In this document: positions 1-64,000 of the stretch, piece by piece | How positions within the stretch are numbered: position 1 is the first letter of the stretch | Layout: each line of letters opens with the position of its first letter | Notes under the pieces: model-generated | Database searches by the model: none | Told to the model about the DNA's origin: nothing | The model's input: only the letters and a program-made list of their open reading frames with translations | Assembly: GCA_025517425.1 (NCBI GenBank) | Contig: JAOPJY010000002.1 | Coordinates: 434,001 to 498,000 of the forward strand | Reading direction: 5' to 3' | Source: Halobacteria archaeon AArc-dxtr1 | GTDB taxonomy: Archaea > Halobacteriota > Halobacteria > Halobacteriales > Natrialbaceae | Length of the DNA stretch: 64,000 bases | Program-made: the position numbers and the translations under genes

Positions 1-2
1 GC

Positions 3-101
3 GCGGTGCTCGCACTCGGCGGGACGGTCGTCACGATCGTCGGCTGGCAGCTCCTGGAGTCGCCGCCGGTGCGGGGGCGGCTGCTCGGTGTGGCTGCCTG
101 A
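3..101 (+). CDS. C-terminal end of a membrane protein (partial)
   Basis: The reading frame is open from the window edge to a TGA at 99-101 and encodes the last 32 residues of a protein whose start lies outside the window. The visible part has a hydrophobic run (VLALGGTVVTIVGWQLL) followed by a basic tail, so it probably ends in a membrane helix. It converges with the methyltransferase gene on the other strand. The family cannot be identified from this fragment. Confidence 0.5.
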   Translation, partial: AVLALGGTVVTIVGWQLLESPPVRGRLLGVAA

Positions 102-110
102 ATCCGTACG

Positions 111-734
111 TTACTCGGGTGCGCGGGCGACGGTCGTGATCGCGACGTCGGGGCTGTACTCGGGCCCCATGAACTTGTGGCGGACGTCCTCGAAGCCGGC
201 CGTTTTGAACATCCGGTCGGCCTCGTACTCGTCGTAAAAGAGCATGATCGCGTCGGCGAGCTTCTCGAGGAGGGTGTTCTCGGGGTTGTTGGGGCCGACG
301 ACGAGCACCTGGCCGCCGGGGACGAGCACGCGGCGAAACTCCCGGAGCGCGCGCACGGGGTTGGGCCAGTACTCGATCGAGCCCGACGACCAGAGCACGT
401 CGAAACTGTCCGTCGCAAACGGCAGGCGCTCGGCGTCGCCACGGTGGAAGTGCACCGGCGGCGCCCGTTTCCCGAACTTCTCGTAGGCGTGGCCGAGCTG
501 GTGTTCGCTCTGGTCGAGTGCGTACACTTCGTCGACGTGCTCGAGCAGCCCCGCGGTCCCGAAGCCGGTGCCACAGCCGACGTCGAGGACTCGCATCTCG
601 GGCTCTATGTCGAGGAGGTCGAGTGCCTCCGCGCGCATCTCCTCGTTCCAGATGAAGGGGTTGACCCGGTCGTAGACCGTCGAGAGGTACTTGTAGAACA
701 GCCGCGCCCGCGTCTTGTTCTCGAGGACTCCCAT
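111..734 (-). CDS. SAM-dependent methyltransferase, MPBQ/MSBQ-like
   Basis: This 207-residue class I methyltransferase has the SAM-binding motif I VLDVGCGTGFGT, an acidic end of strand 2 (ALDQS) and the post-motif GDAERLPFATDSFD typical of small-molecule methylases. The N-terminal sequence (LFYKYLSTVYDRVNPFIWNEEM) and length resemble the haloarchaeal relatives of plant MPBQ/MSBQ methyltransferases, which methylate prenylated quinones; the substrate is an inference. The ATG at 732-734 was chosen because the reading frame further upstream overlaps atpH antisense and lacks family similarity. The gene is divergent from the ATPase operon. Confidence 0.75.
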   Translation of the reverse strand: MGVLENKTRARLFYKYLSTVYDRVNPFIWNEEMRAEALDLLDIEPEMRVLDVGCGTGFGTAGLLEHVDEVYALDQSEHQLGHAYEKFGKRAPPVHFHRGDAERLPFATDSFDVLWSSGSIEYWPNPVRALREFRRVLVPGGQVLVVGPNNPENTLLEKLADAIMLFYDEYEADRMFKTAGFEDVRHKFMGPEYSPDVAITTVARAPE

Positions 735-870
735 TTCCAGTCCATTTCGGCCCTGGCCAAATATGTGTGCTGATCGCGGGTGTTCGCGGACAGGGCGGCA
801 GCTGAGCCGCCACAGCGGAGCGATCTGATCGTCCGACCCGGGGCCGAGAACCGCCTGCGTTTCGCAACTA

Positions 871-880
871 CCATATACGC
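871..880 (+). promoter_or_regulatory. Predicted TATA element of the atpH-atpI unit
   Basis: An AT-rich island (CATATAC) lies about 33 bases before the atpH ATG in otherwise GC-rich DNA, at the position expected for an archaeal TATA box. It would give a transcript with a very short leader. Confidence 0.5.
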
Positions 881-908
881 GCTCGAGCAAACGACGGCTG
901 AGAAGAGT

Positions 909-1241
909 ATGCCGAGGCCAGAGGTTCTTAAACGACTCCAGTCGGCGGAGGAGGAAGCCGACGACATCGTCGCGACCGCAGAGAGCGACCGCGACGAGCG
1001 AATCGCCGAGGCCAGAGAGCGTGCCGAGGAGATTCGCACGAGCGCAGAGGCAGAGGCACGTGACCTGAAAGAACGTCGACTCGAGGAGGCACGCGAGGAG
1101 ATCGATGCGGAGGCAGCCCAAATCCTCGAGCAGGGCGAGCAAGAGCGCGCCGCGCTCGCCGAGCACGCCGACCAGCGTGTCGACGACGTCGTCGACCGCG
1201 TCGTCTCCCTGTTCCAGGAGGACGTCCATGCTCAGACCTGA
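909..1241 (+). CDS. atpH: A-type ATP synthase subunit H (peripheral stalk)
   Basis: This 110-residue protein is almost entirely a charged Glu/Arg/Ala coiled coil (EEEADDIVATAESDRDERIAEARERAEEI), as expected for subunit H, which pairs with subunit E to form the peripheral stalks of the archaeal A1Ao ATPase. The ATG at 909 was chosen because the longer frame from 780 adds sequence unlike the family. Its stop overlaps the start of atpI by 14 bases, suggesting translational coupling. It is the first gene of the ATPase cluster. Confidence 0.85.
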   Translation: MPRPEVLKRLQSAEEEADDIVATAESDRDERIAEARERAEEIRTSAEAEARDLKERRLEEAREEIDAEAAQILEQGEQERAALAEHADQRVDDVVDRVVSLFQEDVHAQT

Positions 1242-3492
1242 GCAGATGAGCAAGATCTCGGTGACCGGCTCCAAGGGCGTCATGCCCACGGTCATCGAGA
1301 CGATCCACGACCTGAACGTCGTCCACCTCTCGGATTACGACGGTTCCTGGGCGGGATTCGACAACGGCAACCCGATCGAGGGCGCCGAGGACGCCTCCGA
1401 GACGCTGGTGACGGTCCGGGCACTCGAGAGCACGCTCGACCTCGAGCCCGACGAGGCCGTCCCCGGCCGACTCGACGACGACTGGGAGGCCCACTTAGAG
1501 GAGATCCGCACCCGGATCAACGAGATCGACGACCGCCGCGGCGAACTCCGCGACCAGAAGCGGCTGGTCGAAGAGGATCTCGAACGGGTCGAACCGTTCG
1601 CCACACTCGGGATCGAGCTGGACTTGCTCTCTGGCTACGAGTCGGTCGACGTTCTCGTCGGCGAGGGCTCGCAGACCGAGGTCGAAGCCGCCCTCGACGC
1701 CGAGGACGCCATCCGCACGTACGAGACGTTCACCGGCGGCGACGTCGTCGCTATCGTGGCCGCCCCCGAGGGCGACGACCCCGAGGGCATCATCGACGAC
1801 GCCCTCGTCGGCCTCGAGTTCACCCGCTACGCCGTCCCCGAGACGGAGAAGGCCCCCGAGGCGTACGCCGAGGAGTTACAGTCACGCCTCGACGAGATCG
1901 ACGAGCAGCTCGCAGCGATCGACGACGAGCTCGAGACGATCAAAGCCGAGGAGGCGGGCTTCCTGCTGCGCATCGAAGAGGAGCTCACCATCGAGGTCCA
2001 GCGCGCGGAAGCACCCCTACAGTTTGCGACGACGCGCCGGGCGTTCGTCGCAGAGGGGTGGATCCCCAGCGAGGACTACGACCAGCTCGTCGCCGACCTG
2101 CGTGATGCCGTCGGCGAGAGCGTCGAGATCGAAGAGTTAGAGCGCGCGGAGTACGACCGCCACGGCGCGCCCACCCACGCCGCCCCCGTCGCCGACGAGG
2201 GTGGCTCAGCGGTCGACGAGGCGGGCGACGAGGAGAGCGAGCGCGAGGCGCCAAAAGCCGCCACCGACGGCGGGACGACGACCGGCCACGGCGACGAGAC
2301 CGTGACGATGGACGACGATCCGCCGGTCGTCCTCGACAACCTCACGCCGGCCAAACCGTTCGAGCTGATGGTCAAGATGGTCAGCCAGCCCAAGTACAAG
2401 GAGCTCGATCCGACGCTGCTTGTCTTCTTGACCTTCCCCTTTGCGTTCGGCTTCATGATCGGGGACATCGGCTACGGCATCCTCTACATGGCGATGGGGT
2501 GGGCCTGTTACCAGTTCGACTCCAACGCGATGCAGGCGATCGGTTCGATCGCGGTCTGGGCGGGCGGCTTCACCGTCATCTTCGGCTATCTGTTCGACGA
2601 TATCTTCGGCGTCCACATGGCCGACCTCGGGCTCGAGTTCCTCCCGCTTGCGGGCGTGCTCAGTAAGGGGATTCAGACCGTCGAGTGGGTGCTCCTGTGG
2701 GCGATCGTGAGCATCGTCTTCGGCCTGGTCCATCTCAACCTCGGGCTGATTATGGGCTTCGTCAACGAGCTCAATCACGGGCTGAAAGCCGCGATCATGG
2801 AGAAGGGCTCCTGGCTGCTCGCGCTGAACGGGCTGTTCCTCTGGATCTTCAGCCATCCCGACGCGGGATCGATGGGGCTGGGAACGGACCTGACGGCCGC
2901 GGAGTACAAACCCGACTTCTTCGTCGGGACCAGTGAGGAGGCGGTCCTCTACGAGTTCGTCGGCTTCGCCGGCATTCCGGAGGTCGTCGGCCTCCTCGGC
3001 CTCGCCGCGTTCGCCGTCGGCTTCGTGATGGTCGCCGCCGCCGAGGGGATCGCCGGGGTCGCCGAGACGCCGGCGTGGGCGTTCGGTCACGTCCTCTCGT
3101 ACCTGCGAATCGTCGCCGTCTTGCTGGCGAAGGGTGTGATGGCGTTCGTCGTCAACCTGCTCGTCTTCGGCGCCTACGAGGCGCCCGACGGCTACATGTA
3201 CTTCGACATCCCCGGCGTCGGCGCCGAGAACATCGCCGGCACCACCGAGCTCACGACGCAGTTCGTGGGGCTCATCCACCTGGGAGACAACGTCGTGGTC
3301 TCGGCCATCGCGATCGTGGCCGCGATCCTGGTGTTCGTCGTCGGCCACATCGTGGTCTTGCTGCTGGGCATCACCGCAGCGGGCATCCAGATGCTCCGCC
3401 TCGAATACGTGGAGTTCTTCCAGAAGTTCTACGAGGGTGGTGGCGAAGAGTACGAACCGTTCGGGAAAGAACGCACTCACACCGCCGACTAA
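1228..3492 (+). CDS. atpI: A-type ATP synthase subunit I (membrane stator, a-like)
   Basis: This 754-residue protein corresponds to subunit a/I of A- and V-type ATPases. Residues 1 to about 345 are a cytosolic, coiled-coil-rich part ending in a low-complexity acidic linker. The rest contains about eight membrane segments. HVLSYLRIVAV carries the expected conserved Arg (R627) that faces the rotor ring and is essential for ion translocation. The ATG at 1228 is preceded by a good Shine-Dalgarno sequence (GGAGG at 1217-1221), which decides against the in-frame starts further upstream. A T-run follows the stop codon. Confidence 0.93.
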   Translation: MLRPEQMSKISVTGSKGVMPTVIETIHDLNVVHLSDYDGSWAGFDNGNPIEGAEDASETLVTVRALESTLDLEPDEAVPGRLDDDWEAHLEEIRTRINEIDDRRGELRDQKRLVEEDLERVEPFATLGIELDLLSGYESVDVLVGEGSQTEVEAALDAEDAIRTYETFTGGDVVAIVAAPEGDDPEGIIDDALVGLEFTRYAVPETEKAPEAYAEELQSRLDEIDEQLAAIDDELETIKAEEAGFLLRIEEELTIEVQRAEAPLQFATTRRAFVAEGWIPSEDYDQLVADLRDAVGESVEIEELERAEYDRHGAPTHAAPVADEGGSAVDEAGDEESEREAPKAATDGGTTTGHGDETVTMDDDPPVVLDNLTPAKPFELMVKMVSQPKYKELDPTLLVFLTFPFAFGFMIGDIGYGILYMAMGWACYQFDSNAMQAIGSIAVWAGGFTVIFGYLFDDIFGVHMADLGLEFLPLAGVLSKGIQTVEWVLLWAIVSIVFGLVHLNLGLIMGFVNELNHGLKAAIMEKGSWLLALNGLFLWIFSHPDAGSMGLGTDLTAAEYKPDFFVGTSEEAVLYEFVGFAGIPEVVGLLGLAAFAVGFVMVAAAEGIAGVAETPAWAFGHVLSYLRIVAVLLAKGVMAFVVNLLVFGAYEAPDGYMYFDIPGVGAENIAGTTELTTQFVGLIHLGDNVVVSAIAIVAAILVFVVGHIVVLLLGITAAGIQMLRLEYVEFFQKFYEGGGEEYEPFGKERTHTAD

Positions 3493-3507
3493 CCGACGAA
3501 TCCACAC

Positions 3508-3512
3508 TTTTT
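3508..3512 (+). terminator. Possible T-run terminator after atpI
   Basis: Five consecutive T residues follow the atpI stop within 20 bases, in a GC-rich context. Together with a new TATA-like element at 3649 this suggests that at least part of the transcription stops between atpI and atpK. Confidence 0.35.
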
Positions 3513-3648
3513 GCGCTCGTCTCTGCACACCGGGACGAGTCCGCGCGGCATCGACGACCGACCGCCAGAGTTTTGAATCCACAAATCCGCCGTAGAGTGG
3601 CCTGAGGGCCGATAAGACGGCTTAGCTGTGTCGAATTCTTTCGGGAGA

Positions 3649-3654
3649 TTTATA
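3649..3654 (+). promoter_or_regulatory. TATA-like element upstream of atpK
   Basis: TTTATA stands out in the 225-base gap between atpI and atpK, the only sizeable gap in the ATPase cluster. Transcription would begin near 3676-3680, giving a leader of about 40 bases before the atpK ATG. A separate promoter here would allow the c-ring subunit to be made in excess, as its stoichiometry requires; that is inference. Confidence 0.45.
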
Positions 3655-3717
3655 GGGGCCGCGTGGCGAGGATAGCCTGTTCGAAGCGGTTGAACGACAC
3701 AGAGGGCTAACTTAGAC

Positions 3718-3984
3718 ATGACAGGAATTGAACTTGCCGACGTCGTACTGCAGAACGGAGAGACTATCGTCGAGGAGTCGCCGTTCCTCACTGACTACGG
3801 TGCTGCGGCGATCGCCGTCGGACTGGCGGCACTCGCATCGGGATACGCAGAGCGGGGAATCGGTGCCGCCGCGGTCGGCGCCGTCGCCGAGGACCGCGAC
3901 ATGCTGATCCCGGGGATCATCCTGACGGTGCTGCCGGAGACGCTCGTGATCTTCGCGCTGCTCATCGTCATCCTCGCGCTGTAA
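3718..3984 (+). CDS. atpK: A-type ATP synthase subunit K (rotor ring, c-like)
   Basis: This 88-residue proteolipid has two membrane helices, the first rich in Ala and Gly and the second containing LPETLVIFALLI. E74 in the second helix is the expected ion-carrying carboxylate of the rotor ring. The length fits a single-hairpin c subunit, unlike the duplicated or larger versions of some methanogens. It starts with ATG and follows the largest gap of the cluster, so it may head its own transcript. Confidence 0.92.
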   Translation: MTGIELADVVLQNGETIVEESPFLTDYGAAAIAVGLAALASGYAERGIGAAAVGAVAEDRDMLIPGIILTVLPETLVIFALLIVILAL

Positions 3985-4002
3985 GCGCCGCTTTTCTTAC
4001 CA

Positions 4003-4584
4003 ATGAGTTTGGACACAGTCGTTGAAGATATTCGAGAAGAGGCCCACGCGCGTGCGGAGGACATCCGCGCCGAGGGCGAAGCCCGCGCCGAAGAGATCGA
4101 GGCGGCGGCCGAGGAGGACGCCGCAGAGATCACAGAGCGCGCAGAGCGCGAGGTCGATCGCGAGATCGAGCAGCTTCGCGAACAGCGACTCTCCAGTGCG
4201 AAACTGGAGGCGAAACAGAAGCGCCTGGAGGCCCGCCGTGACGTACTCGGCGACGTCCGCGACGCGGCCGAAGACGCCATCGAGGACCTCGAGGGCGACA
4301 CCCGCGAGGAGCTCACTCGGGAGCTACTCGACGCCGCCAGCGTCGAGTTCGACGCGGGAGACGACGTCCGCGTCTACGGCAGCGCCGCCGATCAGGAGCT
4401 ACTCGAGACGATCGTCGCCGACTACGACGGCTACAGCGTCGCCGGCGAGTACGACTGTCTCGGCGGCGTCGTCGTCGAGAGCGAGGCCTCCCGAGTCCGC
4501 GTGAACAACACGTTCGACTCGGTCCTCGCCGACGTCTGGGAGGAGAACCTCCGGGCGATCAGCGACGACCTCTTCGAGCAATGA
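4003..4584 (+). CDS. atpE: A-type ATP synthase subunit E (peripheral stalk)
   Basis: This 193-residue protein has a long N-terminal coiled coil (about residues 5-90, rich in Ala, Glu and Arg) and a C-terminal globular half ending in VNNTFDSVLADVWEE, the usual subunit E signature region. It forms the peripheral stalk with subunit H. It starts 18 bases after atpK. Its TGA overlaps the ATG of a 26-codon ORF in an ATGA arrangement. Confidence 0.92.
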   Translation: MSLDTVVEDIREEAHARAEDIRAEGEARAEEIEAAAEEDAAEITERAEREVDREIEQLREQRLSSAKLEAKQKRLEARRDVLGDVRDAAEDAIEDLEGDTREELTRELLDAASVEFDAGDDVRVYGSAADQELLETIVADYDGYSVAGEYDCLGGVVVESEASRVRVNNTFDSVLADVWEENLRAISDDLFEQ

Positions 4585-4661
4585 CCACAGGCGTTTCCAC
4601 GGGTACGGTGTGGCTCGACCGAACCGCCGCGACCGCCGGCCAGGCGGGGTGGTCGCCGTGA
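4581..4661 (+). CDS. 26-residue ORF bridging atpE and atpC
   Basis: An ATG overlaps the atpE stop (ATGA, 4581-4584) and opens a 26-codon frame (MTTGVSTGTVWLDRTAATAG...) that ends in TGA at 4659-4661, which in turn overlaps the likely GTG start of atpC (GTGA). It fills the whole gap between the two genes. It could be a coupling ORF that carries ribosomes from E to C, or a chance frame. No family was recognised and nothing besides the two exact overlaps supports it. Confidence 0.35.
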   Translation: MTTGVSTGTVWLDRTAATAGQAGWSP

Positions 4662-5716
4662 GCGCAGGCGCCGGCGCCTCGAACCCCGAGTACGTCAACG
4701 CCCGCGTCCGCTCTCGGCGCGCCGCGCTGTTCGCCGACGAGGAGTACCGGAAGCTGATCCGGATGGGGCCAAGCGGTATCGCCCGGTTCATGGAAGAGTC
4801 GGAGTACGAAAACGAGATCAACCGGCTCGGCACCCGGTTTTCGGGCGTCGACCTGATCGAGTACGCACTCAACCAGAATCTCGCCCGCCACTTCGACGAC
4901 TTGCTCGACTGGGCGGACGGTCGCGTCTACGATCGGATCGCGCGCTATCTCCGGAAGTTCGACGTCTGGAACGTCAAGACGATCATCCGGGGGATCTACA
5001 CCGAGACGCCGACCGAGGAGGTCCAGACCGACCTCATCCGGGCCGGCGAACTCGACGATGCGACGATCGATCGCCTGCTCGAGGTCGACGCGATCGACGA
5101 CGCCATCGAGGTGCTCACCGGGACGATCTTCTACGAGCCGCTCTTCGAGGCCCACCAGGAGTTCGAAGAGACCGGCGTACTCGTCCCCCTAGAGAACGCC
5201 CTCGACCGGGCCTTTTACGAGCGCCTGCTCGAGGATCTGGGGCGGCCACAGGACGGCCCGAGTGCGCTGTACGTCGAGTTCCTCCAGGCCGAGATCGACT
5301 TCCGGAACGCCCGGAACGCCCTCCGGCTGGCCCGCAGCGGGGCCGACCTCGATCCGGCGGAGTACTACATCGACGGCGGGGTCCTGTTCGACCGAAGCGA
5401 GCTCTCGCGGCTGGTCGGCGACTACGACGAACTGGTCGACCACATCGCCGAGAGCAGCCAGTACGGCGACCGGCTCTCGACGGCGCTCTCGCGACTGCGC
5501 GAGGCCGAGAGCCTTATCCAGTTCGAGCACGCACTCGACGCCGCGTTGCTCGAGTACGCAGACCGGCTCTCGAGCATCTACCCCGTCTCGATCTCGGCGG
5601 TGCTGTCGTACATCCTCGCGAAAGAACGCGAGGTCGAGAACATCCGCGCGATCGCGCGTGGCCGTGAGGTCGGCCTCACCGAGACCGAGATCGAAGAGGA
5701 GCTGGTGATCCTATGA
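4658..5716 (+). CDS. atpC: A-type ATP synthase subunit C (central stalk, d-like)
   Basis: This 352-residue protein corresponds to subunit C (V-type subunit d), the funnel that links the central stalk to the rotor ring. SNPEYVNARVRSRRAALF near the N-terminus and KEREVENIRAIARGRE near the C-terminus are typical of the family. The GTG at 4658 gives the usual N-terminus; an in-frame GTG at 4610 would add 16 Arg-rich residues that look non-native. The stop overlaps the atpF start (ATGA at 5713-5716). Confidence 0.9.
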   Translation: MSAGAGASNPEYVNARVRSRRAALFADEEYRKLIRMGPSGIARFMEESEYENEINRLGTRFSGVDLIEYALNQNLARHFDDLLDWADGRVYDRIARYLRKFDVWNVKTIIRGIYTETPTEEVQTDLIRAGELDDATIDRLLEVDAIDDAIEVLTGTIFYEPLFEAHQEFEETGVLVPLENALDRAFYERLLEDLGRPQDGPSALYVEFLQAEIDFRNARNALRLARSGADLDPAEYYIDGGVLFDRSELSRLVGDYDELVDHIAESSQYGDRLSTALSRLREAESLIQFEHALDAALLEYADRLSSIYPVSISAVLSYILAKEREVENIRAIARGREVGLTETEIEEELVIL

Positions 5717-6048
5717 GTCAGGAAATCGCTGTCGTCGGCAGCCCCGAGTTCACGACCGGCTTTCGCCTCGCAGGCGTCAGTCGCTTCGAGAACGTGCCAG
5801 ACGACGCAAAGGGAGAAGACTTAGACGACGCCGTCACGAACGTCCTCGACGACGACGGCGTCGGGATCGTCGTCATGCACGACGACGACCTCGAGTACCT
5901 CTCGCGGAACGTCCGCGGCGAGGTCGAAACGAGCGTCGAGCCGGTCGTCGTCACCATCGGCAGCGGAACCGGTGGCGGCGGGCTGCGCGGCCAGATCAAG
6001 CGGGCGATCGGTATCGACCTGATGGACGAGGACGGAGACAACGAGTAA
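5713..6048 (+). CDS. atpF: A-type ATP synthase subunit F (central stalk)
   Basis: This 111-residue protein has the small Rossmann-like fold of subunit F, seen in EIAVVGSPEFTTGFRLAGV and in the VGIVVMHDDDLEYL segment, followed by the C-terminal part that contacts the A3B3 head. It is translationally coupled to atpC by a 4-base overlap and is followed by atpA after 3 bases. Confidence 0.92.
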   Translation: MSQEIAVVGSPEFTTGFRLAGVSRFENVPDDAKGEDLDDAVTNVLDDDGVGIVVMHDDDLEYLSRNVRGEVETSVEPVVVTIGSGTGGGGLRGQIKRAIGIDLMDEDGDNE

Positions 6049-6051
6049 CAT

Positions 6052-7815
6052 ATGAGCCAGGCAGAAGACACCGAGGCCGCCCAATCGGGCGGCGTCATCG
6101 AAAGCGTGAGCGGTCCGGTCGTGACCGCCGCGGACCTCGACGCCCGGATGAACGACGTCGTTTACGTCGGCGACGAAGGGCTGATGGGCGAGGTCATCGA
6201 GATCGAAGGGAACCTGACCACGATTCAGGTGTACGAGGAGACCTCCGGCGTCGGGCCGGGCGAACCCGTCGAGAACACGGGCGAGCCACTGAGCGTCGAC
6301 CTCGGACCCGGTATGCTGGACTCCATCTACGACGGCGTCCAGCGCCCCCTCGACGAACTCGAGGCGAAGATGGAGTCTGCGTTCCTCGATCGGGGCGTCG
6401 ACGCCCCCGGCATCGACCTGGAGAAAGAGTGGGAGTTTACCCCCACCGTCTCCGAGGGCGACGCCGTCGAACCGGGCGACGTCATCGGTGAGGTCCCCGA
6501 GACCGAGAGCATCACCCACAAGGTGATGGTGCCGCCGGACTACGAGGGCGGCGAGATCACGTCGATCGAGTCGGGCGCGTTCACCGTCGAGGAGGTCATC
6601 GCCGAGCTCTCCTCGGGCGAGGAGATCACGATGCACCAGGAGTGGCCGGTGCGCGAAGCCCGTCCCGCAGAGGAGAAACAGACGCCGACGATTCCGCTGG
6701 TATCGGGCCAGCGGATCCTCGACGGCCTGTTCCCGATCGCGAAAGGCGGGACCGCAGCGATCCCGGGTCCCTTTGGCTCCGGGAAGACGGTCACCCAACA
6801 CCAGCTCGCGAAGTGGGCCGACGCGGACATCGTCGTCTACGTCGGCTGTGGCGAGCGTGGCAACGAGATGACGGAGGTCATCGAGGACTTCCCGGAGCTG
6901 GAAGACCCCCAGACCGGGAAGCCGCTCATGTCCCGGACGTGTCTCATCGCGAATACGTCGAACATGCCCGTCGCCGCGCGTGAGTCCTGTATCTACACCG
7001 GGATCACCATCGCGGAGTACTTCCGCGACATGGGCTACGACGTCGCGCTGATGGCCGACTCCACCTCGCGGTGGGCCGAGGCCATGCGTGAGATTTCGAG
7101 CCGACTCGAGGAGATGCCCGGCGAGGAGGGCTACCCGGCCTACCTCGCAGCCTCGCTGTCGGAGTTCTACGAGCGCGCAGGCCTCTTCGAGAACATCAAC
7201 GGCACGCAGGGCTCGGTGTCGGTCATCGGGGCGGTCTCGCCGCCGGGCGGCGACTTCTCCGAACCCGTTACGCAGAACACCCTGCGCATCGTCAAGACGT
7301 TCTGGGCGCTCGACGCGGACCTCGCCGAACGGCGACACTTCCCCTCGATCAACTGGAACGAGTCGTACTCGCTGTACCGCCAGCAGTTAGATCCGTGGTT
7401 CGTCGAGAACGTCGCCGAAGACTGGCCGGAAGTGCGCCAGTGGGCCGTCGACGTCTTAGACGAAGAAGACGAACTGCAGGAGATCGTCCAGCTCGTCGGC
7501 AAGGACGCGCTGCCCGAAGACCAGCAGCTCACGCTCGAGGTCGCGCGCTACCTGCGTGAGTCCTGGCTCCAGCAGAACGCCTTCCACGACGTCGACACCT
7601 ACTGCGATCCGAAGAAGACCTACCGGATGCTCCAGGCGATCCGGACGTTCAACGACGAGGCGTTCAACGCCTTAGATGCCGGCGTCCCCGTCGAGGAGAT
7701 CGCCGACGTCGACGCAGCACCCCAGCTCAACCGGATGGGCGTCGCCGAGGAGTGGAACGAGTTCATCGACGACCTCGAGGACGACCTCGCAGAACAGATC
7801 CGGAGTCTGTACTAG
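6052..7815 (+). CDS. atpA: A-type ATP synthase catalytic subunit A
   Basis: This 587-residue protein is the catalytic, nucleotide-binding subunit of the A3B3 head. The P-loop GPFGSGKT occupies residues 239-246, and the additional non-homologous domain (about residues 110-190) that distinguishes A from B is present. [13 protein letters not shown] and [24 protein letters not shown] are the usual catalytic-core segments. Length is normal and no intein interrupts the P-loop region, where inteins are found in some archaeal A subunits. Confidence 0.96.
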
Positions 7816-7819
7816 AACC

Positions 7820-9244
7820 ATGAAGGAATACCAAACGATTACGGAAGTCAGCGGTCCGCTGGTGTTCGCCGAGGTCGACGAGCCCGTCGGCTACGACGAG
7901 ATCGTCGAGATCGAGACCCCCGACGGCGAGACGCTGCGCGGCCAGGTACTGGAGTCGAGTGAGGGACTCGTCTCGATCCAGGTCTTCGAAGGGACGGGCG
8001 GTATCGACCGCAACGCTTCGGTCCGATTCTTAGGCGAGACGATGAAGATGCCCGTCACCGAGGACCTGCTCGGACGGGTGTTAGACGGCTCGGGGAACCC
8101 GATCGACGGCGGCCCCGATATCGTCCCCGAATCGCGCGAAGACATCGTCGGCGAGGCGATCAACCCGTTCTCCCGAGAGTACCCCGAGGAGTTCATCCAG
8201 ACGGGCGTCTCCGGGATCGACGGCATGAACACGCTCGTGCGCGGCCAGAAGCTCCCGATCTTCTCGGGCTCGGGCCTGCCACACAACGACCTCGCACTCC
8301 AGATCGCCCGCCAGGCGACGGTGCCAGAGGAAGACGAGGGTGACGACGACGACGAGGACGGCTCGGAGTTCGCCGTCATCTTCGGCGCGATGGGGATCAC
8401 CCAGGAGGAGGCAAACGAGTTCATGCAGGACTTCGAGCGCACCGGTGCGCTCGAACGCTCCGTCGTCTTCATGAACCTCGCGGACGACCCCGCCGTCGAG
8501 CGGACGGTCACGCCGCGCCTCGCCCTGACGACGGCGGAGTACCTCGCCTTCGAGAAGGATTACCACGTGCTCGTCATCCTCACGGACATCACGAACTACT
8601 GTGAGGCGCTGCGCGAGATCGGCGCCGCCCGCGAGGAGGTGCCGGGTCGCCGTGGCTACCCCGGCTACATGTACACCGACCTGGCCCAGCTCTACGAGCG
8701 GGCGGGTCGTCTCAAGGATCGCGACGGCTCGGTCACGCAGATTCCGATCCTGACGATGCCCGGCGACGACGACACCCACCCGATTCCCGACCTGACGGGG
8801 TACATCACGGAGGGCCAGATCGTGATGGACCGCGACCTGAACAGTCAGGGGATCGAGCCGCCGATCAACGTCCTCCCAAGCCTCTCGCGGCTGATGGACG
8901 ACGGGATCGGCGAGGGGCTCACCCGCGAAGACCACGCCGACGTCTCCGACCAGATGTACGCGGCGTACGCGGAGGGTGAGGACCTCCGGGACCTCGTCAA
9001 CATCGTCGGCCGCGAAGCGCTCTCAGAGCGGGACAACAAGTTCCTCGACTTCGCCGACCGCTTCGAGACCGAGTTCGTCCAGCAGGGGTACGACACCAAC
9101 CGGACGATCGAGGAGACCTTAGAGATCGGCTGGGACCTGCTCTCGATGCTGCCCAAAGAGGAGCTCAACCGGATCGACGAGGAGCTCATCGCGGAGCACT
9201 ACCGCGAAGACGAGGAAGAAGCCGAAGCCGTCCAGGCCGACTAA
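7820..9244 (+). CDS. atpB: A-type ATP synthase regulatory subunit B
   Basis: This 474-residue protein is the non-catalytic subunit of the A3B3 head. In place of a P-loop it has [18 protein letters not shown], the degenerate version typical of B subunits. The start at 7820 ([14 protein letters not shown]) gives the family N-terminus and lies 4 bases after the atpA stop; the longer frame overlaps atpA. It has an acidic Asp/Glu loop near residues 172-180 of the kind common in halophiles. A T-run follows, so this appears to be the last gene of the unit. Confidence 0.95.
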
Positions 9245-9260
9245 CTCGACCGCTCGACGA

Positions 9261-9266
9261 TTTTTT
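9261..9266 (+). terminator. T-run terminator after atpB
   Basis: Six T residues follow the atpB stop codon by 16 bases in GC-rich DNA, matching the U-rich termination signals of archaea. They mark the end of the ATPase unit before the atpD gene that usually follows. Confidence 0.5.
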
Positions 9267-9341
9267 CGCGCCGCAAGTGGGACGCCAGCGCAGCGACGAC
9301 GGCTTCAATCGCCTTTTAGGTACGTAGCCGCTATGAGGGGT

Positions 9342-10004
9342 ATGAGCGACTCATCTGAGGTTCCGGATCGCGTGCCGACGCCCTGTCCGTCGTGCTCGCC
9401 GGAGCTCGACACCGTCCACGAAGTGTTGACCACCGGCGGCGGCCACCTGACCGTCCGCTGTGGGGAGTGTGGCCACGTCCACAAGGTCCAGCCCGAGACC
9501 GAACGCGAAGTCACCCTCGACGTCGTCGTCTCCCAGGGGGGCGACTCGTTCAGCGCGAACGTGACGACACCCGCCGACGAACGGATCGAAACCGGCGACG
9601 AGTTCCTCTTAGAGACCGAGGAAGTGCTCGCGACGGTGCGGGTGACGAGTCTCGAACTCGACGGCCACCGCCGCCGCGAGGCCGCCGACGTCGACGACAT
9701 CGAGACCGTCTGGACCCGCGAGGTCGACAACGTCGCCGTCGACGTCACCGTCCACCCGAAAGACGGCACCCACGACGACAGCGAGAGCCTGACGCTGCAC
9801 GTCCCTGGCGACGAGGAGTTCGTCGTCGGCGAGGTACGCACAGCCGGCGACGAGGAGTTCGAAGTCGACGCCTTCGTCGTCCGCGACGACGCGACCGGCT
9901 ACGATCGCGACCGCTTCGAGATGGAGGGCGACAGCGTCCCCGCAAAGGACCTCCAGCGCGTCTACGCCTACGACCAGACGAGCAGCGCCTGGTCGGCCTG
10001 GTAG
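9342..10004 (+). CDS. HVO_0476-type zinc finger protein
   Basis: This 220-residue protein starts with a treble-clef-like zinc site, CPSC in PTPCPSCSPELDTVHEV and then CGECGHVHK, followed by an acidic body that appears to hold repeated beta-domain segments. It matches what I remember of the haloarchaeal HVO_0476 family, whose function is unknown. A TATA-like TTTTAGG at 9313 places the transcript start near 9342, supporting the second ATG; the ATG at 9333 is the alternative. It sits where atpD would be expected. Confidence 0.75.
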   Translation: MSDSSEVPDRVPTPCPSCSPELDTVHEVLTTGGGHLTVRCGECGHVHKVQPETEREVTLDVVVSQGGDSFSANVTTPADERIETGDEFLLETEEVLATVRVTSLELDGHRRREAADVDDIETVWTREVDNVAVDVTVHPKDGTHDDSESLTLHVPGDEEFVVGEVRTAGDEEFEVDAFVVRDDATGYDRDRFEMEGDSVPAKDLQRVYAYDQTSSAWSAW

Positions 10005-10063
10005 CCGGGGTCCGGTCGGCACGCGACGGCGGCGGACCCCCCGTCCGGTCGTCCCCCACCACA

Positions 10064-10088
10064 CACAGCTTCAGGCACAGAAGCTGTG
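10064..10088. promoter_or_regulatory. Inverted repeat upstream of a winged-helix gene
   Basis: CACAGCTTC (10064-10072) and GAAGCTGTG (10080-10088) form a perfect 9-base inverted repeat with a 7-base spacer. It lies just upstream of a TATA-like TTTTAT (10099-10104), which is about 26 bases before the ATG of the regulator. It could be an operator bound by the downstream regulator or a hairpin ending the upstream transcript. Confidence 0.5.
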
Positions 10089-10125
10089 GGATTTACGTTT
10101 TATCGGGTAGAACGAAGCGAGTGTC

Positions 10126-10467
10126 ATGGGCGAGGAGTGTGACGCTGGAGCCATCGGCGCTGTCCTCGCAGACGACGTCGCCCGGGCGATCCTCGTACAC
10201 ACGCAGACCGACGCCCTCTCGGCCAGCGCACTCGCCGACCGATGTGAGGTCTCCGAGGTGACGATCTATCGGCGCCTCGAGACGCTGCGCGAACACGACC
10301 TCGTTACCGAAGCGACCGTTCCCGACCGCGACGGCCACCACTACAAGACCTACCGCGCGAACCTCCACCGACTCACGGTGGCTCTCACCGACGACGGGTT
10401 CTCACTGGACGTCGAGCGACGGGAAACCCCGGCCGATCGGTTCACCACCTTAATAGAGGAGATGTAA
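10126..10467 (+). CDS. Winged-helix transcriptional regulator
   Basis: This 113-residue protein has an N-terminal winged helix-turn-helix (about residues 10-80: ARAILVHTQTDALSASALADRCEVSEVTIYRRLETL) of the ArsR/TrmB kind, then a short C-terminal part with no ligand domain. The promoter appears leaderless. It is followed after 2 bases by a small membrane protein gene. This pairing is common in haloarchaea and suggests that the two work together, perhaps with the membrane protein controlling the regulator. The target is unknown. Confidence 0.75.
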   Translation: MGEECDAGAIGAVLADDVARAILVHTQTDALSASALADRCEVSEVTIYRRLETLREHDLVTEATVPDRDGHHYKTYRANLHRLTVALTDDGFSLDVERRETPADRFTTLIEEM

Positions 10468-10469
10468 CC

Positions 10470-10778
10470 ATGACACTCCAGACACCGTCTCTCGAACTGA
10501 CGTTCGAACTCGCCGTACAGTGGACGCTCATCGCCGTCCTCACCGCCATGGGACTCGCCATCATCCTGATCGCGTTCCGTGGGTACCGACGCAATCGGAG
10601 CCGGCCGATGCTGTTTATCGCGCTCGGGTTCGCTGCGATCGTGCTTCCGGAAGTGCTCGTCCTCATCGTCTCCGTGTTCGTCGAGCAGATTCCGGAGTTC
10701 CTGGCGATCACCACGATTCAGCTGACGAACGTCTTCGCCTTTGCCTGCATCCTGTACGCGATCACGATGGAGCCGTAG
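10470..10778 (+). CDS. Small membrane protein, DUF7521-like
   Basis: This 102-residue protein has three predicted membrane helices (about residues 14-36, 48-70 and 78-99) with an Arg-rich loop RGYRRNRSRP between the first two. It matches the small haloarchaeal family I know as DUF7521, typically encoded directly after a winged-helix regulator, as here. The function is unknown. The 2-base spacing implies one transcript with the regulator. Confidence 0.7.
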   Translation: MTLQTPSLELTFELAVQWTLIAVLTAMGLAIILIAFRGYRRNRSRPMLFIALGFAAIVLPEVLVLIVSVFVEQIPEFLAITTIQLTNVFAFACILYAITMEP

Positions 10779-10837
10779 TCGGCCGGGGGCGAGGGAGCAG
10801 GCGAGAGGTTGATTAGCGTCGCCCCGATACGACGGCC

Positions 10838-11569
10838 ATGGATCCGGCGGTACTGCGCGAGGATATGGTCGACGGGCTGGAGTCGTCGGCGAAAAATGTC
10901 CTCACGGACGAGACGGTCGCGGTCGCCATGCGCGAGGTGCCGCGTCACGCGTTCGTCGACGACCCCCGGGTGGCCTACGCCGACCGGGACGTCTCACACC
11001 TGGGGACGCGCGTGCTCGCGCCCAGCACCGCGGCGCGGCTGCTCCAGGCGCTTGCCGTCCGACCGGGAGACGCCGTGCTGATCGTCGGCGCGGGCGTCGG
11101 CTACACCGCCGCAGTCGCCGCCGAGATTACGGGAGCCGCGAACGTCCACGCGGTCGATATCGCCAGACCGGTCGTCCACGAGGCGCGGACGAACCTGGCA
11201 CAGGCGGGCTACGGCGGTGTCTTCGTCGACCGCCGCGACGGTGCGGCGGGGCTGCCGGAGTACGCCCCGTTCGATCGCATTCTCCTCGAGGCCGCCGTCG
11301 TCACCCCGCCACAGGCACTGCAGCGACAGCTAGCCGACGACGGCCGCCTCGTCTATCCGCGACTGGCGGACGGACAGCAACTCGTCGTGAGCGGCGCCGA
11401 CGGCGAAGCCGAGTCGCTCGCGACGGTGTCGTTCGACCCGCTGCTCGTCGATGGCGAGCAGGCGGGAGCGATCGAACGAAACCGAACCGATCGGGAAGAG
11501 CGTGAGCGGGCCGACAGAGACGCCCAGCGTCGCCGTGGCTGGGAGCTCGACTGGATCGAGTGGGACTAG
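10838..11569 (+). CDS. Protein-L-isoaspartate methyltransferase family protein
   Basis: This 243-residue protein has the Pcm-type N-terminus (MREVPRHAFVDD), the substrate-region sequence VLAPSTAARLLQAL and SAM motif I as VLIVGAGVGYTAAVAAEI. Motif I departs from the usual VLEIGTGSGY, with Val in place of the acidic residue. Haloarchaea usually carry two Pcm paralogues, one divergent, and this looks like the divergent one. It may repair isoaspartyl residues or methylate another substrate. The C-terminal 30 residues are Arg/Glu rich. Confidence 0.7.
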   Translation: MDPAVLREDMVDGLESSAKNVLTDETVAVAMREVPRHAFVDDPRVAYADRDVSHLGTRVLAPSTAARLLQALAVRPGDAVLIVGAGVGYTAAVAAEITGAANVHAVDIARPVVHEARTNLAQAGYGGVFVDRRDGAAGLPEYAPFDRILLEAAVVTPPQALQRQLADDGRLVYPRLADGQQLVVSGADGEAESLATVSFDPLLVDGEQAGAIERNRTDREERERADRDAQRRRGWELDWIEWD

Positions 11570-11719
11570 CCGACTGCGAGACCAACGGCTTGCGCGTGTG
11601 AAAGGGGTTAGGGGGAAAGGGGGGATGGCGACAGCCGGTTGCAGATCGCCAGCAGTTGGTATGGGCCGACTCGAAGTAAGGCCAGTTGCTACGTGAATAG
11701 TGTACTTGTCGAGACCATT

Positions 11720-13834
11720 CTAATTGTTTAGATCCGGGTCGAGCGCTATCGAGACCAGCTTTCGTTCGGCCGCCCGGAGATGGTAGTGATAGGTTGGCGG
11801 TGAGACGTCGAGCGCTGCGGCCAGCTCCTCGCCCGTGCTGTCGCGGGGCCACTCGAAGAAGCCGCTGTAGTGGGCCGCTTTCAGCGCTTCGAGTTGCCTG
11901 TCGGTCAGCCGGTCGACGAGCCGGCTGTCGAGTGGCGCCGGCGGCGCGCTGGTCCGCTCGCGACGAGCGCGCAGTTCGGTCTCGGGATAGGCGGTCTGAA
12001 TCGATTCGACCACCGTCCGGGTATCGACCTGACGGGAGAGTTCGAGGACGATATCGGCGCCCGCCGGGGTCGCTGTCACACCACGCAAGCGAACGTCACG
12101 CGTCCCAACCACCTCGAGCAGCGGCGTGGCTGCGACCGTCAGCTCGAGGACCGAGCCATCGTCGTGCTCGGTGTGGACCGACGCGGCCTCCAGCGTCGCC
12201 CACTCCGCGACGATCGCGTCGAGCTCCGTGACCGGGGGGCCATCGACGGTCACGAAGAGGACAATGGCCTCGTCACTCCGCTCGACGACGCCCTGAACCG
12301 AGAGCCGAGCGTCGAGCCGGCGAGCGAGACGGGTCAACAGCAGGCGGTCGTCGGGACAGGCGAGTTCGATCTCGGTCCGCGTGTCGGCGACCATCGCGCG
12401 GGTTCGTTCGACCGAGCGGATGGCGAACCCGATCATCTCCCCGAGTTCGGCGAGGACCGCCCGCTCGTCCTCGTCGATCGAATCTACGCCGCCGGCGTGG
12501 ACGAACAGCACACCATAGTAGCGGTCGCCGTCGGTCACCGGGATCGCAAGCACCGTCTGAAACCCGTACGTGAGCGCCTCGGTTCGCCGATCGTCCCAGC
12601 GATCGTCGTCGAGGACGTCCCGGACGACGACGGGCTGCTCATCGGCGAGTGTCGCTCGCGCCGTCGCGACCTCGGGGACGGCCGCTCCGTCCTCGCGAAT
12701 CCGGTCGATGTACGTCGCGTCGACGCCGGCCCAGGCCGCCGGGCGGGGTGGGTCGGCTGCCGTCGACGCCAGCCAGGCGAACCGGTAGCGGTCAGTGTCC
12801 GCGAGCCGATCGCAGACGATCGATTCGATCTCGTCGCGAGCGGACGCCCCCGCGATCCCGTGATTGATGCGCCTGGCGATCTCGTTGACGTGGTTGAGTC
12901 GGGTCAACGCCTCGTTTTTGGCCGTCAGAGACCGGTCGTGATCGCGCAACAGCGCCTCGCGCTCGGCCCGGTCGAGGGCGGCCTCGGTGTTCGCCGCCAG
13001 GATGTGACAGAGCTCGCGCATCGACTCGTCGAACCCGTCGACCGACGTGGCACCGGCGACGAGAATGCCGTGACTCCCCAGCGGGACGCGCAACTCACTG
13101 CGGAAAAACGACCGAGGGTCGGCGTCGTCTGTCTCGACGTCCGGCCGGTAGACGCTCTCGCCGTCGGAGAAGGCCGTCCAGATCGGCCCCTCGCCGCGCG
13201 CGACGGCATCGGCCCGGCCCGCCGACCGCGCGTCGTCGGTCGTGGCGACGACCTCGAGCCGTCCGTCGGCGGGCTCGAACGCGTACGCGCGGACGAACGG
13301 CACGTCGAGAACGTCGGTCGCCGTCTCGACGGCCGTGCGGTAGATTTCGGTTTTGGTGCCGGCCCGGAGCAGGTCGCGGGTCGTCTCGTGGAGCGCCGCC
13401 AGCGTCCGCTCGTAGCGGCGCTCGTTTTCACGCAGCGCCGCCTCAGTTCGGTAGTTGGTGACCGCGTTGACGATCTGGTTGGCCAGCAGCGCGTACTGCT
13501 CCTCGTCGCGGCCCTTGCGAACGTACTGGGTGACGCCGGCAGCGATCGCCTCGCTGGCGACCGCCTCCGAGCCCCGGCCGGTAAAGAGGATAAACGGGAG
13601 CTCTGGATCCGAGTCGCGGACCGCGTCGAGCAGGTCGAGCCCCGTCAGCTCGGGCATCTCGTAGTCGCTGACGATGCAGTCGACGCCGCCGTCGTCGAGG
13701 AGCGCGAGTGCAGCCTCGGGTCGGGTAAGCGACTCGGCGACGAGACAGTCGCGCTCGCGTTCGAGCATCGAGGCGACGAGATCGGCCAGTCCCGGCTCGT
13801 TGTCGACGACGAGGACGGTGATCGGCTCGGTCAT
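11720..13834 (-). CDS. Multi-sensor response regulator, REC-GAF-GAF-HTH_10 (Bat-like)
   Basis: This 704-residue regulator has an N-terminal receiver domain with phospho-acceptor D57 (VDCIVSDYEMP), acidic pocket around D11 and Lys K107. Two GAF-type sensor domains follow (about 145-300 and 330-480), then the bacterio-opsin-activator associated region (about 490-640) and an HTH_10 DNA-binding domain near 650-700 (LTDRQLEALKAAHYSGFFEWPR). It resembles Bat in its C-terminal half but differs in carrying a receiver domain. A bop gene lies 6 kb away, but nothing direct links the two. Confidence 0.85.
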   Translation of the reverse strand: MTEPITVLVVDNEPGLADLVASMLERERDCLVAESLTRPEAALALLDDGGVDCIVSDYEMPELTGLDLLDAVRDSDPELPFILFTGRGSEAVASEAIAAGVTQYVRKGRDEEQYALLANQIVNAVTNYRTEAALRENERRYERTLAALHETTRDLLRAGTKTEIYRTAVETATDVLDVPFVRAYAFEPADGRLEVVATTDDARSAGRADAVARGEGPIWTAFSDGESVYRPDVETDDADPRSFFRSELRVPLGSHGILVAGATSVDGFDESMRELCHILAANTEAALDRAEREALLRDHDRSLTAKNEALTRLNHVNEIARRINHGIAGASARDEIESIVCDRLADTDRYRFAWLASTAADPPRPAAWAGVDATYIDRIREDGAAVPEVATARATLADEQPVVVRDVLDDDRWDDRRTEALTYGFQTVLAIPVTDGDRYYGVLFVHAGGVDSIDEDERAVLAELGEMIGFAIRSVERTRAMVADTRTEIELACPDDRLLLTRLARRLDARLSVQGVVERSDEAIVLFVTVDGPPVTELDAIVAEWATLEAASVHTEHDDGSVLELTVAATPLLEVVGTRDVRLRGVTATPAGADIVLELSRQVDTRTVVESIQTAYPETELRARRERTSAPPAPLDSRLVDRLTDRQLEALKAAHYSGFFEWPRDSTGEELAAALDVSPPTYHYHLRAAERKLVSIALDPDLNN

Positions 13835-14034
13835 CCGTTTCGAACCCGTGCGACGGTGAGAGACGCCACCGCCACGAATCGATCGGTTCTGACGACAGTC
13901 ATATGATCCGATACACGTAGGACTACTAAACGATTAGGACACTGTTCAAGTCGGAGCTAACTACTTCCGTAGTCGGGGATCGGAAAGTCACGGGATCGGG
14001 GATGGCGGAGTCGCGAGATCGCGGGCGGCGCAGA

Positions 14035-14040
14035 TTTATA
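14035..14040 (+). promoter_or_regulatory. TATA element of the DUF3006-like gene
   Basis: TTTATA (within GATTTATATACG) is centred 27-28 bases before the ATG at 14065, as expected for a leaderless haloarchaeal transcript. It supports the short start of the gene over the longer frame at 14002. Confidence 0.6.
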
Positions 14041-14064
14041 TACGAATTCGCGGCCAAGCGGGGC

Positions 14065-14427
14065 ATGGACCGCACAACAGTTGCGCGACGAACGGTTCTT
14101 CGAAGCATCGGTGCCGTCGGTCTCGGGCTGGGTGCTGTCGGCAGCGCCGGCGCATCGAGAACGCCCGACGAACAGGCGACGGCGGTCTGTGACGACCGAC
14201 CACCGGTCCCGACGGCGGTCGCAAACCGTCCGGGCGCGTACGTGGCGACGGTCGACCGCGTCGTCGACGGCGCCCACGTCGTGATCCTCCTCGAAGAAGA
14301 CGGGCGAACCGTCGACCAGCTCGTCCTTCCGGCCGCGGAGTATCCGTGTCTGGCCGAACGCGACCGGCTGCTCGTGGTGCTCGACGACCGGGAACCAATC
14401 TGGATCCGGCGGCTTCGAGAGCCCTGA
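14065..14427 (+). CDS. Exported DUF3006-like protein with Tat-like signal
   Basis: This 120-residue protein begins with a twin-arginine-like signal (ARRTVLRSIGAVGLGLGAVG) ending around residue 28. The mature part has the pattern VDRVVDGAHVVILLEEDG...QLVLPAAEYP, which resembles the small beta-rich DUF3006 domain. It probably acts outside the membrane; its function is unknown. The ATG at 14065 was chosen because it follows the TATA element at leaderless spacing. It converges with the sulfatase-fold gene. Confidence 0.65.
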   Translation: MDRTTVARRTVLRSIGAVGLGLGAVGSAGASRTPDEQATAVCDDRPPVPTAVANRPGAYVATVDRVVDGAHVVILLEEDGRTVDQLVLPAAEYPCLAERDRLLVVLDDREPIWIRRLREP

Positions 14428-14439
14428 GGCCGCCGCCGA

Positions 14440-15927
14440 TTAGAGATACCCGAGGTCGGCCAGACGCTGTTTCGTCCCCGACCGCATCGCGACATCGTCG
14501 GCCGCGGTCTCGGGCGTCCAGCCGTCGAAGCGGCCCTCGAGACGGCGCCGGAGCGCATCGACCCGAGACGGCTCCGGACCGGTTTCGAGGCGGTTCGTCC
14601 GCTCGTCGGGATCGCGATCGAGGTCGTGGAAGCGCTCGAACCCGTCGTCGCCACAGACGTACTTGTGGGACTCCGTGCGGACGGCGCGGAGCCGACGGTC
14701 GAACGAGCGGACGCGTTCGGGCACCGTGCCGAACCGGGCCTCGAGCCGATCGATCGACGGCTGTGGTGCGACGTACTCGGCGTAGACAGCCTCGCGAGCC
14801 GCGTCGTCCGAGCCGGGAAGAAGCGAGCGGCCGTGGCTCTGCTCGGAGAAGCGATCGTCGACCCCCGTCGCCGCGAGCAGCGTGTCGGGCAGATCGAGCA
14901 ACTGAACGAGATCGCGGCGGTCGCCGCCGCCGGTAAAGGGGCCGCCGTGGACCACCAGCGGAACGTGCAACAGCGTGTCGTAGAGATTGTACTGGTGGCC
15001 GAAAAAGCCGTGTTCGCCGACGTGCTCGCCGTGGTCGCCACAGACGACAAAGAGGGTGTCCTCCCACTCGCCGGCCGCCACGAGCGCCTCCCGAAGGCGG
15101 GCGATCTGGGTGTCGACGTAGGCAAGCTCGGCTCGGTAGAGCGCACGCAGCATGGCGAACTCAGGCTCGTCAAGCGCGTAGTCGCCACAGTCGAACGCCC
15201 GCGGATCCTGGCGGATGGCGGTCGCCTCGGTGTAGCTCGCGTCATCGGGCAGAAACCGTTCGGCGTACTCACGGGGCGGGTCGTACTCGACGTGGGGTTC
15301 GATGTAGTTACAAAAGAGGAAAAACGGGCGGTCGTCGTCGCGGCCGTCGAGCCAGGATTCGATCCAGCCGCTGGTTCGGTCGGCGCCGTCGTCGCCCGCC
15401 GGCTGGAGCAACTCGCTGTAGAGGATGTTGGTGGCGTTGACGAGAGGGTTGCCCTCGAAGAGGCGGTCGCGCGTCGCCTGGAGCTTCTCGCGAAGGTCCT
15501 CGCCTCTGACGACCGCGCCCATGTCGTGGTCGGACTGGATATACTGCCAGCCGCGCCGGAGGTGTTCGAAGCCGCGATCGAAGCCGAACTCCTCGGTGAT
15601 CCAGGTGTTGTTCGAGACGCCGACGGTTTCGTAGCCGGCGTCGGCGAACGCCTCCGGCAGCGTCCGCAACGAGTCGGTAAGATGGGGGTTCGATCCGTGG
15701 GTCTCGTGTTCGCTGGGGTAGGTGCCGGTAAACAGCGAGGCGTGAGACGGAAGCGTCCAGGGGGCGGTCGCAAACGCGCGATCGAACGTCGTTCCGGCGT
15801 CGCCGATCGCCGAGAGCGTTGGCATCGTCCGGTCGGAGACGCTTCGGCTGCGGGCGGTGTCTAAGACGATCACCACGACGTTCCGCACGTGGCCATGTGA
15901 GTCGGGATCACTATCGGGAGCTGTCAT
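14440..15927 (-). CDS. Sulfatase/alkaline-phosphatase-superfamily hydrolase with Thr nucleophile
   Basis: This 495-residue protein has the superfamily metal sites: D23 in VIVLDTARS near the N-terminus and DHGEHVGEHG in the middle. At the position of the formylglycine-forming Cys of true sulfatases the sequence is APWTLPSHASLFTG, so T58 is the likely nucleophile and the following Arg is His. It is therefore unlikely to need formylglycine and may hydrolyse phosphate esters; the substrate is unknown. The ATG at 15927 is preferred to an ATG 12 codons upstream. Confidence 0.8.
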   Translation of the reverse strand: MTAPDSDPDSHGHVRNVVVIVLDTARSRSVSDRTMPTLSAIGDAGTTFDRAFATAPWTLPSHASLFTGTYPSEHETHGSNPHLTDSLRTLPEAFADAGYETVGVSNNTWITEEFGFDRGFEHLRRGWQYIQSDHDMGAVVRGEDLREKLQATRDRLFEGNPLVNATNILYSELLQPAGDDGADRTSGWIESWLDGRDDDRPFFLFCNYIEPHVEYDPPREYAERFLPDDASYTEATAIRQDPRAFDCGDYALDEPEFAMLRALYRAELAYVDTQIARLREALVAAGEWEDTLFVVCGDHGEHVGEHGFFGHQYNLYDTLLHVPLVVHGGPFTGGGDRRDLVQLLDLPDTLLAATGVDDRFSEQSHGRSLLPGSDDAAREAVYAEYVAPQPSIDRLEARFGTVPERVRSFDRRLRAVRTESHKYVCGDDGFERFHDLDRDPDERTNRLETGPEPSRVDALRRRLEGRFDGWTPETAADDVAMRSGTKQRLADLGYL

Positions 15928-16055
15928 CGTGGGGCCCCCTCCGGCTCCCGGAGATATGGTCACCGCCCCGGAGCATGCAGGTTCGTGGTCGCACTCGGGG
16001 TGGGGACGAACAGTCAGTCGACGGAGCTAACACGGCGACGGTCCTGGAGGTGAGC

Positions 16056-16925
16056 ATGCGTGCCTACCGGATCGCCTACGACGGCTCGGCGTACTACGGC
16101 TTCCAGCGCCAGCCGGACGTACCAACCGTCGAGGACGCCCTCTTTGGGGCGCTGGAACGGCTCGACGTGCTCGCGGCCGACGCCGCGAAGCCGGTGGGGT
16201 ATGCGGCTGCCGGGCGAACCGACGCCGGCGTCTCCGCGCTGGCCCAGACCGTCTCGGTGGCGGGCCCCGACTGGCTCACCCCCCGGGCGATGAACGCAGA
16301 GCTGCCCGCAGACGTCCGGGCGTGGGCGGCCGCCGACGTCCCGGAGACGTTCCACGCGACCCACGATCCGGTTCGCCGGGAGTACACCTACGAGCTGTAC
16401 GCACCCGAGGCGGATGGCGTCGCGGAAAACGAGGAGGAAGATGCGTCTCAGGAGGCGTATCCGCCGGTCGACGACGACCGGATTGGGACCGCACTCGACG
16501 CGCTCTCGGGCCGGCACGACCTGCACAACCTGACGCCAGACGACCGGAACACCGAGCGGACGCTTGCGTTTACGACGGCGCGTGACGGGCCCTACCTCCG
16601 CATCCAGATTGCGGCGGGCGGCTTCTGTCGCGAGCTGGTCCGACGCGTGATCTCGCTCGTCCGCGCGGTCGGAGCCGGCTGGCGGTCGCCGGCGGCCATC
16701 GATCGGGTGCTCTCACCGGAGCCGCTGCCGGGCCACGAGGGGATCGCGCCGGCCCCGCCCGAGCCGCTCGTGCTGACCGACGTAACGTATCCGGAGGTCT
16801 CCTTTACGGTCGACGCGGCGGCGGCTGCGAGCGCACGGGCAGTCTTCCGTCAGGATCGGATCGAGCGCCGGACGGGCGCCCGCGTCTCGGGGACGCTGTG
16901 TGACGGAATCGACCGTCGACACTGA
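16056..16925 (+). CDS. truA: tRNA pseudouridine synthase A
   Basis: This 289-residue enzyme makes pseudouridine at positions 38-40 of the tRNA anticodon stem. AAGRTDAGVSALAQ contains the catalytic D56, and RDGPYLRIQIAAGGFCRELVRR is the usual second core segment. An archaeal acidic insertion (ENEEEDASQEA) lies near residue 130. A strong Shine-Dalgarno sequence (GGAGGTGA at 16046-16053) just before the ATG decides the start. A longer frame from 15819 is not supported. Confidence 0.9.
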   Translation: MRAYRIAYDGSAYYGFQRQPDVPTVEDALFGALERLDVLAADAAKPVGYAAAGRTDAGVSALAQTVSVAGPDWLTPRAMNAELPADVRAWAAADVPETFHATHDPVRREYTYELYAPEADGVAENEEEDASQEAYPPVDDDRIGTALDALSGRHDLHNLTPDDRNTERTLAFTTARDGPYLRIQIAAGGFCRELVRRVISLVRAVGAGWRSPAAIDRVLSPEPLPGHEGIAPAPPEPLVLTDVTYPEVSFTVDAAAAASARAVFRQDRIERRTGARVSGTLCDGIDRRH

Positions 16926-16996
16926 CAGCCGGGCCCAGGTCGGCGGAAGGCGTCCGCGAGCAGGGGGCTTTTGGGAACGGGGTGTGAGGGGCCGGT

Positions 16997-17239
16997 ATGG
17001 AGCTCTCACCCGAGGAGTACGGCGCCTACTGGCGCGCCTCGCTTCGCGTCGCGGGCGGCGTCCTCCTCGGGGCCGTCGGCTACCTCGTGACGGCACCGCT
17101 GCTTGCCCACCCCGAAGCCGGCGCGACGGGGCTCGGAGTGGTGTTGCTGGTCGCAACCGTCCTCGCCGCCTGCTACCTCGTCATCCTCGGGCTCGGCCGG
17201 ACCGTCCGCATCGCCGTCGACGCCGAGATGCGCGGATAG
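16997..17239 (+). CDS. Small two-helix membrane protein
   Basis: This 80-residue protein has two predicted membrane helices (about residues 18-36 and 43-67) connected by a short loop, with acidic N- and basic C-terminal tails. It lies between truA and pepF, each separated by about 70 bases. The family was not recognised and no function can be proposed. Codon use is normal for the organism, which supports it as a real gene. Confidence 0.6.
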   Translation: MELSPEEYGAYWRASLRVAGGVLLGAVGYLVTAPLLAHPEAGATGLGVVLLVATVLAACYLVILGLGRTVRIAVDAEMRG

Positions 17240-17311
17240 TCGGCCCGCAACCCGGGGCCACCCCCGCAGGCGTCCGGTATCCTTTACCGCGTCCGTTCCG
17301 AACTGCGGGCT

Positions 17312-19123
17312 ATGAGTTCCGTGCCGGAGCGCTCCGAGATCGACCGGGAGTATACGTGGGATCTCGAGAGCATCTACGCGACCGACGAGGAGTGGGAGGC
17401 AGCCTACGAGGCGGCCCAAGAGCGCGTCGACGAACTCGCCGCCTACGAGGGGGAGACGACGGCGGACGCCGAGACGCTGTTGGCCGTCCTCGACTGTCGG
17501 GATACGGTTATGCGAGAGGTGTCGACGGTCGCCGCCTACGCCCGGATGCGCAGCGACGAGGATACGACCGACCAGGCGTACCAGGCGATGGCCGCACGCG
17601 CCCAGTCGCTGGCCGCCGACGCCCAGTCTGCGGCATCGTTCATCGATCCCGAACTCCAGGCGCTTTCCCGCGAGGAGTTCGAGGCGATGGTCGAAACCGA
17701 GCCGGCCCTCGAAACCTACGAGCACTACGTCGACGACGTGTTGCGGATGAAACCCCACACCCGCTCGGCGGAGGTCGAGGCCCTGCTGGCCGATTTGAGC
17801 GAGGTGACGGGTGCGACCGGCGAGGTCTACAATATGCTCTCGAACGCAGACATGCAGTTTCCGGTCGTCGAAGATCCGGACGGCGAGGCGGTCGAGATCA
17901 CCCAGAGTAACCTGACGAACCTCCTCAAGCGCCCGGAGCGAGCGTTTCGCGAACGCGTCTACGCGAACTACTTCGACGAGTGGGAGACGATGCGCAACAC
18001 GGTCGCCGCGACGTACAAAAACAGCGTCAAAGCCGACGTCAAGACGGCCCAGGCACGCCACTACGACACCGCGCGCGAGGCCGCCCTCGACGGCCCGAAC
18101 GTCCCCGTCTCTGTCTACGACACCCTCGTCGAGACGGTTCGAGAGAACCTCGGAAAGCTCCACCGCCACACCGAGTTGAAACAGGCGGCACTCGGGGTCG
18201 ACGAGCTCCAGATGTGGGACCTCTACATGCCCCTGACTGGCGACGAGGGGCCCGACATCGCCTACGAGCAGGCGACTGACTACGTCGTCGACGCGCTGGC
18301 GCCACTCGGGGAAGACTACCAGTCCCGCGTCGCCGAGGGGCTCGAGTCGCGCTGGGTCGACGTCTACGAGAACGAGGGGAAACAGTCCGGTGCCTACTCG
18401 GGAGGGACCTACGACACCCAGCCGTTCATCCTGATGAACTACCAGGACGACGTCTCCTCGATGTACACGCTGGCCCACGAGCTGGGCCACTCGATGCACT
18501 CGGAGCTGGCGACGGAGGCCCAGCCCTACGTCTACTCGGGCTATGAAATCTTCGTCGCCGAGGTCGCGAGCACGGTCAACGAGGCGCTGCTGACGAGCCA
18601 TCTGGTCGAAACCGTCGACGATCCGACCCTGCGAAAACACGTCTTAAACGAGTTTCTCGAGCGGGTGCGGTCGACGCTGTACCGCCAGACGCTGTTCGCC
18701 GAGTTCGAACACCGCGCTCACGAACTCGAGGAGGCGGGCGAGCCGCTCACGGCAGACCGACTCGACGAACTCTACCGGGGCCTGAAATCGGAGTACTACG
18801 AGCCCGCCGTGATCGACGACCGCATCGCCCGCGAGTGGATGCGCATCCCGCACTTCTACCGGGCGTTTTACGTCTACCAGTACGCGACCGGGATCGCCGC
18901 GGCGCTGGCGATCGTCGACGGCATCCTCCCCGACGGCGCCGGCGGCGATCCCAACCACGAGGCGGCCACGGACTACCTCGAGTTCCTCCGACGTGGGAGC
19001 CGCGAGTACCCCCTCGAGCTCTTAGCGATCGCCGGCGTCGATATGAGTACATCCGAGCCGATAGCGCGCGCGCTCGCGACGTACGGTGACCGCCTCGAGG
19101 AGTTCGAAACGCTCCTCGAATGA
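17312..19123 (+). CDS. pepF: Oligoendopeptidase F (M3 metallopeptidase)
   Basis: This 603-residue zinc peptidase has the M3 active site LAHELGHSMHSEL, with H389 and H393 as zinc ligands, E390 as the catalytic base, and the third ligand expected in EIFVAEVASTVNEALL downstream. The N-terminal helical domain and the length match PepF. It should degrade peptides of roughly 5-20 residues in the cytoplasm, downstream of the proteasome; a PAN ATPase gene lies 2 kb away. Confidence 0.92.
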   Translation: MSSVPERSEIDREYTWDLESIYATDEEWEAAYEAAQERVDELAAYEGETTADAETLLAVLDCRDTVMREVSTVAAYARMRSDEDTTDQAYQAMAARAQSLAADAQSAASFIDPELQALSREEFEAMVETEPALETYEHYVDDVLRMKPHTRSAEVEALLADLSEVTGATGEVYNMLSNADMQFPVVEDPDGEAVEITQSNLTNLLKRPERAFRERVYANYFDEWETMRNTVAATYKNSVKADVKTAQARHYDTAREAALDGPNVPVSVYDTLVETVRENLGKLHRHTELKQAALGVDELQMWDLYMPLTGDEGPDIAYEQATDYVVDALAPLGEDYQSRVAEGLESRWVDVYENEGKQSGAYSGGTYDTQPFILMNYQDDVSSMYTLAHELGHSMHSELATEAQPYVYSGYEIFVAEVASTVNEALLTSHLVETVDDPTLRKHVLNEFLERVRSTLYRQTLFAEFEHRAHELEEAGEPLTADRLDELYRGLKSEYYEPAVIDDRIAREWMRIPHFYRAFYVYQYATGIAAALAIVDGILPDGAGGDPNHEAATDYLEFLRRGSREYPLELLAIAGVDMSTSEPIARALATYGDRLEEFETLLE

Positions 19124-19179
19124 GCCGGTAGAGCACGGCCACCACACGCCCTCGCACGAGAACGCCCTCGGACACCCAG

Positions 19180-19788
19180 TCACGGAGAATCGAGAGTGAG
19201 TACTCGACCGGTGAGGTAAACCAGCCCGGCGCCGATCGCGGCGGCGGTGCCGACGACGATCACGGGGACCGAAACGGCGGTCTGTCCGTACGGGTTCTGG
19301 GGCGCAGCAGTGACGAATTCGGCGACAGTTTCAGCTCCCATGTGCCCGAATAGGAAGAACGCCACCGTGAGGAGGACGGCGAAGCCGCCGGTTACCAGCC
19401 CGAACATCGAGGCGACGTCCTCGACGTTCAGGAGCGTCCGGACTTGTGACTCCGAGAACGTGGCGTCGCCACGACGGCGGACGACCGCGACCGCGGTGAG
19501 CGTCGCCGCGGTCGCGAGTTGGATCACGCCGGCGTACACGCCGAGCCAGAGCACCAGCGGGGACGACCACAGCGGATCGTCGCTGGGGAACACCGCCTGC
19601 ACCGACGCCGGATAGGTTGCCGTGATCGGGACGATGAGTGCGAGCATCAACAGCAGCCCGCCCTGCCAGCGAAGCTTCCGGGGAATCCGCTGCTTGATCA
19701 GCGCATAGCGCTGTACGCGGAGGCGTTCGTAGGTTGAGTCGCCGAGAAGGGCGTCCGCGATTGGATCGTCCGGGTCAGTCGAGGACAT
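19180..19788 (-). CDS. Four-helix membrane protein divergent from bop
   Basis: This 202-residue protein has an acidic N-terminus and four predicted membrane helices (about residues 43-63, 75-97, 125-147 and 172-193). I do not recognise the family. It is transcribed away from the rhodopsin gene with about 200 bases between the starts, so it could share control with bop. Its ATG is not preceded closely by an AT-rich element; the nearest (near 19884-19893) would give a leader of about 70 bases. Confidence 0.6.
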   Translation of the reverse strand: MSSTDPDDPIADALLGDSTYERLRVQRYALIKQRIPRKLRWQGGLLLMLALIVPITATYPASVQAVFPSDDPLWSSPLVLWLGVYAGVIQLATAATLTAVAVVRRRGDATFSESQVRTLLNVEDVASMFGLVTGGFAVLLTVAFFLFGHMGAETVAEFVTAAPQNPYGQTAVSVPVIVVGTAAAIGAGLVYLTGRVLTLDSP

Positions 19789-19934
19789 GGTCGAAGGGGG
19801 ACGTGAGGACGGCCGGAGGCTGCCTGATCTGTCGAGTCGACACTGCCGGCCATCGGTTCAGGTTGGCGGACACAGACCACCCAGATATACGCTGCGGTTT
19901 TCAATTCGTTGTCAGAACACCTGAGATACACGAA

Positions 19935-19970
19935 CGACTAGATTATTCCGTTAGGTGATATAGTAATATA
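19935..19970 (+). promoter_or_regulatory. bop promoter: TATA-like element and possible activator site
   Basis: An AT-rich TAGTAATATA (19961-19970) precedes the bop ATG by about 25 bases. CGACTAG at 19935-19941, some 20 bases before the TATA element, matches the central cnactag part of the upstream activator sequence of the Halobacterium bop gene as I remember it; the flanking TT/GG positions match less well. It is a candidate Bat-type activator site. Confidence 0.45.
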
Positions 19971-19992
19971 CGCCGACGACCTATTCCTAATA

Positions 19993-20736
19993 ATGTCTGA
20001 ACTTGTTGGACCGGAATCACTCTGGCTGTGGATCGGAACGATCGGAATGACCCTCGGAACACTGTACTTCGTCGGGCGTGGACGCGGCGTCCGCGATCCG
20101 AAGATGCAGCAGTTCTACATCATCACGATCTTCATCACCGCTATCGCGGCGGTGATGTACTATGCGATGGCAACCGGATTCGGCGTCACTGAGGTGACGG
20201 TCGGTGACGATGCGGTTATCATCTACTGGGCGCGCTACGCTGACTGGATCTTCACGACGCCGCTGTTGTTGCTCGATCTCGCACTGTTAGCCGGGGCCGA
20301 TCGCAACACGATTGGGACCCTGATCGGCCTCGACGTGCTCATGATTGGGACCGGCACCATGGGAGCGTTCGCGGCGACCACCGGCACCCGCATCGCGTGG
20401 TGGGGCATCAGCACCGGCTTCCTGCTCGTGTTGCTGTACGTCCTCGTCGGAACCCTCTCCGAGCGCGCGCAGGCCCAGTCCCCGGAAGTGCGCTCGCTGT
20501 TCGGTCAGCTCCGTAACCTGCTCATCGCAGTGTGGCTGCTGTACCCCGTGGTCTGGATCCTCGGGACCGAGGGGACCATCGGCATCCTCCCGCTGTACTG
20601 GGAGACCGCAGCGTTCATGGCCCTCGATCTGACTGCGAAGGTCGGCTTCGGGCTGCTCCTGCTGCGCAGCCATGCAATACTCGAGCGCGCCGTCACGCAG
20701 ACGCCAACGGCAGGGCAGACGGCGTCCGCAAGTTGA
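19993..20736 (+). CDS. bop: Bacteriorhodopsin (deltarhodopsin-like proton pump)
   Basis: This 247-residue seven-helix rhodopsin has every residue needed for outward proton pumping: R81, D84 (proton acceptor, D85 in Halobacterium), T88, D95 (donor, D96), the release-group glutamates E193 and E204, D212 and the retinal lysine K216. The sequence ([40 protein letters not shown]) is very close to the deltarhodopsins of Haloterrigena. Unlike Halobacterium no brp, blp or bat gene is adjacent. With the ATPase in the same window it provides light-driven ATP synthesis. Confidence 0.96.
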
Positions 20737-21060
20737 GGTCGAATCGACCGCAGTACCGAGTGGCGCGAGTCGAGGCCCTGGGTGCGGCGTCCAGAGGCCC
20801 GACCGATGGGGCACCGTCGTACGACGGCGGGAGCCACGAGCCGAGTAGCAAGCGAAAGCGGCCAACTCGAACAGGTTGTGAGTCGCCACCACACGCGAAA
20901 ACGCGACCCCGCGTGGCCATCGCCGACATACCGCTTCGCACCACGATCGGGCAGCGCCACGGCGGCGAGCAGTGAACCGAAGCCGTCTGAGCGCCACAGC
21001 GAAATCCCACCGCGACCCAAAGGCACATTTACCGTGCGTATCTTATCGGGGTACAGCACG
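20737..21060 (+). other. Intergenic region between bop and pan
   Basis: No gene was found in these 324 bases. GCCACCACACGCG and CGCGTGGC near 20885-20920 could form an imperfect hairpin. The last 40 bases hold two AT-rich elements (TTTACCG near 21028 and TATCTTATC near 21039), of which the first is at a suitable distance to be the promoter of the PAN gene. Confidence 0.4.
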
Positions 21061-22293
21061 ATGTCTCGAAGCCCGTCGCTGCCCGATCGCCCCCACCGCG
21101 ATATCGACCCAGATCTCCCCGACGAGGAGCGACTCGACGCGCTCTCGGAGCACCTCACGGAGCTGCGCGAGGTCAAGTCCCAGCTCACAGAGCAACTCGA
21201 GAGCGCCAGGCGGCGTCGAGAGCAGCTCCGAGAAGACGCCGCACAGATCGAGCGAGAAAACGAGACGCTAAAGAGCTCCTCGCTGTACGTCGCGACGGTC
21301 GAGGACGTCTTCGACGACGGCGAGGTCGTCGTCAAACAACACGGCAACAACCAGGAGGTGCTCACGGAGGTCACACCCGGGCTGGCCGACCAGATCGACA
21401 ACGGCGACCGCGTCGCCGTCGACGACTCCTTTGCGATCCAGCAGGCGCTGACGAGCGAGACCGACGCGCGCGCCCAGTCGATGGAGATCACCGAGCGCCC
21501 CGAGGTCTCCTACGCAGATATCGGCGGGATCGACGAGCAGGTCCAGGAGGTTCGCGAGGCGGTCGAACAGCCACTCGCCGAGCCGGAGCTGTTCGAAGAG
21601 GTCGGGATCGATCCGCCAAGCGGCGTCTTGCTCTACGGGCCCCCCGGCACGGGGAAGACGATGCTCGCAAAGGCCGTCGCCAACGAGACCGACGCCACCT
21701 TCATCAAGATGGCCGGCTCCGAACTCGTCCGGAAGTTCATCGGCGAGGGCTCTCGCCTCGTGCGGGACCTCTTCGAGATGGCCCGCGAGCGCGAGCCCGC
21801 CATCATCTTCATCGACGAGATCGACGCCATCGCGACGACGCGCACGGAGTCGAAGACCTCCGGCGACGCCGAGGTCCAGCGCACCATGATGCAGCTCCTG
21901 AGTGAAATGGACGGCTTCGAGGCCCGCGGCGACATCCGCATCATCGCCGCGACTAACCGCTTCGATATGCTCGATCGGGCGATCCTCCGCCCCGGTCGCT
22001 TCGACCGCCTCATCGAGGTGCCCGAACCGGACCACGAGGGTCGCGAGCGCATCCTCGAGATCCACACCCGCGAGATGAACGTCGTCGACGACGTCGACTT
22101 CGCTGCACTCGCGGGCGAGACCGACGGCTACTCCGGCGCGGAGATGGAGAGCCTGGCGACGGAGGCGGGGATGTTCGCCATCCGTAACGACCGCAACGAA
22201 GTCCACCACCAGGACTTCGTCGAGGCGATTGAGAAGATCGAAGCCGACGACGCGAGCGAGGTTGTCTCCTCTGCCGGCGCGATGTACTACTGA
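21061..22293 (+). CDS. pan: Proteasome-activating nucleotidase (PAN)
   Basis: This 410-residue AAA ATPase unfolds substrates for the 20S proteasome. It has an N-terminal coiled coil (about 25-75), an OB domain (about 75-145), Walker A GPPGTGKT (193-200), Walker B IIFIDEID (248-255) and a sensor/arginine-finger region (RPGRFDRLIEVP). It ends in MYY, the HbYX motif that docks into the proteasome alpha ring and opens its gate. The ATG at 21061 gives the usual N-terminus; the frame from 20782 is longer but unsupported. Haloarchaea usually have two PAN paralogues. Confidence 0.95.
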   Translation: MSRSPSLPDRPHRDIDPDLPDEERLDALSEHLTELREVKSQLTEQLESARRRREQLREDAAQIERENETLKSSSLYVATVEDVFDDGEVVVKQHGNNQEVLTEVTPGLADQIDNGDRVAVDDSFAIQQALTSETDARAQSMEITERPEVSYADIGGIDEQVQEVREAVEQPLAEPELFEEVGIDPPSGVLLYGPPGTGKTMLAKAVANETDATFIKMAGSELVRKFIGEGSRLVRDLFEMAREREPAIIFIDEIDAIATTRTESKTSGDAEVQRTMMQLLSEMDGFEARGDIRIIAATNRFDMLDRAILRPGRFDRLIEVPEPDHEGRERILEIHTREMNVVDDVDFAALAGETDGYSGAEMESLATEAGMFAIRNDRNEVHHQDFVEAIEKIEADDASEVVSSAGAMYY

Positions 22294-22355
22294 ACCGGCT
22301 GATAATTCGTCCGCTTCGAACACTGAACCGGCCAGCAATTCGTCCGCTTCGAGTC
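22290..22355 (+). repeat. Two tandem 33-base repeats over the pan stop codon
   Basis: The segment starting CTGAACCGGC and ending TTCGTCCGCTTCGA occurs twice in tandem (22290-22322 and 22323-22355) with a few mismatches. Both copies contain a TGA in the pan frame, so the duplication leaves a second in-frame stop 11 codons after the first. The second copy lies in the gap before the arginine decarboxylase gene. Confidence 0.75.
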
Positions 22356-22408
22356 GACGCCTCGGTCCAGATCGCAAGCCCTTACGCCGTCGGTCTCCGA
22401 AGACGGGT

Positions 22409-22888
22409 ATGAGCAGCATTCGAATCGTCTGGGGCAGTGCCACGGGGCCGACGGCAATGTCCTCGTACGACGCCGCCCTCGCCGACGCCGGCGTGGAGAA
22501 CTACAACCTCGTCTCTGTCTCCTCGGTGATTCCGGCCGACGTCCCCCTCGAGGCGGTCGGAACCGCGCCGGATCTGGGACCGGCGGGTGAGCGACTGACG
22601 GTCGTCGAGGGGCGCGCGACGACCGGCGAGGCGGGCCAAATCAGCGCCGGGCTCGGCTGGGTGCGATCGGCGGGGGACGGGCCAGGGTTGTTCTACGAAG
22701 TCGCAGACGACACCGATCCCGACGACGTCGAGCGCCGCGTCGAGGCCGGACTCGAAGCCGGCGCGGCGCTTCGTGACTGGCCGTTCGGCGAGTCGACGGT
22801 CCACGTCGAGAGTACGGATGCAAGCGACGGGGAGTACACGACGAGCCTCGTACTGGCGGTGTACGGCGAGAGCGAGCCGATCGTCTGA
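22409..22888 (+). CDS. pdaD: Pyruvoyl-dependent arginine decarboxylase
   Basis: This 159-residue protein is the proenzyme that decarboxylates arginine to agmatine, used in archaea for polyamines and for agmatidine in tRNA-Ile2. VSVSSVIP contains the Ser38-Ser39 pair where self-cleavage creates the pyruvoyl group, and GEAGQISAGLGW is the conserved segment after it. A TTACG element about 27 bases before the ATG fits a leaderless start at 22409. The longer frame from 22229 runs through the tandem repeat and is not real. Confidence 0.92.
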   Translation: MSSIRIVWGSATGPTAMSSYDAALADAGVENYNLVSVSSVIPADVPLEAVGTAPDLGPAGERLTVVEGRATTGEAGQISAGLGWVRSAGDGPGLFYEVADDTDPDDVERRVEAGLEAGAALRDWPFGESTVHVESTDASDGEYTTSLVLAVYGESEPIV

Positions 22889-22967
22889 CGAGAGCGAACC
22901 CCACCTCCATTGTCGGAAGACGAACGCTTTTTTACGTCCCGGACCGATGAAGTGGTACTGATTTCTG

Positions 22968-23360
22968 ATGAACGGAAATACGCCGTACGCGGGCTTGCCG
23001 GGAGTATCGGGTGCCGGACAGCGTGCCGCGGCGGACAGACCGGACCTTTCGACGGGAGAACGGCGCTCGCTCCAGCAGGCGGTCACACAGATCGCCGACC
23101 GGACACGTGCGCTCCTCCCGAGCGAGTACACAGTCGACGCAGACGTCTCCGAAGGAACGGCTGGGCCACAGGTCGTAGTCGCCGTCCGCCCGCCGATCGG
23201 CCACCCCGTCAGCGCCGGGTTCGCCCCCGATCTCGAGGAGACGCCCGAAGAGCTGATCGATGCGACCGACCGCGACGAGGTCGCCCGCGGGCTGGCCGCG
23301 AGCGCCGCCTTACAGGTCAAACAGGCGGTCGGAGACGGCGTCCAGCCGACCGCGAAGTAG
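22968..23360 (+). CDS. DUF5811 family protein
   Basis: This 130-residue soluble protein matches the haloarchaeal family I know as DUF5811, recognisable by the N-terminus NGNTPYAGLPGVSGAGQRAA and by AVRPPIGHPVSAGF in the middle. There are no membrane segments and no known catalytic motif; the function is unknown. A run of six T residues near 22928 lies upstream and may be the terminator of pdaD or part of this gene's promoter. It converges with the histidine kinase gene. Confidence 0.8.
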   Translation: MNGNTPYAGLPGVSGAGQRAAADRPDLSTGERRSLQQAVTQIADRTRALLPSEYTVDADVSEGTAGPQVVVAVRPPIGHPVSAGFAPDLEETPEELIDATDRDEVARGLAASAALQVKQAVGDGVQPTAK

Positions 23361-23377
23361 TCTGCGAGCGCGGCGAG

Positions 23378-24427
23378 TCAGTCGTCTGTCGGCGGCTCGG
23401 TTCGTGGCAGCGAAAACCGAACGACGTTTCCTCGCGGGTCGTTCTCTTCGAACGTCAGATCCCCGCCGTGGGAGGTCACACACCACTGCATGATCCAGAG
23501 ACCGATCCCGGAGCCGTGGTAGACCTCGGTGGCCGTTACGTCCTGATTGAGGACCTCGGTTTCGACGGCGGGAATCGGTGGCCCGTCGTCGACGACGCGA
23601 ACGATAGCCCGACCGGAGGCTGGCTCGTCCGTCACCGTAACCGAGACCGATGGCGCGTCGCGGTCGTTGTGGACGATCGCATTTTCGACGGCATGGGTGA
23701 TCGCGTACTCGATACCGTCATCGGCCACGACCCAGACCGGCTCGGACGCGGAGATCGCCACGTCGGCGTCGGGGTGGGCTGTGGCGACCTCCTCAGCAGC
23801 GGACCTGACGGCGGCCGTGAGATCGGTCGGGGACCGATCCGTCGCATCTGGGCTGGCAATCGCTTCGAGTTGGCCGACCGAGTCGCTCAACGAGCCGATC
23901 TCGTAGGCGATGTCGACGACCGTCTCGGCGATGTCTTCGAGGCGGTCGTCCTCGACGGCCGACTTGATCTGGTCAGCGTAGCCACCGAGGAGGGTCATCT
24001 CGTTTCGCAAGTTGTGTCGGATCACGCGGTTCAACAGACGAAGCCGTCGCTCCTGGGAGCGGTAGGTAGTGATATCGTGGATCTCGGCGAGCACGCATCG
24101 AGTGTCGTCGATCGTCGTCGGGTTGAGGTGGACCCGAACCCACCGGAGCTCGCCGGTGGCGCGTTGGATCTGCCACTCGAACACCTGGGACTCCCCCTCG
24201 GCGGCGTCACGGATCTGACTGACCGCACGCGCTTGGGTATACGTCGTCGTGGGTGCGGTGTAATCTTCGATCTCCATCCCGCGCAACTCCTCGATAGAGT
24301 AGCCATAGAGGCGCGAAAGGGCGTCGTTCCCGTCCAAAATAGCGGCCGTCTCCCCGTGGTGAAGCGTGATCCCGGTATCGAGATCATCGAAGGCGGCGGG
24401 CAACCGAACGTCGGCGGAGCGACTCAT
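23378..24427 (-). CDS. PAS-domain histidine kinase
   Basis: This 349-residue kinase has one PAS domain (about residues 12-122, with a PAC-type end WVRVHLNPTTIDDTRCVLAEIHDIT), a dimerisation helix with the phospho-acceptor H138 (NRVIRHNLRNEMT) and an HATPase domain with N box AVENAIVHN and G boxes VVDDGPPI and GSGIGLWIM. There are no membrane segments, so it senses cytoplasmic signals. A GTG at 24439 overlaps the stop of the upstream transducer (GTGA) and is an alternative start. No response regulator is adjacent. Confidence 0.88.
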   Translation of the reverse strand: MSRSADVRLPAAFDDLDTGITLHHGETAAILDGNDALSRLYGYSIEELRGMEIEDYTAPTTTYTQARAVSQIRDAAEGESQVFEWQIQRATGELRWVRVHLNPTTIDDTRCVLAEIHDITTYRSQERRLRLLNRVIRHNLRNEMTLLGGYADQIKSAVEDDRLEDIAETVVDIAYEIGSLSDSVGQLEAIASPDATDRSPTDLTAAVRSAAEEVATAHPDADVAISASEPVWVVADDGIEYAITHAVENAIVHNDRDAPSVSVTVTDEPASGRAIVRVVDDGPPIPAVETEVLNQDVTATEVYHGSGIGLWIMQWCVTSHGGDLTFEENDPRGNVVRFSLPRTEPPTDD

Positions 24428-24435
24428 CCGGCCGA

Positions 24436-25410
24436 TCACCGAGCCGGATCGGGGTTTGGGCCAAACGCATCGTCGAGATCGGCGAGCGTCTGGTCGATGT
24501 CCTCGATATGTTCGGTCTGAGTCTGAACGACCTCGGCGATGCTGCCGGTCTCTTCGGCGACCGTTTCGGCGCTCGCGACGGTCTGGTCGACCATGCTGGC
24601 GACCTCCTCCGTGCTCGCCGCCTGCTGGTCGGTCGCATCGGCGACCTCGGCGATGCCAGCCGAGACCTCGTTGACGGCGTCGTGAATCTCGTCTAAGATG
24701 TCGACGGCCTCATCGACGGCGTCGCTTCCCTGTTCGATCCGCTCGTTGTTCTCTTCGAGATTATCGACGGCGGCGTCGGTGTTCTCCTGGACGGTCTCGA
24801 CCATCCGCTCGATCTCCGTCGCGTGCTCTTTCGAGTCCTCGGCGAGCGATTTGACCTCTGAGGCGACGACGGCGAAGCCGGCGCCCGCCTCATCGGCGTG
24901 GGCCGCCTCGATCGAGGCGTTGACCGCTAAGATGTTCGTCTGGTCGGCGATCTCGTTGATCACTTCGACGATCTCGTCGATCTGCTGGACGCTGTCGCGG
25001 ATCGTCCGCACGTCGTCTGCAACGTCGTCAGCAGCCGCCTGGATCCCCGCCATCGCCTCGCTGATCTCGGTCGCCGACTCCTGGCCGGCTTCGGCGAGTT
25101 CGCGGGCCTGCTCCCCGCCGGAGGCGACCTCCTCGGAGGAGGAGGCGATCTCCTCGACGGCCGCCGACAGGTTCGACGTCTCGTTGGCGACCTGCATGAC
25201 GGACTCGTGTTGCTGTTGGGCCTCCGAGTGGATCTCGGTGAGTCGGCCGTCGATCTCGACGGTCGTATCGCTCAACTGTGCGAGAGAGGACTGGATCTGG
25301 CGTGTCGCCTCGTTCTCGTACGTCGTGTCGGCATCGATGTCGGACATATCGTCCGTATCGATGTCCTCGACGGCCTCTTCGTCGTCGAGAGACTGTTGTG
25401 TCACAGCCAT
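24436..25410 (-). CDS. Soluble methyl-accepting transducer without a sensor domain
   Basis: This 324-residue protein is nearly all signalling coiled coil. The conserved hairpin tip reads DQTNILAVNASIEAAHADEAGAGFAVVASEV, and Gln/Glu pairs typical of methylation sites flank it. There are no membrane segments, no HAMP domain and no recognisable ligand domain in the acidic N-terminal 45 residues. Its signal may come from the PAS kinase encoded immediately downstream and overlapping it. The TATA element appears to be in TTAATCTTTATC at 25431-25442. Confidence 0.85.
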   Translation of the reverse strand: MAVTQQSLDDEEAVEDIDTDDMSDIDADTTYENEATRQIQSSLAQLSDTTVEIDGRLTEIHSEAQQQHESVMQVANETSNLSAAVEEIASSSEEVASGGEQARELAEAGQESATEISEAMAGIQAAADDVADDVRTIRDSVQQIDEIVEVINEIADQTNILAVNASIEAAHADEAGAGFAVVASEVKSLAEDSKEHATEIERMVETVQENTDAAVDNLEENNERIEQGSDAVDEAVDILDEIHDAVNEVSAGIAEVADATDQQAASTEEVASMVDQTVASAETVAEETGSIAEVVQTQTEHIEDIDQTLADLDDAFGPNPDPAR

Positions 25411-25487
25411 CGATAGTCAGGCGCTTACATTAATCTTTATCCCAAACTAGACTGGTGGGGATTGAACGCGGACGTACAGAGCGATAG

Positions 25488-25515
25488 GATTTTACGCGGC
25501 TGACTAGATAGTCAG
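25488..25515 (+). promoter_or_regulatory. Promoter with 16-base palindrome upstream of the DUF502 gene
   Basis: A TATA-like TTTTACG (25490-25496) is followed directly by CTGACTAGATAGTCAG (25500-25515), a perfect inverted repeat with 7-base arms. The palindrome would lie between the TATA box and the transcription start near 25518, a typical repressor position. The start codon of the DUF502 gene lies about 95 bases further on, so the transcript would have a leader. Confidence 0.5.
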
Positions 25516-25610
25516 GGCGATGCGGTGGAGACGGACGCGAGGGCCGGAGACGAGTAGCCGACGACGACGGACAGCAACCGACGGCCACTCGGCACCTGTC
25601 GAGAGGAGCG

Positions 25611-26174
25611 GTGGCGACGGGAGGAGCGGTGGGTAACCTAAAGCGGCAGTTTCTGAGCGGGCTGGTCGTGATCTTACCGATAGGAGTGACTGCGTTCGTG
25701 GGCTGGTATCTGTACCGACTGGTCGCGGGACTGCCAGCGGTGCAACTGATCGAACCAGCGGCTCTTCGCGTGATCGTGACAGTGCTGACACTCGGTGGGC
25801 TGCTCGTCGTCGCCGGCCACATCTCCCGGTCGCTGTTTGGCGTTATCCTGACGTCGACCATGGATAGTACGGCCGACCGGGTTCCGGGGCTGCGGGTCGT
25901 CTATAACGGCTCGAAGACCGCCCTGGAAGCGGTCGTCGAAAACCGGGCGACGGTCGAATCGGTGAAAGTGGAGATGTGGGACGACCTCCGAATGACCGGG
26001 TTCGTCGCCGATCCGGAACCGGTCGACGGCGAGGTGACGGTCTACGTACCGCTGTCGCCACCGACGGCGGTCAGTGGCTTCGTTCTCAGCGTCGCCGAAG
26101 AGGATGTGATCGAGACCGACGAGTCGACCGGACGGGCAGTCGTCCGCGTCGTGACCGCCGGATTTGCCGGCTGA
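25611..26174 (+). CDS. DUF502 membrane protein
   Basis: This 187-residue protein has the DUF502 layout: an N-terminal helix in LKRQFLSGLVVILPIGVTAFVGW, a second helix (about residues 53-72), then a soluble C-terminal part with VPGLRVVYNGSKTALEAV and the Pro-rich VYVPLSPPTAVSG. The family is widespread in bacteria and archaea and its function is not established. Both possible starts are GTG, at 25611 and at 25629; the second gives the family-like MGNLKRQF start. Confidence 0.8.
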   Translation: MATGGAVGNLKRQFLSGLVVILPIGVTAFVGWYLYRLVAGLPAVQLIEPAALRVIVTVLTLGGLLVVAGHISRSLFGVILTSTMDSTADRVPGLRVVYNGSKTALEAVVENRATVESVKVEMWDDLRMTGFVADPEPVDGEVTVYVPLSPPTAVSGFVLSVAEEDVIETDESTGRAVVRVVTAGFAG

Positions 26175-26186
26175 GTCGCGACGAAC

Positions 26187-26657
26187 TCACGCCGTCGAGT
26201 CAGTCTGCTCGGTCGCACACCACTGACAGAACGAAATCTCGGGGTCGAGTTCACGGTTACAGGCTGGACACCGTGCCACCGTCTCCGATGCGTGCGGATC
26301 GACCGGTGTGTGCGGATCGTCCGGCGCGTGTGAATCGTCCGATGTGTACGGATCGTCCACTGTCTCTCCATCCGACTCGACGACGGGCGTGCGAGCGTTG
26401 TGTCGTCGCGCGAGGAGATACGCGTCGAGCATGCTCAACCCGCCAACGATCGAGACCGGCGCGATGTCCCAGAACGACGCCCCGCCCGGATCAGTGATCG
26501 CAGACGTGGGGACGAACAGGCCGCCGATGAGCATCGCGAGGGCGAGCCACCCGGCCGCGCGCAGCCACCGTCTGAGATACGCCTGCCCGAGCCCGGTCAC
26601 GAGAAGCCCGAGTCCAGCGGCCAACCACGGTCGTTTCTGTGACGGCTGCGTCCCCAT
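26187..26657 (-). CDS. Membrane protein with C-terminal zinc ribbon
   Basis: This 156-residue protein has two or three membrane helices in the first 85 residues, an acidic linker made of imperfect repeats (DDPYTSDDSHAPDDPHTPVDP) and a C-terminal zinc ribbon CPACNRELDPEISFCQWC. Proteins of this layout are common in haloarchaea; the role is unknown. It is divergent from the prenyl-synthase-like gene, and an ACTGAATG-type operator overlaps its likely promoter. Confidence 0.7.
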   Translation of the reverse strand: MGTQPSQKRPWLAAGLGLLVTGLGQAYLRRWLRAAGWLALAMLIGGLFVPTSAITDPGGASFWDIAPVSIVGGLSMLDAYLLARRHNARTPVVESDGETVDDPYTSDDSHAPDDPHTPVDPHASETVARCPACNRELDPEISFCQWCATEQTDSTA

Positions 26658-26663
26658 ACCATA

Positions 26664-26840
26664 ACTGAATGTCCAGTCAGTACTAACCCTTACTCTCTAC
26701 CGATACGAATCAGGGTGGCCTGTCGAGGATCCCATAGAGAGAAGTGCCGACTGATCATTCAGTCAGCTAGTGCCAGCGGCGGGACACACATCGTAACGAG
26801 AAGTATTAACCAGTCTGACTGAATAGTTGGTCACCAGTCA
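26664..26840. promoter_or_regulatory. Intergenic region with three related operator-like sites
   Basis: The 189 bases between two divergent genes hold site A, ACTGAATGTCCAGTCAGT (26664-26681), site B, which on the minus strand reads ACTGAATGATCAGTCGG (26748-26764), and site C, a split version with ACTGAAT (26818-26824) and CCAGTCA (26834-26840). A and C lie between the probable TATA elements and start codons of the two genes. The pattern ACTGAATG-N2-CAGTC suggests one repressor controlling both. A TetR gene is encoded 1 kb away. Confidence 0.6.
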
Positions 26841-26846
26841 ACGCGC

Positions 26847-27593
26847 ATGAACGAGCGAGAACGGTACGATGGCCGGCTCGATCAGCGCCTGTTCGAGGTC
26901 CTCGAGGGCGAGGGCGGCTGTGAGCGCGTATCGAGCGTCATCACGGCGGACGTCCCGAACAGGCTCCCAGGACAGCTGTTGCTCGAAATAGCCGACCTCA
27001 CTGATCGGCAGGTCGCCACCGAGACGGCACTCGACGCCGCAGTCGCCGTCGAACTGGCGTGGCTCCACCAGTACCTCCACGCGATCCCGAGAGTGAAGGG
27101 AGCGCTCGACGCACCCGCCGCCCAGTCACCGTACGACGGAAACACCATCGCGGCGATCCTCGACGGGGACCTGCTCCAGGCACAGGCGTTCGCCCGGCTC
27201 TCGGCGGCGGTCGAGGAGCCGGAGACGACGAGTCGCTGTTGTCGCCATCTCTCGCGGGCGTCGATCCACAGTTACGAGCGTCTCGCCGAGAACGAGGGCG
27301 GCCCGGACGCCACGACGTTCGCACCAATAACGGGCGTCGCAGCCCGGATCGGAGCGGTACTCGGCGGCGCCGACCGGCCAGTCGCGGCGTCGATCGAACG
27401 AAGCGCGCGGGCGACGGCTGCGGCGACTCCGGTTCGAACGCCACAGCACAACCTCCGCACCTACAGCAGCCGCGGCGTCGACGATGCCGTCGAGGAGTTG
27501 CTCGATGTGATCGGCGCCACAGACGTCGAACGAGCACGGATCGACGGCATCGTCTCACGGACGCGATCCGCGGTTCGAGAGCCGGAGCCGTGA
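26847..27593 (+). CDS. Degenerate polyprenyl-synthetase-like protein
   Basis: This 248-residue helical protein is related in pattern to polyprenyl diphosphate synthases: AVAVELAWLHQYLHAIP occupies the place of the first Asp-rich helix, and TIAAILDGDLLQAQAFARL matches the AILAGD-LLA-AF segment of that family. The two DDxxD motifs that bind magnesium-diphosphate are absent, so prenyl transfer activity is unlikely. It may be a structural or regulatory relative, as known for small subunits of heteromeric prenyl synthases. Start ATG follows site C of the operator cluster. Confidence 0.55.
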   Translation: MNERERYDGRLDQRLFEVLEGEGGCERVSSVITADVPNRLPGQLLLEIADLTDRQVATETALDAAVAVELAWLHQYLHAIPRVKGALDAPAAQSPYDGNTIAAILDGDLLQAQAFARLSAAVEEPETTSRCCRHLSRASIHSYERLAENEGGPDATTFAPITGVAARIGAVLGGADRPVAASIERSARATAAATPVRTPQHNLRTYSSRGVDDAVEELLDVIGATDVERARIDGIVSRTRSAVREPEP

Positions 27594-27616
27594 CCGAACA
27601 CCGTCGGAGCCACCGG

Positions 27617-27644
27617 GAATATATACACCAGTGGTCAATACCAC
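27617..27644 (+). promoter_or_regulatory. Promoter and palindromic operator of the TetR gene
   Basis: AATATATACA (27618-27627) is at leaderless spacing before the ATG at 27649. GTGGTCAATACCAC (27631-27644), a palindrome with 5-base arms, lies between the TATA element and the start. It is a candidate autoregulatory site for the TetR protein and differs from the ACTGAATG-type sites upstream. Confidence 0.5.
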
Positions 27645-27648
27645 CCAT

Positions 27649-28308
27649 ATGAGTGAGCAAGGGGACAACCGGTTCGACGGGTCGGGGTCGAGCGAAACGG
27701 TCGACGAGATTATCGAAGCGACCTACCGGGCGCTGAGCAAGCACGGCTATCCGGAGACGACGATCGCCCGCATCGCCGCGGAGTTCGACAAGAGCAAATC
27801 GCTTCTCTACTACCACTACGACAGCAAAGACGAGCTGCTTGAGGACTTCTTCGGCTTCCTCTGTGACCGCCTCGAAGAGGATCTGGCCGACCACTCTGAC
27901 GAGGATCCACACGAACAGCTGCTGGCGTTACTCGACCGAATCCTCCCCTCGGCGTCGAACGACGAGCAGTTCCAGTTCCGGCAGGCGTACTTCGAGATCC
28001 GAGCGCAGGCGCCACACAACCGAGCCTACCAGGAAAAAATCAGCCGCTCCGACGAGCTCGTGTTGAACGCACTCACCGAAACGATAGAGCGGGGAATCGA
28101 GTCTGGACGGTACCGCGACGTCGATGCGAGCCAGCGAGCCGAGCTGATCTTCTCTTCGCTGATGGGAATCATAGAACGGGCCACGACGCTCGAAGATCGA
28201 GCGCTCCTCGAGCGAAACCGGGAGGCACTGACCCAGCGGATCGAACACTCCTTGCTTGCGACCGCCGACGAGACGGAAGCCACCGATTCGACGACACAGT
28301 CGGCCTGA
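27649..28308 (+). CDS. TetR/AcrR family transcriptional regulator
   Basis: This 219-residue regulator has the TetR helix-turn-helix (about residues 20-65: IIEATYRALSKHGYPETTIARIAAEFDKSKSLLYYHY) and an all-helical C-terminal ligand domain ending in an acidic tail. The ATG at 27649 is chosen on promoter spacing; a GTG at 27631 is within the palindrome. Its targets could include itself and the neighbouring divergent genes, whose promoters carry repeated operator-like sequences. The effector is unknown. Confidence 0.88.
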   Translation: MSEQGDNRFDGSGSSETVDEIIEATYRALSKHGYPETTIARIAAEFDKSKSLLYYHYDSKDELLEDFFGFLCDRLEEDLADHSDEDPHEQLLALLDRILPSASNDEQFQFRQAYFEIRAQAPHNRAYQEKISRSDELVLNALTETIERGIESGRYRDVDASQRAELIFSSLMGIIERATTLEDRALLERNREALTQRIEHSLLATADETEATDSTTQSA

Positions 28309-28366
28309 GACGACGCCGAGCGTTCCGGGACGATACACTTTACTCGCCGACGGCCGTGCATCGGCC

Positions 28367-28609
28367 ATGGAGGGCGATCGGCCGCTGGTCGAGTCACGGT
28401 ACCGCCGGCTCGTGCTGTACGCGAAACACAACGGCGGGCGGATCGTGGCGGATCTGTCCTTGCTGATCGTCTGGGTGTTCACGGCGACCGCCGCCTTCGA
28501 CTGGCTCGAACAGCCGACCTGGCTGCTGTACGTCGTGTTGTTCGCCGGCGTCGTGCTCTACTCGCGTATTACCCCGACCTGGGAGCGCCCGTATCGGAGC
28601 CCGGACTGA
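28367..28609 (+). CDS. Small two-helix membrane protein
   Basis: This 80-residue protein has a basic N-terminal segment with SRYRRLVLYAKHNG, two membrane helices (about residues 30-46 and 53-70) and a short basic tail. A CTTTACT element about 28 bases before the ATG fits a leaderless start. Proteins like this are widespread in haloarchaea, but I cannot name the family or its function. Confidence 0.6.
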   Translation: MEGDRPLVESRYRRLVLYAKHNGGRIVADLSLLIVWVFTATAAFDWLEQPTWLLYVVLFAGVVLYSRITPTWERPYRSPD

Positions 28610-28660
28610 GAGTCGGAGCCTGGACTGACGGACTGTCGTCGACAGGACAGGTACAGCCCC

Positions 28661-29908
28661 TCACAGCGGAACGTGTCGCAACAGCGGAACGCCGACGGCG
28701 ACGAGCCAGAGCAAGACGCCGGTTCTGACGTGACCGAAGCTGGCGACGGGTGAGCGAGCCGTCTGCGAGGCGCCGGCGGCGATGAATCCGAGGGCTACTG
28801 CCAGGGAGATCCGGTGAATAATCGTCTGCAGCGCCAGCGACGTCACGCCGAGCCCGCCGAGGTCGAGAAACGTGGCGACGACGAACCCGATCGCCGCGGC
28901 GGTAAACGCCGGCAGGACGTCGAGATGGCGGGCGCTGAGGTAGGTGACGATCGGCAGTCCACAGATCAGGAGTGGGTAGAAGGCGGCGACGATGAGCTTC
29001 GGGTTCGTCTCGGAGAACAGCAACTCGGCCTGCACACCGCCGACCCGCACCACCGTGTAGACGGCGACGATGGCGGCAATGACGAGCAACGCCCGGACGG
29101 TCGCCTGGACGCCGTCGTCTTCCCACCAGTTGGTGACCTCCGTGCGCCGCGTCAGCGCTCGGACGCCGAACGATCCGACCAGGACGAGACTCAGCAGCAC
29201 CGTCGCCCGCTCGTCGATCTCGACGACGGTCATCCAACCGTCGCTGTCGGAGCTGCGGTCGTTGCCCATCCACTCCCGCGAGAGGGAGTCGACGTACCAG
29301 CGGTCGAAGAACTCCGCTTCGACGTACGACTGTGACTCCTCGATGCTGTGGACCGAGTGGCGCAGTTCGAACCAGTCCCAGTGTTCCCAGTGGGCCTGCA
29401 TCGCCGTCCAGTTGTCGTCGGCAGGGTCCGTGTAGGCGCGAATGTGATGGCGTTCACCGAGATAGGCGCCGTCTTTGAGCTGGTAGGATTCGTCGACCCA
29501 GCGGCCGTCCTCGCCGGGTGGATCGATGTAGGTGTAGCGAACCGAGCCGTCGGCACTGCCCCACGCGGTTGAGGAGTCGTTGAGGATGCTGTCCTCGTCG
29601 TGGCCCACGTCGGCCTCGTCCTCGTCCAGTTCTTCCCACTCGCCTGTAGACTGCTGGCGAAGCAGGTCCTCGGTCGTCTCCGCGTCGCCGTAGACGAGCA
29701 GGTTGAGCGCCAGCGTTCGTTGGGCGGTGGACTCGCCCGAACTGGTGTAGAGATACAGTTCACTTCCGTCCGCGAGGGTCTCGGTCTGGAACTCCTCGCT
29801 GTCCGTTCCGTCACTGATTTCGGCGCCGACCATCGACCCCGTCACCGTCACTAACAACACCGCAAAGAGCAACGCGACCGCCGTTCGGGGTCGAATCTCG
29901 ACGCGCAC
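28661..29908 (-). CDS. Membrane protein with exported acidic domain and six C-terminal helices
   Basis: This roughly 415-residue protein starts with a signal-type helix (AVALLFAVLLVTVTG), followed by an acidic, Trp-rich extracellular region of about 200 residues and then about six membrane helices. Haloarchaea carry related proteins but I know no function. The start is uncertain: no ATG suits, and GTG codons at 29908 and 29917 are both possible. A weak AT-rich element (AAAAGATAC, minus strand, near 29940) favours either. Confidence 0.6.
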   Translation of the reverse strand: MRVEIRPRTAVALLFAVLLVTVTGSMVGAEISDGTDSEEFQTETLADGSELYLYTSSGESTAQRTLALNLLVYGDAETTEDLLRQQSTGEWEELDEDEADVGHDEDSILNDSSTAWGSADGSVRYTYIDPPGEDGRWVDESYQLKDGAYLGERHHIRAYTDPADDNWTAMQAHWEHWDWFELRHSVHSIEESQSYVEAEFFDRWYVDSLSREWMGNDRSSDSDGWMTVVEIDERATVLLSLVLVGSFGVRALTRRTEVTNWWEDDGVQATVRALLVIAAIVAVYTVVRVGGVQAELLFSETNPKLIVAAFYPLLICGLPIVTYLSARHLDVLPAFTAAAIGFVVATFLDLGGLGVTSLALQTIIHRISLAVALGFIAAGASQTARSPVASFGHVRTGVLLWLVAVGVPLLRHVPL

Positions 29909-30151
29909 GGTCGCCACGTAGGGAGGGGGGGTTCGAGTATCTTTTCGTCGGGTGTGACACAAGTCGGTACGCCACGGAGGCGCTATCCGGCCCTACGAAA
30001 TCTGGTGTGGAGGATGGGCGGTGGGACGCAGCGAGTTCTCGACAAGGGGAAGGTCCGAGAGGGTTTGTTCGGTGAGTCCCAAAAGCACCTGTCGGAACAG
30101 CGGGCCGTCCGCGGCGCCGTTGAGTTGGATCACTAGCCCGCTGTAGCTGAC

Positions 30152-31207
30152 TTATTCCCCGAACGCGGCTGCCGCGGTCGTCCTGGCGAGTAGCCCCTCG
30201 GGGTCGATCGTCGCGTCTGCACCAATTTCGGCGAGGTCCGCTTCGTGGCCCGACGGCGTGAGAGCAACGAGACGCGCATCCGGGTCGACTCGCCGAGTTG
30301 CGAGGACGGCATAGGGCGTCGTCTCGGCCCCAGTCGCGACGACGATTGTAGCCTGCTCTCCAGCAGTTTCGCGTTCGATGACCGCGTCATCTGCGGGATT
30401 CTCGACACGGACATCGATCCCATCGGCCTCGAGCTTCCGCGCCCAGTCGTCGTCAGGTGTCACCACCGTAAGCGATGCCTGCTCAGCGAGTTCATCGGCG
30501 ATTCGCTCGCCGAGATCGGCGCTGCCGAGCAACAGAAGTGAGTGCTTATCGCGGGATCGGTCGGCGCGGGTGGCTCGGGCACCGGCACGCGTGAGGCGGG
30601 ACTCGAGTGCCGGTCCGAAGAGGGAGCCAGCAACGGCGAGGATGCTCGCCGGCCCGAGGAGAATCAGCGTGATGGCGAACAGGCGTCCCGCCTCGGTAGT
30701 CGCGTGGACGTCGCCGTAGCCGACGGTGCTCGCAGTGACGAGGGTGAAGTACAGCCCATCGATCAGTCCGTCGACGCCGTGGATGTCGGTTCGGAGGACG
30801 TAGGAGCCAACCGTCCCGTACAGGAGGAAGCCGCCGATTGCGAGCAACGCGCCGGTCTGGGTCGCCGTGAGGGCGGTCGAGCGAACGAACTGACCTCGAC
30901 CCCATCGAACGAGAAGGATGGTTGCGATCACCGAGAAGACGACGAGTGGAATTGCGGTGAGGCGGGTCTGGGCAATACCGTTCATCGCCGCGAGAACCAG
31001 CAAGAACAACGCCAGAACGTACGCGAGGCGAAATCCACGGACCATCCCCCACGCGGCCGCGAGGAGGGCAAACCCGACGCTGACGGTGCTAAATCCCGTG
31101 GCCGTTTGCAGTTCGATGACGCTCTCACCGTCGAGGAATGGCTCGGCTACCATCGCTGCAAGCCCCGTCACGATCGAGACGACTGCGACGGTGACGACAA
31201 TCAACAC
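30152..31207 (-). CDS. Potassium channel with TrkA-N domain
   Basis: This 351-residue protein has several N-terminal helices, then a pore unit with the selectivity filter TVGYGD and the flanking inner helix GRLFAITLILLGPASILAV. A cytoplasmic TrkA-N/RCK-type Rossmann domain follows (SLLLLGSADLGERIADEL), whose glycine motif is imperfect, so nucleotide binding may be altered. It should conduct K+, the main compatible cation in haloarchaea. The start is a GTG; no ATG lies upstream in frame. Confidence 0.85.
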   Translation of the reverse strand: MLIVVTVAVVSIVTGLAAMVAEPFLDGESVIELQTATGFSTVSVGFALLAAAWGMVRGFRLAYVLALFLLVLAAMNGIAQTRLTAIPLVVFSVIATILLVRWGRGQFVRSTALTATQTGALLAIGGFLLYGTVGSYVLRTDIHGVDGLIDGLYFTLVTASTVGYGDVHATTEAGRLFAITLILLGPASILAVAGSLFGPALESRLTRAGARATRADRSRDKHSLLLLGSADLGERIADELAEQASLTVVTPDDDWARKLEADGIDVRVENPADDAVIERETAGEQATIVVATGAETTPYAVLATRRVDPDARLVALTPSGHEADLAEIGADATIDPEGLLARTTAAAAFGE

Positions 31208-31370
31208 GGCAGCATGACTGTCCTGATTCCGATGCAGTGGGACGTGAACTATGTTCGTAGATCCACTGCAACCAAGATAACGTTCGGAGACACCGAAGCG
31301 TAGCTTTTTGCGCCGAGCGGTTCCGACCGAAGCGAGGAATCCCGAGGTGGAAAAAGCTACGTGTCCGGTT

Positions 31371-31544
31371 CTACTGCTCGTCGACCCTGAGCCGCAGTCC
31401 GAGAAGACTTCCGCCCATAATTGCGTACACGTGTCCGAGTATCAGAATCACATAGTCCCAGTGCCAGTAACCGTAGAGGGCCTGTATGAAGCCCAAGAGA
31501 ACCAATGCAACCTCGGCGACCTTCCGATACCTCTCCTGATCCAT
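31371..31544 (-). CDS. 57-residue membrane protein
   Basis: This short frame (MDQERYRKVAEVALVLLGF...) has two predicted membrane helices joined near YGYWHWDY and a basic C-terminus. It lies between the K+ channel and a tnpB remnant, and codon use is less GC-rich than the surroundings. The hydrophobic pattern suggests a real small membrane protein, but I recognise no family, and the longer frame from 31667 that contains it overlaps the tnpB remnant. Confidence 0.4.
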   Translation of the reverse strand: MDQERYRKVAEVALVLLGFIQALYGYWHWDYVILILGHVYAIMGGSLLGLRLRVDEQ

Positions 31545-31605
31545 TTTGCCAAAGAGTCCGGATATTTGGATAATAAATTCTGTGATCAGTATGTTCCATT
31601 CCGAT

Positions 31606-31869
31606 AAGAACGTACTGTTCGTAGGGCGTCGGGCTGTCCGCCGGGAGTTCAAATTCACACTCAACACGCCCGTTGACGGTTGAGAGCGAGACTTTGTTCC
31701 GGTAGAATGTGGCGCTTCGCTTATGGTAAAGCAGACTCCACAATGTGAACTCTGGCTGGCTCACACGTTTGCCCTGTTTCCACCGTTCGACGCACCCTTT
31801 CGTCGCTTGGACGGCGCGTCGGATGGCTTCTTGAACGAGGTTCGCAGTGAGATCGGTTTCCTCTCCCAA
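31606..31869 (-). pseudogene. Remnant of an IS1341-type tnpB
   Basis: Residues such as EETDLTANLVQEAIRRAVQA, KRVSQPEFT and SATFYRNKVSLSTVNGRVE match the N-terminal half of the haloarchaeal TnpB group that starts with a strand/helix domain. Homology stops at PTPYEQYVL, after which the frame reads unrelated sequence. An in-frame stop precedes the segment and there is no RuvC part. It is a decayed fragment about 88 codons long and belongs to a different TnpB group than the intact gene at 53 kb. Confidence 0.75.
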
Positions 31870-31951
31870 AACTCAGAATTGTGTATACCTGCAGAGCCGC
31901 TGCTTTTGCACTCGCTCGTCATTGGTGTCTTTCCAACCACCAACAGCGCCA

Positions 31952-33310
31952 TTATTCACTAGTCAGGTTCCCAACCGTACTCCTAATTTCCTTGACTTTC
32001 GCGGCCTGTTCCTCGTTAGCGGCTGCGACGGTTTCTACTTCATCTGCAATCTGCCTGGATTGTTCAAGAAGTTTGTCAACTTGTGAAGCGACTTCCTCGC
32101 TACTGGCAGCCTGATCGTCCGTCACGTCAGATACTTCCTGGATGCCCTGTGACACCTCTTGGGCGGACTGAGCAATCTCTTGTTGTGTGTCCATCGCTCC
32201 GGTAATCTGCTCGATTCCCTGGTCAACTTCCTTGGTGGTTTGCTGCAGGCTGGAGACGGTCTCAGACGTATCTTCTTTGATATCTCCGACCATTTCTTCA
32301 ATCTCACTAACGTTCTCCTGAGATTCTTCGGCAAGACTCTTCACCTCGTTTGCAACGACGGCGAACCCATCTCCGTCCTCGCCAGCGTTGGCAGCCTCGA
32401 TCGAGGCGTTCAATGCCAGCAAATTCGTCTGCTTTGCGATGTCGTTAATGACTTTGACTATTTCGTCGATTTCATCGATTCGGTTCTCTAACTGCTCCAC
32501 GTTGTCGGCGGCGGTCTGCGCAGAGTCATCAATACGTTTTATTTTTTCGACAGCGTCTCTCCCAGCAGCCTGCCCTTCTTCAGCGAGTGTCTCAGCCTTT
32601 TTACTGGTCGCGGCTACTTCTTCGGCAGCCGATGCGATTTCTTCAATTGTTGCCGACATATCTGCAATCTCACTCGCTACTTCCTCGGCAGAGTTCGCTT
32701 GGGAACGGGTGCGTTCGCTAATCTCCTCAGTACTATTCGCTACGTCATCTGCAGTCTGTGTGACTTCTTCGACTGCAGATCCGACCTTGGTTTCGACTTC
32801 CTCTCTGAGTTCCCACTGGTTCTGGTAGGACTTGATAATTGAAACGACTTTGTCGAGGAGTTTCTGTTCCTCGGTGAGCCAGGGACCAGTGTCTTCGTCG
32901 GGCCGCTGTTCGGTGTACGTGAGCCTGATAGCTATTTGCGTTCCTGCACTGGTGGTCGTTTCCGCGGTCAACGGATGCTCGGTTCGCCTGTATCCCGGGG
33001 ATTCAACGACTGTATCACCGACCTGAATTTGTGCTTCAGTTACCTCCGGATACTGGAACCACTGGTTAAGTTCGTCAACGTAGATATCGGCGAGTTCTTC
33101 AGTCCGTTTGTCGAATTCCGTGAAAAGCTCGGTTGCCCGTTTAACACATGCGAGTTCCTTTGTCCGTTCCTGCAACTCCACCCTGGCTTTTGTTTCGCTT
33201 ATCTCACAGACACCTTGGCCGAGCTTGAAGTGTTCTGAAGGAAGTTCGTCTTGTTCAACTTCAGTGTCAGGGGCTCCCTCGACAGCCCGAGCCCCCAGTT
33301 CATTTGACAT
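31952..33310 (-). CDS. Soluble methyl-accepting transducer with an aromatic-rich sensor domain
   Basis: This 452-residue transducer has no membrane segment. Residues about 40-165 form a sensor domain with QERTKELACVKRATELF, FQYPEVTEAQIQVG and GPWLTEEQKLLDKVV, a pattern I know from sensor modules of methanogen and bacterial histidine kinases (ELxCLYxIS, WQYPEIT, GPFLKEERKLI). The signalling half follows, with the tip KQTNLLALNASIEAANAGEDG. Codon use is clearly richer in A/T at third positions than in neighbouring genes, suggesting transfer. A TATA element ATTAATAATTG lies near 33330-33340. Confidence 0.85.
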   Translation of the reverse strand: MSNELGARAVEGAPDTEVEQDELPSEHFKLGQGVCEISETKARVELQERTKELACVKRATELFTEFDKRTEELADIYVDELNQWFQYPEVTEAQIQVGDTVVESPGYRRTEHPLTAETTTSAGTQIAIRLTYTEQRPDEDTGPWLTEEQKLLDKVVSIIKSYQNQWELREEVETKVGSAVEEVTQTADDVANSTEEISERTRSQANSAEEVASEIADMSATIEEIASAAEEVAATSKKAETLAEEGQAAGRDAVEKIKRIDDSAQTAADNVEQLENRIDEIDEIVKVINDIAKQTNLLALNASIEAANAGEDGDGFAVVANEVKSLAEESQENVSEIEEMVGDIKEDTSETVSSLQQTTKEVDQGIEQITGAMDTQQEIAQSAQEVSQGIQEVSDVTDDQAASSEEVASQVDKLLEQSRQIADEVETVAAANEEQAAKVKEIRSTVGNLTSE

Positions 33311-33373
33311 ATGCTAACATAGTGGCAGACAATTATTAATATTATGCCTACTCTATCGTGTCCAGACCCTGTA

Positions 33374-33790
33374 TTAGAGCGTGTCAAACGAGGTAATCAC
33401 GTCACTCGTCGAGTACGTATCGACCAGGTCCTGTTTGTCAAAGTCAGAATCGTCGCTCCAGATAGCCCCCTCGCTGACGATCGCACACGCGAGGTACAGC
33501 ACGTCGTCGGGGTCGGTGTCTCCGATCGCAGCTTCCGCTGTCTCGATAGCCGGATAGAAGTCGCTGGCAGGAACGACCGCAATGTACTGGAACAGGAGGT
33601 CGATGAATTGTGCCACTCTGTCCGGTTCCAGTCCGGATTTCTCCACGATCAGGTCTTCGTAGTTCTCGACTTCGTCGTGGACGAACGCTGGCGTCAGGAG
33701 ATCTGGTTCAAGTGTAACGATGAGCTCCCGTGTCTTCGAGTCAGCGATGAGTGCAGAGATGACGACGTTGGCGTCGATGACCAACTTCAT
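33374..33790 (-). CDS. vapC: PIN-domain toxin (VapC-like ribonuclease)
   Basis: This 138-residue PIN protein has the first acidic residue in KLVIDANVVIS (D6), a central acidic site in GDTDPDDVLYLACAI and the C-terminal IWSDDSDF, the usual four-acid metal site of VapC RNases. It is encoded 9 bases after a small ribbon-helix-helix-type protein, the normal order for an antitoxin-toxin pair. Targets are probably tRNA or rRNA, by family precedent only. Confidence 0.85.
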   Translation of the reverse strand: MKLVIDANVVISALIADSKTRELIVTLEPDLLTPAFVHDEVENYEDLIVEKSGLEPDRVAQFIDLLFQYIAVVPASDFYPAIETAEAAIGDTDPDDVLYLACAIVSEGAIWSDDSDFDKQDLVDTYSTSDVITSFDTL

Positions 33791-33799
33791 TCGTCGAGT

Positions 33800-34030
33800 C
33801 TACGCCGATTCTTCTTCGACGCGCTTGCGTCCACGCTCGTTGATTCTATCGGCGATTTTCTGCACGTCGCGCTCGGTGAGTTCGCTCTCGCTGGTGAGTT
33901 CGTCCATCATTTCGAGCGCCTCGACCTTCTCTTGGATGGCCTGTCGCGTGACCTCGCTCCAGTTGATCTCCGGGTGCTGTTCCATTCGCTCTTTGAGGTC
34001 GTCGTCCACGTTAACCGTGATACTGGGCAT
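33800..34030 (-). CDS. vapB: Ribbon-helix-helix-type antitoxin (VapB-like)
   Basis: This 76-residue protein begins with a beta-strand followed by two helices (SITVNVDDDLKERMEQHPEINWSEVTRQAI), the ribbon-helix-helix fold, and then a charged helix that would wrap the toxin. The ATG at 34030 is chosen because it starts directly at the strand; upstream frame residues are non-family. It directly precedes the PIN toxin gene, and a 20-base palindrome overlaps its promoter. Confidence 0.8.
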   Translation of the reverse strand: MPSITVNVDDDLKERMEQHPEINWSEVTRQAIQEKVEALEMMDELTSESELTERDVQKIADRINERGRKRVEEESA

Positions 34031-34044
34031 ACAGGAATCTATGC

Positions 34045-34064
34045 AGACACAGAATACTGTGTCT
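34045..34064. promoter_or_regulatory. 20-base perfect palindrome, operator of the vapBC pair
   Basis: AGACACAG (34045-34052), a 4-base centre AATA and CTGTGTCT (34057-34064) form a perfect inverted repeat. It ends 14 bases before the antitoxin ATG and covers the most AT-rich part of the expected promoter, so binding there would block transcription. Ribbon-helix-helix antitoxins bind such repeats, which makes autoregulation the likely function. A further half-site (CACACAGAAG) lies near 34085. Confidence 0.65.
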
Positions 34065-34233
34065 TCCGGTGCGTCCGTTTCCTTGCACACAGAAGTCAAC
34101 GGCACAAAGACCAATCCGTTCGACAGCCGAACTGGGTCCGCTGTTTACGTTTTGTCCAAATCCAGGTACTGTGAACTCGAATTCCGGTAGTACCATCGCT
34201 CACGAATAGCTGATCACGACAACAGGTTGCGTA

Positions 34234-34257
34234 TTCCAGTCCGCGTTTTACTGGATA
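34234..34257 (+). promoter_or_regulatory. Promoter with inverted repeat before the DUF305 gene
   Basis: A TATA-like TTTTAC (34246-34251) lies about 30 bases before the ATG at 34279. It is flanked by an inverted repeat TCCAGT (34235-34240) and ACTGGA (34250-34255), separated by 9 bases. The TATA box is partly inside the repeat, suggesting a metal-responsive repressor site, although no regulator gene is adjacent. Confidence 0.45.
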
Positions 34258-34278
34258 GGTTGGTGGGATCATAGAACG

Positions 34279-35022
34279 ATGGTGGATAACCCAACACGAC
34301 GGCAGATGCTCTGTGCGACTGGTGCGGCGAGCACGGCCGGATTCGCGGGCTACGTGACCGTTGGAACACAGGACGACGAGGATGAGGGCGAAGACACCGA
34401 ATTCAACGCCGTGGACGTCATGTTCGTACGGATGATGATCCCACATCACGAGGGGGCGATCCAGATGGCCGAACTCATCCCGGAGAGAACCGACCGGGAG
34501 GAATTGCTCGATCTTCGGACAGAGATCATCGAGGAGCAAGAAGCAGAGATCGATCTCATGTGTGAATTGCTCGACGATGCCGGCGTCGCCGGTTGTGATG
34601 AGGTAGGGAGCATGATGCCCCACGAGATGGGAGAGATGATGCGCGGCGACGGGATGCACGATAACGATGACGAGATGCACGACGATGAGATGGGTAACGG
34701 AATGCACGACGACGATGAGATGGGCGACGGAATGGGACCCGACGAGATGGAGGAGATGATGCCGCGAGAGCACATGATGCCGCGAGAGCACATGATGACC
34801 CACGACGACAGGCGTGAACTCCGTCGCGCCGAAAACGAGGAGTTCGATTGCCTGTTCGCCGAACACATGATCCGCCACCACGAAGGTGCCGTCGCAATGT
34901 CAGAACACGTCTTGGACGAAGGTGAATCCGAGCGCGTTGCCGACCTCGCGGATGATATTATCGATGCCCAGCAGGAAGAGATTGAACTGATGGAAGAGTG
35001 GCGAGACGACTGGGATTGTTGA
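34279..35022 (+). CDS. Exported DUF305 protein with Met/His/Asp-rich centre
   Basis: This 247-residue protein starts with a Tat-like signal (TRRQMLCATGAASTAGFAG). Two DUF305-type helical halves follow, with MMIPHHEGAIQMAELI (about residues 52-67) and HMIRHHEGAVAMSEHVL near the C-terminus. Between them is a low-complexity stretch of Met, His, Asp and Glu including two copies of MPREHM. The paired His and the Met/His linker suggest periplasmic metal, probably copper, binding or sequestration. A copper-type P-type ATPase gene follows. Confidence 0.82.
   Translation: MVDNPTRRQMLCATGAASTAGFAGYVTVGTQDDEDEGEDTEFNAVDVMFVRMMIPHHEGAIQMAELIPERTDREELLDLRTEIIEEQEAEIDLMCELLDDAGVAGCDEVGSMMPHEMGEMMRGDGMHDNDDEMHDDEMGNGMHDDDEMGDGMGPDEMEEMMPREHMMPREHMMTHDDRRELRRAENEEFDCLFAEHMIRHHEGAVAMSEHVLDEGESERVADLADDIIDAQQEEIELMEEWRDDWDC
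34759..34794 (+). repeat. Perfect 18-base tandem duplication in the DUF305 gene
   Basis: Two identical 18-base units (34759-34776 and 34777-34794) each encode MPREHM in the metal-binding linker. The identity at DNA level points to a recent slippage duplication that adds Met and His residues. Confidence 0.85.
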
Positions 35023-35204
35023 TTTACAAACCCCAACTTGGTCTCGTTCGGAGGTATTTCTGGCCATTCAAGGAGATAACACACCCAATAATTAGGATTC
35101 TGTGTGACGAACAACAAGAACAGCGGCCGTCAATGAATCGTTCCGTTCGTTCCTCGCGGACATCTCTCCAGTGAAGGACCCGACGACTCCGGGGAACGGC
35201 TGCA

Positions 35205-35211
35205 AGGGAGG
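35205..35211 (+). promoter_or_regulatory. Ribosome binding site of the copper ATPase gene
   Basis: AGGGAGG ends 8 bases before the ATG at 35220. The AT-rich promoter candidate (AATAATTAG near 35089) is more than 100 bases upstream, so this gene has a leader and uses a Shine-Dalgarno start, in contrast to many leaderless genes around it. Confidence 0.55.
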
Positions 35212-35219
35212 CACTACCC

Positions 35220-37487
35220 ATGTCACAATACGATCCCGCGGACACGCCCGATTCGCATCACGTCCACGAAGAGCAATCACGCGATGAAAAGCCGACTGAC
35301 CGTGATTGCCCGTGCTGTCGAGTCTGTGGACTGGCCGCCGAGAGGGCCGACCGTTCTGAAAAGCCGCCGGCTCGACACGAATCTCGGGAGGAACAGCATG
35401 CGGAACACGCTCACGAGCCGTCTGACCACGCACACGAAGATCTCGCTGACCACGATCACGAGGCGCACGTCGATCACGCCGGTCACGAGGAGATGTTCAA
35501 GCAGCGCTTTTTCGTCTGCCTCGTGCTCTCACTCCCGGTGTTGTACTACAGCCCAATGCTCCAGGAGTGGTTCGGCTACGCCGCCATAACGTTCCCCGGG
35601 AGTCAGTTCGTCGGGCCGGTTCTTGGTACGATCGTCTTCCTCTTCGGTGGAATTCCGTTCCTACGGATGGGCGCAGTCGAGGTGCGGAACCGCGAACCGG
35701 GGATGATGCTGTTGATCTCGCTGGCGATCACCGTTGCGTTCGTCTACAGCGTCGCTGCGGTCGCGTTCGGGATCGGCGAGCCGTTCTTCTGGGAACTCGT
35801 CACGCTGATCGTCATCTTCTTACTCGGCCACTGGATCGAGATGCGCAGCGTCCGACGCGCCTCGGGCGCGCTCGACGAGTTAGCCGAGCTGATGCCGGAC
35901 ACAGCCGAACGGATCACCGAGGACGGTGAGACCGAAGAAGTCCGCGTTGACGACCTCACTGAAAACGACCTCGTGCTCGTGCGACCGGGTGCGAATGTTC
36001 CCGCTGATGGCGTCGTCGAGGAGGGCGAGTCGAACGTTAACGAGGCGATGGTCACCGGCGAGTCCCGACCGGTCAAGAAAGAACCGGGCGACGAGGTGAT
36101 CGGCGGGACAACCAACCGCGACGGTAGCCTCCGGGTGCGCGTGACCGCGACGGGCGAGGAGACGACGCTTTCGGGCATCATGCGGCTGGTCGAGGAGGCC
36201 CAGCAGAGTAAATCACGGACGCAGGTACTCGCCGATCGAGCGGCGGGCTGGCTGTTCTACGCCGCGATCGCAGTAGCTGCCGTCACTGCCGTCGCGTGGA
36301 CCGTCGCTGCCGGGTTCGGATTGACAGTCGTGGAACGGGTCGTCACCGTACTCGTGATCGCCTGTCCACACGCACTGGGACTTGCCGTTCCACTGGTCGT
36401 CGCCATCAACACGACGATGGCAGCGCGCAACGGGATGCTCATCCGTGATCGGATCGCCATGGAAGAGGCACGTAACCTCGATACGATCGTCTTCGACAAG
36501 ACAGGGACCCTCACGAAAGGGGAACAGGGGGTCGTCGATGTGGCCACGGCTGACGACTGGGATGAAGACGAGTTGCTGGCAGTGATGGCTGCCGCCGAAG
36601 GCGACTCCGAACACATGATCGCGGAGGCGATCCGTGAGGAGGCCGATGAACGAGGGCTTTCCGTACCAAGTGTGCGAGAGTTCGAGGCGCTCGAAGGCCG
36701 CGGGGTCCGTGCGACCGTTGAAGTCGAAGCGGCGGCGACTCCCGGCGTGGACGGGGATAGCGTGCGAGACGGCGAGACGGTCCACGTCGGTGGACCCAAC
36801 CTGCTACGCTACCTCGATGTTGAACCGGACACCGACCTCAAAGCGTTCGCAGACGAGGCTGGGGAACGCGGCCAGGGAGTCGTCTACCTGCTTCGAAACG
36901 GCGAGGCCGTGGGCGCAGTCGCGCTCGCGGACGTGATCCGCGACGAGAGTTTCGAGGCGATCGATGCGCTCCACGAGATGGACGTCGAGGTTGCGATGCT
37001 CACCGGCGATACGGAAGACGTCGCCCGCGCCGTCTCCGAGGAACTCGACATCGACACGTACTTCGCCGAAGTCCTTCCGGAAGACAAGGACAAGAAAATC
37101 GTCGAACTCCAAGACCAGGGTAAACTGGTAGCGATGGTTGGCGACGGGGTGAACGATGCACCCGCACTGACGCGTTCTGATGTCGGCATTGCGATTGGCT
37201 CGGGGACTGACGTTGCCGTGGAATCCGCTGATGTCGTCCTCGTGGAGAACGATCCGCGAGACGTCGCACACCTCGTGCAGTTGAGCCGGAAGAGCTACCG
37301 GAAGATGCGGGAGAACCTCGTGTGGGCGGCCGGCTACAACGTGTTCGCGCTGCCGCTCGCTGCTGGCGTGTTGGCTCCGATCGGCATCCTACTTTCACCA
37401 GCTATCGGTGCTGTCCTGATGTCGGCGAGTACTGTCATCGTCGCAATCAACGCCCAACTCCTGCGAGGGGCTGATCTCACAGTATGA
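35220..37487 (+). CDS. copB: Copper-type P1B-3 ATPase (CopB-like) with His-rich N-terminus
   Basis: This 755-residue heavy-metal ATPase has the membrane motif C382-P383-H384 (CPH), which defines the P1B-3 (CopB, Cu2+/Cu+) class, the phosphorylation site D426 in DKTGTLTKG and the hinge [11 protein letters not shown]. The N-terminus has no HMA domain; it carries CPCCRVC and a His-rich stretch (about residues 55-90). In the nucleotide-binding domain the usual SEHP reads S-E-H465-M466. It probably exports copper. It follows the exported DUF305 protein. Confidence 0.92.
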
Positions 37488-37576
37488 GTTGGCCTCCGAT
37501 CAGTAGCTTACTGGCGAAGAAGACCGTTGAGAGACGCTCACGAATTCATTAGCCGGGATGGTGTAGTACTTCCACT
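37488..37576 (+). other. First part of a 346-base gap with one gene fragment
   Basis: Between the copper ATPase and the SHOCT protein only the truncated gene at 37577 was found. The stretch is AT-richer than average (for example ATATTGATCATAATCATATC at 37740) and appears to be decayed coding DNA. Confidence 0.3.
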
Positions 37577-37716
37577 ATGCAGGCACGTATCACGACGGAA
37601 TTGGAGTGTACGCCAGAACGAGCGTGGATTGAAGTACTCCGACCCGAGTTGCTGCTGCTCGTCTCGTGGCCGCTGATGACGTTCTATCCGCTCGATCCGG
37701 AGTCGTTTCGACCGTG
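37577..37716 (+). pseudogene. Truncated SRPBCC/START-like gene
   Basis: The frame starts with MQARITTELECTPERAWIEV and continues to MTFYPLDPESF, which resembles the N-terminus of haloarchaeal SRPBCC-type (START-like) proteins of about 150 residues, where CTPERAW and PELL are usual. Similarity ends after about 45 codons and the rest of the frame (up to 37807) is AT-rich and low in homology. It appears to be the 5' remnant of a deleted gene. Confidence 0.4.
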
Positions 37717-37833
37717 CTTATCGACGAACTTCCGGAGTAAGATATTGATCATAATCATATCTGATCGCACTACGTGTCCTGATGCGTGGGATTCGGGGAC
37801 TAACTAACATACTTGGACAGCGTATCTCAGAAT

Positions 37834-38190
37834 ATGACAACCGATGATTCGCTAGTTCGGACGGTCCTGATCGTCATCGCTGCGATCCTGCTTCTGCCCT
37901 TCCTCATGATGGTAGTGATGATGCCGATGATGGGCGTATGGGGATGGGGACACATGTGGGACGGTAGTATGTGGAACGGCACAGGAGCCACGTGGATGTG
38001 GCTTCTCATGTCGGTGGTGCCTTTGCTCATAATTCTCGGGGCCGGGTACCTCCTGTACAGTTCGATTCGCCAGTCCAGTACTCAACAAAGTGATACTGCA
38101 CTCGAAGAGCTGAGAACGGCCTATGCCCGTGGCGATATTTCGGATGAAGAGTTCGAAGAACGCCGCGAGCGACTCCAAAGCAAGGTGTAG
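37834..38190 (+). CDS. SHOCT-domain membrane protein
   Basis: This 118-residue protein has two membrane helices (about residues 11-30 and 50-70) with a loop rich in Met, Trp and Gly (MWDGSMWNGTGATWMW), then a C-terminal SHOCT motif (ALEELRTAYARGDISDEEFEERRERL). SHOCT proteins are common next to metal-transport genes. The Met-rich loop fits a copper-related role, which is inference. A TTG 7 codons upstream is a less likely start. Confidence 0.8.
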   Translation: MTTDDSLVRTVLIVIAAILLLPFLMMVVMMPMMGVWGWGHMWDGSMWNGTGATWMWLLMSVVPLLIILGAGYLLYSSIRQSSTQQSDTALEELRTAYARGDISDEEFEERRERLQSKV

Positions 38191-38408
38191 TTTCTAGGAA
38201 AATTAGTTCAGAAGTCTCATTGATTCTTGAAAGTGGATCCAGTTTCTCAGGATCGAAGTCAGTAAATCATACACGTGTCACCGTCCCGAATTCGGCTGGC
38301 TCAGAACCCCGCACATTTTGGATGCTCGCGTCAGGTCGAAGTGTTCTGTAATAGAATAAGTGCCGTTTTTGGCCTCCTGGAGAGGTCTTACGCCAAATCC
38401 CCAAACCA

Positions 38409-38483
38409 TGGGCCCTGACGGATTCGAACCATCGACCACTCGGTTATGAGCCGAGCGCTCTAACCAGACTGAGCTAAGGGCCC
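38409..38483 (-). tRNA. tRNA with CAU anticodon (Ile2 more likely than Met)
   Basis: A full cloverleaf is present: 7-base acceptor GGGCCCT/AGGGCCC, anticodon stem CTCGG/CCGAG around CTCATAA (anticodon CAT) and T-arm GATGG-TTCGAAT-CCGTC. There is no intron. Elongator tRNA-Met of haloarchaea contains an intron as far as I know, and the acceptor and D-arm resemble tRNA-Ile2 (GGCCCCTTAGCTCAG in E. coli), so Ile2 decoding AUA after agmatidine modification is the better guess. Confidence 0.85.
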
Positions 38484-38593
38484 GTACTACGAACCAAGTC
38501 AGGTTCGACAGATAACAGTTACTCTCTCCCCGCCAGACGCGAGTTCGGTCGACTGTCGGTTGCCGGCTCACACACCCACTCGAGACCGACTGC

Positions 38594-39139
38594 TCACCCC
38601 GAACGATGGCTCGTCGCGAGCCCGGCCAGGTGGGGCGCTTCGGGGACGATCAGTTCCTCGCAGGCGGTCCGACAGGCGTTCGTGCTGCCGGGGAGGCAGA
38701 AGACCGGGGTGTCGACGGCGATACCGGCTGTCGCCCGGGAGGCCATCGCTCGCGTACCGACCTCGTCCCAGGAGAGCGACCGAAACAGTTCGCCGAAGCC
38801 GGGCAGGTCGCGCTCGAACAGCGGACGAACCGCATCCGGCGAGACATCGTCGGCCGTAACTCCGGTGCCACCCGTCGTAAGTACGACGTCGACGTCGTCG
38901 CGGGCGACGAAGCCGCGCACCGCCGTCCGGATCGCGGCGTAGTCGTCCCGAACGAGAGCGCGCTCGCGAACGTCGTGGCCCTCGGCTTCGAAGCAGTCCC
39001 GGATCGTATCACCGCCGGGGTCGTCAGGGTCGGATTCGTCAGCTCGAGAGCTCGAGACCGTTACGATGGCGACGTACAGGGGATCGATGACGTCGTGGCC
39101 GTGCTCGTCCGTCTGGCGTCTGGAGTCGTCTGTCGGCAT
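38594..39139 (-). CDS. moaB: Molybdenum cofactor biosynthesis protein MoaB/MogA family
   Basis: This 181-residue protein has the molybdopterin-binding fold with VAIVTVSSSR, DDVDVVLTTGGTGVTADD and the C-terminal VFCLPGSTNACRTACEELIVPEAPHL. It adenylylates molybdopterin before metal insertion, or supports that step. The first 20 residues are an acidic, His-containing extension. It lies alone between two tRNA genes on the same strand. Confidence 0.9.
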   Translation of the reverse strand: MPTDDSRRQTDEHGHDVIDPLYVAIVTVSSSRADESDPDDPGGDTIRDCFEAEGHDVRERALVRDDYAAIRTAVRGFVARDDVDVVLTTGGTGVTADDVSPDAVRPLFERDLPGFGELFRSLSWDEVGTRAMASRATAGIAVDTPVFCLPGSTNACRTACEELIVPEAPHLAGLATSHRSG

Positions 39140-39253
39140 GCCGTTGTCTCTGGGTTGGCGCTACAAATATGCTCGTGGGAGGATCGCGTTCGCTCCTCGC
39201 GAGGGATGCGCGGATAAGTAGCGTCACGGGAACGCATAGTGTTCCCGTTTGCG

Positions 39254-39276
39254 CGAAAATTTCTTCGAAATTTTCG
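39254..39276 (-). terminator. Perfect hairpin just after tRNA-Asn
   Basis: CGAAAATTTC (39254-39263) and GAAATTTTCG (39267-39276) form a perfect 10-base stem with a 3-base loop. It begins 2 bases beyond the 3' end of tRNA-Asn and is AT-rich in a GC-rich genome. It is a likely transcription-termination or 3'-processing signal; an attachment or mobile-element hairpin is the alternative. Confidence 0.45.
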
Positions 39277-39278
39277 AA

Positions 39279-39351
39279 CGCCGAAGCCAGGACTCGAACC
39301 TGGGACAACCTCGTTAACAGCGAGGTGCTCTACCATCTGAGCTACTTCGGC
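39279..39351 (-). tRNA. tRNA-Asn (GTT)
   Basis: The sequence folds with acceptor GCCGAAG/CTTCGGC, anticodon stem CCTCG/CGAGG around CTGTTAA (anticodon GTT) and T-arm CCAGG-TTCGAGT-CCTGG, with G as discriminator base. No intron is present. Confidence 0.95.
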
Positions 39352-39401
39352 TCGTCTTCAGGTACTCGCGAGCATTTGATAGGGCTTTCGTTTTGCCGGC
39401 T

Positions 39402-40811
39402 ATGAGTTCGACACCCTTTCACGAGGGGGCCGAGTACCCCTATCCGATGACAGCCGACGAGGCCGATCTCGAGACCGTCGTCGCGCGGGTCCACGAGCGG
39501 GTCGATCCGGACGGCGACGAGCGCGCGGCGATGGATACCATCGCAGAGACACTACGAGAACGCGCCGAGCGCGCTGCGACAGCGCTGTGTCCGAACGCAG
39601 ACGTATTACAGGTCGGCTCGACGGCCCGAGGAACCTGGATCAGCGGCGACCGGGATATCGACGTCTTCGTCCGGTTTCCGCCCGAACTCGATCGCGAGAC
39701 GCTAGCCGAGTATGGGCTCGAAGTCGGGCATGCGACGTTGCCGGAGGGCCACGAGGAGTACGCCGAACATCCCTACGTGTCGGGGACGTACGACGGCTTT
39801 GACGTCGACATCGTCCCCTGTTTCCGGCTCGAGCGCGCGACCGAGATCCGATCGGCCGTCGACCGGACGCCATTTCACACCCAGTATCTGCGCGAGCAGC
39901 TTACCGCCGAGCTGGCCGCAGACGTTCGCGTCACGAAACAGTTCATGAAGGGAATCGGTGTCTATGGCAGTAACCTCCGCACACGTGGATTCAGCGGCTA
40001 TCTGACCGAATTACTGGTCTGTGAGTACGGCGGCTTCCGCCCGCTGCTTACCGCGGCTGCCGACTGGCACCCGCCCGTTCGTCTCGATCCGGAAGCCCAC
40101 GGACAGGCCGAGTTCGACGACCCGCTGGTCGTGATCGATCCGACCGATCCCGAGCGAAACGTCGCCGCAGTCTGTGCACCCGAAAACGTCGCGCGATTTC
40201 AGCACTACGCCCGCACGATCCTCGAGAATCCCCGGATCGAGCTGTTCGAGCCGCGATCTCCCGAGCCACTGTCGGCCGACCAAGTCCGAGCCGAAATCGA
40301 GCGCCGGGAGACGACACCAGTTGCGATCCGGTTTGACACACCAGATCTCGTCGACGACCAGCTCTACCCACAGCTTCGAAAGTCGCGCCAGGGGATCGTC
40401 AGCGGCCTCGACGAGCGGGGGTTCGACGTCGTTCGATCGGCCGCGTTCGCCAACGAGAGTGCGGCCGTCCTCGTCGAACTGGCGGTGACCGACCGCCCTC
40501 GGATCGAACACCACGACGGCCCACCAGTCCACGTCCGCGAGCACGCCGAAGGGTTTTACGACGCCTACGCCGACGATACAACCGCCTACGGGCCGTTCAT
40601 CGACGGAGACCGGTACGTCGTCGAGCGCCCACGAGAGTTCACTACCGCACAGGAGTTCTTAGCGAGCGACCGTCTCCTCGACGTCGGACTCGGGGCCCAC
40701 GTCGCGACAGCTCTCGAGGAGGGGTACGAGGTACTTGTCGGGTCGGAGACGGTCGAGCTGGCGTCGACGTTCGGCCACGAACTTGCTGTCTACTTCGACC
40801 CACGGCCCTGA
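39402..40811 (+). CDS. cca: CCA-adding tRNA nucleotidyltransferase, archaeal class I
   Basis: This 469-residue enzyme adds CCA to tRNA 3' ends. The catalytic motif GSTARGTWISGDRDIDVFVRF carries the two metal-binding aspartates, and VTKQFMKGIGVYGS and GFSGYLTELLVCEYGGF are typical of the archaeal class. The ATG at 39402 is preferred to a TTG three codons upstream. It sits directly beside tRNA-Asn, transcribed divergently. Confidence 0.95.
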   Translation: MSSTPFHEGAEYPYPMTADEADLETVVARVHERVDPDGDERAAMDTIAETLRERAERAATALCPNADVLQVGSTARGTWISGDRDIDVFVRFPPELDRETLAEYGLEVGHATLPEGHEEYAEHPYVSGTYDGFDVDIVPCFRLERATEIRSAVDRTPFHTQYLREQLTAELAADVRVTKQFMKGIGVYGSNLRTRGFSGYLTELLVCEYGGFRPLLTAAADWHPPVRLDPEAHGQAEFDDPLVVIDPTDPERNVAAVCAPENVARFQHYARTILENPRIELFEPRSPEPLSADQVRAEIERRETTPVAIRFDTPDLVDDQLYPQLRKSRQGIVSGLDERGFDVVRSAAFANESAAVLVELAVTDRPRIEHHDGPPVHVREHAEGFYDAYADDTTAYGPFIDGDRYVVERPREFTTAQEFLASDRLLDVGLGAHVATALEEGYEVLVGSETVELASTFGHELAVYFDPRP

Positions 40812-40824
40812 GGGTTCCAGCCTC

Positions 40825-41835
40825 TCAGGACGAACGGTCGTGAACATCCTGAACCGCTTCGATCAACTCCAGCGTGCCGTCGCTCACCTCATTGGCCGGC
40901 TCGACCGGCTCCCGGCCATCGAACGTCTCGTGGATGGTGGCGACGCTGTCAGCGAGAACCTCGAGACCGTAGCCACCCTCGAGGAGAAATGCGAGGTCAG
41001 CACCGGTCGTCTCGGCCAGCGATCGCATCCGGTCTGCGAGCAACGCGTACGCCTCTGTCGTGAGACGAATCCTGGAGATGGGATCGTGTCTGTGGGCGTC
41101 GAAGCCGGCGCTCACGAGTATGAGATCGGGGTCGTACGATTCGATCGCGGTCGCGACTGGACCGTCGACGATGGCCACGTAATCGTCGTCGTCGGTGCCC
41201 GCTGGCAAGGGGACGTTCATTGTCGTGCCGTCGCCGGTTCCGGCTCCGGTCTCCTCGAGTTCGCCCGTACCGGGGTACAACCCCTCTTCGTGTAGCGAGA
41301 AAACGAACACGGACTCGTCGTCATAGAAGATGTCCTGCGTGCCATTGCCATGGTGGACGTCCCAGTCGAGAATGACGACGCGCTCGGCGCCGAGTGATTC
41401 CTGTGCGTGTCTGGCAGCGACGGCCGCGTTGTTGATGAAACAAAACCCCATCGCGTCGTCCTCGACGGCGTGGTGGCCAGGCGGCCGTCCGAGCGAGAAC
41501 GGTGTCTGTCGTCCGTCGGCACCGCCGAGCGCGGCTTCGACGGCCCAACAGGCGAGGCCAGCGCTGTGGCGGATCGCGTCCCAGCTTCCGTCGCTGGCGG
41601 TCGTGTCCGGGTCCCACTCACCACCGCCGTCGGCACAGAACTCGGCGACAGCATCGACGTGTTCACGGTCGTGCGCGAGAGCCATCGTCTCCATTGAGGC
41701 AGGGGTTCCATCGACGTACGTCACGCCGTGGAGTCGTGAGAGGCGCTGTCGGATCGCCCGAAGTCGGTCCGGCGACTCCGGATGGCGTTGGCCAGGGTCG
41801 TGTGCCAGACAGGCCTCGTTGTAGCCAAACTGCAT
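40825..41835 (-). CDS. Histone deacetylase-family (AcuC-like) deacetylase
   Basis: This 336-residue protein has the class II deacetylase core: GRPPGHHAVEDDAMGFCFINN with the catalytic His pair, ILDWDVHHGNGTQ with zinc ligands and SAGFDAHRHDP with the third ligand, then LEGGYGLEVLADSV. It can deacetylate lysines or small amides. It starts 3 bases after the stop of a histone gene in the same transcription unit, which makes a chromatin role plausible though unproven. Confidence 0.9.
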   Translation of the reverse strand: MQFGYNEACLAHDPGQRHPESPDRLRAIRQRLSRLHGVTYVDGTPASMETMALAHDREHVDAVAEFCADGGGEWDPDTTASDGSWDAIRHSAGLACWAVEAALGGADGRQTPFSLGRPPGHHAVEDDAMGFCFINNAAVAARHAQESLGAERVVILDWDVHHGNGTQDIFYDDESVFVFSLHEEGLYPGTGELEETGAGTGDGTTMNVPLPAGTDDDDYVAIVDGPVATAIESYDPDLILVSAGFDAHRHDPISRIRLTTEAYALLADRMRSLAETTGADLAFLLEGGYGLEVLADSVATIHETFDGREPVEPANEVSDGTLELIEAVQDVHDRSS

Positions 41836-41838
41836 CGG

Positions 41839-42270
41839 TCACTCAAACAGCGAGAAGTACGTCTCGATGTCGTCGTCGGTGATCGTTCGCCGGTCGGCGT
41901 GGTGGGCGAGAATCGCCGCAGCCCGAGCGACGTTGTCGGTGTAATCTTCGAGGATATCCGCGAGCGCGATGCGGGCATCCATAGAGACGCGGTACCGGTC
42001 GTCGATTCGGCGTCTGGCGATGCGGTCGACCGGCGCAATGGGAAGTTCGAGCTCGTCGGCGTCGACTGCCGTCTGGACCCCGAAGTCGTCGGCCATCAGG
42101 GTCTTTCGCCCGTCCGCAGTCGCCCGTTCTGCGGCGTCGACCGCCAGCTCACTCCCGTGGGTCTGAATTCGCGTCGCGAGTTCCTGTGACGCGTCGGCGC
42201 TCACTCGGAGATCGCCCGCGTTCCGCCGGATGATGGTGTCGACCGGCGCGAACGGGAGTTCGACGTTCAT
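41839..42270 (-). CDS. Archaeal doublet histone
   Basis: This 143-residue protein contains two histone folds in tandem. The first runs ELPFAPVDTIIRRNAGDLRVSADAS, and the second begins ELPIAPVDRIARRRIDDRYRVSMDA; each has about 65 residues with an RRxxDxR-type N-terminal helix. Such fused histones are typical of haloarchaea, are acidic and lack tails. Only a few lysines (for example in DGRKTLMADDF) are available for modification. It is the first gene of a pair with the deacetylase. Confidence 0.93.
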   Translation of the reverse strand: MNVELPFAPVDTIIRRNAGDLRVSADASQELATRIQTHGSELAVDAAERATADGRKTLMADDFGVQTAVDADELELPIAPVDRIARRRIDDRYRVSMDARIALADILEDYTDNVARAAAILAHHADRRTITDDDIETYFSLFE

Positions 42271-42336
42271 GATGTGATAGCTGGAGCTAACGCCCTTAAC
42301 GCTTTTCGTAACGCCGCGAAGACAGTCACCGGCGCG

Positions 42337-43794
42337 CTAGAAGACGTCGTTCGCCTCGAGTCGTCCATCGCGGACGGTTCCGCGAACGGTCACCTCTTCA
42401 CCGAGACCGAGGTCTGCGCCGGTATCGACGCTCATCGTCGTCTCGCCGTCGTCTAAGACGACCGGTTCCCCGGCCTGAACGACGACACCAGTGAACTCGA
42501 GTTCGTCGCCCTCGGCTGGCTCACCATCGGACGAGTTCGCGACGTCGGAACTCGAGTCCGGTGTAGCGGGGCGTTCGGAGTCGTCACCATCCGCGCCCTC
42601 AGAGCCGTCACTTCCGGTTCCGTCGGCGAATGCCGAGAGTCCGGCCGAGGCGGTGTCGTCGGCCGCCGAATCAGGGGTTTCGGCGGCCGTCTCGGTGTCC
42701 AGAATAGTGACCGTCGAGCGCCAGCCTGCCGAGGCCTCGAGATCGTCCTGCCAGCCGTCCTGGATCTCGACGTCGGCGAGGGCAACCTCGTCGCCGGGGC
42801 CGATGTCGAAATCCGCCTTCTCGCCCCACATCGCCACGCGGATATCGCCGGTGGCATCCTGGATGCGAATGTTTCTGACCTGGCCCTCAGAGCCGTCGTC
42901 GCGGTCGAAGGTGCGTTTAGGATCGGCCGAGCGGACGACGCCCGCGATGTCGACCGTCTGACCGATCTCGACGGCCTCGATCGGCGTGCTGTCGGGGACG
43001 TAGGCGACGTCTTCGTCGACGACCTCGACCGCACCCCGATCGCCGACGTGGAGTTCGAGGTCGCCGTCGCGCTCGCGGACGTAGCCGTCGACAATTTCGA
43101 CGGCACTACCGACGTCGATCTCCTCGGCTCGGGGCGCTTGGTCGTCCCAGAGGGTGACGCGAATGCGCCCGGTCTGGTCGCCGAGCGTGAGGTTCGCGAC
43201 CTTCCCCTCGGAGCCGTCGTCGCGGTCGAACGTTCGGACCGAGTCAGTGGCGAGCACTTCGCCGACGAGATTGACGTTCGAGAGACCGAGCGAGAGCGCC
43301 TCGACGGTGTGGGTATCCGACAGCTGGACGTCAATCTCGGTGTCGTCGTCGGGCTGGACGTCGTCGACGCTCACCTCGACGCCCGAAAAGCCCTCCTTCG
43401 GGCGGCCTTTCACGCGGAGGACCTGCCCCTCCTCGAGCTCCTCGATGGCGGCTTCAGCGTGTTCGTCCCAGAAGGCCGCACGCACGGCGCCGGTCTCGTC
43501 TGCGACTTCGACGTTAACGACGCGGCCGTCTTCGTCCTCGCCGTCGCGCTCGAACGTCCGGACCTCACCGATGGAGACGACCTTCGCGACGAACTTCACC
43601 TCCTCCATTCCGGGTTCGATGTCCCCGACACCGCCGACCTCACTCTCGTCGAGTTCGTGAGCGACCAGCATCGCTGCCGTCTCCTCGTCGGCGAGTCCAC
43701 CCATCTGCTCGACCTTCGCCTCGACCGCCTCGCGAAAGCGCTCGAGCGAGACGTCGGCCTCGAGGTCCTCGTAGACCTCCTCGATGTCGCTCAT
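42337..43794 (-). CDS. Replication protein A-like ssDNA-binding protein with multiple OB folds
   Basis: This 485-residue protein has an N-terminal helical segment (MSDIEEVYEDLEADVSLERF), then three similar OB folds that each contain a variant of VRTFDRDDGSEGKVANL and IRVTLWDDQ or IRVAMWGEK, followed by an acidic Ser/Asp linker and a short fourth OB-like C-terminal domain (about residues 425-485). It binds single-stranded DNA in replication and repair. There is no zinc finger, unlike the RPA paralogues with one. The ATG at 43794 is chosen. Confidence 0.88.
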   Translation of the reverse strand: MSDIEEVYEDLEADVSLERFREAVEAKVEQMGGLADEETAAMLVAHELDESEVGGVGDIEPGMEEVKFVAKVVSIGEVRTFERDGEDEDGRVVNVEVADETGAVRAAFWDEHAEAAIEELEEGQVLRVKGRPKEGFSGVEVSVDDVQPDDDTEIDVQLSDTHTVEALSLGLSNVNLVGEVLATDSVRTFDRDDGSEGKVANLTLGDQTGRIRVTLWDDQAPRAEEIDVGSAVEIVDGYVRERDGDLELHVGDRGAVEVVDEDVAYVPDSTPIEAVEIGQTVDIAGVVRSADPKRTFDRDDGSEGQVRNIRIQDATGDIRVAMWGEKADFDIGPGDEVALADVEIQDGWQDDLEASAGWRSTVTILDTETAAETPDSAADDTASAGLSAFADGTGSDGSEGADGDDSERPATPDSSSDVANSSDGEPAEGDELEFTGVVVQAGEPVVLDDGETTMSVDTGADLGLGEEVTVRGTVRDGRLEANDVF

Positions 43795-43955
43795 ACTACT
43801 GCGGACCAGGCGCAGGCCGCGCATAAGCGTTGTCCATTCCTCCGGTGTGACCCTGCAAGCGACGCCGTGGCCGGTCTGGAACCGAGTCTCGAATCGTGAT
43901 CATACCGGAGCCTGGTTCGTCATCGAATATAAACGCTCGCGAGGGAAGGCGTGGA

Positions 43956-44441
43956 TCAGACGATTCGCGGCGTCGCCGGGTACTCCCAGGTCTCGCCCTG
44001 CAAGGCCTTTACCGCAGCCAGAATGCAAAAGACGACGTTCAGAATCGAGACGACGAACAGGAGGACGATTCCAATCGCCACGAAGACGAGAACGAACGAG
44101 ACGAGCATGTAGACGGTGAACATGAGCTGCCAGTTGAGCGCGTTTCTGGCGTTCTCGGTGGCGAACTGACCGTCCGCGACGACGTAGACGATGAGTGGAC
44201 CGATGAGCCACGTGAAAAGTGGGAGGACGTGGGCAAGCACCGCGAGCGCCGTCTGGTCGCCGGTCGTCTGGGACGGCGTCGGCCGAGTCTGATAATCGTC
44301 TCCGGTCGGTTCGTCCCACGCATCGTCACGTCTGGACGACGCTCCCCAGCCGTCGTCGGCGACGGGTTCGCCACACTCGGAGCAGAACTTCGCTCCGGGA
44401 CTGAGCGCAGAGCCGCAGTTGTCGCAGTAGTCGTCCGACAT
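43956..44441 (-). CDS. DUF4870 membrane protein with N-terminal zinc ribbon
   Basis: This 161-residue protein begins with a zinc ribbon (YCDNCGSALSPGAKFCSECG), has an acidic linker of about 40 residues and then a DUF4870-type membrane domain with three or four helices (LAHVLPLFTWLIGPLIVYVV, ENARNALNWQLMFTVYML). Function unknown. The ATG at 44441 is preferred to a GTG three codons upstream. Confidence 0.8.
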   Translation of the reverse strand: MSDDYCDNCGSALSPGAKFCSECGEPVADDGWGASSRRDDAWDEPTGDDYQTRPTPSQTTGDQTALAVLAHVLPLFTWLIGPLIVYVVADGQFATENARNALNWQLMFTVYMLVSFVLVFVAIGIVLLFVVSILNVVFCILAAVKALQGETWEYPATPRIV

Positions 44442-44579
44442 GCCACTCACTCGCTACCCGAGGTGCTTAAAACGCGGGGCGCGGTTTCCCTCGCGGAGGC
44501 CCGTGCGGTCCGGTGGCGAGGCCCGCCCGCCCCGCCCTTTCGAAAGGGCTTTAACCGGGACAGGGCTACGAGTAGATGA

Positions 44580-44652
44580 GTCCTGATAGGGTAGTGGACT
44601 ATCCTCTTGGCTTGCGGAGCCAGGGACCGGAGTTCAAATCTCCGTCAGGACG
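44580..44652 (+). tRNA. tRNA-Arg (GCG)
   Basis: The sequence folds with acceptor GTCCTGA/TCAGGAC, anticodon loop TTGCGGA (anticodon GCG, reading CGC and probably CGU) and T-arm CGGAG-TTCAAAT-CTCCG, with G as discriminator. Its 3' end is repeated several times immediately downstream. Confidence 0.93.
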
Positions 44653-45041
44653 TTTCTCTGCAGCACAACACGACGAGCAAAGCGAGGAGTCTGTGCTGCA
44701 GGAAACTCCACCGGAGATTTGAGCAGACCAGTGGCAGCCCGCGAAGGGCCGGAGGCCCGAGCAGGAACCTCTGGGCGAGTTCAAATCTCCGGAACGTCTT
44801 CGACGTTCCGTGCTGTACGCTCGCTTTGTCACCGGCGGCTTCGCCGCCGGTTTCCAGCGGGACCGAAGGTCCCGCCCGCTTCGCGTACAACTCCGTCAGG
44901 ACGCTCACTTATCGCGACGGCTTCGCATTGCTCAGCCGTCGCTCTCGGTTCGGTCCTGACGTGCCCAACGCTCACTCCGTTCGCGTTGGACTCCGTCAGG
45001 ACGCTCAACCAGAGAAGCGGTGAGTTTTGTTCGTCCCCGCG
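44653..45041 (+). repeat. Array of tRNA-Arg 3'-end copies and hairpins
   Basis: This non-coding stretch holds two more copies of the tRNA 3' end CTCCGTCAGGACG (44891-44903, 44991-45003), a copy of its T-arm GAGTTCAAATCTCCG (44777-44791) and an inverted copy CGGAGATTTGA (44712-44722). The last two 3'-end copies extend to 18 identical bases spaced exactly 100 bases apart. Perfect hairpins with 3-base loops occur between them (GGAACGTC-TTC-GACGTTCC at 44791-44809, ACCGGCGGC-TTC-GCCGCCGGT at 44831-44851). CTGCAGCACA (44659-44668) and TGTGCTGCAG (44692-44701) form a larger stem. Confidence 0.85.
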
Positions 45042-45197
45042 TTACTCAAGTGATTTCGCTCGGTTCTGGAACTCGCCACCGCATTCCGAACAGGTTCCGG
45101 GGTGGGTTTCGGCCGCGACGATCCGCCCACACTGGAGGCACTCGTACTCCGAATCGATCTCGGAGGTGTCGTTCTCGACGTCTTGGCCTTGTGGCAT
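45042..45197 (-). CDS. Rubrerythrin-like zinc mini-protein
   Basis: This 51-residue protein has a single rubredoxin-like zinc ribbon, YECLQCGRIVAAETHPGTCSECGGEFQNR, and matches the small haloarchaeal rubrerythrin-like (DUF7129) family. It lacks the di-iron helical domain of true rubrerythrin. An AATATTT element about 28 bases before the ATG at 45197 supports a leaderless start and excludes the longer frame. Function unknown, perhaps redox or RNA-related. Confidence 0.75.
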   Translation of the reverse strand: MPQGQDVENDTSEIDSEYECLQCGRIVAAETHPGTCSECGGEFQNRAKSLE

Positions 45198-45303
45198 ATG
45201 TAACGATTCGATCCCAGAAGGCAAATATTGCACGGATACATGTCATTTACTGACATAGATTCGCCGAAGAGACGAGAACAGCGTCGCCACTCACGACTGA
45301 TAA

Positions 45304-45689
45304 CTGGGCGAGAGGAGTAAGCCCCCTTCTGTTCACCCCGGCATTCGGCTGAGCGTCCACGCCGCCCGCAAAGCGGTGCGTTCGGGCTACCTACGACGCG
45401 GACTTGCACCGGTGAGGATTCGCCGTTCCATCGATCCTCGGCCGTCGACCCTCCGCGGGTTAGCTCCCCTTCCTCGCGGTCGGGTTCGCGCGCCTCATCG
45501 GTCGAGCCGAGACGTGTCGTTTCTGTTCCAGAGCCAGCGGTCTCCCGCTCCGGACTTGCGTCCGGTCACCTGCCCGAACGGTGGGGGGACTTTCCTCGCG
45601 TGCGTGGCCCGTCCCGGAGGGACGAACCACGTTGGGTGGCCACACCGTCGCCAGCGTGGCCATCGCGGCAGCCAGGCTCTCTCTCCCAG
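45304..45689 (-). ncRNA. rnpB: RNase P RNA
   Basis: On the minus strand the two universal signatures are present in order: GAGGAAAGTCC (CR-I, 45587-45597) near the 5' end and ACAGAAGGGGGCTTA (CR-V, 45318-45332) near the 3' end. The ends pair as helix P1 (CTGGG-A-GAGAG at 45679-45689 with CTCTC-G-CCCAG at 45304-45314), which defines the 386-base RNA. It is the catalytic RNA that matures tRNA 5' ends. The exact ends are inferred from P1. Confidence 0.93.
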
Positions 45690-45759
45690 CTAGAGTAGGG
45701 CCTTCAGGCGAATAAGTCCCTCGGTCGGGGGGTCATTCGCGTCTCTTCGAATGGAAGCG

Positions 45760-45766
45760 TTTTAGA
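45760..45766 (+). promoter_or_regulatory. TATA element of the AMMECR1 gene
   Basis: TTTTAGA is centred about 27 bases before the ATG at 45790, which fits a leaderless transcript and decides against the ATG at 45778. Confidence 0.5.
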
Positions 45767-45789
45767 GCGAGCCGTTCATGTACACCTGT

Positions 45790-46392
45790 ATGTCACAGGG
45801 ACAGGGTGTCGACCTCTCCTACGAAGACGGCGCGCGTGCCGTCGAACTTGCACGTGAGTCCGTCGAATCCTTCGTTCGTCACGGCCAACGAGAACATCCG
45901 GGTAGCATGCGCGAAGCCTTCTACGAGCGAACGGGCGCGTTCGTCAGGCTCGAGTCCACCCGCGGACGCGGAAGTCTTCGCGGCTGCGCCGGGGGCTATC
46001 GGTCGGACGAACAGCTCGGCCACGTCATCGTCGACGCAGCGATCGAAGCTGCAAGCGGCGACTCCTGTGGGTCGGAGGTCACTCCTTCGGAGCTCGACAA
46101 TCTCACCGTCTCGGTCTGTACCGTCCGAAGCGTGGTCCTGACCGACGATCCAGTCGCAGACATCGAGCTCGGCACGCACGGCGTCGCCGTCGACGGCGGC
46201 GGCGAGGGGGGCTGGCTCTACCCGACCGTCCCCGTCGAGAACGGCTGGAGCGAACACGAGTACCTAGATCGAACCTGTCGCAAAGCTCGCCTCCCGCCGA
46301 CGGCGTGGCAAGACGACGATGTCGTCGTCACACTCTTCGAGGGCCAGGTGTTCCGCGAGCGGGCCGGCGACGGCAGCATCGAGCAGTTGTAA
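45790..46392 (+). CDS. AMMECR1 family protein
   Basis: This 200-residue protein has the signature LRGCAGG (residues 63-69) and the usual end of the family with GWLYPTVPVENGWSEHEYLDRTCRKARLP. The family is conserved from archaea to humans, and its biochemical role is not established; a redox or nucleic-acid role has been suggested from the conserved Cys and fold. The second ATG (45790) was chosen on promoter spacing. Confidence 0.88.
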   Translation: MSQGQGVDLSYEDGARAVELARESVESFVRHGQREHPGSMREAFYERTGAFVRLESTRGRGSLRGCAGGYRSDEQLGHVIVDAAIEAASGDSCGSEVTPSELDNLTVSVCTVRSVVLTDDPVADIELGTHGVAVDGGGEGGWLYPTVPVENGWSEHEYLDRTCRKARLPPTAWQDDDVVVTLFEGQVFRERAGDGSIEQL

Positions 46393-46500
46393 GCGGCGTC
46401 GACACGACGCGATCACCAAACGAACCAGCCAGCCGGGAGCTGGTAGCAAACAGCTATATAACTATTGTGCCACAGTTGAGCGCTCGACAGTCGTGAGTGG

Positions 46501-46508
46501 GTTTATAC
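46501..46508 (+). promoter_or_regulatory. TATA element ahead of the ABC transporter unit
   Basis: GTTTATAC lies in the 311-base gap between the AMMECR1 and ABC genes and predicts transcription from about 46530-46535, where a GTG (46534) and ATG (46537) open a 56-codon frame. A second AT-rich stretch (AGCTATATAACTATTG) near 46450 may be another promoter. Confidence 0.45.
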
Positions 46509-46536
46509 GGTGGTGTCGGTCGACAGCCAAGTCGTG

Positions 46537-46707
46537 ATGAGAGATCGCCACACCTGCACCGATCGCGACGTGATCGGGCCTGCCGACACACCGTGTCGAA
46601 AGCCAGTGACGGAACGAACAGACTGCCACACGCCGCAGACCGGAGAGCCGACAGCCTGCGGGAGTCGACGGCAGCGGGATCTCCGCCGAGGGGGGTGGCG
46701 TCGATGA
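46537..46707 (+). CDS. Possible 56-residue Cys-containing small protein
   Basis: An ATG at the predicted transcription start opens a 56-codon frame whose TGA overlaps the ABC ATPase ATG in an ATGA arrangement. The product (MRDRHTCTDRDVIGPADTP...) has four Cys residues at positions 7, 19, 29 and 39 and a basic Arg-rich C-terminus, so it could bind zinc or nucleic acid. No family was recognised. Leaderless position and exact overlap support it; the absence of known homology is against it. Confidence 0.35.
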   Translation: MRDRHTCTDRDVIGPADTPCRKPVTERTDCHTPQTGEPTACGSRRQRDLRRGGWRR

Positions 46708-47729
46708 CCGCGATCGAAACGGCGAGCCTGACGAAACGGTACGGCGACGAGACGGCGCTGGACGGGCTCGACCTCGCAGTCGAGGAAGGCGAGGTGTTCG
46801 GGTTTTTAGGACCGAACGGGGCCGGAAAGACGACGACGATCGACCTGCTGCTCGATTTTATCCGACCGACCGAGGGGTCGGCGAGCGTCCTGGGATACGA
46901 CGCACAAGCCGAAACCGACGCGGTCCGCGACCGGGTCGGCATTCTCCCGGACGGCTTCGACCTGTGGGAGCGCTCTTCGGGGTACCGACACCTGGAGTTC
47001 GCCCTCGAATCCAAAGACGGAACGGAGTCACCGGAGGCGTTACTCGATCGCGTCGGCCTAGACGAGCGTGACGCCGAGCGGCCAGTTGGGGACTACTCGA
47101 AGGGGATGCGCCAGCGCCTGGCGATGGCGATGGCACTGGTCGGCGACCCGGACGTGCTGGTGCTCGACGAGCCCTCGTCGGGGCTCGACCCCCACGGCAT
47201 CCAGACGTTCCAGGAGATTATCCGCGAGGAGGCTGCCGGCGGCACGACCGTCTTCTTCTCGAGTCACATCCTCGGACAGGTGGCGGCGGTCTGTGACCGG
47301 GTCGCCATCTTAGACGGCGGCGAGCTCGTCACCGTCGACACCATCGCGGGGCTTCGCGAGCGCTCGGGCGTCGGCTCGAGCCTCGTCGTCGACGTCGCCG
47401 GGGAGCCCGCACCCGACCTCGCGTCGATCGAGGGCGTCACCGAGGTGACAGCCGAAGACGACGGTCGGCTCCGGATCACCTACGCCGACCCGGCCGCAAA
47501 GGGGCTGGCGATCCACCGGCTCGTCGACTCCGGAGCCACCGTCCTCGACTTCGAGATAGAAGAGGCGACCCTGGAGGACCTCTTCTCGGCGTTCACGGGG
47601 GTCGACGCGAAGTCCGTGCAGCGGTCGTCTCCAAACGCAGACGAAGCGGCGACGGCGGCGGCTGATGGCGGCGAGTTAGCCCAGAACGCGGACGGACCAG
47701 CAGCCGCGCCAACGGAGGTGGATCGATGA
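46704..47729 (+). CDS. ABC transporter ATP-binding protein
   Basis: This 341-residue ATPase has Walker A GPNGAGKTTT, signature YSKGMRQRLAMAMAL, Walker B VLVLDEPSSGLDP and the H-loop FFSSHIL, in the arrangement of ABC-2 exporters of the NatA/Nos/bacitracin type. A C-terminal domain of about 100 residues follows, ending in an Ala/Asp-rich tail. It energises the permease encoded by the overlapping downstream gene. The longer frame from 46497 is not supported. Confidence 0.9.
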   Translation: MTAIETASLTKRYGDETALDGLDLAVEEGEVFGFLGPNGAGKTTTIDLLLDFIRPTEGSASVLGYDAQAETDAVRDRVGILPDGFDLWERSSGYRHLEFALESKDGTESPEALLDRVGLDERDAERPVGDYSKGMRQRLAMAMALVGDPDVLVLDEPSSGLDPHGIQTFQEIIREEAAGGTTVFFSSHILGQVAAVCDRVAILDGGELVTVDTIAGLRERSGVGSSLVVDVAGEPAPDLASIEGVTEVTAEDDGRLRITYADPAAKGLAIHRLVDSGATVLDFEIEEATLEDLFSAFTGVDAKSVQRSSPNADEAATAAADGGELAQNADGPAAAPTEVDR

Positions 47730-48625
47730 GTACGACGCTGCTGGCCCGCAAGGATTTCGAGGACGCGATTCGCTCGAAGATGATCTGGGCGGTGATGGGC
47801 GTCTTCGTCTTCCTGATGGGAATTATCGCCGTCGGCGCGGCGACCGACAACCTCTCAGAAGCCGAGCCGACGGAGGTAATCGGCGTCGTCGCCAACATCG
47901 GGGGACTCCTGCTCATCCCGATTCTGGCCCTGCTCGTCGGCTACATGGCCATCGTCGGCGAGCGACAGTCGGGCAGTCTGCGGGTGCTGTTCGGCCTGTC
48001 GCACAGCCGCTGGGACGTCTTCGCCGGCAAGCTGCTGAGTCGACTGGGAGTTATCGCCATCGCGTCAGTGGTCGCCTGCCTCGTCGCCATCGTGATCGCG
48101 GTCGGGCTCTTCGAGGATGTCCCGATCGGGACCTTCCTCGGCTTCTCGGTGCTGACGATCCTTCTGGGGATGGCCTTTACCGCCATCGGCGTCGGCGTCT
48201 CGGCGATGGCGTCCTCGCGAATGCAGGCGATGGCCGGCGCGATCGGGAGCTACGTCGTGTTCACGCTCGTCTGGCATCCGGCCGTCACGGCCGTCCACTA
48301 CCTCGTCGAAGGAGAGCTGCCGGGGCTCGAGGCTCCCGAGTGGTACTTCTTCCTCCTGAGTCTGAATCCGCTCGAGGCCTACCGCGCCGTCTCAAGCGAG
48401 CTAGCAGACCAGTTCATCTGGCCGATGCTCGGCTGGCAGAACATGATCGAGGACATCCCCGAGGAGACGATGCAAGAGCCGAACGCACTCCTGGTCTCGA
48501 ACCGGGTGAGCGGCGACCTGCCCTTTTACCTCAGCGACTGGTTCGCCGCCGTAATCTTGCTGTTCTGGATCGTGCTTCCGCTCGCGATCGGTTACTGGTG
48601 GTTCGAGCGGGCGGATCTCAACTGA
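47726..48625 (+). CDS. ABC-2 type transporter permease
   Basis: This 299-residue protein has six membrane helices with a long exported loop between the last two (residues about 195-265) and the cytoplasmic entry region ARKDFEDAIRSKMIW, the layout of NosY-type permeases. GERQSGSLRVLFGLSHSRWDVFAGKLL is the usual coupling segment. It overlaps the ATPase gene by 4 bases and has its own Shine-Dalgarno sequence (GGAGGTG at 47714-47720). The substrate is unknown. Confidence 0.88.
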   Translation: MSTTLLARKDFEDAIRSKMIWAVMGVFVFLMGIIAVGAATDNLSEAEPTEVIGVVANIGGLLLIPILALLVGYMAIVGERQSGSLRVLFGLSHSRWDVFAGKLLSRLGVIAIASVVACLVAIVIAVGLFEDVPIGTFLGFSVLTILLGMAFTAIGVGVSAMASSRMQAMAGAIGSYVVFTLVWHPAVTAVHYLVEGELPGLEAPEWYFFLLSLNPLEAYRAVSSELADQFIWPMLGWQNMIEDIPEETMQEPNALLVSNRVSGDLPFYLSDWFAAVILLFWIVLPLAIGYWWFERADLN

Positions 48626-48636
48626 CAGGTGTTGTG

Positions 48637-48903
48637 TCAGGTCGTGTCGACATCTGCATCGCACTCGAGATTCGCCTGGAGCACGTCCTCGAAGGCGTCG
48701 AAGCCGGCGTGGACGACGAGCCAGAGTACGGGAACATTCACGATGGCGACGGCGACGTACGCCAATAAGCCGAATGGGCTGGCAATAGTGAAGGCGACGG
48801 CGCTCGCGATCAGAGAGAGGATGCCGATAAGCAGTAACTGAACGACCAGCCGGTTGGCGATATCGTGGGTCGTCGGTTCGGTATCGAAAGAGGGAGTTGC
48901 CAT
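48637..48903 (-). CDS. Small two-helix membrane protein
   Basis: This 88-residue protein has two predicted helices (about residues 19-42 and 46-65), a short polar N-terminus and an acidic C-terminus. It converges with the ABC permease gene. No family was recognised and the role is unknown. Codon use is normal for this genome. Confidence 0.55.
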   Translation of the reverse strand: MATPSFDTEPTTHDIANRLVVQLLLIGILSLIASAVAFTIASPFGLLAYVAVAIVNVPVLWLVVHAGFDAFEDVLQANLECDADVDTT

Positions 48904-48927
48904 ATCGACACACTCGCGACGGGATAC

Positions 48928-50142
48928 TTATACATTTGAGTTGTCGAATTCGACCGCCTCGGCGTCGGCGAGACAGCGATCGCTGGCCGCGTCGAGGTCG
49001 AATTCCCGGACGATCTCACCATCCCGGATCAGCGGTTCGAGCAGCGCCTCACCGTCGGCGGGGGCAGCGGTTGTTCCTCTTGCCGTGGCGTCTGACTCGG
49101 ACCCCGACTCGCCCGCAGAGGCCGCATCCGCCAACGCGACGTGGTGGCCGCCGTCGGGCGTCCGGTAGACATCCTTGACGCCCGAGAGCTTGCCGCGCTT
49201 CGAGATTGGCTCGTTTCCTAGTTCGACGATATCGAGGCTGAAGTCGACGGGATCAGCGTTCGTGACGTGGCTGCCGACGCCGAAGCCGTCGGCGACGTCA
49301 CGCAGTTCCCGCATCGTCTCGGGCGTAATGCCGCCGCTACAGAAGATATCGACGTCGTCGTGGCCCCGTGCGTCGAGCTCCCAGCGGACCTCCCGGAGGA
49401 TATGCCGGAAGTCACCGCGCCGGGAGCCCGTGGTGTCGATCCGGACGCCATCCAGGCGGTCGCCGAGCGTCTCGGCGGCCAGCAGACTCTCTGCTTTCTC
49501 GTCCCAGAAGGTGTCGACGAGGACGATTCGCGGGACGTCCTCGGGGACAGCCTCGTCGAAGGCCGTCCAGGCGTCAGCCTGATTTCCCTGCCCGAAGGCA
49601 AAGACGAGCGCGTGGGGCATCGTGCCACTTGGCTCACGATCCAGGAGTTCGCCTGCAGCGACGTGAGAGAAGCCGTCGAATCCTGCCAGCAGGGCCGCTC
49701 TCTCGACGGTTGCGGCGATGGCGGGGTGGACGTGGCGCGCGCCGAACGAAAGCGCGAGCGAGTCGGGGGCGGCACGGCGCGCCTCGAGCGCCGCCGTCGC
49801 AAACGCGCTGGGCTGTGATAGAAAGCCAAGCAGCGAGGTCTCGAGTTCGGCGAACTCCCGGTAGGGGCCCTCGATTCGCATGACTGGACCGCCGTCGAAG
49901 AGTTGACCGTCCGGCAACGCGTCGACGTCGAGCGACCGGCCCGAGAGCAGCGTCGCGACCTCACGGACGCCGGTGAACACCTCGAAGGCGCCGGTCGGGA
50001 ACTGGTCGGCGGTCACCTCGGCGACGACGTGGGGATCTTTTTCGGCGTGCTCGAGCGTGGTCTGGGTCCGCTCGAAGTAGGCGTCCGTCGCCGTCCCCTC
50101 GAGAATCGCCTCCGAGGGGACCGTGTCGAACGGGTTTGACAT
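48928..50142 (-). CDS. pncB: Nicotinate phosphoribosyltransferase
   Basis: This 404-residue enzyme converts nicotinate and PRPP to nicotinate mononucleotide in NAD salvage. It has the N-terminal TDAYFERTQ, the catalytic-loop segment LSFGARHVHP, VLVDTFWDEKAES and FCSGGITPETMRELRDVADGFGVGSHV, characteristic of the archaeal type. An acidic, Ser/Ala-rich insertion lies near residue 345-365. A nicotinamidase-like gene lies 1.8 kb away, so both salvage steps are encoded here. Confidence 0.92.
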   Translation of the reverse strand: MSNPFDTVPSEAILEGTATDAYFERTQTTLEHAEKDPHVVAEVTADQFPTGAFEVFTGVREVATLLSGRSLDVDALPDGQLFDGGPVMRIEGPYREFAELETSLLGFLSQPSAFATAALEARRAAPDSLALSFGARHVHPAIAATVERAALLAGFDGFSHVAAGELLDREPSGTMPHALVFAFGQGNQADAWTAFDEAVPEDVPRIVLVDTFWDEKAESLLAAETLGDRLDGVRIDTTGSRRGDFRHILREVRWELDARGHDDVDIFCSGGITPETMRELRDVADGFGVGSHVTNADPVDFSLDIVELGNEPISKRGKLSGVKDVYRTPDGGHHVALADAASAGESGSESDATARGTTAAPADGEALLEPLIRDGEIVREFDLDAASDRCLADAEAVEFDNSNV

Positions 50143-50242
50143 AGGGTCGCTTTCCTCCGGAGCGCGAAAAAGCTACCCTCTCGCCACCAGAGCGCAGCTC
50201 CGGGAATGTGTGCCCGTCTCCGTCCATGACGGCGAGTTAGGG

Positions 50243-51838
50243 CTACGAACGGTGCCGGATTGCAAGCACGGCGACCAGCAGCGCCACGACGGCGACCGGG
50301 GCGCCCAGACCGGGGATGGCGTCGATAGCGCTGGACGAATCGTCGTCAGCCGGTTCGTCCACGGATCCTGCACCCCCGTTCTGACCGGTGGTGACGCCGG
50401 GTTCGATCGCCGAAAGATCGTCGACAGACGGTGCGCGCACGATCGTCACGGTGTCGCCGTCGTGCTCGATCGCGTAGGCACCGGGGTAATCGGCATCGAT
50501 CTCGTAGACGTCTCCGGTCTCGGAGACCGCCTCGGCGTCGTGGATCTCGAGCAGTGAGCGATAGCCCTCGAGGAACGCCTCAGCTTCGGATTCTTCGGTC
50601 CACTCGGTCTGCCAGACGTAGCCGCTCTCCGAGAGCGCCGCGTCGAGGTCGGTTGCCGGATCGACGTCCGTGCTGGCGTAGACGACCAGTTCGTCGCCGG
50701 CCCAGCCGTCGGTGTAGGTCTGGTCGTACTCGTACTGTGCGCCGCCCGCGCCGCCGGGCGAGAGGAAGCCGGATGGATCGAGGACCGAAGGGGAGCTGTC
50801 GCGGGTTCCGTCCGCGAACATCGCGACCATGCCGGCCTCGCCGATCGTGTCGCGTGCGACCTCGCCGTCGACCTCGTACTGCTGCCAGCCCTCGTCCGAG
50901 CGGTCCGCGACCTCGATCGATCGCGGCTCGCGGTCCTCACCGGGACGGATCACCTCAGCCGAACTCGCGGGTGGGTCGTCGTAGGCGGCGTTGACGGCGT
51001 CCCACCCGCCGGTGTCGAGCAGGTGATCGACGTACGCCGGACCGTCGACGTAGGGGTAGATGGTGCTGAAGTACAGCCCCCAGTTGAACGACGATGGCGG
51101 CGGACTCGGATTCGTCTCGGGAAGCGTACAGTCCCACGCTGTGTCACAGCGATCTGCATACTCGCGTTCGACCCAGACCGCGTCACCCTCGACGAGACCG
51201 TTGACTGCGTGATCTTGATCCTGCGTCTCACGGTCGAAATCCGCCAGCCCGAAGTGCTGGTCCTGGAGGGCGTGAAGCAGCTCGTGGGCGAGGGTTACTT
51301 CGTCGAGTTCGGGCTCGTCTGCCTGCTCGGAGACGAGCACGATACGCTCGTCGCCGGGATCGTAGAAGCCGAGCACGGAATCCCCATAGAGGGTCTCGCG
51401 GGCGTCGCCGGCGTCCCGGTCGCGGTCGGCGACGAACAGCGCCTCGAGCCGGACGTTCTCGACGAACGCCTCCTCGGAGCTGCGATCGGCGACGAGTTGC
51501 TCTTCGTCCTGGAACTCCTCGCGCGAGAGGACCTCGACCGGCGGCGTCTCCTCGAAGGGGAGTTCGCGGATCTGCTCGACCCGGGCCATCGACCGGTAGA
51601 CCACCGCGTCGAGTTCGTCGTCGACCACGACGGCGTCGTCGCGGTCGTCGACTGGTAGCGTGTCGTCGTACCAGTAGCCCTCGACGTAGCCGAGCGTCTC
51701 CGCGGTTTCGTGATTCCCGGTGCGGTCGTCGTCGCCCGCGACCGAATCGAAAAGGGGGACCCCGCCGAGCGCCAGCCCAACGACGAGTATCGATGCGACG
51801 GCGAGGACGGAGAGGAGAACCGATCGATTCGAAGGCAT
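50243..51838 (-). CDS. Hvo_1808-type surface protein with HExxH motif
   Basis: This 531-residue protein begins with a signal-type helix (VLLSVLAVASILVVGLALGG) and ends with a Pro-Gly motif, a hydrophobic helix and an Arg-containing tail (IPGLGAPVAVVALLVAVLAIRHRS minus its last residues), an archaeosortase-like anchor. The mature part is very acidic and contains TLAHELLHALQDQHF, a zinc-protease-like HExxH site. It matches what I recall as the Hvo_1808 surface family. Proteolytic activity is inferred, not known. Confidence 0.8.
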   Translation of the reverse strand: MPSNRSVLLSVLAVASILVVGLALGGVPLFDSVAGDDDRTGNHETAETLGYVEGYWYDDTLPVDDRDDAVVVDDELDAVVYRSMARVEQIRELPFEETPPVEVLSREEFQDEEQLVADRSSEEAFVENVRLEALFVADRDRDAGDARETLYGDSVLGFYDPGDERIVLVSEQADEPELDEVTLAHELLHALQDQHFGLADFDRETQDQDHAVNGLVEGDAVWVEREYADRCDTAWDCTLPETNPSPPPSSFNWGLYFSTIYPYVDGPAYVDHLLDTGGWDAVNAAYDDPPASSAEVIRPGEDREPRSIEVADRSDEGWQQYEVDGEVARDTIGEAGMVAMFADGTRDSSPSVLDPSGFLSPGGAGGAQYEYDQTYTDGWAGDELVVYASTDVDPATDLDAALSESGYVWQTEWTEESEAEAFLEGYRSLLEIHDAEAVSETGDVYEIDADYPGAYAIEHDGDTVTIVRAPSVDDLSAIEPGVTTGQNGGAGSVDEPADDDSSSAIDAIPGLGAPVAVVALLVAVLAIRHRS

Positions 51839-51933
51839 CTCAGGTGCGATGGCGGATGATATGACCCCGGTGCTAAAAAGCGCGCCGCCACCTCGTCAGG
51901 GGGGTTTTGAGGGGAGACTCCCTACGACCGACT

Positions 51934-52509
51934 ATGACACTCGAACCGAACGAGACTGCACTCGTCGTGGTGGACATGCAAAACGGCTTCTGTCACCCTG
52001 ACGGGGCGCTGTACGCACCGGGAAGCGAAGCCGCGGTCGAGCCGGTCGCCGACCTCGTCTCGCGGGCCCGCGAAGCCGATGTCCAGGTGATCTACACCCG
52101 AGACGTTCACCCGCCCGACCAGTTCGACGAGACCAACTACTACGACGAGTTCGAGCAGTGGGGCGAACACGTCCTCGAGGGATCCTGGGGTGCCGAGATC
52201 GTCGACGATCTCACCGTCCGAGACGACGACCACGTCGTCGAGAAACACACCTACGACGCGTTCTATCAGACCGAACTGGAGGGGTGGCTAGAGGCACGGG
52301 ACATCCAAAATCTCGCCTTCTGTGGAACGCTCGCCAACGTCTGTGTCCTCCACAGTGCCGGGAGCGCCGGACTGCGAGATTTCCGGCCGATCCTGGTCGA
52401 AGACTGCATCGGTGCCATCGAGGACGACCACCGCGAGTACGCACTGGACCACGCCGAGTGGCTCTTCGGCGAGGTCGTCTCGAGTGAGGCGGCCGTGCTC
52501 CCCTTTTGA
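51934..52509 (+). CDS. pncA: Nicotinamidase-like cysteine hydrolase
   Basis: This 191-residue isochorismatase-fold enzyme has the three catalytic residues in LVVVDMQNGF (Asp), VEKHTYDAFYQT (Lys) and GTLANVCVLHSA (Cys), and metal-site residues in YTRDVHPPDQ. The sequence fits nicotinamidase, which makes nicotinate for the phosphoribosyltransferase encoded nearby; other amidases of the fold cannot be excluded. The ATG at 51934 follows a GGTTTTGA element at near-leaderless distance. Confidence 0.82.
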   Translation: MTLEPNETALVVVDMQNGFCHPDGALYAPGSEAAVEPVADLVSRAREADVQVIYTRDVHPPDQFDETNYYDEFEQWGEHVLEGSWGAEIVDDLTVRDDDHVVEKHTYDAFYQTELEGWLEARDIQNLAFCGTLANVCVLHSAGSAGLRDFRPILVEDCIGAIEDDHREYALDHAEWLFGEVVSSEAAVLPF

Positions 52510-52783
52510 GAGGATGACCCTCCGTGGTGACGCCACGAGGGCGCCTGTAGATGGGAGCCCGATTTAGCGAGTGCAATCGTTGAGCCACAGAGGGAGGGGC
52601 TCCGGCCCTTCAGAGTAGGTATGATCGAACCGGTCTCACCTGTCGTTCAGACCGCGATCTATCTTGATTCAGCGAGAGAATCCCGCCCTTCCCGCGAAGG
52701 ACGAGTGTTCCGACGCTCAGTCGGAACCGAGGACTGAGCAGGGCGGGAGTGAATCGCGTAAGCTCTGGTGAGAAGCCGCCGAG
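52510..52783 (+). other. Left flank and left end of the IS1341-type element
   Basis: No gene was found here apart from the left-end hairpins of the element. AGGGGC-TCCG-GCCCTT (52595-52610) could be a terminator hairpin for the nicotinamidase gene or a second, decayed element end. Confidence 0.45.
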
Positions 52784-52927
52784 TTACTGCTGGTCTTGAG
52801 TCTCCAACGTGTCGAGTCCGGCTTCTAACAACTCTGTATAGGCTTCTGATAGCGTCAGATCGCGTTCCTCTGCGAAGTCTTTGATACGTCCCTGTAACGT
52901 GTGGGTTATTTCTACGTTTGGTCGCAT
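52784..52927 (-). CDS. 47-residue ribbon-helix-helix-like protein divergent from tnpB
   Basis: This short frame (MRPNVEITHTLQGRIKDFAE, then ERDLTLSEAYTELLEAGLD) has one beta-strand followed by two helices, the ribbon-helix-helix layout of small DNA-binding proteins and antitoxins. It lies inside the element, divergent from tnpB with 44 bases between start codons, so both promoters overlap. It may repress the tnpB promoter. No stop interrupts it and its codon use fits the element. Confidence 0.6.
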   Translation of the reverse strand: MRPNVEITHTLQGRIKDFAEERDLTLSEAYTELLEAGLDTLETQDQQ

Positions 52928-52939
52928 GGTCCAACAGTC

Positions 52940-52963
52940 TTTTATGCACGGAAACCTAACAAT
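52940..52963. promoter_or_regulatory. Divergent promoter between tnpB and the small RHH-like ORF
   Basis: TTTTATG (52940-52946) is about 29 bases before the tnpB GTG, giving a leaderless start. On the minus strand TTGTTAGG (about 52956-52963) is at suitable distance from the ATG at 52927. The two promoters overlap, so one bound protein could control both. Confidence 0.45.
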
Positions 52964-52971
52964 CTGTCGTC

Positions 52972-54312
52972 GTGAAGCGTGCCAACACGTTTGCCGTGCG
53001 ACCGCTCACCGACGACGATGAGCAGGTGCTACACGACCTGTTGGACGCTTCCGCCGCTCTCTGGAACGAGATCAATTACCAGCGTCTCATGCGCTACAAC
53101 GACGAAGACGGCTTCGACGGTGACGTGTGGGACGCCGATACCGGCGCTCTCGAAGGCAAATACAAAGGCGTTCTCGGTGCGTCTACCGCTCAAACTGTCC
53201 GGCGAGCAAACAGCGAAGCGTGGCGGTCGTTCTTTCGATTGAAAAAGAAGTTTCACGACGAGTCGAACACGTCGGTTACGGAACACCCGGAACCGCCGGG
53301 CTTCCGTGGCAACGAAGACGACGGACGTGTTCTCAAAGGCGTCGTCCGAAAGGACGCTTACACCGTCGAATGGAGCGACCGCTCTCGGCTTGAGATGGTT
53401 GTCGGAAAAGAACTCCGTGATAGGCACAACAGCCCGAAAAGCCGTCTTCGGCTCGAAATCGTTGGTAAACCAAGCTGGCCCGACTACGAGGACCAGAGCC
53501 GGTTGGAATTGTGGTACGACGAGACTGACAACACCTTCCGAGCTTCGCAACCCGTGACTGTTTCTGACGAGACACGGGATACTCCACTGGCCGATGAAAA
53601 GGCCGCTCTGGACATTGGTGCAAACAATCTCGTCGCCTGTACCACCACGACCGGCGAGCAATACCTCTACGAAGGCCGCGAGTTGTTCCAGCGATTCCGT
53701 GAGACGACGCGAGAAATATCCCGGTTGCAGTCCAAGCTACCGGAAGGCCGATACAGTAGCGAGCGTATCCGGCGACTGTATCGGAAACGGACTCGTCGCC
53801 GCGACCACGCACAAGAGACACTGTGTCGTGACTTGCTCGAACGGCTGTACGGCGAGGGCGTGGACACGGTGTATATCGGCGGTTTGACCGATGTACTCGA
53901 CACCCACTGGTCGGTTGAGACGAACGCCAAGACCCACAACTTCTGGGCGTTCAAGCAGTTTACCGAGCGACTGGCGTGTAACGCCGAGGAATACGGCATC
54001 TCAGTCGAAGTGCGGTCAGAGGCATGGACCAGCCAAGAGTGCCCCCAGTGCGGTTCGACAGACCGAACGACACGGCACCAAGACACGCTCACCTGTCCGT
54101 GTGGATTCGAGGGGCACGCCGACCTTACAGCGTCAGAAACGTTCCTGAGACGGCACACAGAGAAAGCAGTCAGGCCGATGGCACGGCCCGTGCGGTTCGA
54201 GTGGGACGACCACAACTGGTCGGAGTTACCACGCTCTCACCGTCCCAAAGAACAGCGCACAGACCCGAGTACCGTCCACCGTGACGGGAATGTTGCTTCC
54301 GGCGAGTCTTAG
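52972..54312 (+). CDS. tnpB: TnpB, RNA-guided nuclease family (possibly defective RuvC)
   Basis: This 446-residue protein has RuvC-I D214 ([15 protein letters not shown]), a four-Cys zinc finger (C357, C360, C375, C377) and RuvC-III D384 ([12 protein letters not shown]). At the RuvC-II position the sequence is [11 protein letters not shown]304 stands where an acidic residue (E or D before L) is expected. Its codon GGT (53881-53883) is one base from GAT. It starts with GTG. If the change is real the protein may bind guide RNA and target DNA without cutting. Confidence 0.85.
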
Positions 54313-54366
54313 ACCGGCTGAGACTCCCACGGAGGAAACCGCGCCGTTTACGGCGCGGAGGATGTC
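54240..54366 (+). ncRNA. Putative omega RNA (reRNA) scaffold at the tnpB 3' end
   Basis: In the IS605 superfamily the guide RNA of TnpB is made from the tnpB 3' end and the element right end. Here tnpB ends at 54312 and is followed by a conserved-looking stretch and a perfect 8-base hairpin with TTTA loop (54339-54358), ending AGGATGTCA. The guide would begin directly after this, near 54367. The 5' border is a guess. Confidence 0.35.
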
Positions 54367-54447
54367 ATCTCTACTGTCTCAGTGTCATGGTAGTCGGGCT
54401 CTACATAGACGGTCGTGTCTGGACCAAGGCCCGGTAGCGCCCGTTGG

Positions 54448-54936
54448 TCACTCCCCCCGAAAGATGCGGTAGGCGCCCTGTCCGGTCGCAACTTCCCGCG
54501 TCTCGCCGTCTGGTGTGGTGCTCTCGACGACGACCTCGCTGACGCCGACCGTCGAACCGACGCGGACCACGTCGGCGGTAGCGGTCAGGTCGCCAGTCGC
54601 GGGCCGCAGATAGTTAACGTTGAGCGTGATCGTGGCCACGTCCGCCGAAATCGGATTCTCGAGTTCGGTCCGAAGCGAGAGTCCGCCTGCCGTATCGATC
54701 AGCGTCGCGGCGATGCCGCCGTGGATATCCGGCCGCGTCCCCTCGGGCGCCTGCGGTCGTGCGTTCGTCAGCTTCTCGTCGTACGGAATCGAGAGCGTCA
54801 GGGTTCCGGTGTCGAGATGCTCGACACCGGTGCCGATCCACGAGAGAAACTCCTGGTGATCGTCGACGTAGTGCTGTAACAGCGTTTCGAGATCGCCCTC
54901 ACCGAGCGGGTTCGACGACGTGTCGGAATCTACCAT
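54448..54936 (-). CDS. PaaI-family hotdog thioesterase
   Basis: This 162-residue protein has the PaaI hotdog pattern: RPDIHGGIAATLIDTAGGLSL with the catalytic-region Asp, ADVATITLNVNYLRPA and the C-terminal VATGQGAYRIF. It should hydrolyse acyl- or aryl-CoA thioesters. The gene lies just outside the right end of the IS element in the opposite orientation and looks intact. Confidence 0.85.
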   Translation of the reverse strand: MVDSDTSSNPLGEGDLETLLQHYVDDHQEFLSWIGTGVEHLDTGTLTLSIPYDEKLTNARPQAPEGTRPDIHGGIAATLIDTAGGLSLRTELENPISADVATITLNVNYLRPATGDLTATADVVRVGSTVGVSEVVVESTTPDGETREVATGQGAYRIFRGE

Positions 54937-55123
54937 ACGGTCCGTTCACGAGCCGCGCTCTTGATCGCTGTGCTTCGGGCCCGACTCGCCGTATCGATCG
55001 CCTAAATCGGAGTCGGCGTATCGATCCAGAAAACGTATCAAAAGCCGTGAGCCAACGCTTTTGACGCCGTCTGTCGGTGAACGAACGTATGAGCGCCGAC
55101 CGACCAGCAGGTGTGATCGACCG

Positions 55124-55651
55124 ATGACAGACGAGACGACCACCGCACCGATTCCCGGCGACGACGAGCCCTGGGAACGGCTACTGGAGGACGCCAGAAC
55201 CATCGAGACGGAGTTCCGTGAGGCGGGCTGGACGACCGTGGCGGTCGAGCCAGAGCGCGTCGAGCCTGTCGAGACCGGCGAACGAGTCGGACTCCGAGCG
55301 ATCGTCAGCGACGAGGCGTACGTCGCAGTCGAGGACGTCGTCTCCAGTGCGGACGTGACGTTCAGCGCGGTCGACGTCTACTACCAGACGTCGGGAGAGA
55401 CGACGGTCGTCCTGGCGGTCGAGCGCGACGACGAGAGCGAACACGCCGTACTCCTCCCGCTGTACTACGACCGAACGGATGCCCGATCGGCGCTTGGAAC
55501 CGCCCTCGAGGAAGGAACGCTGTTTACCTACGTCGAGCAGGCGGGCGCAGATGGCTGGGTAGTCTTCTCCCACGACGACCCGTCGCTGTTCGTCGAAGAC
55601 GAATCGTGGTACCTCGAGGGGGACGCTGACTCGGACCCCGAGGAGACGTAA
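55124..55651 (+). CDS. Acidic haloarchaeal protein of unknown function
   Basis: This 175-residue soluble protein is very acidic (PGDDEPWERLLEDARTIETEF, DADSDPEET at the end) with a probable alpha/beta core and no membrane segment or known motif. Similar proteins occur in other haloarchaea, but no function is known to me. The ATG at 55124 gives the likely N-terminus; an in-frame start at 55061 adds Arg-rich residues that look non-coding. It converges with the GNAT gene. Confidence 0.6.
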   Translation: MTDETTTAPIPGDDEPWERLLEDARTIETEFREAGWTTVAVEPERVEPVETGERVGLRAIVSDEAYVAVEDVVSSADVTFSAVDVYYQTSGETTVVLAVERDDESEHAVLLPLYYDRTDARSALGTALEEGTLFTYVEQAGADGWVVFSHDDPSLFVEDESWYLEGDADSDPEET

Positions 55652-55659
55652 CTCCTCGT

Positions 55660-56256
55660 TCAGCGTTCGAGATGGCTCTCGCCGGCCTGAAAGGCTGTTT
55701 CGAGTGCGCCCGTCTCGCGGAGGGTGTCGACCGGCTGTGGTGGCTCGGGGTCTGACGGGCGCCTGGCTATCTCCCGGTACCACCACTGTACGTCGTGCCA
55801 CTCCTCGCGTTTGTAGCCGGCCGCGGGAAAGATTCCCACCGGCTCGAATCCCATGCGCTCGTGAAGGCGCTCGCTGGCCGGGTTCGGCACCGTGACAGCC
55901 GCATACGCGCCGTAGACCGGCTGTTCAGCCAAGGTCCGAAGGATCGCGTCGTACAGCGCGGTGCCGATACCGGAGTCGTGGGCGGACTCGGCGACGTAGA
56001 CCGAGAGTTCGACCGACCAGTCGTAGGCTGCCATCGCCCGCAGCGGTCCAGCCGACGCGTAGCCGAGTACCCCCTCCTCGCCCTCGCAGACGAGCCAGGG
56101 GTAGTCCGGGAGTGTCTCCTCGATACGCGTCGCCATCTCCGCGACCGACGGTGGCTCCGTCTCGAAGGAGATCGGCGTCTCGGCGACGAACGGACTGTAG
56201 ATGTCGCGAATCGCGGCGGCGTCATCGGGAGTTGCCAGTCGAAGGCAAAACGACAT
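55660..56256 (-). CDS. GNAT N-acetyltransferase, phosphinothricin-acetyltransferase-like
   Basis: This 198-residue acetyltransferase has the N-terminal LRLATPDDAAAIRDIYSPFV, FETEPPSVAEMATRIEE and the acetyl-CoA loop in AHDSGIGTALYDAIL, followed by NPASERLHERMGFEPVGIF, which is the phosphinothricin/methionine-sulfoximine acetyltransferase subgroup. It probably acetylates a small amine; the true substrate is unknown. The ATG at 56256 is chosen. A tail of about 30 residues after YREIARR is unusual. Confidence 0.85.
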   Translation of the reverse strand: MSFCLRLATPDDAAAIRDIYSPFVAETPISFETEPPSVAEMATRIEETLPDYPWLVCEGEEGVLGYASAGPLRAMAAYDWSVELSVYVAESAHDSGIGTALYDAILRTLAEQPVYGAYAAVTVPNPASERLHERMGFEPVGIFPAAGYKREEWHDVQWWYREIARRPSDPEPPQPVDTLRETGALETAFQAGESHLER

Positions 56257-56312
56257 AGGTCGGCTTTCGCGGCGTGAGGCATATATCCCCGACCGGACCG
56301 GAAGCGAACGCG

Positions 56313-57215
56313 TTAGCGTTTGCTCGCAGCGCGGACGCGGCGAGTGACAGTAGGCATCAGCGATCGGATAGGCTGCTGTCGCGGGAGCCAGTAAACGGTC
56401 GCGCCGGCCACAAAGCCGATCGCCAGCAGATGGACGAGGACCGACGAGAGGACGATCACCGCGGCAGCAACGGCTGTTCCCGCCAGGAGCCACGCTGCTG
56501 CAATCCGTCGCGGGAGGCGACGCAGACGGTGCGCGACGTCAGGAGCGAAGACGGCCGCGAGCATACCGACCGAAGCGCCGAGGACCGTACTCGCGGTGGT
56601 GCTCGCGGTAAACGAGACGACTGTCAGCGAGACGGCCGCCGCGAGTCCAGCCGTCGCTGCGACGGGTCGGGCGCTTCGGTCCCGAACGGAGAGCGCGACA
56701 CCGAGGAAGACCAGACCGAAGACCAAGCCGGCAACGACGTCTTCGATGTAGTGGGCGCCGAGGACGACCCGCGAGGCGGCGACGATGAACACGACTGTCC
56801 CGGCGAGAGAGAGCCGTTGCCGACGGGTGCCAACGTCGGTGTCGACGACCAGCAGCCCCCAGAGGACCGTGGCCGCGATGACGTGTCCACTTGGAAACGA
56901 CGTCGTCGAGATTTCGGCGGGATGCTCGTAGATCGGTCTGACGAGCGCCGGAAACGATGCGGGATCCATCGGCGAATCGACCGGCGGCCGCGAGACGTCG
57001 TTTAGGTGCTTGAGGAGGGAGCGAAACGAGTAGCCGCCGGCGACGATCGCGAGCCAGGTCGCAGTCCGTTCACGGGCCTCGATGACGTAGCAGACGATCA
57101 ACATCGGCACCTGGTAGAACGTACTCCCGAGAAAGGAGAGGACTGTGAGCAACAGGACGAGCCAGACCGGAGAGAGATCGCGGACGGCTTCGACGGTGGC
57201 TGGATCGAAGAGCAT
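56313..57215 (-). CDS. PAP2-family membrane phosphatase
   Basis: This 300-residue protein has the three phosphatase motifs of PAP2 enzymes: KHLNDVSRP, FPSGH and SRVVLGAHYIEDVVAG, embedded among about eight membrane helices. It should dephosphorylate lipid phosphates such as polyprenyl or phosphatidic substrates at the outer face. The C-terminal 120 residues are additional hydrophobic helices of unknown role. Start ATG is clear. Confidence 0.88.
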   Translation of the reverse strand: MLFDPATVEAVRDLSPVWLVLLLTVLSFLGSTFYQVPMLIVCYVIEARERTATWLAIVAGGYSFRSLLKHLNDVSRPPVDSPMDPASFPALVRPIYEHPAEISTTSFPSGHVIAATVLWGLLVVDTDVGTRRQRLSLAGTVVFIVAASRVVLGAHYIEDVVAGLVFGLVFLGVALSVRDRSARPVAATAGLAAAVSLTVVSFTASTTASTVLGASVGMLAAVFAPDVAHRLRRLPRRIAAAWLLAGTAVAAAVIVLSSVLVHLLAIGFVAGATVYWLPRQQPIRSLMPTVTRRVRAASKR

Positions 57216-57326
57216 TCTCTACCGTTTCGCCAGTCTGGAGACGATATAAATTCACGGGATCAGTTTCTCGGATAGTAACAGGTATGGGGCCACCGGTGAC
57301 GGTACGCGGGTCGGGTTCCGTAAAGA

Positions 57327-58100
57327 TCAGTCGGCGTCTTGTTCACGCAGTTCCTTGCTGGCCTCGCGGACCTCCCGCATCACCGCCGAGATGCGCTCTT
57401 CGGCCTCGAGTTCCTCTTCGACGTCGAGATCCACGCCCTCGACTTCCAGCAAGAACTTCGCGACCTCCGTCGCCTCGTACATCACGTCGTCGAGTTCCTC
57501 GGCGGTGAAGAAATCACACATCGCACCGTAGAGGAAGGTCGCGCCCGCCATGCACACCTTCTCCTCGAACGACGACCGGGCCTGATTGACCGCCTGCGGG
57601 CTGTACGTGTCGGTCATAAAGGGGACGAGTTCGGGCAGGTTCTCGCCGATTTTGGTCATCTCGACACCGGTCTCGGTGCGAAAGTCCGCACAGAGGCGGG
57701 CGATCGCCCACTCGCGGGCCGTGACGTAGGTCCGATCCCGCAGGAAGTCGTTGACCCGGTCGTACTGGGCGCCGTCCATCTTCTGGAAGCGCGCGTACTT
57801 CTGTACGTCCGCGGGGACATCGTCGTCGGGAACAGCGCCGGAAGCGTCCGCAGCGTCGGCGACGGTATCGTCCGTAGTCGACGCGTCGGTAGACGTGTCG
57901 CCGGCATCAGAGGCGTCGTCAGAAGTATCGTCACTATCAGAGCCGGGACCGTTGGCGGACGTGTCGTCCGCATCAGAAGCATCGCCGGACGCCTCCCCTC
58001 CTAGCGGTGGGTCCCGAACGTCCGCAGGGGCCGATTCCGTAGCGTCAGCGCCCTCGTCTTCGACGCTGTGGCGCTGCGTTCCGTCGATATCGTCGGTCAT
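57327..58100 (-). CDS. DUF5806 family protein
   Basis: This 257-residue protein has an N-terminal acidic low-complexity region of about 95 residues (repeated Asp, Ser, Thr and Ala) and a highly conserved C-terminal part (KYARFQKMDGAQYDRVNDFL, TYVTAREWAIARLCADFRTE, YSPQAVNQARSSFEEKV). It matches the haloarchaeal family I know as DUF5806; the function is unknown. The strong conservation with a DNA-length-variable tail suggests a core role. The ATG at 58100 is chosen. Confidence 0.82.
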   Translation of the reverse strand: MTDDIDGTQRHSVEDEGADATESAPADVRDPPLGGEASGDASDADDTSANGPGSDSDDTSDDASDAGDTSTDASTTDDTVADAADASGAVPDDDVPADVQKYARFQKMDGAQYDRVNDFLRDRTYVTAREWAIARLCADFRTETGVEMTKIGENLPELVPFMTDTYSPQAVNQARSSFEEKVCMAGATFLYGAMCDFFTAEELDDVMYEATEVAKFLLEVEGVDLDVEEELEAEERISAVMREVREASKELREQDAD

Positions 58101-58267
58101 GTGACGGAGTTTCCGTGGACGCGGAATAAGGGTTTGGACGGACCGATCGGCCGCCAGTGGACGGAAGATCGTCGAGGCACAGTGGAAGACCGGCGACGGC
58201 CGTAAACTCGCGTTCCGTCTCGCCGCGTTCTGCCGCATTTAAGTCCATGAGGGAGGAATGCCATCGT

Positions 58268-59404
58268 ATGACAGAGACGCCAGTGATCGCGGCCGCCTGC
58301 CGCACCCCGCAGGGGAAAGAAGACGGTGTCTTCGCCGACCTGCGAAGCGAGGACCTCTCGGTACCGCTGATCGACCACATCCTGGCCGAAACCGGACTCA
58401 CGGCCCAGGAGATAGACGACCTGATGTGGGGCTGTGCCCAGCAGCGCGGCCAGCAGGCGAACAACCTCGCGCGCATCATCGCGCTGCTCTCGGAGCTCGG
58501 CGAAGACGTGCCGGCGACGACGATCAACCGGTGGTGTGCCTCCTCAATGCAGGCGATCATGTCGGCGGCCGACGCGATCGCCGCGGGCAACCGCGAGGCG
58601 ATCGTGGCCGGGGGCGTCGAGTCGATGACCCACGTCCCGATGGGGGAAGCAATCCCCGAGATCCATCCGAAGCTGGCCGAACAGTACAACGTCGGCGAGC
58701 TCCAGATGGGGATGACCGCAGAGACCGTCGCCGAGCGCTACGAGATTTCCCGCGAGCGACAGGACGAGTACGCCGCCCAGAGTCAGCAACGCGCCGTCGC
58801 AGCGACCGAGGAGGGGCGCTTCGACAACGAGATCGTCCCGATCGAGGTCGACGGCGAGACGATCGCCGAAGACGAAGGGCTCCGACCAGGGACCACAGCG
58901 GAGACACTCGCCGAGCTACCGACCGTGTTCAAATCCGACGGCACGGTCACCCCCGGGAACGCCTCCCAGATCTCCGACGGTGCCGCGGCCGTGCTCGTCA
59001 CGAGCGAATCGTTTGCTGCGGAGCACGATCTGGAGATACTCGCCGAGGTCGGGGCCAACCACGTCGCGGGCGTCGACCCGACCGTAATGGGAATTGGACC
59101 CGTTCCGGCGACGCGCGGTCTCTTAGAGCGCGCCGGCACCGAGATCGAGGACTACGACCTCGTCGAGCTAAACGAGGCGTTCGCCAGCCAGGCGGTCTAC
59201 TGCCGGAACGAACTCGGCGTCGATCCCGAGCGCTTCAACGTCAACGGTGGCGCGATCGCGATCGGGCACCCGCTTGGCGCCTCCGGCGCCCGGCTCCCGG
59301 TGACGCTGATCCACGAGCTGCGAAAGCGCGGCGGTGGGCGCGGCCTGACGACGCTCTGTGTCGGCTTCGGGCAGGGTGCGGCGATCGAGTTCGACGTGCG
59401 GTGA
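58268..59404 (+). CDS. Acetyl-CoA C-acyltransferase (thiolase)
   Basis: This 378-residue thiolase has the nucleophile C90 in TINRWCASSMQAI, NGGAIAIGHPLGASGARL with the catalytic His and the second Cys in LCVGFGQGAA. The sequence is of the degradative FadA type. It cleaves 3-ketoacyl-CoA in fatty-acid breakdown or condenses acetyl-CoA. GGGAGG (58252-58257) provides a ribosome site. An acyl-CoA synthetase gene lies 3 kb away. Confidence 0.92.
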   Translation: MTETPVIAAACRTPQGKEDGVFADLRSEDLSVPLIDHILAETGLTAQEIDDLMWGCAQQRGQQANNLARIIALLSELGEDVPATTINRWCASSMQAIMSAADAIAAGNREAIVAGGVESMTHVPMGEAIPEIHPKLAEQYNVGELQMGMTAETVAERYEISRERQDEYAAQSQQRAVAATEEGRFDNEIVPIEVDGETIAEDEGLRPGTTAETLAELPTVFKSDGTVTPGNASQISDGAAAVLVTSESFAAEHDLEILAEVGANHVAGVDPTVMGIGPVPATRGLLERAGTEIEDYDLVELNEAFASQAVYCRNELGVDPERFNVNGGAIAIGHPLGASGARLPVTLIHELRKRGGGRGLTTLCVGFGQGAAIEFDVR

Positions 59405-59512
59405 GCGGCTACAAACTGACTTGCTCTCAGCTCAGGCGACTGGCCATCGAAAGCTAAAATGGATTTTTGAGCCAGGAGTACACCTAACCTATCCTCCGTC
59501 GAAAGCGATCAT

Positions 59513-60856
59513 ATGACTGCTACGAAACGGGAACTGCTGGCGCTCTCGGGCGCTGTCCTCGTCGGCCTCGCCGGCTGTCTGGGCGACGAGCCAGACGATG
59601 ACCGGGACGGGAACGGAAGCGGTGGCGAAACGACGGTAGAGACGACCGCCGAGCGCATCGAGCCCGAGATCGAACCGGCAGCGGTAGATGCGCTCGTCGA
59701 GGGGAACACGCGCTTTGCGTTCGACCTGTTCGAGGCGCTCGTCGACGCCGAACCCGCCGCGGATCACTTCGTCTCGCCGTTTAGCATCTCCGCAGCGCTG
59801 GCGATGACCTGGGCGGGAGCCCGCGGCGAGACCGAACCGGAGATGGCCGACACGTTGCACTTCGCGCTCGATCAGGACGACCTTCACCCGGCATTCAACG
59901 CGCTCGATCGGGAGCTGGCAGAGCGAAGTGAGGGCGGTGGGGGCAGCGGGAACGAGGAAGACGACGGCGACCCGTTCGAGCTGAACGTCGCCAACGCACT
60001 CTGGCCTGCCGAGCGCTTCGACGTTCGCGAGCCGTTTCTCGAAACGATGGCTGACCACTACGGCGCCAGGCCCGTCTCCCTAGACTTCGGCGGCGATCCC
60101 GAGGGTGCGAGCGAGACGATCAACGACTGGGTCGACGACCAGACTGAGGGGCGGATCGACGACCTCGTGTCCCCGGGCCAGTTCGACGACCTGACGGCGA
60201 TCGTGCTGACGAACGCGATCTACTTCCTCGCGGGCTGGGCCGAGGAGTTCGACGAGAGTGGGACCCACGACGCCGCGTTCACGGCGCTCGATGGGACGAC
60301 CGACGAGGTGGCGATGATGTCCCAGACCGAGACGTTCCCCTACGCCGAGGTCGACGGCCACCAGCTCGTGGAACTTCCGTACGTCGGCGGGGAGACCAGT
60401 ATGGTCGTCCTCCTTCCCGAGGCCGGCGAGTTCGAGGCGTTCGAGGCGTCACTCGATACCGACCGCGTAGACGACCTGCTCGCGGAACTCGAGGAGCAAC
60501 ACGGCCAGGTCGAACTGCCTCGGTTCGAGATCGAATCCGACTACGAACTGCACACGGTGCTCGAGGCGCTCGGAATGGAGCGACCGTTCGACTCCCACGA
60601 GTCGGACCTCACCGGGCTCATCGATCGCGATGACCTGCACATCACCGACGTGGTTCACGAGGCGTTCGTCGCCGTCGACGAGGAGGGAACCGAAGCCGCC
60701 GCTGCGACCGCGGTGATCGGCGGCGCCGACTCGGCGCCACCGGCTGTAGAGTTCGAGCTGACTGTCGACCGACCGTTTCTGTTCCTGATCCGCGATCGGC
60801 CGACCGATTCGGTGCTCTTCCTCGGACGGGTCGTCACGGTTCCGAGGGATCCGTAA
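59513..60856 (+). CDS. Lipoprotein serpin with predicted Asp at P1
   Basis: This 447-residue serpin has a lipoprotein signal ending in the lipobox LAGC, an acidic/Ser/Gly linker and a full serpin domain starting NTRFAFDLFEAL. The reactive loop reads EEGTEAAAATAVIGGADSAPP. Aligned to alpha-1-antitrypsin without gaps (SIPPEVKF against SAPPAVEF) it gives P1-P1' as D406-S407. The small residues in the hinge indicate an inhibitory serpin. An Asp at P1 suggests a target protease that cuts after Asp. Confidence 0.88.
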   Translation: MTATKRELLALSGAVLVGLAGCLGDEPDDDRDGNGSGGETTVETTAERIEPEIEPAAVDALVEGNTRFAFDLFEALVDAEPAADHFVSPFSISAALAMTWAGARGETEPEMADTLHFALDQDDLHPAFNALDRELAERSEGGGGSGNEEDDGDPFELNVANALWPAERFDVREPFLETMADHYGARPVSLDFGGDPEGASETINDWVDDQTEGRIDDLVSPGQFDDLTAIVLTNAIYFLAGWAEEFDESGTHDAAFTALDGTTDEVAMMSQTETFPYAEVDGHQLVELPYVGGETSMVVLLPEAGEFEAFEASLDTDRVDDLLAELEEQHGQVELPRFEIESDYELHTVLEALGMERPFDSHESDLTGLIDRDDLHITDVVHEAFVAVDEEGTEAAAATAVIGGADSAPPAVEFELTVDRPFLFLIRDRPTDSVLFLGRVVTVPRDP

Positions 60857-60916
60857 GCCATCTTGCCGGTCGGAATTAGGGAGCAATTTACAACGCCGGC
60901 TAACGAATTGCCGGTA

Positions 60917-61246
60917 ATGAGCAGGGTACTCCTCGCGATCATCGTCCTCATCCCGCTGGCGTGGCACCTCGGGCTGATTGCGGTGGTCTACTACGATACC
61001 GGTCGCATGCCCTTAGAGCGGCGCAAATGGCTACTCATCGTCGGTCTGATCCCGATATTCGGCTTCTTCATGTACCTCTTCGAGCGTAGCGAACTCGACT
61101 ACGACCCCGAAGAGGATCCGTACGCAGGGGGCAAGTACAACGTCCACCCCTCGCGGGCGGACGATTTCCCGCTCGCGGAAGATGGTGAGGATGTCGACCG
61201 AGAGCGACGCCGGGTAGACGAGCAACGAGAGCACGACGACCAGTAA
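60917..61246 (+). CDS. Small two-helix membrane protein with acidic tail
   Basis: This 109-residue protein has two membrane helices (about residues 2-24 and 37-54) joined by a short loop, then a cytoplasmic tail rich in Asp, Glu and Arg (YDPEEDPYAGGKYNVHPSRA). The pattern resembles small haloarchaeal membrane proteins of unknown function. The ATG at 60917 is preferred to an in-frame ATG/GTG 18 codons upstream. Confidence 0.6.
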   Translation: MSRVLLAIIVLIPLAWHLGLIAVVYYDTGRMPLERRKWLLIVGLIPIFGFFMYLFERSELDYDPEEDPYAGGKYNVHPSRADDFPLAEDGEDVDRERRRVDEQREHDDQ

Positions 61247-61309
61247 GTGGCGTCCTCGGAGTGCGCTGGCACGGCCGAAAAAGGGAACGTGAAGCGACGC
61301 AGTCGCGAG

Positions 61310-61316
61310 ACTTTAT
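61310..61316 (+). promoter_or_regulatory. TATA element of the DUF2391-like gene
   Basis: CTTTATT is centred 28 bases before the ATG at 61341, which fits a leaderless transcript. Confidence 0.5.
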
Positions 61317-61340
61317 TCGGCCGCCACGTCACGTCCGAGC

Positions 61341-61982
61341 ATGTCATCGCCACCGGATCGAACACCCGGAACGGACGAGCGGGGGACGGGAGACGTCGAC
61401 GCGCTGCTCGAACAACTCGACACCTTGGCAGAGACCGTCGACGATCCCGAGGAGCGTCGCGAAGTGCGAAAATCGATGCGACTCGCCTCGCGAATCGGCA
61501 CCAACGGGGTCGTCAGTCGCGTAATCACGGAGTTTACACGAAAGGACAAAGCTGAGGCGTTCATCGGCAGCGTCCTCGTGGGTCTCCCCCTGCTCGTCGA
61601 AGACGGTGTCCTCGATATCGGTGCGTTCCTCGCGGACCGACCGGCGTTTTTCCTCGCGAACGCGGGGCTGACGGTCGCGCTCGTGGTCGGCATTCTGTAC
61701 GTAGCTGACTTTCGGGACGTGCGGGTCTCCCGGCCCTACTTCGGTGTCGTTCCGCGACGGCCCGTCTGGGTGCTCGGAATCGCGGTCGCGACGGCGGGCG
61801 CGATGATGACGCTGTGGGGGCGCGTCTCGTGGGAAGAGCCGTGGCTCGCGGTCTGTCAGGTGTCGGTGATCGCCACCGGGATGGCTGTCGGCGGATCGCT
61901 GGGTGATATCCTTCCAGGAGAGCACTCGCGAGCGGAGACGGCGAACGCGACAGGGGAGGAGACCGCGACACGAGAAGCATAG
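61341..61982 (+). CDS. DUF2391-like membrane protein
   Basis: This 213-residue protein has an acidic, helical N-terminal part (LEQLDTLAETVDDPEERREV) and about four membrane helices from residue 75 on. KDKAEAFIGSVLVGLPLLVEDGVLDIG and VRVSRPYFG resemble the DUF2391 family. The function is unknown. It converges with the acyl-CoA synthetase gene, 28 bases apart. Confidence 0.65.
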   Translation: MSSPPDRTPGTDERGTGDVDALLEQLDTLAETVDDPEERREVRKSMRLASRIGTNGVVSRVITEFTRKDKAEAFIGSVLVGLPLLVEDGVLDIGAFLADRPAFFLANAGLTVALVVGILYVADFRDVRVSRPYFGVVPRRPVWVLGIAVATAGAMMTLWGRVSWEEPWLAVCQVSVIATGMAVGGSLGDILPGEHSRAETANATGEETATREA

Positions 61983-62009
61983 CGTGGAGGGTCGGGCGCA
62001 GACGAGCGC

Positions 62010-63968
62010 TTACTCAGCGTACATATCGGCCACGCGGTCGTCGTACCGATCTAAGATGACTCGGCGCTTTTTCTTCATCGTCGGCGTGAGCATCTCGTTT
62101 TCCTCGGTGAACTCCTCGGGGAGGAGGCGGAACTGTTTGATCTGTTCGTGGGGTTCGAACCCCTCGTTTATCTTGTCGACCTCTTTGCTGACGTAGGTCC
62201 GAACGTGCTCGTTGTCGACGAACGCTTCCGGGTTGTCAGGGATGTCGAGACCGACGCCGGAGAGCCATTTCCGAATGTGGTCGGTGTTCGGCACCAAGAG
62301 CGCGCCGACGAACTTCTCGCCATCGCCGACGACGAGACACTGCTCGACCACCTCGCTGGCCGCGAAGGCGTCCTCGATCGGTCCCGGCGCGACGTTCTTC
62401 CCGGTCGAGAGGACCAAAATCCGTTTCAGTCGCTCGCGGAACTCGAGGTAATCGTCGGGCCGGCGGTGGACGATGTCGCCGGTGCGAAACCACGGTCGGC
62501 CGCCGTCGTCGGCCTCGACGAACGCGCGCTCGGTTTTCCTGGGCTTGTTCCAGTAGCCGTCGGTGACGTTCGGCCCTCGGACGAGCAACTCGCCGACGTC
62601 GCCCTCGTCGTCCTCGAACGACGACTGGGTGACGACGCTCTCGTCGATGCGAATCTCGACGCCAGGAAGCGAGGGACCGATCGTCCCGATCTCGGGCGCC
62701 TCCGTCGGGTTAGCTGCGACAACCGGGGCGGTCTCGGTCAGCCCATATCCCTCGTAGATCGGCAGTCCCATCCCGTGATACAGCGTACACAGGTCAGCAG
62801 AGAGGCTACCGCCGCCGCTGATCAGCAGTTCGATCTCGCCACCAAGGGCCTCCCGAATCGATTTGAACACGAGGCGATCGGCGAGTCGCTGTTTGATTCG
62901 GAGCCCCCGGTCCGGGTCGTCGGTGCGCTGGTAGGTCGCCCCGGTTCGAACCGCCCAGCGGAAGATACGCCGCTTGATCCGGGAGCCACTTGCCTGCTCG
63001 CGGGCGGCGTCGTAGATCTTCTCGTAGACCCGCGGGACGCTCGTGGCCGTTGTCGGACTGACGAGCGCGAAGTCGTCCCGGAGGGTGTCGGGGTTCTCGG
63101 CGTAGGCGACCGAGCCCCCGCTTGCGAACAACAGAAAGTGTCCTGCAGTGCGCTCGAAGACGTGTGCGAGGGGGAGATACGAGACGACGCGAGTCGTCTC
63201 GTCGATTACGGGTATCCCGTCGGGTTTGTCCGGCCTGGGACCGTACCGACGCCGGATCTGGGAGACGTTCGACCGGAAGTTTCGGTGGGTGAGTTTGACG
63301 CCTTTTGGCTTTCCGGTGGTCCCGCTCGTGTAGATCAGGCTCGCCACGTCGTCCATCGCGGGCGCATCGACCCACTCCTGATAGGTCGGTTCGTCGAACG
63401 CGGCCGCGCCGCGGTCGTGAACATCTGCGAGCGTCAGGACGTCATCGCGGTCGCCGTAGCCGTCGACACCGTCCATCGAGACGATGAACTCGAGATCGAG
63501 GTCGTCCTCGACTGCAAGCACCTGTTCGAGCAGCGCTTCGTTCTCCACGACGACGCCGTCGGCGTCGGGGTCGTCGAGGAGGTAGCGGACGTTGTCCGTC
63601 GAGGATTTCGGGTAGATCGTGGTGACGACGGCGCCGGCCGACAGCAACGCAAAGTCCGTCTGGGCCCACTCCATACGGGTGTTCGCAAAGATGGCGACGC
63701 GATCGCCCCGGTCGACGCCGAGATCGCGAAAGCCGGCCGCCAGATGGCGGACAATCTGGCGCATCTCTGCGTAGGTGAGCGCCCGGAACTCGCCGATCTC
63801 GGCCGCAGGAACGATGTCCGGCGCCAGCGACCGATCGTAGACGCCACCTTTGTACCGCTGGGCCGGTCTGTCGGGGAACCGATCCGCGGCGTCCTCGAAC
63901 AGGCGTCCGAGGGTAGTCTCGCCCGTCACCTCGTCGTCGTACTCGCGTTCGGCGTCCCGCCAGTCCAT
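62010..63968 (-). CDS. Long-chain acyl-CoA synthetase (AMP-forming)
   Basis: This 652-residue enzyme activates fatty acids to acyl-CoA. The AMP-binding P-loop is IYTSGTTGKPKGV, followed by the GYGLTETAPV motif, WFRTGDIVHRRPDDY and KRILVLSTGKNVAPGPIED, in the order of the large ACSL-type synthetases. The ATG at 63968 gives a standard N-terminus (MDWRDAEREY); a GTG at 63995 is the alternative. It is the last gene of the window, with 32 bases left at the edge. Confidence 0.93.
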   Translation of the reverse strand: MDWRDAEREYDDEVTGETTLGRLFEDAADRFPDRPAQRYKGGVYDRSLAPDIVPAAEIGEFRALTYAEMRQIVRHLAAGFRDLGVDRGDRVAIFANTRMEWAQTDFALLSAGAVVTTIYPKSSTDNVRYLLDDPDADGVVVENEALLEQVLAVEDDLDLEFIVSMDGVDGYGDRDDVLTLADVHDRGAAAFDEPTYQEWVDAPAMDDVASLIYTSGTTGKPKGVKLTHRNFRSNVSQIRRRYGPRPDKPDGIPVIDETTRVVSYLPLAHVFERTAGHFLLFASGGSVAYAENPDTLRDDFALVSPTTATSVPRVYEKIYDAAREQASGSRIKRRIFRWAVRTGATYQRTDDPDRGLRIKQRLADRLVFKSIREALGGEIELLISGGGSLSADLCTLYHGMGLPIYEGYGLTETAPVVAANPTEAPEIGTIGPSLPGVEIRIDESVVTQSSFEDDEGDVGELLVRGPNVTDGYWNKPRKTERAFVEADDGGRPWFRTGDIVHRRPDDYLEFRERLKRILVLSTGKNVAPGPIEDAFAASEVVEQCLVVGDGEKFVGALLVPNTDHIRKWLSGVGLDIPDNPEAFVDNEHVRTYVSKEVDKINEGFEPHEQIKQFRLLPEEFTEENEMLTPTMKKKRRVILDRYDDRVADMYAE

Positions 63969-64000
63969 ACGAGTGCGTGGTAGAGGCTCCCGCACGATAA

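Follow-up and report, generated by a model that had tools for sequence, protein, structure and literature searches.

A predicted surface serpin of a haloarchaeon with Asp at the likely P1 position, and an acid-Ser-x-Pro pattern in the loops of its relatives

The window (the whole stretch of 64,000 nucleotides that was analysed) encodes a lipobox-bearing serpin whose bait bond is most likely Asp406-Ser407, to judge from the loop length and a conserved motif. A preliminary description had singled out this Asp. That observation is true, yet the protein belongs to an already known kind: the fold and the mechanism are those of an ordinary serpin, and the specificity is mildly unusual. The acid-Ser-x-Pro pattern across the family of haloarchaeal serpins is of more interest than the single case of Asp406. 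The features of the gene are listed in Table 1.

Table 1. Features of the window serpin gene, in window coordinates
Feature	Position	Strand	Evidence
Serpin gene, 447 aa	59513..60856	+	ORF, translation starting MTATKRELLALSGAVLVGLAGC...; Pfam PF00079, E=1e-109, 367.6 bits, profile positions 2-368 of 370
Predicted lipoprotein signal peptide, ending in lipobox LAGC (aa 19-22, Cys22), KR where Tat RR is usual	59513..59578	+	Sequence
Acidic low-complexity linker from the predicted lipid anchor to the serpin domain	59579..59671	+	Sequence
Serpin domain, aa 64-441	59702..60835	+	Pfam; AlphaFold model; Foldseek match to antithrombin, E=8e-41
Gly/Glu/Asp-rich insert, poorly modelled	59936..59965	+	pLDDT <50, model residues 89-98
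Hinge of the reactive centre loop, P17-P9, EEGTEAAAA	60680..60706	+	Inhibitory motif ExGTEAAAA (PMC8233489); P15, P14 and P8 invariant in 124 distinct loops
Reactive centre loop, P17 to before DRPF	60680..60766	+	Sequence; pLDDT <50 for aa 403-415
Asp406, predicted P1	60728..60730	+	Agreement of the 17-residue count with the S-x-P anchor
Ser407-Ala-Pro, predicted P1'-P3', conserved S-x-P motif	60731..60739	+	S-x-P in 85/124 distinct haloarchaeal and 9/85 methanogen loops

The full-length domain scored 367.6 bits against a curated cut-off of 27 for PF00079 (MEROPS I4). The AlphaFold model of aa 54-447 was built from a shallow alignment of six rows and reached a mean pLDDT of 75.9 and a pTM of 0.77, while the single-sequence model reached a pLDDT of only 35. 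Foldseek matched the model to antithrombin, conserpin and PAI-1 at E<=1e-37, with TM (query) of 0.82-0.87. Promoter and terminator scans, which are bacterial in design and were applied here to an archaeal host, found nothing.

A lipobox was present in 118 of the 132 serpins of the set, and RR stood ahead of 117 of these. As for the marks of archaeal Tat lipoproteins, the window serpin has the lipobox with its Cys and lacks the twin arginine, in whose place KR is found. Some Tat signals tolerate KR. The signal suggests that the protein is likely exported, and it would most likely be lipid-anchored outside the cell. Among the lipobox-bearing serpins sampled, the window serpin was the sole exception with KR in the export signal (59513-59578). 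Its paralog in the same genome (L002) has a twin-Arg signal, and the lipobox is absent.

The window loop reads E390-EGTEAAAATAVIGGA-D406-S407-APPAVEFELTVDRPF. Counted from Glu390 (P17), Asp406 is the 17th residue and falls at P1, with Ser407 at P1' and Ser-Ala-Pro-Pro following the Asp. The same count gave the P1 residue in three PDB chains (a slash marks the bond before the serine): Met in 6ee5, whose loop is that of antitrypsin (EEGTEAAAATFLEAIPM/SIPP), Arg followed by Ser in conserpin (...EIVPR/SPP), and Arg in 8gxv, the best profile match (...VVMQLR/SAMP). The lipoprotein signal, the small-residue inhibitory hinge, which equals the consensus ExGTEAAAA, and the prediction of D406 at P1 with Ser at P1' in the preliminary description were all recovered. 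The gap-free loop alignment to antitrypsin given there fared less well: the 17-residue count agrees with it, but HMMER alignments put gaps inside the loop stretch, and past SAPPAVEF the window loop exceeds that of antitrypsin by 3-4 residues. The register was hence based on the 17-residue count and the S-x-P motif. Structure prediction of the loop, which had been proposed as a check, gave a pLDDT <50 at aa 403-415; the P4-P10' region was poorly modelled, the register was neither shifted nor proved, and the scissile bond is not fixed by the model.

Of the features expected of an inhibitory serpin, the hinge ExGTEAAAA is present and about 17 residues separate P17 from P1, where P1 itself is assigned by count and S-x-P anchor. 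Loops longer by one or two residues destabilise the complexes up to a million-fold, and loops shorter by one or two are tolerated at lower efficiency (PMC6379291), so that a 17-residue loop ending at Asp406 would be fully compatible with inhibition. Asp at P1 of one protein is weak evidence alone and could be due to chance, because Asp and Glu make up 11.2 and 12.1% of this protein (together 24% of its mature part). The argument therefore rests on conservation in relatives.

Serpins were found in 117 of the 392 genomes of the order. The sample comprised 133 haloarchaeal serpins, including that of the window, with 124 distinct loops; the scan of genome contigs yielded only one partial bacterial serpin. 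Where S-x-P stood near P1' (85 of the 124 loops), the residue before the serine was acidic in 57 (67%; Glu in 46, Asp in 11). The acid share was 31% at the preceding residue, 3.5% at the one before that and 1% on the far side of the Ser; related rows in these counts are not independent. On the tree, the residue before the Ser changed 25 times and the place ahead of it 47 times. The acid is thus concentrated at one place beside a conserved serine and is not loop-wide, which argues against the view, taken up below, that it is an ordinary halophile substitution.

Two loop lengths up to the serine were found, 16 residues in 56 loops and 17 residues in 29. By the 17-count, the acid lay at P2 in 44 of the 56 shorter loops, and in the longer ones at P1 in 13 and at P2 in 5 of 29 (acid at P2 in 16- versus 17-residue loops, Fisher p=9e-8 with kinship ignored); thus the acid tracks the serine and not the count. 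The comparison of P1 across haloarchaeal serpins, which the preliminary description had proposed, gave a divided answer. Anchoring on S-x-P supports an acidic residue, but the strict 17-count places Ser at P1 in 61, Thr in 26 and an acid in 22 (18%) of the 124 loops, and 18% does not exceed the share of D+E in the window protein. An acidic P1 can therefore be claimed for the family only with the serine as anchor. Taking the serine as P1' would give most haloarchaeal serpins an acidic P1, and going by the 17-count would give mostly Ser or Thr. An acidic P1 would accordingly be read as recurrent in these serpins on condition that the 16-residue loops likewise have Ser at P1'. The window serpin is among those in which the count and the serine anchor coincide.

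The nearest relative (L017) has the loop GVVMQP.D/SAPL. The paralog L002 (G000:C2:98605-99726), the second serpin of the genome, has GVEMVE.D/SGPA, with Asp-Ser at the predicted P1-P1', and its clade (4 rows, support 100) consists entirely of D/S[AG]P loops in which P2-P3 vary. D-S-[A/G]-P is retained in L017, in L002 and in this clade, while P2-P5 are variable. Asp before Ser is no speciality of the window serpin, since the acid-Ser pair occurs in both serpins of its own genome and in many relatives. The window serpin itself sits on a long branch (0.58) without a close orthologue, and in the 392-genome survey a serpin was absent from three other genomes of the same genus.

For comparison, 85 distinct loops were taken from methanogens and further families of the same phylum (L142-L231). 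Their hinge is the same as that of the window serpin, and they differ in P1, which was mostly Gly, Lys, Thr, Ala or Ser and acidic in 5 of 85. Nine of these loops carried S-x-P, some of them as S-A-P after P1, and seven of the nine were in the 17-residue register. The residue before the serine was Lys in 4/9 (e.g., GVVVNL.K/SAP) and acidic in 2/9. The occurrence of K/SAP in the canonical register of these relatives supports Ser as P1'. An acid before S-x-P was commoner in the haloarchaea (57/85 vs. 2/9, p=0.01), and halophile acidity at large contributes to this excess in some measure.

Among described proteins, the haloarchaeal "serpin family protein" entries (e.g., Nmag_2110 of Natrialba magadii, PMC3403918) resemble the window serpin in fold and hinge; most have a lipobox, and S-x-P follows an often acidic residue in them as well. 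Plasmid copies of haloarchaeal serpins are found in Halolamina and Haloprofundus. The window serpin differs from the other haloarchaeal serpins in its best identity of 56-58% within the sample, its 17-residue loop with Asp and its KR for RR. In 8gxv (proteinase inhibitor I4 serpin), the gap-free count from the hinge to R/SAMP ends at the same place as D/SAP of the window serpin; the difference lies in its P1 Arg.

Prokaryotic serpins are widespread, and the natural targets of most are undescribed. For the window serpin, we lean with moderate confidence toward a canonical suicide inhibitor at the cell surface, cleaved at Asp406-Ser407, that traps an extracellular serine protease cutting after Asp or Glu. 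The serpin fold, the hinge, the lipobox, the register by count and the conservation of the acid-Ser dipeptide were observed, and from these we infer anchoring, inhibition, scissile bond and target. The exported protein would be held by lipid outside the cell, and the bond at which a protease would attack its exposed loop is most likely Asp406-Ser407. After this attack the hinge would insert into beta-sheet A, and the enzyme would be trapped covalently. As an acidic P1 appears to be recurrent in haloarchaeal serpins, the target would most likely cut after Asp or Glu, and its source could be the same cell or neighbours or predators in the brine. If the acid-Ser pair is the reactive bond, haloarchaeal serpins would indicate an extracellular protease specificity new to brine communities and could be used as covalent bait to isolate that protease. 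If it is not, the family would display plain halophile acidity in a surface loop.

Secreted serine proteases are the likeliest targets, and an Asp/Glu-directed protease, as implied by an acidic P1, is possible. No protease was found among the immediate neighbours in the window: a thiolase lies upstream, and small membrane proteins together with an AMP-binding enzyme lie downstream. No recurrent protease was found near the window serpin and 28 related loci among the 25 most-matched neighbour families, with 114 further families beyond these. The genome encodes one secreted S8 subtilase (L134), with a signal, all catalytic motifs (Asp/His/Asn/Ser) and carboxypeptidase-regulatory-like repeats, and one HtrA-like Tat lipoprotein (L135). 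Neither is known to prefer Asp, and the searches of this genome gave no protease with a known preference for Asp or Glu.

The presence of L134 also fits a possible but doubtful alternative, namely that the serpin is a broad guard against halolysin-type subtilases, for which P1 matters little, the cut falls close to P1 or at more than one bond of the loop, and Asp is an ordinary acidic substitution of halophiles. S8 subtilases occurred in 339 of the 392 genomes of the order, in 115 of the 117 serpin-bearing against 224 of the 275 serpin-free genomes (two lists compared by reading, with kinship ignored), which is in favour of such a guard, but two serpin-bearing genomes had no S8. Subtilisin and chymotrypsin are targets of two archaeal serpins, Pnserpin and Tkserpin (PMC8233489), and cleavage at several loop bonds is reported for miropin in the title of a 2015 paper cited in PMC5297747. 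Halolysin SptA is described as broad in specificity; however, its assay substrates had Phe and Leu at P1 (PMC3158780). The retention of D/S throughout the L002 clade likewise speaks against a loop in which P1 matters little.

The suicide-inhibitor reading can be extended to the whole group: haloarchaeal serpins would have moved to an acidic P1 (acid/Ser-x-Pro) and would defend the cell surface against a protease of hypersaline communities that cuts after Asp or Glu, perhaps the orphan caspase-like activity of haloarchaea. We consider this extension improbable. It is more improbable still that the window serpin is non-inhibitory, or a decoy whose loop is cleaved merely as a substrate. Its P4 Gly, the sole Gly at P4 among the 124 distinct loops, may slow insertion and its branch is long and divergent, but the hinge is fully consensus over P17-P8 and the loop counts exactly 17 residues.

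Caspases and granzyme B favour a P4 residue that GGAD, the P4-P1 sequence of the window serpin, does not offer, and the analogy to CrmA, caspases and granzyme B drawn in the preliminary description found no support. Peptidase_C14 was not found in the genome at E<=10, in a search whose control rang, and C11 was absent from it; across the 392 genomes of the order C14 gave no match, but the control of that Pfam search was equally silent. CrmA, Serp-2 (P1 at Asp294; PMC3458838) and SERPINB9, which act on caspases or granzyme B, share the serpin mechanism and an acidic P1 (Asp or Glu) with the window serpin, where Asp406 is predicted. They act inside cells and differ in P4-P2; the GGA of the window serpin is unsuited to caspases or granzyme B, and no caspase-family target turned up in the C14 search of the genome. 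The least likely target is a haloarchaeal caspase-like protease: extracts of Haloferax volcanii strongly cleave LEVD, VEID and IETD substrates, with the gene of the enzyme undescribed (PMC3615174), this species has serpins (the control of the serpin survey) and the acid-Ser motif is family-wide, but the activity is from cell extracts whereas the serpin is predicted outside, its P4 is not hydrophobic, no C14 gene was found in its genome and serpins occur in only 117 of the 392 genomes of the order. A CHAT match below the cut-off was seen in the genome of the window serpin, within an open frame of 706 aa (L232, G000:C1:1083946-1084200).

Some further observations concern the serpin genes of the sample. 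At L087, L012, L031, L029 and L014, two or three serpins stand in tandem, with loops differing at P3-P1, as expected from duplication with a change of specificity. Four serpin genes (L138-L141) lie on contigs of 14 to 136 kb that IMG/VR classes as viral. In L067 (G106:C1:1266611-1267759), one TGA splits the serpin frame, which likely reflects a pseudogene or a sequencing error.
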